This document shows positions 1 to 23,799 of a stretch of 23,799 nucleotides of DNA, piece after piece. The notes beneath the pieces were generated by a model, which did not search any database, was not told where the DNA came from, and was given only the letters and a program-made list of their open reading frames with translations. Origin of the DNA: a virus. Within the stretch, counting starts at the first letter, position 1. Every line of letters starts with the position of its first letter. Made by a program: the position numbers and the translations under genes. The stretch spans positions 1 to 23,799 of the IMG/VR virus record IMGVR_UViG_3300043424_000253; one strand, written 5' to 3'.

Positions 1-574
1 ACGCGCTCACGATCCGCCGCGTGTCCCGCTCTGCTGTCGCTGCCATGCTGACCGCGTAGGCCTTGCCGTTGTGGACGCACGAGGCATGCGCTGCCATCGG
101 GGCCGTGAATTTGCTCGACCGATCACCGCCGCCCTGCTCGCTGATTTCGCTCGGCAATGGCGCCTCCACCTGCACCACAATCTGAGAACAACCGACGTCC
201 TGCAGCTTCTTCCGCCAGCCGTTTTTGGTGACGTAGTAATTGCCGCCAATGATATTCCACTGGTTGTGGCTGAATCCCAGCCCATCGAGCATTCCCTGAA
301 TCACGCAATCCCTGAGCACCTCATCAGGATATGGCATCGCCTTACCGCCTGGCGGTCTGTCCGTCCGGAATCCCAGAGGCGTGTTTTCCATGCTCCTAAC
401 GACTGCCAGAACCTCCGGGCCAATTGCCTCCCGCAATGCGTTCTGCGCTTGCGCCGTGACCAATGGCCGCATGAAATTATCGGTCGCCACCAGCTCAGAG
501 GCGTATTGCCTCGCCGACGTCATCGCCCGGCCCGTCGCCGCGAAGGCCTCCGCCTTAATCAGCTTGTCTGCCAT
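1..574 (-). CDS. Hypothetical protein, C-terminus cut by the left window edge
   Basis: The frame is open from an ATG at 574 to the window edge, giving about 191 codons with no stop. The start overlaps the end of the upstream 70-residue gene by 20 bases. The N-terminal 60 residues look helical (MADKLIKAEAFAATGRAM). A central segment (residues ~100-120) reads FSHNQWNIIGGNYYVTKNGW and is followed by a basic stretch and beta-like sequence. I do not recognise the family with certainty. The segment reminds me of uncharacterised phage proteins found near recombination genes, but that is memory, not evidence. Its place after a nuclease and a regulator suggests nucleic-acid metabolism rather than structure. 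Several long frames on the opposite strand here are shadows of this gene. Confidence 0.75.
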   Translation of the reverse strand, partial: MADKLIKAEAFAATGRAMTSARQYASELVATDNFMRPLVTAQAQNALREAIGPEVLAVVRSMENTPLGFRTDRPPGGKAMPYPDEVLRDCVIQGMLDGLGFSHNQWNIIGGNYYVTKNGWRKKLQDVGCSQIVVQVEAPLPSEISEQGGGDRSSKFTAPMAAHASCVHNGKAYAVSMAATAERDTRRIVSA

Positions 575-767
575 ACCCGCAACTCTCCAGTAAAGCCACA
601 ACCTCATCAGGCGCGAACGTCACGCCCTCTAACTCAATCGCTCGATCATAGGCCCGGGAGAATTCCCGAGCCCTCTCCACGTGCCGCTCATAACCTTCCT
701 CCATGCGAGTCATCTCGGCACCATTGCCCCTCCGCTTCGCCCGCCATGTCTCCGCAATCCGTGTCAC
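555..767 (-). CDS. Small helical protein of unknown function (70 aa)
   Basis: The gene starts with GTG at 767, overlapping the stop of the CsrA-like gene as GTGA, so it is probably translated by coupling. The 70-residue product is charged and predicted helical, rich in Arg and Glu (MEEGYERHVERAREFSRAYD), and ends in a short segment APDEVVALLESCGYGR. No membrane segment, metal site or catalytic motif is visible. Tight linkage to the CsrA homologue makes a partner or accessory role possible, but nothing in the sequence proves this. It could equally be a small early phage protein. Confidence 0.7.
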   Translation of the reverse strand: MTRIAETWRAKRRGNGAEMTRMEEGYERHVERAREFSRAYDRAIELEGVTFAPDEVVALLESCGYGRQAD

Positions 768-958
768 TGGACCGACTCCCGGACAATAGCGTCGAGCACC
801 TCGCGACGATTGATAGGCACATTTCTCGGCCCCTCAATCACGAGCTTTGCCCCCTTCCGCGTTTTGGTGAGTTTGATGCTGATCTGCTCCTCCACCTTGT
901 GCGGATCGCCGATCACAATCTCCTGATTCCACTCACGACTTAGCACCAATCTACCCAC
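764..958 (-). CDS. csrA: CsrA/RsmA-family RNA-binding translational regulator
   Basis: The 64-residue product aligns end to end with CsrA. RLVLSRE at 3-9 and EIVIGD at 13-18 match the LILTRR...LMIGD start of E. coli CsrA. GPRNVPINRREVLDAI at 43-58 matches APKEVSVHREEIYQRI. CsrA dimers bind GGA motifs in mRNA leaders and block or stabilise messages. Arg51 corresponds to the key RNA-binding Arg44, and Arg8 to Arg6. Two things differ: the equivalent of Arg7 is Glu9, and about five extra residues lie between the IGD motif and the GPRNV segment. The start is a GTG at 958, chosen because AAGGAGG sits five bases upstream. The gene overlaps the nuclease gene by 8 bases and is coupled to the next gene by GTGA. 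A phage-borne copy could redirect host or phage translation. Confidence 0.9.
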   Translation of the reverse strand: MGRLVLSREWNQEIVIGDPHKVEEQISIKLTKTRKGAKLVIEGPRNVPINRREVLDAIVRESVQ

Positions 959-1277
959 GTCTGCCTCCTTCCCTGGCCACCAATAGAATAGTATCCCAAT
1001 CCTCCGGCCTCCATACTGGACTGCCAGAGGCTTTCAGCCACTCCGCCTGATCCGCTGAAAGCTTGCCTTTTTCTACCTTCAGCTCCGCCATAATAACCAC
1101 ACCGCCACGCGCGGCGATTATGTCCGGCAATCCAGCATGGCCCTCATACGCTGTGCGCCAGCCCCGAGCCGTACGCGCAGGGCGAATGTGGCACACCCTC
1201 CAGCCGTACAACTGAAATAGTGCCACGACCGCCGACGTGAATTCAGCCTCGGTAATACCGCCGCGACTATTCGGCAT
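951..1277 (-). CDS. VRR-NUC / PD-(D/E)XK family nuclease
   Basis: From the ATG at 1277 the product is 108 residues, the size of stand-alone phage VRR-NUC proteins. An early acidic helix contains TEAEF (9-13). The catalytic core is GLPDII (49-54) followed by MAELKVEKGKLSADQAEWL (63-81), giving the set Asp52, Glu65, Lys67 and Gln77 expected for PD-(D/E)XK enzymes. The family includes structure-specific nucleases and Holliday-junction resolvase-like enzymes, so a role in phage DNA branch processing is likely. The ATG overlaps the end of a tiny membrane-peptide gene. An in-frame GTG at 1313 would add 12 residues but has no better ribosome site. The gene ends 8 bases inside the CsrA gene. Confidence 0.88.
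   Translation of the reverse strand: MPNSRGGITEAEFTSAVVALFQLYGWRVCHIRPARTARGWRTAYEGHAGLPDIIAARGGVVIMAELKVEKGKLSADQAEWLKASGSPVWRPEDWDTILLVAREGGRRG
964..970 (-). promoter_or_regulatory. Strong Shine-Dalgarno site deciding the GTG start of the CsrA gene
   Basis: On the minus strand the sequence reads AAGGAGGCAGACGTG, a perfect anti-16S match with five bases before GTG. It lies inside the 3' end of the nuclease gene. The GGA core is also the type of motif CsrA binds, so self-regulation is conceivable. Confidence 0.75.
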
Positions 1278-1350
1278 CGGGGTCGTCACAGAGAGCCGCG
1301 ACCACGACCGCACCCACGAGGAGCATCAGGTATCCTGCCAGCTCAATCAT
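1267..1350 (-). CDS. Tiny predicted membrane peptide (27 aa)
   Basis: The ATG at 1350 opens a 27-codon frame ending in TAG. The peptide begins MIELAGYLMLLVGAVVVAAL, a single hydrophobic helix, followed by an acidic tail CDDPDAE. GGGAG lies six bases before the start. The gene begins within the last codons of another tiny membrane peptide (8-base overlap) and its end overlaps the nuclease start by 11 bases. This chain of overlaps, the hydrophobic helix and the charged tail argue that it is translated. The function is unknown; small phage membrane peptides may act in lysis timing, exclusion or membrane anchoring. Confidence 0.55.
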   Translation of the reverse strand: MIELAGYLMLLVGAVVVAALCDDPDAE

Positions 1351-1417
1351 GCGCCACTCCCACCATAGCCACGAGCCCGACCACGCACGCACAAAACACC
1401 GCTATCCCTGCGTCCAT
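1343..1417 (-). CDS. Tiny predicted membrane peptide (24 aa)
   Basis: The ATG at 1417 is preceded by AGGAGGTG with ideal spacing, one of the best ribosome sites in the window. The 24-residue product starts MDAGIAVFCACVVGLVAMVG and is almost entirely one hydrophobic helix. Its stop lies 8 bases inside the next tiny membrane-peptide gene. It sits alone between the helix-turn-helix gene and the nuclease, so the strong site has no other obvious gene to serve. I cannot name a family or function. Confidence 0.6.
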   Translation of the reverse strand: MDAGIAVFCACVVGLVAMVGVAHD

Positions 1418-1420
1418 ATC

Positions 1421-1428
1421 CACCTCCT
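1421..1428 (-). promoter_or_regulatory. Very strong Shine-Dalgarno site for the 24-aa membrane peptide
   Basis: The minus strand reads CAGGAGGTGGATATG, with five bases between AGGAGG and the ATG at 1417. It is the main reason for calling this very short gene. Confidence 0.7.
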
Positions 1429-1457
1429 GTGTCGGCAGATTAACGCGGGCGCAAGGA

Positions 1458-1664
1458 TCACGCAAGTGGCGTTCTGGTTTTTTTGCCGAGCCTCAGCCCG
1501 ATCCTGTGGACGTCATCCTCGGTGAGTATCCACGCCGTCCCGTGTTTGCGACCGATGGAGCCACTCGCCTGGTCCATCAATATCTGTCGGACGCGCGAGT
1601 CTGAGACGTTGAGCCGCTGGGCTGCCTGCTGTGTCGTGTATGTCTGCTGTGTCATGTGTGCCAT
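1458..1664 (-). CDS. Small helix-turn-helix DNA-binding protein (excisionase/MerR-like)
   Basis: From the ATG at 1664 the product is 68 residues. Residues ~9-29, YTTQQAAQRLNVSDSRVRQI, form the helix-turn-helix typical of excisionase and MerR-type winged domains (HTH_17 style). GRKHGTAWILTEDDVHRI at 38-54 matches the wing-and-helix end of such domains. It would bind DNA in the cytoplasm as a transcription factor or recombination directionality factor. No integrase is visible nearby, so a purely regulatory role cannot be separated from an Xis role. Starts at 1691 (TTG) and 1655 (ATG) are in frame; 1664 has a modest GGCGG site upstream. It is the first non-structural gene after the tail block and may mark an operon boundary. 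Confidence 0.85.
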   Translation of the reverse strand: MAHMTQQTYTTQQAAQRLNVSDSRVRQILMDQASGSIGRKHGTAWILTEDDVHRIGLRLGKKTRTPLA

Positions 1665-1695
1665 ATTAACGCCGCCGCTATGTGTTCGCAATACC

Positions 1696-3054
1696 CTACA
1701 CTACCCGCCGCCGAAGGGCGAGGATGCCCTCCATCTCAATCAGTGAGTCAGTTTCGGTGCCGTAATCCTGCTGGCTCTCAATCTGCCAGGTGTAATCCTC
1801 TGCGGGCTGAAGGCTCGCCCCCGCGTTGTCAATCTCGACCACTACCGTCATTGTCTGCGATGCCCCTGAGCCGCTCTGTGATAGGCTTGCAATGCTGCCG
1901 GAGATCGCACTCGCTGGAAGGCCTCTGCGGGAGGCTCCCCAGAATAGATTGGCCTCACCGATGCCATCCAGCCGAGTGTAAATCGAGCCGCCCACGTCGG
2001 TGACCGTGATGGTGATCTGGGAGCCGCTCCGGACCCGCAAATCGTCCCCACAATAGAGCGTAATAGATCCGCCGTCTGCGATCCGTCCTGTGGCTGTGAT
2101 AGGCACACCCGAGAGGCTTGCCGCGATGGATTCGACCGTATCCTGCACCTCCAGCAGTGTTGCCTGCGAGGCGTCACCAGCTCCGCCACCACCACCGGCC
2201 GGGGCAAGCTCCAGCATATTGACCGTGAACTGCCAGACCGCACCATCTGCCACCAGACCGGTGTTGATCCGATCCGTGACGACCTTGATGGCTGTTTGAT
2301 TCGTTGCTGTGCCGATGGCCGTCTGTAGCTCCGTGATATAATCCGCAGCCGTTCCCGCAGCAGTCAGCCAGTTGGCGGAAAACTTATCCGCAGTAATCAC
2401 CGCTGGCTGCAACTCATGGATGTCAGCCGCGACGTGATGCGAGCCTGTCACCTGCACTGTCCGGTTGCTGTTTACTGCCAGCAACACGCTGTCCATATAC
2501 CCTGCCCGCGTCGCTGTCCACGCACTCGCTAATGCTGCCCCGTCTGTGCCTCGCATGTCGGTGTTTGTAGTCGTCGTATCCACCAACGTGACCCGTGAAA
2601 CGTGTCCACTGCCGTTGATGCCCAGCGTCGCAAAGTTTGCCGGAAATGCCTGACTTAGGCCGTAGCCCGTTTTGTCTGCCACCGTGACCGCGTTGGCTTG
2701 TAGCTTCTTGCATGTGATACGGATCGCCACTGGTGCCATATTCGCCGCACCTCTGAGCATGACGATCGCCTCGGCCTCAGTATCGACAACAACGTCCGGC
2801 AGATCGAGGCGATATAGTCCCGGCATATTCGTGCCATCAACCGCACAGAATCCGCCGCTCGTGTAGGCTCCGGTCGCGGTCTGTGATGCCAGCGTAATTG
2901 ACGTTGCTGCTCCGATGCCCTTGCTGTAATAGCAGGTCAGCCCGCTGGTTGAATGCGTCAATCCGGTCAGCCCTGCACCGGCTGTGCTCGATGTGTCCTG
3001 AATGAAAAATCGCACAGTCTGCGACGTTGATCCAGCATAGATTTGATAGGCCAT
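1696..3054 (-). CDS. Putative receptor-binding or upper-baseplate-like structural protein
   Basis: The 452-residue product starts one base after the preceding stop. The N-terminal ~115 residues (MAYQIYAGSTSQTVRFFIQD, later LTCYYSKG and MPGLYRLDLPD) look like an upper-baseplate (BppU-like) N-terminal domain of the kind seen in environmental phage tail proteins. A middle region (~150-300) is Ser/Thr/Ala-rich and ends in a glycine linker APAGGGGGAGDA. The C-terminal ~130 residues look beta-rich. The protein closes the structural block, as host-recognition proteins often do. Assignment rests on domain impression and position; a generic tail fibre is the main alternative. Confidence 0.65.
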   Translation of the reverse strand: MAYQIYAGSTSQTVRFFIQDTSSTAGAGLTGLTHSTSGLTCYYSKGIGAATSITLASQTATGAYTSGGFCAVDGTNMPGLYRLDLPDVVVDTEAEAIVMLRGAANMAPVAIRITCKKLQANAVTVADKTGYGLSQAFPANFATLGINGSGHVSRVTLVDTTTTNTDMRGTDGAALASAWTATRAGYMDSVLLAVNSNRTVQVTGSHHVAADIHELQPAVITADKFSANWLTAAGTAADYITELQTAIGTATNQTAIKVVTDRINTGLVADGAVWQFTVNMLELAPAGGGGGAGDASQATLLEVQDTVESIAASLSGVPITATGRIADGGSITLYCGDDLRVRSGSQITITVTDVGGSIYTRLDGIGEANLFWGASRRGLPASAISGSIASLSQSGSGASQTMTVVVEIDNAGASLQPAEDYTWQIESQQDYGTETDSLIEMEGILALRRRVV

Positions 3055-3055
3055 T

Positions 3056-3754
3056 TCAACCCCTCATTCCACCGGTGAGACCACCGGCAACAAATAGCCC
3101 ACCTGCCGACGTTTTCGGCGTGCCTGTATCGACGATCTCAACCACGTTGCTGATATAGTTAGTGGCTGCTGCCAGTGTGACCGTAGCCGTCGTAAATGAC
3201 GACACCGCCGCGTCTGTGTCTGCCAGTGCTAACCGCCCCTGAGTTGCTCCCGTCAGCATGTGGCGGTGTGTCATGCCTGTGGGCGGCGTGTCGATGCCAG
3301 CCGTGTTGAGATTCACGCCAATCAGCCCGAGCACCCACCCGCTACTGACTGCCATTGCCGACAATATGCCTTCGGCGTTACTCACCGTCGTGGCTGCTAG
3401 CTTGCCATTGTAGCTTGGCGTTGTTGTTTCCGCTCGCCTGTATGTAGGCGTTCCGAGAACGATGTAGTCCGCGTCGTCACGATACACGCCAGCCAATAAA
3501 TGCGTGGCATTTGTCCACGTCCCCGAAGTCTCTGCGGAACTGGCCGCAATTTTGTAGGCGATGGCTATCGAAAACGAAACCCCCGTCCCGGCTCGCTGTG
3601 TCAAAAACCGATAGTTCCACCCTGCGGGAATCGTCGGCCCTGCCGTACTGCCAAACCTCATTACCCACATCACAATCAGATCGCCCGCCTGGTGACTCGG
3701 CAGTGTCACCGACGTGGATTCTGCGGAACTGGCTCCGACATAGGAGACCGTCAT
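3056..3754 (-). CDS. Beta-sandwich phage structural protein, probably tail-associated
   Basis: The 232-residue protein starts with ATG overlapping the upstream stop (ATGA). The segments ESTSVTLPSHQAGDLIVMWV, PTIPAGWNYRF and SSAETSGTWTNATHLLAGVY follow a pattern I recognise from uncharacterised Caudoviricetes virion proteins that fold as beta sandwiches and sit near tail fibres. The C-terminus is glycine-rich (SAGGLFVAGGLTGGMRG), which could form a flexible or packing tail. There is no enzyme motif. A role in the distal tail or as a virion surface decoration is inferred from context. Confidence 0.65.
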   Translation of the reverse strand: MTVSYVGASSAESTSVTLPSHQAGDLIVMWVMRFGSTAGPTIPAGWNYRFLTQRAGTGVSFSIAIAYKIAASSAETSGTWTNATHLLAGVYRDDADYIVLGTPTYRRAETTTPSYNGKLAATTVSNAEGILSAMAVSSGWVLGLIGVNLNTAGIDTPPTGMTHRHMLTGATQGRLALADTDAAVSSFTTATVTLAAATNYISNVVEIVDTGTPKTSAGGLFVAGGLTGGMRG

Positions 3755-4317
3755 ATCGTCACCGTAGCCGCTTGTGTAAATGCTGCCTGAATCGTCGCTA
3801 CCGTTCGCGATGGGTCGGCGAATGCGGGATTGAGCACCTCATTCATTTTGCCAGCAGCATACTGATCCGCCGCACTCAATCGCTGGCTGTCCGATCGCTG
3901 TGATTGGTACTCAGTGACCGTCAGGGCTTTGAATGGCCTGCCCCCGTCCAAGGCGTAAAATGAATCAATCGTCGCGGACTGATCGCCACCGACAAGAGCC
4001 GCAATCCCACTAACCACCGCCCACACCGTCACCGCTGTTGTGGGGTCAGTTGTTGCGAGTTTTTGCCCGCCCAGCATGAGGGCCTTCAGATTCCGGATTC
4101 CAATCACCAGATCCGCGGCCAGTGTGCCAGCCAGAATCATGTCCTGGAGCGTGCCAAACCATGCACTGCCGTCCCATGCGAGAAGCGAGTTTCGTCGTAA
4201 CCACTCCCGCACGCTGTCGGCTGTGATGTCGCTACTGCTGAGGGTTTGCAGTGTTGACACGACCTCTGAGTCTGTGCCTGTGATCTGTAGGGCTTGTGCT
4301 GTCTCGTATCCGTTCAT
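3751..4317 (-). CDS. Predicted tail-region protein of unknown function (188 aa)
   Basis: It starts at an ATG overlapping the stop of the 111-residue gene (ATGA) and ends in an ATGA overlap with the beta-sandwich gene, so it is firmly in the tail operon. The N-terminal part reads ETAQALQITGTDSEVVSTLQ, followed by helical segments with conserved-looking WFGTLQDMILAGT (~53-65). The C-terminus (~150-188) is Ala/Thr-rich and helical (FADPSRTVATIQAAFTQAAT). The mix of helices and small residues resembles uncharacterised proteins that precede tail fibres in environmental phages. No catalytic or membrane motif is visible. Confidence 0.65.
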   Translation of the reverse strand: MNGYETAQALQITGTDSEVVSTLQTLSSSDITADSVREWLRRNSLLAWDGSAWFGTLQDMILAGTLAADLVIGIRNLKALMLGGQKLATTDPTTAVTVWAVVSGIAALVGGDQSATIDSFYALDGGRPFKALTVTEYQSQRSDSQRLSAADQYAAGKMNEVLNPAFADPSRTVATIQAAFTQAATVTI

Positions 4318-4649
4318 TCGATTTCGATCCCTGTTGTAATCGCAATCCGCTTCAGTGTCATCGTGAGATCCACTAACGCCATCCGCTGGACGCCCGCCGC
4401 GTCAAAGCCGCTGACCGGCCGCGTGTCCGTCAAGGCCCTGCCAGTCATGCACCGATGAAGGGCGTCCTGTCGCTCCTGCAGGAGCTTTATTTGCTTCTTC
4501 ATCTCCGACAAAATCCCACGCAAGGCGTCCCTCTGGAGTCCGCATCTGTCCGCGGGTTCGGGCGCTTCCGTCTGTGTAGTACTCGCTGCGGAACTCGATG
4601 CCGTCGCCGAGATCGGCTCTGGTGACACTGGCCAAATAGACTCGTTCAT
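4314..4649 (-). CDS. Predicted coiled-coil protein (111 aa), overlaps a membrane-protein gene in another frame
   Basis: The ATG at 4649 is preceded by GGAGGCGGTAA, a strong ribosome site with six-base spacing, and the end is coupled to the next gene by ATGA. Residues 1-35 are low-complexity Ser/Thr/Ala/Pro. Residues ~38-68 form an amphipathic helix (RDALRGILSEMKKQIKLLQE) likely to be a short coiled coil. A second helical stretch follows (QRMALVDLTMTLKRIAI). Its first 248 bases are shared, in a different frame, with the end of the upstream membrane-protein gene. The ribosome site and 3' coupling make this the better supported of the two frames in the shared segment. Function unknown. Confidence 0.7.
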   Translation of the reverse strand: MNESIWPVSPEPISATASSSAASTTQTEAPEPADRCGLQRDALRGILSEMKKQIKLLQERQDALHRCMTGRALTDTRPVSGFDAAGVQRMALVDLTMTLKRIAITTGIEIE

Positions 4650-4875
4650 TTACCGCCTCCGATTGATTCTGCTTGCTCAAAATGACCTGTTCACACACCC
4701 GCACCGAATGCGACGAGAAAGCGCTGAGGATTGCTGGACACATCAGGACCAACCCCTTCCCCAGCCACTGCAAATCCATCACCTGTCGATAGCACGACAG
4801 GATCCAGATTCCCGCCGCAAAACACGTCCACGCAATCGCCATGCACTGCAGGAGCTCACGAGATAGATCAATCAT
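4402..4875 (-). CDS. Two-helix membrane protein with soluble C-terminal tail (holin candidate)
   Basis: The ATG at 4875 overlaps the preceding small membrane gene as ATGA. The 157-residue product has two hydrophobic segments, ~11-29 (CMAIAWTCFAAGIWILSCY) and ~37-55 (WLGKGLVLMCPAILSAFSS). A 100-residue hydrophilic tail follows, including RADLGDGIEFRSEYYTDGSA. Two close membrane helices next to another tiny membrane protein is a common holin arrangement, but no endolysin lies beside it, so lysis is only a suggestion. The last 248 bases overlap the 111-residue gene in another frame; the reading frame stays protein-like to its stop, so both may be used. Confidence 0.6.
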   Translation of the reverse strand: MIDLSRELLQCMAIAWTCFAAGIWILSCYRQVMDLQWLGKGLVLMCPAILSAFSSHSVRVCEQVILSKQNQSEAVNERVYLASVTRADLGDGIEFRSEYYTDGSARTRGQMRTPEGRLAWDFVGDEEANKAPAGATGRPSSVHDWQGLDGHAAGQRL

Positions 4876-5060
4876 GATAAGAGACTCACTCCGTAGCATG
4901 TGGCAACAAACGCGATTCCCCAGCCGATCGCGCGCACGACCCACCGTAGGTCGCCGCCGACTGTGGATAGCAGGCGAGACCACGCGCCCTCGCTGACGGA
5001 CAACTTGCGCTTGCCGTCGTCGTAGTCCACTCCTGCCTGCTGTTCTGGTTTTTCGTCCAC
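4872..5060 (-). CDS. Small single-span membrane protein (62 aa)
   Basis: The hydrophilic N-terminal 38 residues (MDEKPEQQAGVDYDDGKRKL) precede one hydrophobic helix, WVVRAIGWGIAFVATCYGVS, at ~40-59. I chose the GTG at 5060, which has AAGG eight bases upstream; a TTG at 5117 in the same frame would add 19 residues but lacks a ribosome site. An ATG at 5061-5063 belongs to a different frame whose product is not protein-like. The end is coupled (ATGA) to the two-helix membrane protein, so the two probably act together, perhaps as holin and antiholin. That pairing is inference. Confidence 0.6.
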   Translation of the reverse strand: MDEKPEQQAGVDYDDGKRKLSVSEGAWSRLLSTVGGDLRWVVRAIGWGIAFVATCYGVSLLS

Positions 5061-5141
5061 ATTGCGGCCCTTGTCTTGTGTGTGGCCCGTGTATACAGAA
5101 ATCTCACGCCGCCGCAAGCCCGGAAACTCAATCCGCGAATT

Positions 5142-5969
5142 TCAGAGAGGCTCTGCCGGAACTGGGGTGAGGCCTGACGTGAGCAGGACCACGACTTGCG
5201 TTGCCGATCGGCTTGCGTCGATCGTGGCTAGTGTGTTCTGGTCGTTGACGTAGGCGCCCGTGTCCTCGATGTAAAGCTGAATCGGGCTGTCCGTACTCCA
5301 CCCGCTCACCGCCTGCAGCTCCTCAACAATGGCCGTGATGTCCAGCGTGACGATGTCCGAGACCCCCAGCGTGACATCCGTGTAGGCCGTGGTTTTCGTG
5401 CGGTTCTGGAGTGTGTCCCAATCGGTGATATTGGCGGACTGATCCGTGCTGTATTTGATGCCGTAGACTCTGAGCGTTCGGCCCTGTGTCCAATACGTTA
5501 AAGCAAGCGTGACATAGGCCGCATCCACTGCATCGCCAGAGGCGAGCCCTGCCCCGACTGTTGGCAGGTAGGCCGCGAATTCGTAGGGGTTCGCTTGCGC
5601 TCGAGTTGTTAGGTCATCGAATCCAACCGGCATCAATGTAGCCGCGGCGAAGTCCTCATCGGCCCCAGCGTTGCCACTGTAGGCGTAGCCCGCATGGCTC
5701 GTCTCTGTTGTCGTGGCGCTCGACTTGGCGTAGTAGAGCGTGGCCGATCCGCTTGCAAGGCGGAAATAGCACTTGTGGCCAGGAAACCCCTGCATCTGCG
5801 AGAGCCCTGCATTGATCGGCGCCCCAGAGGCTGCGGCCGCGGGCGTCCCGGTTTCCCATGTGAACTCCACCGCCCCTGTGCCTGTGATGCTAACAAGCAC
5901 CAACTGCGGATCAATCCAATCGGATGCCGTCCACCATGCCGTTGTTAGTGTCTGTGTGCCTGTCGCCAT
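5142..5969 (-). CDS. Beta-rich structural protein, probably tail or receptor-binding
   Basis: The 275-residue product starts one base after the preceding stop. It opens with TQTLTTAWWTASDWIDPQ and is rich in Thr, Ser, Ala, Trp and Tyr with alternating hydrophobic residues, suggesting beta sheets throughout. The C-terminal ~130 residues (TLRVYGIKYSTDQSANITDW, later TLDITAIVEELQAVSGW and SPIQLYIEDTGAYVN) resemble a jelly-roll carbohydrate-binding fold of the kind seen in adhesins. No catalytic residues stand out. A role in contact with the cell surface is plausible from fold impression and position only. Confidence 0.6.
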   Translation of the reverse strand: MATGTQTLTTAWWTASDWIDPQLVLVSITGTGAVEFTWETGTPAAAASGAPINAGLSQMQGFPGHKCYFRLASGSATLYYAKSSATTTETSHAGYAYSGNAGADEDFAAATLMPVGFDDLTTRAQANPYEFAAYLPTVGAGLASGDAVDAAYVTLALTYWTQGRTLRVYGIKYSTDQSANITDWDTLQNRTKTTAYTDVTLGVSDIVTLDITAIVEELQAVSGWSTDSPIQLYIEDTGAYVNDQNTLATIDASRSATQVVVLLTSGLTPVPAEPL

Positions 5970-5970
5970 G

Positions 5971-7518
5971 CTATGCTGTTTTCGTTACTGTGATGACTGC
6001 CGGACGATTTGCGTAAAGGTCGTCAAGCGTGACCAAACCGCCCGAGCCTTTCACGTCAAAAATACCGTAAGGGAATTGTGCGTTATACCGAATCGCGCCG
6101 ATGATTTTGAAATCCGTTGGCGTTGACGGCGTCCACGTCCCCACTGTGACCGCTGCGCCGTTTTCGCACCTCAATGGCTCAAACTTGCCGTTATCGGCTG
6201 GCATGTAAACGAACGTGGCGTTCGCACCACTGGGCGCATACGTCAACCACGGAATCTCCCTGCGCCACCAGTCCATCAGCAGTATACCCACGCCGGTTTT
6301 CTCAACTCCGACTCCGTTAACGGATGGCCATTCACGCAAAGTCCATCCCGTTGCAGGATCTGTGGCGGTGGCTAGCTCTGTGAGCGACTCCGGGCCGTAT
6401 GCGTCGAACTCAAAGAGGTAACGCGAATCGTAGTCGGACGAAACTGCTTGCGTGGTGGCTGGCTGCAATAGTATCGGCTTGCATCCCGCAAAATTATCCA
6501 CCCACGCCACCTGCTTGACTGCATCATCCACCACACCGCTGTCTGTGATAGTGTACGTTAGCCACACGTCAAATTCGATTTGCTTGCCTTCATAGTTGTC
6601 TAGTGGTATGTCTGCAAAGCCGCCCAGAAGAAACGGAAGATTCCCGGTTCTGATGCCAGTCTTGTCAACGCCGTCAATCCAGATTCGATAGTGCGTGATC
6701 TGCTCCGATACCTCCGTGCGAGCAAACGGAAACAGCCTGGGAAATCGCGTGAATCTTAATCCGTTGGGCAGTTGCACCTTGTCTGCTGTTGTTGGCGAAT
6801 AGTGATATTCCTCCGCAACCTGAGGCTGCAATCCGCGCGTTGATAAGGTTGCACCAGTTGCCCCGTAAAGGCCAGTGGCCCATTCCTCAAACGGCACAGG
6901 CGGGCGCCTGCTAGCCACTGCTCGTTGCATCCTGACGCCGCCGTAGTACGCCTCACCATAGCCCCACGCCTTCCAGCGAAAGGGCTTCATCTTCAGTGTC
7001 CACGTCTGCAGAAATAGAGGGCCTGAAATCGTGGGCGCCGCCCCGAAATCATTTTCGGCATACCACCCTGTCGTGGGCTGTGACCACGGGTGATTCTGAA
7101 ATGGCCCGAATTGCCAGTCTGTGTTTTCCGTGCCCAGCTCACCAGCAATCGGCCCGACCGCTTTAGCAAACCTGTGTGGATATGGCGCGGCCCTCACAAT
7201 CTCTGCCGACTTCGTGTAGCAAAACCCCAGCTGCCCGCATGGCTCTGGCGTCACCACTGTTCCGGACGCTATCGACCCATCGCCCACATGCCGCACCCTG
7301 ACCGTCTGCCCGGTCTCTGTCAGGACTCCTCCCACGAGGCTCAAGAGCATCCCGTCATGCTGTGCGTAGTTGCCGGATGGGACCGCCGTTTTGATCCGCA
7401 CCGCAACCGATGGCTGCTGCCCTCGCTCGCCGCGCGTGGCTAGTTCCTGCCGTGCCTGCTGTGTCAGTCTGGCCAGTGTCGCCGCTCGATCCTTGGTGGC
7501 TCTAAGAGGCCGTTTCAT
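5971..7518 (-). CDS. Large putative distal tail protein (515 aa), family not recognised
   Basis: The ATG at 7518 overlaps the preceding stop as ATGA. The N-terminal ~40 residues are basic and helical (RATKDRAATLARLTQQARQE). The remainder is beta-rich with many aromatic residues, for example GPFQNHPWSQPTTGWYAEND and MKPFRWKAWGYGEAYYGGVR. Three cysteines appear early (~94-100 and beyond) but form no clear metal site. Size and position after the tape measure fit a tail-tip or hub component, but I see no lambda J-like or Dit/Tal-like signature. It could also be a fibre subunit. Confidence 0.6.
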   Translation of the reverse strand: MKRPLRATKDRAATLARLTQQARQELATRGERGQQPSVAVRIKTAVPSGNYAQHDGMLLSLVGGVLTETGQTVRVRHVGDGSIASGTVVTPEPCGQLGFCYTKSAEIVRAAPYPHRFAKAVGPIAGELGTENTDWQFGPFQNHPWSQPTTGWYAENDFGAAPTISGPLFLQTWTLKMKPFRWKAWGYGEAYYGGVRMQRAVASRRPPVPFEEWATGLYGATGATLSTRGLQPQVAEEYHYSPTTADKVQLPNGLRFTRFPRLFPFARTEVSEQITHYRIWIDGVDKTGIRTGNLPFLLGGFADIPLDNYEGKQIEFDVWLTYTITDSGVVDDAVKQVAWVDNFAGCKPILLQPATTQAVSSDYDSRYLFEFDAYGPESLTELATATDPATGWTLREWPSVNGVGVEKTGVGILLMDWWRREIPWLTYAPSGANATFVYMPADNGKFEPLRCENGAAVTVGTWTPSTPTDFKIIGAIRYNAQFPYGIFDVKGSGGLVTLDDLYANRPAVITVTKTA

Positions 7519-7841
7519 GTCTCGACGACCCCCCAGCCGAATCGGGAAATCTTACGCGCGATCCTCCGGCCTGTCGTGGATACTGCCAGGCCTGTCATGC
7601 TGCGCACGTCGACCTGCTGGCCTGTCTTCTCCCAGGCCGTGCCATTGAGCCGCATGATATCCGCCTTGACCGTGGCTGTGCTTCCGGCCGCGATGGCTGT
7701 CACCAGCTGCACCACCAGAGCGTGATTGCCGACCGCGGATCCGCTGGCTGTGACTCCGACCGTAGACGCGCCAGCATCGTCGATCATTCTTGCAATCGTC
7801 CGGGCGCCGTCGAGGTCTGTCAGGATTGGGTGGTCGCTCAT
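7515..7841 (-). CDS. Small beta-rich tail-region protein (108 aa)
   Basis: It is joined at both ends by ATGA overlaps to two larger tail-region genes. The sequence starts MSDHPILTDLDGARTIARMI, then continues with small residues and beta-like strands (TVGVTASGSAVGN, TATVKADIMRLNGTAWEKTG). No motif identifies it. Equimolar coupling with its neighbours suggests an assembly or adaptor role in the distal tail. The family is unknown to me. Confidence 0.6.
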   Translation of the reverse strand: MSDHPILTDLDGARTIARMIDDAGASTVGVTASGSAVGNHALVVQLVTAIAAGSTATVKADIMRLNGTAWEKTGQQVDVRSMTGLAVSTTGRRIARKISRFGWGVVET

Positions 7842-9007
7842 GGTTGATTATTCGGGAGAGGGACGCTGGACCAGTCGCCCTCGTCGACGAGAAGAAAAGA
7901 GTTCACAATCGCGCCGCTGACCCACACCTGAGCCCCTGTAGTCCCTGTGCCTGCGCGATCCTTGAGGACGGCCGTGCTGCTGTTGGTCACGCTCGCAATC
8001 TGTGTCGTGAGCCACGAGCCTTTCACACCTGCGCCTTTGATTCGGATCAATGCTCCCGGGTGCGTTGTGGTGGAGAAGCTGCCAGTCGCAAGCGTGAGGG
8101 TGGTACTGCCTCCGGAAATGCTTCCAGTGCCGAGTTGCGACGATGATAGTGTGACGACTCGCTGGGCCTGCCCGTTGGCGTCGAGCCAGATATCTCCGGG
8201 GATGTCCTGCTGTTCCGTGGTCTGAATGCGTCGCTTGATGATCTGCCGGTCTGTTGTTGGCGTTTTCGAATCGTAGACCGATTTCGTTACGTCCGTCCAT
8301 GCTGCCGTGGAATTTGCGCGAGTCTGAAAAACTATCTCATTCATCCCCTTATTCGGCAGCAGAATCCACCAGCCCATCGGGTTGATTTCCACCTTGTAAC
8401 TGATCGGCAAATAGAGGGCTCCAGCCTTGTCTCTCGACGGCTCATCCGGCATGTCCACATCAGTCAACAGGCACGACCCTGCGGGATAGCTCACGCCGTG
8501 AATAGTCACCGCTGCAGCGTTAATTGTGTCGGACAAGTCGAAGAGGAATTGTGGCACGCTCGCGAAGTTAGCTGTGACGTTAACGACTCTTGTCCGTACC
8601 TTGCGAGACAGTCCCTCATACAGATCGCCAGCCGTGTTGACCAGAGGATAGCCGCGTGAATCGTAGAAAGCAGGAACCTCAATCGAGCCGCTGCGCATGC
8701 CGCCCTTGACACGCTGGGCTGTGTATTCCGCATCTTCCCGCGTCGTGATTTTCGTTGAGTACCGGACGTTGTAGTACCAGACATTGAGGACCTCGTCGTG
8801 GTGATCGCAATCAAGCTCTACAACGATGGCTGCGGTTTTCTCGGGGTGGCTGGCGTTTTTTACCGGAAGGCCTGAGGCGCCCAGAATCGTCGTGATGGAA
8901 TCGGTCTCGGACGTCGAGAGAATCTCCCACACGTCGACCACGGTCTCGCTGCCGTCTTCAGCCTGCGACCATTGGCCGCGGCGATATAGTCTGGCTGTCG
9001 CGCTCAT
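7838..9007 (-). CDS. Putative distal tail structural protein directly after the tape measure (389 aa)
   Basis: The ATG at 9007 overlaps the tape-measure stop as ATGA. In siphoviruses the gene after the tape measure usually encodes the distal tail or tip protein. Residues ~1-250 are mixed alpha/beta with conserved-looking NVWYYNVRYSTKITTREDAE and ISYKVEINPMGWWILLPNKG. The C-terminal ~130 residues are Gly/Ser/Thr-rich and look like a separate beta domain (GTGSISGGSTTLTLATGSFS). No enzyme motif is seen. The sequence does not resemble lambda gpM or gpL, so position is the main evidence. Confidence 0.6.
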   Translation of the reverse strand: MSATARLYRRGQWSQAEDGSETVVDVWEILSTSETDSITTILGASGLPVKNASHPEKTAAIVVELDCDHHDEVLNVWYYNVRYSTKITTREDAEYTAQRVKGGMRSGSIEVPAFYDSRGYPLVNTAGDLYEGLSRKVRTRVVNVTANFASVPQFLFDLSDTINAAAVTIHGVSYPAGSCLLTDVDMPDEPSRDKAGALYLPISYKVEINPMGWWILLPNKGMNEIVFQTRANSTAAWTDVTKSVYDSKTPTTDRQIIKRRIQTTEQQDIPGDIWLDANGQAQRVVTLSSSQLGTGSISGGSTTLTLATGSFSTTTHPGALIRIKGAGVKGSWLTTQIASVTNSSTAVLKDRAGTGTTGAQVWVSGAIVNSFLLVDEGDWSSVPLPNNQP

Positions 9008-10641
9008 ACCACGTACCCGATCTGGCCCTGCTCAGAGATTTTGAGCTGTCGGGCGTTAATGGCTTGGATCTGCTGGAGGATCTGCACTTGTCGTTGTCCG
9101 AGTGTGCCTTGTTGGTTGATGATGCCCGTGAGCTGGCCTGCGCCCGAAACGGTGCGGAGGTCCTGCGAGACCGTCGATTGGCTCACCGCCGCGTCTACTC
9201 TAGTTGCGATATCTCCGGCTTTTAGCTCACTTATTAGCTCGCTGAATTTGTCTGTCGCTATCGTCGCCGCTGTCGGCTCATTTGCGTTTTTCTTGGCCTT
9301 CGTTTTGGCGGATTCAATCGCCGCTCCCCATTCACGCCGCGCTGATTCCAGATCTGCTTGAGCCTGCCCCAGTTGCTGTGAGTAGGACGCCTCGGCTGCC
9401 GACTTGTCCGCCTCCGCCTGCCGTGCGATGTCTTGCGTTTGCTGCGAGAGCATGATGTCGAGCTCCGCCTGCACCGCTTCGACGTCGATGGAGGAGTCAA
9501 TCATTCCCATCAGCTCGATGATGCCTGAGCTTAGCCAGTTCTGTGTCGTGGCCCATGTTGATTTAAGCGAGGCCATTGCGTCGGCGAACACCTGCACAAA
9601 TCCGGATTTCCACGCCAGCCATTCGCGGTTCAGTCCAGCCGTGCCTTCAAGCCATACTGTTTTCAGGCTTGCCCAGAGCACGCGGCCTGCGAGAGCGTAA
9701 TCCTCGGACGCGAGGGCGTCCGTAATGGCCCCGAACGTATCCCGTGCCCCCTGCAAGAGTGGCGCAAATCCAGCCGCCAGTGTGCTGATTGCCTGATAGG
9801 CTCGCGAGATTGCAGAGATAACGATATTGCCTGCGATCTGGGCAAACTGTGTGAGCGTTGGGATGGCTGCCGCTATACCCTCCATCAGGTTCGCCAGCAC
9901 TGGGGCAAGAGCTGTGCCGACGATTTTTGAAAACGTCGAGAACGTCGCGGAAAGCTTCGCGAAAGCATCGTCAAATTTTGCCGCTGCTTCGGCTTGTGGG
10001 CCTGACAGTGTGAGCCCGAGAGCATCAGCCTCGGCCATCAGCGATGCAACTCCGGCCGCGCCGTCCTCCATCATCGGTAGCAGGTTCGCACCGCTCTTGC
10101 CCAGTAAATCCATCGCAACCGATGCCCGCTCTGATGGATCGGCGATCTGTGACAAGCCCTGGGCGATGGCCAGCATCCGCTCCTCTACCGAGAGGGCCGA
10201 AAGCTGCTCTGCTGTGACTCCGACCGCCGCTAGTGCTGCCTGTGCCGACTTACTGCCGTTGGCCGCTTGCGTGGTGACGTCTGCAAGTTTTCGCATGCCC
10301 TTCTCGACCTCCTCCAGTGTCGTCCCGGATTGCTCCGCGGCGTACTGCAGTTGGCTAAGCCCCTCGGCAGAGGCGCCTGTCCGCTTTGCGACGTCATCAA
10401 TTCCACCGCCCATCTGCGCAAATCGCATGACCGCCGCCGCTGCTGCTGAGACACCCGAGACGATTGCCCCGATACCTGTGGCTAGCATGGCCTTGGATAT
10501 GGCGAGCCCGGCCGTTTTGGCCGCACCCGCCACGCCCATCAGGGTAGACTTTACTCGCTTAATTGCCGCGCGGAGTTGCAAGTCCTCTCCGGCGATTCGA
10601 ACGAATGCTTTGGCCGCCTCAATAGACCTACTGCTCGCCAC
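9004..10641 (-). CDS. Tape measure protein, short form (545 aa)
   Basis: The start is a GTG at 10641 with GGAGGT five bases upstream, overlapping the T frame by 14 bases. The N-terminal region has a hydrophobic, Ala/Gly-rich stretch (~35-75). It is followed by DDVAKRTGASAEGLSQLQYA and SGTTLEEVEKGMRKLAD, a segment common in tape measure proteins. A second hydrophobic part lies at ~235-300, and a long charged helix, probably coiled coil, at ~385-455. The protein sets tail length and is present in the tail lumen. At 545 residues it is much shorter than lambda gpH (853), implying a shorter tail if the usual length relation holds. Confidence 0.9.
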   Translation of the reverse strand: MASSRSIEAAKAFVRIAGEDLQLRAAIKRVKSTLMGVAGAAKTAGLAISKAMLATGIGAIVSGVSAAAAAVMRFAQMGGGIDDVAKRTGASAEGLSQLQYAAEQSGTTLEEVEKGMRKLADVTTQAANGSKSAQAALAAVGVTAEQLSALSVEERMLAIAQGLSQIADPSERASVAMDLLGKSGANLLPMMEDGAAGVASLMAEADALGLTLSGPQAEAAAKFDDAFAKLSATFSTFSKIVGTALAPVLANLMEGIAAAIPTLTQFAQIAGNIVISAISRAYQAISTLAAGFAPLLQGARDTFGAITDALASEDYALAGRVLWASLKTVWLEGTAGLNREWLAWKSGFVQVFADAMASLKSTWATTQNWLSSGIIELMGMIDSSIDVEAVQAELDIMLSQQTQDIARQAEADKSAAEASYSQQLGQAQADLESARREWGAAIESAKTKAKKNANEPTAATIATDKFSELISELKAGDIATRVDAAVSQSTVSQDLRTVSGAGQLTGIINQQGTLGQRQVQILQQIQAINARQLKISEQGQIGYVV

Positions 10642-11388
10642 TCAACACCTCCGGGCCGTAGCCGTCGAGCCATGTGATTTCGTCGTCACTGTACCAGTTG
10701 AGAGTCTCTGTGACCTGCTGTTGTCCCGTTGGCGCTTGCCGTGTTGTTACGTGATTTGGATGGAAATCCAACCACGAAAAAACCCGGTCGGACGCCTTCG
10801 TCCTGTGGCTGTTGTACACGCCTGCAATGACCATCCCGGCCGTCATGGCCTGCTGATATGTCACCGCTTGCCACCTCCACAGTAGCTCCCTCAGTGTCCA
10901 CTGCTCCCAGTTGCCGCCCGTGATGGCTGCGAGCCGAATCAGCCATTCGTCAGGACCTGAGCACCCACGAGCACCGATGATATACTGAGGTTTTCCACGT
11001 GCTCCATCAGGGCCGCTCGCGCTGCCATGATGGCCTCGTCCTGACTGTCTTTGACCTTGTCGATTAGCCTCAATAGTGGAGCCCTCAGTGTGCTCCGCTG
11101 CGGGAAAAAATCGACAATGGCCCCCAATAGAGCATCCAGCGCCGCCTCGTGCGTGTCGCCATCTGCTGCTGCCATGAGGCTGTCTGCCGTGCCGCCCTCG
11201 ATGATGGCGAGCATCTCCCAGCCGCACAGCTCGTCTGTGGAGATCTCCTGCAGCATTTCATTTAGCGCGTCTGAATCGTGGGCGCACTTCACAAGATCGA
11301 TTTCCAGCCGCTCACGTATCTGACGACGATGGAGCAGCGTGATTTCCACGCTGTGCTCCTTGCCGTGCCTGTCTGTGTACTTTCGCAT
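10628..11388 (-). CDS. Tail assembly chaperone GT fusion made by a proposed -1 frameshift
   Basis: The frame that ends at 10628 encodes a protein-like segment DEWLIRLAAITGGNWEQWTL, then RELLWRWQAVTYQQAM and a hydrophilic tail ending GPEVLSGEQ. This looks like the T part of phage G-T tail chaperones. It has no ATG, GTG or TTG near its conserved start and lies in the -1 frame relative to the 149-residue upstream protein. A -1 slip near bases 10990-10996 would fuse the first ~133 residues to ~120 residues of this frame, giving about 253 residues. Lambda makes its G and GT proteins the same way, and the ratio is important for tail assembly. The exact slip site is not certain. Confidence 0.7.
10939..11388 (-). 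CDS. Tail assembly chaperone, gpG-like (149 aa)
   Basis: The ATG at 11388 has GGAGGAAT directly upstream, a strong ribosome site. The product begins MRKYTDRHGKEHSVEITLLH, as a substrate-like beta hairpin, and continues as a helical acidic protein (ALNEMLQEISTDELCGWEML). It lies between tail tube and tape measure genes, the fixed position of G-type chaperones in long-tailed phages, which bind the tape measure and recruit tube subunits. Its last ~15 codons overlap the T frame through which the longer fusion is proposed. I do not see sequence identity to lambda gpG by eye; position and overlap carry the call. Confidence 0.75.
   Translation of the reverse strand: MRKYTDRHGKEHSVEITLLHRRQIRERLEIDLVKCAHDSDALNEMLQEISTDELCGWEMLAIIEGGTADSLMAAADGDTHEAALDALLGAIVDFFPQRSTLRAPLLRLIDKVKDSQDEAIMAARAALMEHVENLSISSVLVGAQVLTNG
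10990..10996 (-). promoter_or_regulatory. Candidate -1 frameshift site for the G/GT pair
   Basis: On the minus strand the heptamer G GAA AAC lies in the G frame. Slipping back one base places the ribosome on GGA AAA and then CCT in the T frame. The A-site part (A AAC) is a good slip codon, but the P-site pairing is imperfect, so this is a non-canonical heptamer. I see no better heptamer between here and the G stop. Confidence 0.4.
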
Positions 11389-11410
11389 AATTCCTCCGGT
11401 CGTCTGCCTG

Positions 11411-11536
11411 CTACTCTGCCTCGACTGGTGGCGCCGGTTTCTGTCCGACTACCGCCACCACCAGAAGTCGCGCCGTGCCCTCTGATCCGTCTGCGTGGAT
11501 GACCTTTACCTCGTCAATATCTCCGATTTTCGGCAT
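11411..11536 (-). CDS. Small protein between tail tube and chaperone genes (41 aa)
   Basis: An ATG at 11536 preceded by AGGAG at eight-base spacing opens a 41-codon frame ending in TAG. The product starts MPKIGDIDEVKVIHADGSEG, then has a hydrophobic strand ARLLVVAVVGQ and a Pro/Glu-rich end. It fills the gap between the tail tube and chaperone genes, which is otherwise too long for this compact operon. It looks like a small beta hairpin protein. Function is unknown; a minor tail or assembly factor is possible. Longer frames in the region lack ribosome sites. Confidence 0.6.
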   Translation of the reverse strand: MPKIGDIDEVKVIHADGSEGTARLLVVAVVGQKPAPPVEAE

Positions 11537-11581
11537 GGTGCCTCTCCTGTAAACGCGATGAAAAATAGCCTCGCCTGCGCA

Positions 11582-12049
11582 CTACGCGCCTGCGACAACT
11601 GCCCAGTTGCTTGCATAGCTGGAATCGGGCGACCGAGCAATTTCGAACGACGCCTTGATGGTGTCGTTATCGGGGCGACTTTCCTCCCACCGCTTGAATT
11701 TGCCTTCGATCCTGAACACATGCTGCGCTGTGTCTGTGACCGTGCCTGAGGCGAGGGCGAAGTGGAGGAGCGTTCCGGCTGCGTAGGCGTTGCGCAGTGT
11801 CAGGTAGGTGGCTCCTGGCGTGCCGCGCTTGAAGAGCATCGTGCCCGAGATAGTGTGCTTCGGCTTGCCGACGTGCTCGCTCACCTCGGCATCACCTCGG
11901 CAGTTGCTTTCGGCTGTTCGGCGTTCGCTGCCGATGGTGTCGTCAATCACGACTGGGACCTCGGTGAGAGTTCCTGCGCCGCCGAGAGTGGCGCTGTAGT
12001 ACAGTTTGGCATCATCGCCTAACACTGATCCGTCTGCTGCTGTGGGCAT
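11582..12049 (-). CDS. Major tail tube protein (gpV-like)
   Basis: The ATG at 12049 follows AAGGAGAT, a strong site suited to an abundant protein. The 155-residue product (DDAKLYYSATLGGAGTLTEV, later KPKHTISGTMLFKRGTPG and TIKASFEIARSPDSS) has the strand-rich pattern of tail tube subunits. It includes the central segment with a conserved-looking residue change from disc to loop and a C-terminal strand. It is placed between the head-tail connector genes and the chaperone pair, as in lambda. It would polymerise into the tail tube around the tape measure. Confidence 0.85.
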   Translation of the reverse strand: MPTAADGSVLGDDAKLYYSATLGGAGTLTEVPVVIDDTIGSERRTAESNCRGDAEVSEHVGKPKHTISGTMLFKRGTPGATYLTLRNAYAAGTLLHFALASGTVTDTAQHVFRIEGKFKRWEESRPDNDTIKASFEIARSPDSSYASNWAVVAGA

Positions 12050-12052
12050 TGA

Positions 12053-12574
12053 TTATCTCCTTCGTGCTTTACTGAGGGACTGTTCGATGTACTGAGGGAT
12101 TTTCGGCGTGACCTTTTGCAGCGAAGGCAGCATAAAGGGCCGTGATTCTTCAAGCTGTTCGAGGGTATTGTTTGCGTAGCTGGACGTGACGCCGCCGCGA
12201 AAATACTCTGGGCCAATTACCACATAATCTGCCCGCTCATTCAGGGCAAAAAACAGACGATATCTTAGGGCGCTTTTCGGCCCGTGCATGCGTGGCGTTT
12301 CGCCGGGTTTACTGACCTTGTCCGGGCGTCGGGGCTTCGTTGACCTGAGCCCCTGCTTGTAGCGAGACAATTCCTCGCGATACCGCACCACCTCGGCCTC
12401 GGTCATTTCGGCAAGCGGTTTTTGCGCCCACTTCTGGAACGATCGGCGGGCCGTTTTCATAACGGCCAAACCTGCTATTGCGAAAGTATGGCGCGTGACA
12501 AAATCGAGAGACTGCCCAATGGACCGATCGAGGAAACGCTCCTGCATGTTGACGTCGAATCGGATCCGAATCAT
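12053..12574 (-). CDS. Minor tail / head-tail connection protein, gpZ or HK97-gp10-like
   Basis: The ATG at 12574 overlaps the upstream stop (ATGA) and has GGAGGGCGG before it. The 173-residue product begins MIRIRFDVNMQERFLDRSIG and has a helix AGLAVMKTARRSFQKWAQ near residues 45-62. The central DKVSKPGETPRMHGPKSALR and ADYVVIGPEYFRGG (~127-140) match the SKPGEPP...VIGP pattern of the HK97-gp10/gpZ group. These proteins link the head connector to the tail. An in-frame start at 12607 is possible but unnecessary. Confidence 0.75.
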   Translation of the reverse strand: MIRIRFDVNMQERFLDRSIGQSLDFVTRHTFAIAGLAVMKTARRSFQKWAQKPLAEMTEAEVVRYREELSRYKQGLRSTKPRRPDKVSKPGETPRMHGPKSALRYRLFFALNERADYVVIGPEYFRGGVTSSYANNTLEQLEESRPFMLPSLQKVTPKIPQYIEQSLSKARRR

Positions 12575-13038
12575 GCCCGCCCTCCGATCGTACAAAAATA
12601 CGTACACTCAATGACCGAGACGAATACCTCCGACTCGCTGAGCATGTCGGCATCGGCAACCGTAGGCACCACGAGCGTGCGACGTTGCGCCGTGAGCGAT
12701 CCTGTGGTGATGTGTTTCGCTGTCGCGTTCTGCCGTAGGTAGTCGCGGAGGGATTCGGCAAAATCGTCCCACGAGTCTGCGCTAGCTGCTGACTCTGAGC
12801 CCACACTACCAATCACCACGATCCCAATCGTGACGTTCTCCGCGGCCTCGGCTCGGCTGCTCTGATCGTCCACGCTGGTGACGATGACCGCGATGGCTCC
12901 GGGCGTCGCTGCTGGCATGTTGCGCAGGAGATGCGTGACTGATCGCACCCTAGTCGCTGTCACGCCTGCGGGCTTGGTGGCGTATGCGTTGCAAATCGTC
13001 ACGAGGGCGTCTGCGATGGTTCGGGAGCGCGAGGCCAT
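12571..13038 (-). CDS. Putative tail terminator / tail completion protein
   Basis: The ATG at 13038 overlaps the previous stop as TAATG and has AAGGAG six bases upstream. The 155-residue product starts MASRSRTIADALVTICNAYA, a helix typical of tail terminators. Beta strands follow (GAIAVIVTSVDDQ, NVTIGIVVIG), a helix DDFAESLRDYLRQN, and C-terminal strands ending VIECTYFCTIGGRA. The fold order and position between gpFII-like and tail tube genes match gpU-type terminators, which cap the tail and dock it to the head. No catalytic motif is present. The family match is by pattern only. Confidence 0.65.
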   Translation of the reverse strand: MASRSRTIADALVTICNAYATKPAGVTATRVRSVTHLLRNMPAATPGAIAVIVTSVDDQSSRAEAAENVTIGIVVIGSVGSESAASADSWDDFAESLRDYLRQNATAKHITTGSLTAQRRTLVVPTVADADMLSESEVFVSVIECTYFCTIGGRA

Positions 13039-13400
13039 TACACACGCTCCTTGCAATGAATTCGATAGATAGTTCGGTCTCTGTCGTGGTACTGCCAGAG
13101 CTGTTGACTGTCGCCGTTCGGGCACACCTTGTACGTCACGCCGTCGACGTCAATCTCATCGTTTCGCGCGGGCTCCCACTGGACGCCTGAGAGCACCAGC
13201 TGCGAAACTGGAATCAGGAAATCGATGGACCTGTCACCGACTCGGACGCCCGGATATGGCGCTGAGACGTCCCACGATGTGGCACCGCGAATCACAGTCA
13301 CTGCAAGAGACGATGCTCCGCGTGAATACGTACCGCTCTCACCGCGGACCTGTCGCGCTGCTGCTCGTGCTGCTGCTGTTGCTGCTTGGATGGGGTTCAT
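13038..13400 (-). CDS. Head-tail joining protein, gpFII-like
   Basis: The 120-residue product has a helical Ala/Arg-rich start (MNPIQAATAAARAAARQVRG) and a beta-rich remainder. DRSIDFLIPVSQLVLSG, ARNDEIDVDGVTYKV and SQQLWQYHDRDRTIYRIHCK follow the same order as the strands of lambda gpFII (receptor-binding pad, GD-x-(I/L), conserved Trp near the end). Such proteins attach to the head connector and provide the tail docking surface. The gene begins 18 bases after a strong terminator hairpin and has no good ribosome site, so its expression may be lower than that of capsid. Confidence 0.75.
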   Translation of the reverse strand: MNPIQAATAAARAAARQVRGESGTYSRGASSLAVTVIRGATSWDVSAPYPGVRVGDRSIDFLIPVSQLVLSGVQWEPARNDEIDVDGVTYKVCPNGDSQQLWQYHDRDRTIYRIHCKERV

Positions 13401-13408
13401 AGTTGACT

Positions 13409-13460
13409 CAAAAGGAACCTCCCGCCCTGGAGCACCGGAGGAGGCTCACAGGGCGAGAGG
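13409..13460 (-). terminator. Rho-independent terminator after the major capsid gene
   Basis: On the minus strand the arms CCTCTCGCCCTG (13460-13449) and CAGGGCGGGAGG (13429-13418) pair over 12 bases with one G-U. The 19-base loop can itself pair GAGC with GCTC. TTCCTTTT follows the 3' arm. This lies 19 bases after the capsid stop, as expected for a site that raises capsid mRNA over downstream connector genes. Confidence 0.8.
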
Positions 13461-13479
13461 CGGCGCGGCGAGGCATCCA

Positions 13480-14445
13480 CTATGCGAGGAGAGTCTCGGT
13501 GTCGATGATGGAGTCCGTGGTGATGATCGGGACACCGTCGAATTCCTGCGGAAGCGTGGCGTACTGCCCTGTCGGGTTGTACGTGGTCCGGCTCTTCCGC
13601 AACTGCGTCAGAGACCGGCGCGAGCAGCAAATCATCGTCGGCATCATGCCGCTCGGGAACTTGCCCATCGCGTCAGCCAGCAAGGAGTCTGTCAGCCCCT
13701 TGCCGCTGTCCGCCGTGAGGTTGGCGATTCGGACGACTGCGTACTTCGATCCGACCTGCACGCCCAGGTGTGCGCCGGCATCGCGGACCATCGCCGTCAT
13801 GCTCTTGCTGTTGGCGCCCAAGACCACGCTCTGAAAGGTCTCCGAAATCGTGAAGTTGATATTCGGGCCTGACACCCCGGCATCACCAGCACCGACAAGC
13901 GCGAAGGCCGCATCGTCTGGCGTCGAGGCGATGAGGAACACGCTGGATCCAGTTCCGGCCGCGGTTCCTGCTGCATTCACCACCTGGCCATCGCTGGCCC
14001 CGTTGTAATTGGCGTCGTTGGCGATGCCCGCAAAGCCTGATCCGTCACCGTGGACTGTGCCGTACCAGATCTGCTTTTCAAGCGTGTAGAGGGCCTGGCG
14101 GAGTTGTCGCTTTGTGCGATGATCCATCCACGCCTCGGCCCCAAATCGGTAGGCCTTGGCTTCTGCGGCGTCCTCAATCACTTTGGCGTCGAGGTATTTC
14201 AGAGTGACGCTGATCTGTGTGCTGCTGCCGGCTGTGTAGTCGGCTCCGTCGTTGACGGCCCTGAATCCCACGACTGGCGCCGTGGTCTCTTTGTTATATT
14301 TGTGCAATGTCCCGTTGGAGCTCTGCATCGCGTGCATCGCTGCGAGCGCTGGGGCTGCGTTGAGGATGTCCGTGATCTCTGCGGGGTTCACGTCCTGGCT
14401 GTTGAACAAAATCAGTTCTGCCAGCGTGGTGAGTGTGTCTGCCAT
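13480..14445 (-). CDS. Major capsid protein (HK97 fold)
   Basis: The 321-residue protein is close to lambda gpE in size (341). Its ATG at 14445 has AGGAG upstream with nine-base spacing. An early helix (MADTLTTLAELILFNSQDV) is followed by NPAEITDILNAAPALAAMHA and a strand KYNKETTAPVVGFRAVNDG, the E-loop region. A long spine-helix candidate spans ~90-125. The C-terminal FDGVPIITTDSI (~302-313) is the GVPI-x-x-TD ending common in HK97-fold capsid proteins. It follows the protease/scaffold gene directly and is followed by a terminator. No separate lambda D-like decoration gene is present between scaffold and capsid. Confidence 0.88.
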   Translation of the reverse strand: MADTLTTLAELILFNSQDVNPAEITDILNAAPALAAMHAMQSSNGTLHKYNKETTAPVVGFRAVNDGADYTAGSSTQISVTLKYLDAKVIEDAAEAKAYRFGAEAWMDHRTKRQLRQALYTLEKQIWYGTVHGDGSGFAGIANDANYNGASDGQVVNAAGTAAGTGSSVFLIASTPDDAAFALVGAGDAGVSGPNINFTISETFQSVVLGANSKSMTAMVRDAGAHLGVQVGSKYAVVRIANLTADSGKGLTDSLLADAMGKFPSGMMPTMICCSRRSLTQLRKSRTTYNPTGQYATLPQEFDGVPIITTDSIIDTETLLA

Positions 14446-14501
14446 GATATTCTACTCCTGTGATCTGTGTGAATTCGGGAAAGCCGCTCGACGTTGAGGG
14501 C

Positions 14502-14915
14502 TTACTTTTTCGGTCTGCACGCCTCGCCGAAAGACTTCTTTCGGGCCTCGGTTCCGGTCTGCACGGGCGTGTCTTCGCCAGCGTTGGCCTTGGCGAGTTC
14601 TCCGATGCGACTCTTGAGTTGCGCGACCTCAGCGCGTGCATCCTGCAGCTCTCCGCGGAGGGCCTGCAGTGTGTCGGACTGGGCCTGTTCCCACGGCTTG
14701 CCGGCAAGAAACATGCGAGCTCCTTCGGCGTCACCGAATGCCTGCATGTAGTCTGCGAGACCCTTAGCCTGCGGAGCTGCTGGCGTCTCTGCTGGCGTGA
14801 CCTCGGTCTCTGTCTCGTCCGCGTCTGAGCCGTCCACTGTGTCGACCGTGTCGACCACGTCTGGCGTGGTCTCGTTGGCCTGCGCCGTCGCCGGACGCAA
14901 TCTCTGCTTAGGCAT
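14502..14915 (-). CDS. Nested capsid scaffold protein (Nu3-like), same frame as protease
   Basis: An in-frame ATG at codon 276 of the protease gene is preceded by AAGGAGG with five-base spacing, stronger than the site of the full gene. It would yield a 137-residue protein. This begins MPKQRLRPATAQANETTPDV, has an acidic Thr/Asp-rich linker, a helical segment GLADYMQAFGDAEGARMFLA, and a coiled coil (LRGELQDARAEVAQLKSRIG). Its last residues, EARKKSFGEACRPKK, are basic and could bind capsid. Lambda makes its scaffold Nu3 from inside gene C the same way. The nested product is inferred from the site and domain layout. Confidence 0.75.
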   Translation of the reverse strand: MPKQRLRPATAQANETTPDVVDTVDTVDGSDADETETEVTPAETPAAPQAKGLADYMQAFGDAEGARMFLAGKPWEQAQSDTLQALRGELQDARAEVAQLKSRIGELAKANAGEDTPVQTGTEARKKSFGEACRPKK

Positions 14916-15740
14916 CACTGCCTCCTTACGCTGCGACCGGATAGCGCTCAACACGTCGTCAAGGCTCCCAATCTCATCCACCAATCCCAGCCCGACCGCC
15001 TCGCTGGCGATCCACCAGCGACCGTCAGAAACGGCCGCCAGCTGAGATTCTGAAAATCCACGACCAGCCACGACGTCGTCGAGGAACATCTGGTTTGTTT
15101 TGTTCGTACTGTCCTGCAGAAACGCTCTCTGCTCGTCGGTGATTGGCTCGCCAGGTGCTCCCACGCCCTTGTATGGACCCGTCGAGAGTAGCACTGACTT
15201 GACCCCGGCTTTGGCATAGGCCGCACTCATGTCGAGCATCTGCCAGTAGGTTCCGATCGAGCCGACTTCACTGTCAGCCGTCGCAAATATCTGACCGCAC
15301 TGGGATGCGATCCGATAGGCCGCAGAAGCCCCGTTGCCGTTGATTGAGGCAATGCAAACCATCCTGTCCGCGAGCTGGGCCAGCTTGCTGCAAACGTCGT
15401 CGAGGCCGTCGACCATACCGCCGGGACTGTCGATCTTAATCACGACCGCCAGAGGGGCGTCGTCCTCCATCTCCAGCAGTTCATCGAGAGCCTCACCGAT
15501 GGCCTTGTAGTTCGATGACCACGGGCTCTTGCGTTTGTAGAGTGGGCCGATGACCGAGACGATCGCAATGCCGTCGTCAGTGTATTCAATGGGCTCAACG
15601 GCAAGCCCCATGTAATCGGCGAACATCTCGGTCATACAGTCGTCGACCGTGTCAGGATCGAGACCTGCCAGCTTTTGCGCCTGCCTGTGATTGAGATACT
15701 GCAATGCGTCGGGGCGCATCTGCCAGAGTCGTGACATCAT
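14502..15740 (-). CDS. Prohead protease (S49/SppA-like) fused to scaffold domain
   Basis: The start is the ATG at 15740, overlapping the portal stop (ATGA) and preceded by GAGGTGG; the product is 412 residues. The S49 domain covers ~50-270. It includes DDAPLAVVIKIDSPGGMVDG with the oxyanion SPGG at 105-108, and NGNGASAAYRIAS with the likely nucleophile Ser139. TGPYKGVGAPGEPITDEQ places Lys191 at the position of the SppA catalytic Lys. Residues 276-412 form an acidic linker and coiled-coil scaffold with its own start. Such proteins clear scaffold from inside the prohead, like lambda gpC. Order portal-protease-capsid is as in lambda. Confidence 0.9.
   Translation of the reverse strand: MMSRLWQMRPDALQYLNHRQAQKLAGLDPDTVDDCMTEMFADYMGLAVEPIEYTDDGIAIVSVIGPLYKRKSPWSSNYKAIGEALDELLEMEDDAPLAVVIKIDSPGGMVDGLDDVCSKLAQLADRMVCIASINGNGASAAYRIASQCGQIFATADSEVGSIGTYWQMLDMSAAYAKAGVKSVLLSTGPYKGVGAPGEPITDEQRAFLQDSTNKTNQMFLDDVVAGRGFSESQLAAVSDGRWWIASEAVGLGLVDEIGSLDDVLSAIRSQRKEAVMPKQRLRPATAQANETTPDVVDTVDTVDGSDADETETEVTPAETPAAPQAKGLADYMQAFGDAEGARMFLAGKPWEQAQSDTLQALRGELQDARAEVAQLKSRIGELAKANAGEDTPVQTGTEARKKSFGEACRPKK
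14921..14927 (-). promoter_or_regulatory. Internal Shine-Dalgarno site for the nested scaffold
   Basis: The minus strand reads TAAGGAGGCAGTGATG inside the protease gene. A consensus site inside a coding frame at the exact boundary between protease and scaffold domains is unlikely to be accidental. Confidence 0.75.
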
Positions 15741-17143
15741 TGCACCACCTCGCCTGATTCTCTGAGGGCCACCATCGCGTTTTTTGACCAATCCTGCAGG
15801 AAGCCCATTGAGGCCAACTCTGAGCGTTCGCTCTGAATTTCTCGGACGTTATCCAAGTAATCGCCGAAGCCGTGCTCATCGCAAATATCTTGCATCGACT
15901 TGAGGCCAGCTGCGACCGACCGAAGGGCCGTGTCCAATTCCTCTTGTGGCTTCCACCATGCCACGCCTCTGGGCACCCACTTGAAAACGACGTCCTCAAC
16001 TCGCATCCCTGCGGGAAGGATGATCTCACCAGTGCCGCCCAAATCTGGAGGCATGATCCATCGCCAGAGCCGCCAGACAGTCATCTTTCGATGGAGCCGC
16101 TCTTGTGTTTTTCGTCGCGCATGGCATGCTCGCTCGAAGAGCAGCCACGCCGCCCGAGAGCCGAAAAAGTTGGTGTGGGCTTCGTCGAAAAAGTTGTAGG
16201 GTAGGTCGAGGGCCTTGAGGCTGATCGCGAGACAGATCCGGATAAAGTCTTGCGTGCTGCTGGCTGGGTTCGCCGACTGAATTGGCGTAACCTCTTCACC
16301 TTCATCGAGGTCAAAAACAGCAGGGCCATCGCCAAAATCCACGACCCGGGCTGAGCCTTCTTGTGCGTCGCTGGCCTGCGGATCATCCTCATCAAATGCG
16401 TCCGCATCTGCCTTGCGGCCGAAGGCAAGGCCAAACATCTGATCGAGCTTGACCTTGGCTCGCATATGGTCAAGCGTCTCATCGAGATCCCGGAACTCAT
16501 TGAGCGCCGCGACGATGGGAGACTGGGGGCGAATCAGGTTCGGCCTGGCTTCGAATTGGCAATGCTGCCACACGCTGGAGGCCCTGACTGCTCTGTCTGT
16601 GCGCTGGCCGCTGCGAGGATCCTCCTCCTGAAAATTCCACGCCACCACACGCCCGCGGGAAAGCTTCGCACCGTTGACCCATGCAGACTGATCGCGTCGA
16701 GCAAAGCCCGGATTTCGGCAGTACGCGCCCTCCACCATCTGGAGGGTTCCGTCTGCGATTTTCACAAAAAACGCGTCACCTGTCAGGAGCTTTTGCGACT
16801 CTGCGACCCGCCGAAAATCATCCCAATCCATGCGGCCGAATGTGTCAATGGCTTCCGGCTCAGAGTCCCGAGCCATCAGCCTTTTTAGATCGGCATTCAG
16901 CGCCGCGTCTTGCGTCCTGGGCTGGAAGTCCCATAAGCAACAATAGTCCAGCGTCCTGCGGATAGCCCACGCGAGGATGCCCATATTCCGCCACACGTCG
17001 AGAGCGTTGGCTGATAAGGCTTGCCGCCTGCTGTCGTTGAGCAGGAAGTCCTCCGACCTGACGTGGCGTGTCGTGGACCGTCGCCGATTCTTCGGGTTGA
17101 GGGCCTGATAGGTCGAATCTGTCGGGCTCTGAACGATGGCCAT
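15737..17143 (-). CDS. Portal protein (lambda gpB-like)
   Basis: The 468-residue product begins two bases after the gpW-like stop, with AGGCGG upstream. Features of lambda-type portals include the early SANALDVWRNMGILAWAIRR and VAESQKLLTGDAFFVKIADG. RGRVVAWNFQEEDPRSGQRT is the characteristic capsid-facing segment before VWQHC. IRICLAISLKALDLPYNFFD (~314-333) and AHTNFFGSRAAWLLFERACH match the LG(L/I)PY-x-x-(L/F)...N-(Y/F)SS-x-R block. The portal forms the dodecameric DNA channel where terminase docks. An acidic insertion, ADAFDEDDPQASDAQEG (~249-265), is present. Confidence 0.92.
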   Translation of the reverse strand: MAIVQSPTDSTYQALNPKNRRRSTTRHVRSEDFLLNDSRRQALSANALDVWRNMGILAWAIRRTLDYCCLWDFQPRTQDAALNADLKRLMARDSEPEAIDTFGRMDWDDFRRVAESQKLLTGDAFFVKIADGTLQMVEGAYCRNPGFARRDQSAWVNGAKLSRGRVVAWNFQEEDPRSGQRTDRAVRASSVWQHCQFEARPNLIRPQSPIVAALNEFRDLDETLDHMRAKVKLDQMFGLAFGRKADADAFDEDDPQASDAQEGSARVVDFGDGPAVFDLDEGEEVTPIQSANPASSTQDFIRICLAISLKALDLPYNFFDEAHTNFFGSRAAWLLFERACHARRKTQERLHRKMTVWRLWRWIMPPDLGGTGEIILPAGMRVEDVVFKWVPRGVAWWKPQEELDTALRSVAAGLKSMQDICDEHGFGDYLDNVREIQSERSELASMGFLQDWSKNAMVALRESGEVVQ

Positions 17144-17145
17144 GA

Positions 17146-17343
17146 TTACCGCCTGTCCATTCTAGGGGTAATCACGCGCGAGCGTTTACGGCGCAGCCCG
17201 GCCTGTGCTTCGAGCTTGCTGAGCTCCGTCCGGACTGAATCGAGATCAAACGTAGTGGACGCGCCATCCTGAGAGTCTGACGATACGCCAGACTCCAGAA
17301 GGGATCTCAGTCGTTCAATTTTTTGCGCTCGAGTCTCTGCCAT
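17146..17343 (-). CDS. gpW-like head completion protein
   Basis: From the ATG at 17343 the product is 65 residues, near the 68 of lambda gpW. It has an N-terminal helix (MAETRAQKIERLRSLLES), a short hairpin STTFDLDS and a second helix VRTELSKLEAQAGLRRKRSR, the same order as gpW. Position between terminase and portal also matches lambda gene W. gpW stabilises packaged DNA and allows gpFII to bind. A GTG at 17364 would add seven residues but has no ribosome site. The upstream 59-base gap is one of the few untranslated stretches in the window. Confidence 0.85.
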   Translation of the reverse strand: MAETRAQKIERLRSLLESGVSSDSQDGASTTFDLDSVRTELSKLEAQAGLRRKRSRVITPRMDRR

Positions 17344-17402
17344 GCCTTGAGGATTGCAGAGCACACAAGAGACTTCAATAGCCGTAATTCAATCGTTCAA
17401 TT

Positions 17403-17660
17403 TCAGGGCATAGAATTTTGATAAAACCTATCGACCCTGTGCTGGCCACAATCCGGATTCGCGCACTGAGTGTGCCTGACGATTACGCTCGTGTATGGCT
17501 CGCCATTGTGGATGCCGCCACCCACCACCTCGATGCGCGAACTGTAGTTTTTGCGATCGGTCGATCCGCATCGCTGGCATCGTGAGAGCTCCACGTCTAC
17601 CACGTCGCGGTCTGGTGTTTTGGCTCCTAGTGGTCGCCCGGGCTTCTTCTGCTGGTTCAC
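17403..17660 (-). CDS. Zinc-ribbon protein with GRP-containing basic N-terminus (85 aa)
   Basis: I chose the GTG at 17660, which overlaps the terminase stop as GTGA and is preceded by CGGAGGTG. The product starts MNQQKKPGRPLGAKTPDRDV, with an AT-hook-like GRP in a basic context. Four cysteines form a likely zinc ribbon: C28-x-x-C31 (SRCQRCGST) and C66-x4-C71 (QCANPDCGQH). The stretch between them looks like beta strands (YSSRIEVVGGG, YTSVIVRHT). Such proteins bind DNA or RNA. Location directly after the large terminase suggests a packaging or late regulatory role, perhaps replacing a small terminase, which I do not otherwise find. That role is inference. Confidence 0.8.
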   Translation of the reverse strand: MNQQKKPGRPLGAKTPDRDVVDVELSRCQRCGSTDRKNYSSRIEVVGGGIHNGEPYTSVIVRHTQCANPDCGQHRVDRFYQNSMP

Positions 17661-19720
17661 AATCGCACCTCCGTTTTTCGCTTGATTTTTCGCTTCCGCC
17701 GTCGCTCCGCACCGTCTGCAATCTCGGGGACATTGCATCCGAGGATGCTGCCCAAAACAAGGCACCCGACCATTGTATCGAACCAGTGATTGTCATTGCC
17801 GGGCCTGAGCCTCCACTCCATGACCGTGCGGCCTCGGCCCTCGGTCTGGATGGCGTATTCAGATGTAATATGCTCCGCCCACATGCGATGCTTTCCGCTG
17901 TAGGTGGTGATGGCTCCGGGGTGTCCGATCTTGATGGCGAGCTGGTCATGAACGTTGGTCTTCCAGAAATTCACGTCGCTGATGACCCCTCTGACGTCCG
18001 CCGCGCTTTTGCGTTTGGTAATGACCCAGCCTAACCCCACTCTGGCGCCGGGATCATACTTGCGTTCTTGGATCGGCTTGTCCGCTGCGCGGTATGATTG
18101 CCCCATGTAGGCCATCAGGCGTGAGGCGTTTTTGGATCTTGCAAGCGCCTGCCGGACTATCTCGGTTTTCCATCTGGCGTCAAACGCCACCAGCTCCAGA
18201 GGGACCACGCCGCCGTCCTCGCTCTTCCACTCTTGCGAGAACAACCAATCCGCCAAGTCTGTAATGCCCTGCGCCAGCGCCGCCATGTCTCCGGCCTGCG
18301 GGTATTTGTGGCCCAGTTTCTTGCGTGCCTCTCGCAGGGTGAAATATGGCTCATCCTGCTCTGGGTATGTGCCGTAGCGTATAACATGGACCGATCCGTC
18401 ATCCTTGACGGCCGCGACTGTGTAATACAAGAGAGACTGCTGGACGTCGCAATCTGCCACGAGTTTGTGATATCCCCTCGGGACCACGCCGCGATTGAGG
18501 GCGATGTTTCGGCAGTCGGCGAGATCCTGCGACGATAGCCACGCGCGTGACTCATTGCTGTCTCTCTCTGGCTCGTTCTGCAGTTCGCTATAGAATCCGC
18601 TCCGGCTGCGATAGTACCACTCCATTGCGTGCTGGATGGCACTGATCTCTCCGCGATCTTTGGCGAAGCGAGGCTTCCACGATGCCTCGGCGCCAGCGTC
18701 CATTGCCTTGCGGTGTTTTCGGTAGTGCTTCGTGGCGTCGCGGATGTCCCCGTGAGCTCTGAGGGATGCCGACCGGATTTCGGCGTACTGGCTCCATAGT
18801 TTCATGGCCTCATCGTTGGGCATGCTCCTGAGGAACTTGCGCCGGATGCCACACCAGTCAGGATTGATCTCGGGGTTCAGCAACCTATCGGCCGCGTCGT
18901 CTGACCGGATGACCGTGCATGTCACCAGGGCACAGAAACTACTGTCTGGGCCTGCCATGCCCACGAGGTCATTCTGGATAACCTCTGTGCGTGAATAGCA
19001 CTGCAGAGGACTCATGGCCGATTCGCGCGTCTGAAAGTCGTCGCACAACAGCATCGAGGGCCGAATCACTCGACCATCCGGGAGTGTGTGCAATGCTCCG
19101 CGGACTGCCTCCATAAGACCGGCTGCCGAGATGATCGCACCAGTTCCGGGGTAGTCTGGTAACGTCGCGAAGCATACCGTTTTCGTGCTTGTCAGAAGAT
19201 TCGTCGGCATGCCTTGGTAGAGCTGACCGCGGGCTCTGTTGGCGACACCTTCCAGCATGCGAAACGGGTAGCAGATTTCCGGGAATAGCTCATAGAGAAT
19301 CTGATTGTGTGAGACCTCCGTCACGATGTCGCGGAGGAGCTTTTCGGCCTTGCCGCTGTTGGCTGCTGCGATGACTGCGAATGAGTGTTTGCGGATGCAG
19401 ATGGACCAAAGCATCGCCCGCATGACGATCGTGGATTTTCCCGTGCCGCGCGGCATGCCGATAGCGCGGAATCCACCCGAGAGGATGACCCGCTGCAGTT
19501 CGGTTATGAGCAGGATATGGTCTTCAGACCACCCGAGCCTGAAGGCGTTCGGGAAACACGTTTCGAGAAACGTCTGCAAGCAGGTTTCGCACTTCTTCCG
19601 GAGGCGGGCGTCGGCACAGCTGGGGATGTCTCCGATATCTCTACCTGCGGCGGATTTTTCGCGCGAACGTTTCGCCGAATCATCCTTGTGCCGTTGGTAT
19701 TTGTCAGAGATGGCCACCAC
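17657..19720 (-). CDS. Terminase large subunit, probably GpA-like
   Basis: The GTG at 19720 overlaps the methyltransferase stop (TAGTG). The 687-residue protein has a motor ATPase with Walker A GMPRGTGKST at 88-97 (Lys95) and Walker B SMLLCDDFQ at 222-230 (Asp227, Asp228). The nuclease domain follows, with LVADCDVQQ (Asp423, Asp425), LVAFDARWKTE (Asp514) and NDNHWFDTMVG (Asp643/Asp648), spacing like the GpA family. The C-terminus is basic (RRRKRKIKRKTEVR), suitable for portal or DNA contact. Lambda gpA is of similar size (641). It pumps DNA into proheads and cuts concatemers. A cysteine-rich patch near 35-55 (SCADARLRKKCETCLQTFLE) may bind metal. Confidence 0.9.
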   Translation of the reverse strand: MVAISDKYQRHKDDSAKRSREKSAAGRDIGDIPSCADARLRKKCETCLQTFLETCFPNAFRLGWSEDHILLITELQRVILSGGFRAIGMPRGTGKSTIVMRAMLWSICIRKHSFAVIAAANSGKAEKLLRDIVTEVSHNQILYELFPEICYPFRMLEGVANRARGQLYQGMPTNLLTSTKTVCFATLPDYPGTGAIISAAGLMEAVRGALHTLPDGRVIRPSMLLCDDFQTRESAMSPLQCYSRTEVIQNDLVGMAGPDSSFCALVTCTVIRSDDAADRLLNPEINPDWCGIRRKFLRSMPNDEAMKLWSQYAEIRSASLRAHGDIRDATKHYRKHRKAMDAGAEASWKPRFAKDRGEISAIQHAMEWYYRSRSGFYSELQNEPERDSNESRAWLSSQDLADCRNIALNRGVVPRGYHKLVADCDVQQSLLYYTVAAVKDDGSVHVIRYGTYPEQDEPYFTLREARKKLGHKYPQAGDMAALAQGITDLADWLFSQEWKSEDGGVVPLELVAFDARWKTEIVRQALARSKNASRLMAYMGQSYRAADKPIQERKYDPGARVGLGWVITKRKSAADVRGVISDVNFWKTNVHDQLAIKIGHPGAITTYSGKHRMWAEHITSEYAIQTEGRGRTVMEWRLRPGNDNHWFDTMVGCLVLGSILGCNVPEIADGAERRRKRKIKRKTEVRL

Positions 19721-21075
19721 TAAAACAGCACCCCCTGCGCCAGTCGCTCGATTGTGATTCGGCAGTAGTCCTCACTCAGCTCCGCGCCGATGTATCGGCA
19801 GTGCTCCGCCCGTGATGCCACCGCTGTTGTGCCTGAGCCGTTGAATGGATCGAGCACAATTCCGCCCATTGGACACACCAACCGCACAAGGTATCTCATC
19901 AAATCCACGGGCTTGACCGTGGGGTGGTTGTTGCCAGCGCCGCGGTCTGACTTGTCTGCCTTCGCTGTGTAGAAAAATCGGGCTGCTGATTGCTCGTCGT
20001 CCGTCTCCGGAAACAACCCCACGACTTCATCACTGCCATCGTGAATCAGGTTGGCGGGCCAGCGGCCTTTGCTGCTGTCAAAGTCTGCGGACGCACTCGG
20101 CGAGGCATAAGCGCTCCCATGGCTTCGTGTGCTGTTGGCCAGACCATAATCCGTGCGTTCACGACCCTCCACCCTGCACGCATCCACATTGATCCCGCCC
20201 GTGCCGTACCGCAGGACGTTCGCCGCCACGGTTCCGGATAGGGGTTTGCGTGCGACTGTGATTGGTTCGAGGGCGGGTTTTAGGGCAGTGCCCCAGCCTG
20301 CCCATTGCTTCGCGGCTTCGGTTGACGGGGCGGTGATTGCCACGTCCACTTTTATCATCTTTTCAGCCACGTCAAAACACGACTTTCTGCCGTCTGCGTG
20401 TTGCGACCCAGTTTTGTAGCCCACCACCTCGCGTTTCAACCAGTTGGGACCTGGCTGCCCCTTGCTGGCATTCTTGTCTATCAGTAAACGGTAAATTTCT
20501 TGCGGAACGTCGTCGATACTCAACTTAAATAAATCCAGCAACACGTCAACTTGTTCGAGTGTCGGAACGCGTGGGGTGGAGCCTGGAGTAATTGTAAATA
20601 ATGCCTGCCCAATGTTGACCGTTCCGAATCGCTCTTCAACTTGTCTGCGCGTGATGCCTGTCGCTTGGCGTGTCGCCTCCATCCACCGCACGACTTGTTC
20701 AATTTCGTCGCGGTCGTCTTTCATACGATCAATCGCCTTTGACACGTCTAGCGACTTCGGAAACCCACTGCCGTAAACCCAAGCAATCATATCCCGGATC
20801 TCAAACCCCGCATCCTCAATCCGCACCGCCATCCGGTGTTGTGTCCGAGTGCCAGCGAATGCAAGCAGGTGACCGCCGGGCTTCAGGACCCGCAGACACT
20901 CCTGCCAGACTTCGACCGTGGGAACGTCGTAATCCCATCGCTTACCCATGAAGGATAGGCCATAGGGCGGGTCAGTGACCACCGCATCGACTGAGGCGTC
21001 TGGTAGTGCGATCATCGCCTCCCGGCAGTCCCCGTGAAACAGCGTGATGCCTGCGTGCTCGTAGTATGGTTTCAC
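19720..21075 (-). CDS. DNA methyltransferase (N6-adenine or N4-cytosine, beta class order) with inserted helical domain
   Basis: The start is GTG at 21075 (GTGA overlap; GGAG upstream). Motif IV, TDPPYG, is at 34-39, and the AdoMet site DPFNGSGTT at 409-417, the order of beta-class enzymes. Residues ~125-195 form an insertion, beginning WMEATRQATGITRRQVEERF and continuing to VPTLEQVDVLLDLFKLSIDD. It resembles a helix-turn-helix domain often found in phage methyltransferases and may act in target recognition. TARFFYTAKA-like sequence and NNHPTVKPVDLMRYL near ~380-395 are typical. No restriction partner is nearby, so it is an orphan enzyme, probably protecting phage DNA or altering host methylation. 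The base modified cannot be decided from the sequence. Confidence 0.92.
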   Translation of the reverse strand: MKPYYEHAGITLFHGDCREAMIALPDASVDAVVTDPPYGLSFMGKRWDYDVPTVEVWQECLRVLKPGGHLLAFAGTRTQHRMAVRIEDAGFEIRDMIAWVYGSGFPKSLDVSKAIDRMKDDRDEIEQVVRWMEATRQATGITRRQVEERFGTVNIGQALFTITPGSTPRVPTLEQVDVLLDLFKLSIDDVPQEIYRLLIDKNASKGQPGPNWLKREVVGYKTGSQHADGRKSCFDVAEKMIKVDVAITAPSTEAAKQWAGWGTALKPALEPITVARKPLSGTVAANVLRYGTGGINVDACRVEGRERTDYGLANSTRSHGSAYASPSASADFDSSKGRWPANLIHDGSDEVVGLFPETDDEQSAARFFYTAKADKSDRGAGNNHPTVKPVDLMRYLVRLVCPMGGIVLDPFNGSGTTAVASRAEHCRYIGAELSEDYCRITIERLAQGVLF

Positions 21076-21950
21076 CGCAGGAACTCCCTGATCTCCTCAA
21101 TCCGTGCTGCGTCCGCTGTGGCCTTGTCCGCGCATCTCAGGATACCCACGACTCGCCCGGCTGAATCCAGCACCGGGCCGCCACTCATGCCGCTGATCGA
21201 GTCTGGGCGTGGACTGCGGGAAACCAGAGGCAGGACGCGCACGCCGTTGATTCTGGCTATGCCGTCCCGTCTCTGGACTGGGAGGAGTTGCGGATCCGTC
21301 CCGCGAAGGTATCCCGCCAAATACGCAGGCTCAGAGTCCCTCCCAAGCATGGCGCCGAATGCCACTGGGAGGGACTCGCTGAGCCGCAGCACAGAGAGAT
21401 CCAGCTTGGCGTCAGAGCGAATGACCGCGCATCCTATCCGGCGCCCGTCGACTGTCGCTGTGATGCCTGCTGTCTCTCCGTGGTGAGCGCATGTGAGAAT
21501 TGTATCGAGGCTGATGACTACCCCTGACCATCGAGAGGAAGGGCCTTCGAGGGCCACGACTGATTGTGGGATGACGTGCCATTCTGGGGCGCTGGAGGCT
21601 GCTGGATTGCTCGCCTGTGGTGGCTCTGGCTCCGCTGGGATGGCCCTGCGAATTTGCTCGACCGTGACTGCGCCCGTCCATTTTGCAATCCGTGTCTGGT
21701 CCGACTTGCGGCATAGCCAGAATGTGGGGTAACGGTCGACCTGAGCCTTCCATCGCGGCTCCTCATCGATATCCACAATCTTGACGGGGTAGGCTGCCTG
21801 CAGAGCTGCGAGGCCGTTGCGCTTGAATTGCTGGCATGGGCCGCACCATCGAGCCGTGAAGAACACGACGTAGTGGCCCTCGGGCTGCGAAAGCTCAAAG
21901 CGCCATTCGTCGCCGGCAAGAAACGACGCGAGGAGAAGTAGTAGGCTCAT
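21072..21950 (-). CDS. Exported thioredoxin-trypsin fusion protein
   Basis: From the ATG at 21950 (ATGA overlap with the papain-like gene) the protein has 292 residues. MSLLLLLASFLAG is a short export signal. A thioredoxin domain at ~15-105 contains WCGPC (35-39) and the cis-proline YPTFW (74-78). A Pro-rich linker (~105-122) leads to a trypsin-like domain with TCAHHGE (His156), KLDLSVLRL (Asp184) and SGMSGGPV (Ser256), a complete catalytic triad. It probably acts in the periplasm or outside, reducing or isomerising disulfides and cutting protein. A longer in-frame start at 22100 overlaps the upstream gene by 150 bases and loses the signal, so I reject it. Confidence 0.9.
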   Translation of the reverse strand: MSLLLLLASFLAGDEWRFELSQPEGHYVVFFTARWCGPCQQFKRNGLAALQAAYPVKIVDIDEEPRWKAQVDRYPTFWLCRKSDQTRIAKWTGAVTVEQIRRAIPAEPEPPQASNPAASSAPEWHVIPQSVVALEGPSSRWSGVVISLDTILTCAHHGETAGITATVDGRRIGCAVIRSDAKLDLSVLRLSESLPVAFGAMLGRDSEPAYLAGYLRGTDPQLLPVQRRDGIARINGVRVLPLVSRSPRPDSISGMSGGPVLDSAGRVVGILRCADKATADAARIEEIREFLR

Positions 21951-22735
21951 GGCTTCACCGCTGACATTGAGACCGGGAACACGCAATCGTTGGCAATCAT
22001 TTTCTGGCCTCGCAAGATCCCGAATCCGTTGGCGCCCCATCCTTGCCACTGGTTCCGGATCCTGATCGCGATGGCACCATCCAGCCAAATGGCCTCGCAC
22101 GCCGTGACCTCATGCCGCCACCAGTCGAGGCCGATGGCTCCAGCATAGCCGCGGAGGAGCATCGAGACCAACTGAGCGACCGACCGTGGTTTACACTCAA
22201 CCCACTCCGTGCATTTATTGGCGCTGGCGAGTAGCTTCATTTCTGGACTGTCGTAGCCTCGCAGAATCTCGGGGACCCTGCCGTAGTCGGCCTCTGTGGC
22301 GATGCCGTTCTGCCCGATGTATCGGACTGCCTCCATGCCCCAGCCGCCGACGTTGCGGCCGCGCTTGATGACCGCGCCGGGCTGAGCTGCTGCCAAGGCT
22401 CGATACGGGTATCCCGATCGGACACGGTTGAGCTCCATGGCATGGACCGGGGCGTAGATCCAGCAGTAGTTCAATCGGCCTTGGTTTTTCGGAGGAATCT
22501 TGTAGTGGCTGACCAAATCAGACACGCGCGACTGGGTGGCCTGTTGCTCCTCGATGCGGGCTTGCCACTCGCTTTCGGGAATTAGAAGCCTGTCGTCAAA
22601 TGGCACTGCGACCCCACCGTAGCCGTAGCCGTCGACGTTGGGCCGATCTGTGAGATCGAGGCCCGTTGTGCCGCCGGGAATTAGCGCCCCGTCGTCGAGG
22701 ATAGGCTCCATCCGATAGACTGTTGAACTGCTCAT
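21947..22735 (-). CDS. Papain-like (C1 family) cysteine peptidase or pseudo-peptidase
   Basis: The 262-residue product starts with ATG overlapping the upstream stop (ATGA). It has the papain order: oxyanion Gln85 and nucleophile Cys91 in NQGRLNYCWIYA, His208 in LDWWRHEVTA, and Asn228 in IRNQWQGWGANGFG, the counterpart of the N-S-W-G-x-x-W-G motif. All catalytic residues are present. The first ~80 residues could be a propeptide-like or binding segment (QATQSRVSDLVSHYKIP). No signal peptide is seen, unlike its neighbours. It may act on a phage or host protein in the cytoplasm, or be packaged. Papain-like enzymes are uncommon in phage late operons. Confidence 0.88.
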   Translation of the reverse strand: MSSSTVYRMEPILDDGALIPGGTTGLDLTDRPNVDGYGYGGVAVPFDDRLLIPESEWQARIEEQQATQSRVSDLVSHYKIPPKNQGRLNYCWIYAPVHAMELNRVRSGYPYRALAAAQPGAVIKRGRNVGGWGMEAVRYIGQNGIATEADYGRVPEILRGYDSPEMKLLASANKCTEWVECKPRSVAQLVSMLLRGYAGAIGLDWWRHEVTACEAIWLDGAIAIRIRNQWQGWGANGFGILRGQKMIANDCVFPVSMSAVKP

Positions 22736-23529
22736 AGCTTGCCGTCCTTTGCGTTCTGGAGATCCTGCAGGAGTTGGGGCTGTGTCGTGATCGGCCGTGT
22801 GGTTACTTTGGCGCCCGTGATGACCACCAGCTGCGGGCCCGCAGGAATTCCTGAGCCGATGTCAGACCAGAGCTTCCGCCAGACCTGCGACTCTGTGGCG
22901 AGCGTGTCCGGATCGTCGAGGCTGCTGCGATCCCACCGGCGCCAGCCTGCCCGCCCATCCGTGGGCGTTGTGTTGGCATCAAGCCATGACAGAACTGGCA
23001 CTGAGTTGACCGCGGCCAATGCGCTCACCGCGTCGGACTGGTCGATCAGGAGCATGACCTGCAAGCCTGATGGAGGTTCTGCTGGCGATGGCTGTGGCGA
23101 TGGCTGTGGTGGTGGCCTCGGGCCTGCGCCGCTGATGGTGAGGGCTTGCCGGATGACTGGGCGGTCGATGGCCTGCGGAATCAGGAGGAGCTCACACTGG
23201 CCAGCCTGCGAGGCCGTGACGATGTAGAGCCACTTGCCGGAGTAACTGCGAGTCTCGACCGCCCCACCGCCAGCGAATTGTCCGCGGAGTTTGATCGGGC
23301 CTTCCGTCTCCTCGATCTCCACGACGCCCACGGGACTGGCGAGCACCCTGAGCCGCTCCGCTGACTCAATCACGTACCACTGCTGAGGCGTGATCTCGTT
23401 GACCGGCTGTGGCGTTGTGATGGCCTGTGGTTGGGGAGAGTCCGGCGATACCGGAAGAACTATTCCGGACTCATCCCCGACCACGATCGCACACAGGCAG
23501 ACCGCGAGTGTAGCGAGTATCGCACGCAT
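22732..23529 (-). CDS. Exported proline-rich protein of unknown function
   Basis: I choose the ATG at 23529 because it overlaps the upstream stop as TGATG and gives a clean signal peptide, MRAILATLAVCLCAIVVGDE. The 265-residue protein has a beta-rich part (~50-132) including SYSGKWLYIVTASQAGQCEL, possibly an Ig-like domain. A Pro-rich linker follows at 136-154, then a C-terminal domain (GLQVMLLIDQSDAVSALAAV, later GRAGWRRWDRSS). The ATGA end couples it to the papain-like gene. It is probably a secreted or periplasmic partner of the downstream thioredoxin-protease. I recognise no enzyme motif. Confidence 0.75.
   Translation of the reverse strand: MRAILATLAVCLCAIVVGDESGIVLPVSPDSPQPQAITTPQPVNEITPQQWYVIESAERLRVLASPVGVVEIEETEGPIKLRGQFAGGGAVETRSYSGKWLYIVTASQAGQCELLLIPQAIDRPVIRQALTISGAGPRPPPQPSPQPSPAEPPSGLQVMLLIDQSDAVSALAAVNSVPVLSWLDANTTPTDGRAGWRRWDRSSLDDPDTLATESQVWRKLWSDIGSGIPAGPQLVVITGAKVTTRPITTQPQLLQDLQNAKDGKL
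23083..23106. repeat. Two tandem copies of a 12-base unit coding for the Pro-rich linker
   Basis: TGGCGATGGCTG occurs twice back to back (23083-23094 and 23095-23106). On the coding strand each copy supplies one QPSP-like unit. Such slippage-prone repeats often vary in number. Confidence 0.8.
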
Positions 23530-23799
23530 CAGAGAGCCGCCTTGCATAAGCCGTATGTCGTCTCTTCGTCCGTCGCCAGAGCCTCGGCGAGGATGCCGTC
23601 TGCGAGAGCTGCGGTCTCGTCAACTGTGAGCTGTCGCCCCTCTTTGGCTGCGCCGAATTTGATGGAGCGTGAGAGCTTGGCCCGTGTCCGCTCTGGGTTC
23701 CGCGAATACATGCGGCGGATGCGGTCGTAGGCCGCGGACGTCGCGACCTCATGGTCCTGCTGGAAGCACTTGAGGATTCCGGGAAGAACTGTGGTGATG
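23529..23799 (-). CDS. Partial hypothetical protein cut by the right window edge
   Basis: The frame is open from the window edge to TGA at 23529-23531, giving ~89 codons of C-terminus. It reads, from the edge, TVLPGILKCFQQDHEVATSA, then DRIRRMYSRNPERTRAKLSR, and ends in ETTYGLCKAAL. The segment is helical and basic, possibly nucleic-acid binding. Its stop overlaps the next start by one base (TGATG). An internal ATG at 23711 exists, but the frame continues past it without a stop, so this is probably the end of a longer gene. No family is recognised. Confidence 0.65.
   Translation of the reverse strand, partial: ITTVLPGILKCFQQDHEVATSAAYDRIRRMYSRNPERTRAKLSRSIKFGAAKEGRQLTVDETAALADGILAEALATDEETTYGLCKAAL

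Follow-up and report, generated by a model that had tools for sequence, protein, structure and literature searches.

The viral DNA analysed here (the window, 23,799 nucleotides) carries two adjacent genes, coding for a protein with a C-terminal thioredoxin fold (P3) and a papain-like cysteine peptidase (C1), that form the obligate core of a gene module present in dozens of viruses, some at least of which are planctomycete viruses. An earlier note, made from the sequence alone, had described P3, C1 and a downstream thioredoxin-trypsin fusion as an uncharacterised system. The module is real and we found no description of it, but its obligate part is P3-C1, and the fusion is one of several alternatives in a third slot. 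We tentatively read the module as a late envelope-breaching (exit or lysis) device of Planctomycetota phages, acting by reduction and proteolysis on a disulfide-rich protein layer, and we rate this reading a little short of an even chance.

Gene organisation and protein architecture in the window phage

The three genes were identified as open reading frames on the minus strand (Table 1) and are tightly coupled upstream of the terminase gene, as the earlier note had claimed: 4-nt overlaps join P3 to C1, C1 to the fusion gene, and the fusion gene to an N6/N4 DNA methyltransferase gene, which in turn overlaps the terminase gene by 1 nt. This chain of overlaps down to the terminase places the trio in a late operon. 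The methyltransferase gene also lies between the fusion and terminase genes in a second phage, L016. A near-identical contig extends the window 3 kb upstream and contains a DnaB-like helicase gene (assigned by reading), a DUF1353 gene and the 146-aa gene (U146). Homologues of U146 are found immediately upstream of P3 in L032, L046, L047, L048, L050 and L073. The DUF1353 gene (tail assembly chaperone in PHROGs) is located two genes upstream of P3 in L044 (2326-2727), and it closely precedes the module in L046 and L050 too. Elsewhere, the window contains a gene similar to VRR-NUC and Holliday junction resolvases.

Table 1. Features of the P3-C1 module and other genes in the window.
Feature	Position	Strand	Basis or remark
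P3: hydrophobic N-terminal signal, beta-sandwich (~44-132), Pro-rich linker, thioredoxin fold (~150-264)	22732..23529	-	ORF, 44-homologue alignment, AlphaFold, VIA-align
C1: papain-like cysteine peptidase, 262 aa, without signal sequence; Gln85, Cys91, His208, Asn228	21947..22735	-	Conserved residues and papain/cathepsin fold
LIPESEW segment, C1 residues 51-57	22565..22585		Conserved motif
Thioredoxin-trypsin fusion, 292 aa, short hydrophobic leader, ATG at 21950	21072..21950	-	Pfam and motif reading
Thioredoxin domain of the fusion, residues 11-104, WCGPC at 35-39	21639..21920	-	PF00085, 7e-11
Trypsin_2 domain of the fusion, residues 142-270, His156-Asp184-Ser256	21141..21527	-	PF13365, 2e-12
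N6/N4 DNA methyltransferase	19720..21075		Overlaps fusion and terminase genes
U146 (146-aa gene), 3' part, hydrophobic segment, adjoins P3 upstream	23529..23798	-	Complete in L044, 2908-3348
Two overlapping small membrane-protein genes (one-TM, two-TM), far end of late region	4402..5117	-	Homologues after thioredoxin gene: both in L046, two-TM in L050
VRR-NUC / Holliday-junction-resolvase-like gene	951..1313		phrog_93, 8e-10

C1 had been proposed to be a C1-type peptidase on account of four residues. In an alignment of 22 homologues Gln85, Cys91 and His208 were invariant and Asn228 was conserved in at least 90%. Structure prediction, proposed in the earlier note as a check, returned a papain/cathepsin fold for this protein: the AlphaFold model (pLDDT 83, pTM 0.85) matched cathepsin K and papain relatives, including plant ones (Foldseek E ~6e-10, probability 1.00), and the original assignment was therefore upheld. 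Since the PF00112 score of 14.8 bits (E 0.03) is under the cut-off of 20.7, we name C1 papain-like and regard it as a divergent family; PHROGs contained no family for either C1 or P3. C1 shares with papain/cathepsin C1A peptidases the fold, the catalytic Gln-Cys-His-Asn residues and an NSW motif, and differs from them in its subthreshold Pfam score, in having neither a secretion signal (no hydrophobic N-terminal signal was found) nor a recognised propeptide, and in a conserved N-terminal LIPESEW segment. This segment lies outside the catalytic core, is conserved at near active-site level and might be a docking or self-inhibition element.

Both domains of the fusion exceeded their Pfam cut-offs (thioredoxin, 42.4 bits against 23.5; Trypsin_2, 48.2 against 27.6), and the WCGPC motif and the complete His-Asp-Ser triad reported earlier were located, the triad being retained in L016. 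The signal attributed to this protein held in part: a hydrophobic leader is present, but it is short and has no basic start. With its two domains over the cut-offs and its active sites intact, the fusion resembles secreted thioredoxins and trypsin-2 (S1) peptidases; it differs from them in combining both domains in a single protein, in opposite orders in different phages, with C1 as a neighbour wherever it was found.

P3 had been described as an exported beta/Pro-rich protein. In its AlphaFold model a disordered signal region precedes a beta-sandwich, which is followed by a Pro-rich linker and a C-terminal thioredoxin fold of 115 residues, so that the hydrophobic N-terminus, the sandwich and the linker were confirmed, but the description was incomplete, having missed the thioredoxin fold. 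The C-terminal domain follows the order beta-alpha-beta-alpha-beta-beta-alpha and aligned over ~90 residues with many thioredoxins at VIA-align Z values of ~7.5-8.2, which are middling on the tool's own scale; we call the fold on the basis of the secondary-structure order and the consistency of the matches. This domain has no cysteines, and reading of the 44-homologue alignment showed that CxxC is absent from the window P3 and its relatives. As modelled, the domain is thus a thioredoxin by fold, not as a redox enzyme.

P3-C1 pairing and the variable third slot

Alignment-based scans identified 57 viral C1 loci and one more in a Planctomycetaceae MAG. In a set of 57 loci free of near-duplicates, an HMM detected P3 immediately upstream of C1, and in the same orientation, at 52. 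Among the other five, L061 and L064 were found by reading to carry divergent P3-type genes, L042 and L043 carry, also by reading, a TM-anchored P3 candidate of similar size upstream of C1, and L063 ends at a contig edge and is not assessable. P3 is thus upstream of C1 in all 56 assessable loci (52 by profile, four by reading). The reverse search, using a nine-row subset of the 44-row P3 alignment as query, recovered C1 downstream of P3 in 28 of 28 assessable loci, with ~16 contigs new with respect to the first set. An N-terminal hydrophobic segment is present on P3 at nearly all loci, and many P3 proteins have no beta-sandwich and keep the thioredoxin-fold domain alone.

Such tight pairing is also what would be expected if C1 were a cytosolic protease acting on the host and the P3 beta domain its chagasin-like inhibitor, and the P3 sandwich does show a weak fold likeness to amebosin, EhICP2 and chagasin. 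However, S-layer and other beta-sandwich domains score similarly, Pfam at E values up to 1 gave no match of this domain to chagasin-type inhibitors (I42), many P3 proteins have no sandwich at all, and P3 bears an export signal while C1 does not. A chagasin-type inhibitor role for P3 is therefore unsupported, and we consider an inhibitor or host-takeover pair highly improbable.

The packaging genes of the carriers differ: the window has a GpA-type terminase and a phrog_21 portal, and G021 a phrog_9 terminase and a phrog_12 portal. The module has no fixed place with respect to structural genes: it adjoins the terminase gene in the window, and capsid genes in L026 and L064. These neighbours would suit a role in morphogenesis, with the proteases and the thioredoxin maturing or folding virion proteins, but the inconstant position, the signal or TM segments of P3 and the thioredoxins, and the separate head maturation proteases of the window phage (phrog_53, 1.3e-58) and G021 make this very unlikely. 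For the window, we rejected head maturation by the trio as unlikely in view of the phrog_53 protease, which tells against the virion-maturation option raised in the earlier note.

The same three-gene order, which the earlier note had proposed to look for, recurs in L016, with identities of 69% for the fusion, 76% for C1 and 63% for P3. When cultured-phage records were searched by tblastn, neither C1 nor the fusion gave a match, and the terminase gave distant matches only. Pfam thioredoxins were counted in 50 full records: 13 contained one, and in 11 of these 13 it lies within 1 kb downstream of C1, against 0.22 expected. The redox-protease association is therefore systematic, not accidental. 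At other loci the third slot is occupied by a plain exported thioredoxin, by a CxxC protein too divergent for Pfam, or by a Cys-rich secreted protein. Secreted Cys-rich proteins with CPC..CxC clusters fill the slot in many phages, being found downstream of C1 in L024, L060, L065, L067 and L068, and several of these third-slot proteins possibly hold a degenerate thioredoxin-like segment. Third-slot proteins of L032, L034, L038, L066 and L069 have in common a His-rich motif, for example LHNxLHG or LHDxxH, which comes after the thioredoxin-like part and might form a metal site.

Trypsin_2 was detected in only three of the 50 records. The nearest relative of the thioredoxin half of the window fusion is the plain thioredoxin following C1 in L046 (35% over 154 residues). 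The order thioredoxin-trypsin occurs in the window and L016, and the order trypsin-thioredoxin in L055 and in L116, a planctomycete-chromosome locus whose thioredoxin half scores below the cut-off of Pfam and was assigned from WCGPC and position. The L055 and L116 fusions are related to each other (26% over 269 residues) and unrelated to the window arrangement; the L116 fusion found no match when used as query against viral contigs. The opposite, unrelated domain orders indicate that thioredoxin and trypsin have been joined at least twice beside C1.

Planctomycete chromosomes and a possible breach of the host envelope

In a sample of 392 genomes, all from Planctomycetota, C1 relatives were detected in four, two of them strong, one of these two being the Planctomycetaceae MAG. 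L116, a chromosome-sized contig, contains P3, C1 and the trypsin-thioredoxin fusion in that order, and L117 contains a P3-like gene, C1 and an exported thioredoxin. This recurrence in planctomycete chromosomes points to a role at the host envelope. The window phage itself may likewise have a planctomycete host. Older work described planctomycete envelopes of disulfide-stabilised protein rich in proline and cysteine (PMC3035269; PMC2754498), and an attack on such a layer fits an exported thiol reductase accompanied by proteases. Planctomycetes also possess peptidoglycan sacculi, which lysozyme breaks (PMC4432640), so that their lysis may take more than reduction and proteolysis.

According to the envelope-breaching reading, P3, exported or membrane-anchored, would display its thioredoxin-fold domain, which has no cysteines, on the outer side of the inner membrane. 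The exported thioredoxin, in this phage fused to trypsin, would reduce disulfides in the host envelope while the trypsin-type protease cuts envelope protein. C1 would build up in the cytosol and be let out late, presumably via a small membrane protein, to complete the breach. The thioredoxin may also hold the catalytic cysteine of C1 reduced outside the cell, in line with the redox control suggested in the earlier note. Of this picture, the domains, the conserved catalytic residues, the P3-C1 pairing, the thioredoxin linkage, the repeated fusion, the late-operon position and the occurrence in planctomycete chromosomes come from computation; export, enzyme activity, the host of the window phage, substrate, timing and lysis are inferred.

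Alternatively, the predicted export of proteases and a thiol reductase could serve to remove or disable a protein on the host surface, so that superinfection is blocked or released virions do not stick to debris, and a third slot that varies is expected if it tracks changing host surface proteins. Against this, the genes occupy a late-operon position, the invariant enzyme C1 is not exported, and the carriers have many different phage backbones, the module genes being mostly not temperate moron genes in the sample seen; surface remodelling is accordingly quite unlikely.

The envelope-breaching module would share with phage lysis cassettes (holin, endolysin, spanins) a late, co-transcribed gene set in which a single cytosolic enzyme is combined with exported or membrane proteins, and small TM genes adjoin it in L046 and L050. 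It differs from them in that no endolysin, holin or spanin family was recognised, and proteases and a thiol reductase take the place of the murein hydrolase. The genes of L046 are ordered DUF1353, U146, P3, C1, thioredoxin, one-TM gene and two-TM gene; the window carries the same genes as this cassette, but with the TM pair 16 kb from the trio. Small TM genes showed a modest enrichment upstream of P3 (22 of 56 loci, against 83 of 354 small genes). The small TM genes matched no holin family in PHROGs, and the window pair has no PHROG or Pfam family; the one-TM and two-TM proteins are candidate membrane partners of the module.

Pfam searches of ~50 related records, mostly fragments, detected none of six standard endolysin families above cut-off (Amidase_2, Peptidase_M15_3, SLT, CHAP, Phage_lysozyme and NLPC_P60). 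Scans of the window and L044 proteins recognised no endolysin family, and the Pfam families listed for G029 included no wall hydrolase. Phage_lysozyme and NLPC_P60 were absent too from eight control phages without C1; with such controls and fragmentary records, the missing endolysins are weak evidence and not decisive. They are nonetheless what would be expected if C1 itself were the peptidoglycan endolysin, a holin-released papain fold cutting stem peptides, with P3 and the thioredoxin aiding its action outside the cytosol. Of the enzymes in the module, C1 is the universal one; it has no signal, as in classical endolysins, and its putative substrate exists in planctomycetes. A precedent comes from methanogen phages, whose PeiW and PeiP peptidases lyse hosts with an unusual wall (PMC4592898). 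The Pei enzymes, however, cut the isopeptide bond of pseudomurein, whereas C1 is of the C1A papain type. We know of no thioredoxin or P3 partner of the Pei enzymes. The fold, the Gln/Cys/His/Asn residues and the NSW motif of C1 are those of protein-cutting C1A peptidases, not of NlpC/P60 or CHAP enzymes, no separate wall-binding domain is apparent, and partners such as trypsin and thioredoxin suggest that the substrate is protein. These features render a peptidoglycan endolysin unlikely.

In view of the peptidoglycan, the non-discriminating absence of endolysins and the lack of a recognised holin, a role of the module in lysis is kept as a tentative reading, at somewhat less than even probability. 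That planctomycete phages leave through a disulfide-crosslinked protein envelope by means of a dedicated reduce-and-cut machine, composed of a thioredoxin fold presented at the membrane, the papain-like peptidase and an exported thioredoxin that may or may not be fused to trypsin, replacing or supplementing a murein endolysin and representing a new phage-lysis chemistry, is a stronger proposal, which we regard as rather unlikely. The component families are known, and the literature searched, mostly outside subscription journals, contained no account of them in this fixed combination; the same searches gave no description of phage exit from planctomycetes. The P3-C1 pair offers a marker for candidate planctomycete viruses in metagenomes. 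If the reading is true, the coupling of disulfide reduction with proteolysis would mean that phage exit enzymes track unusual envelopes, it would provide tools for opening planctomycete cells, and it would open the disputed role of the protein layer in planctomycetes to direct tests.
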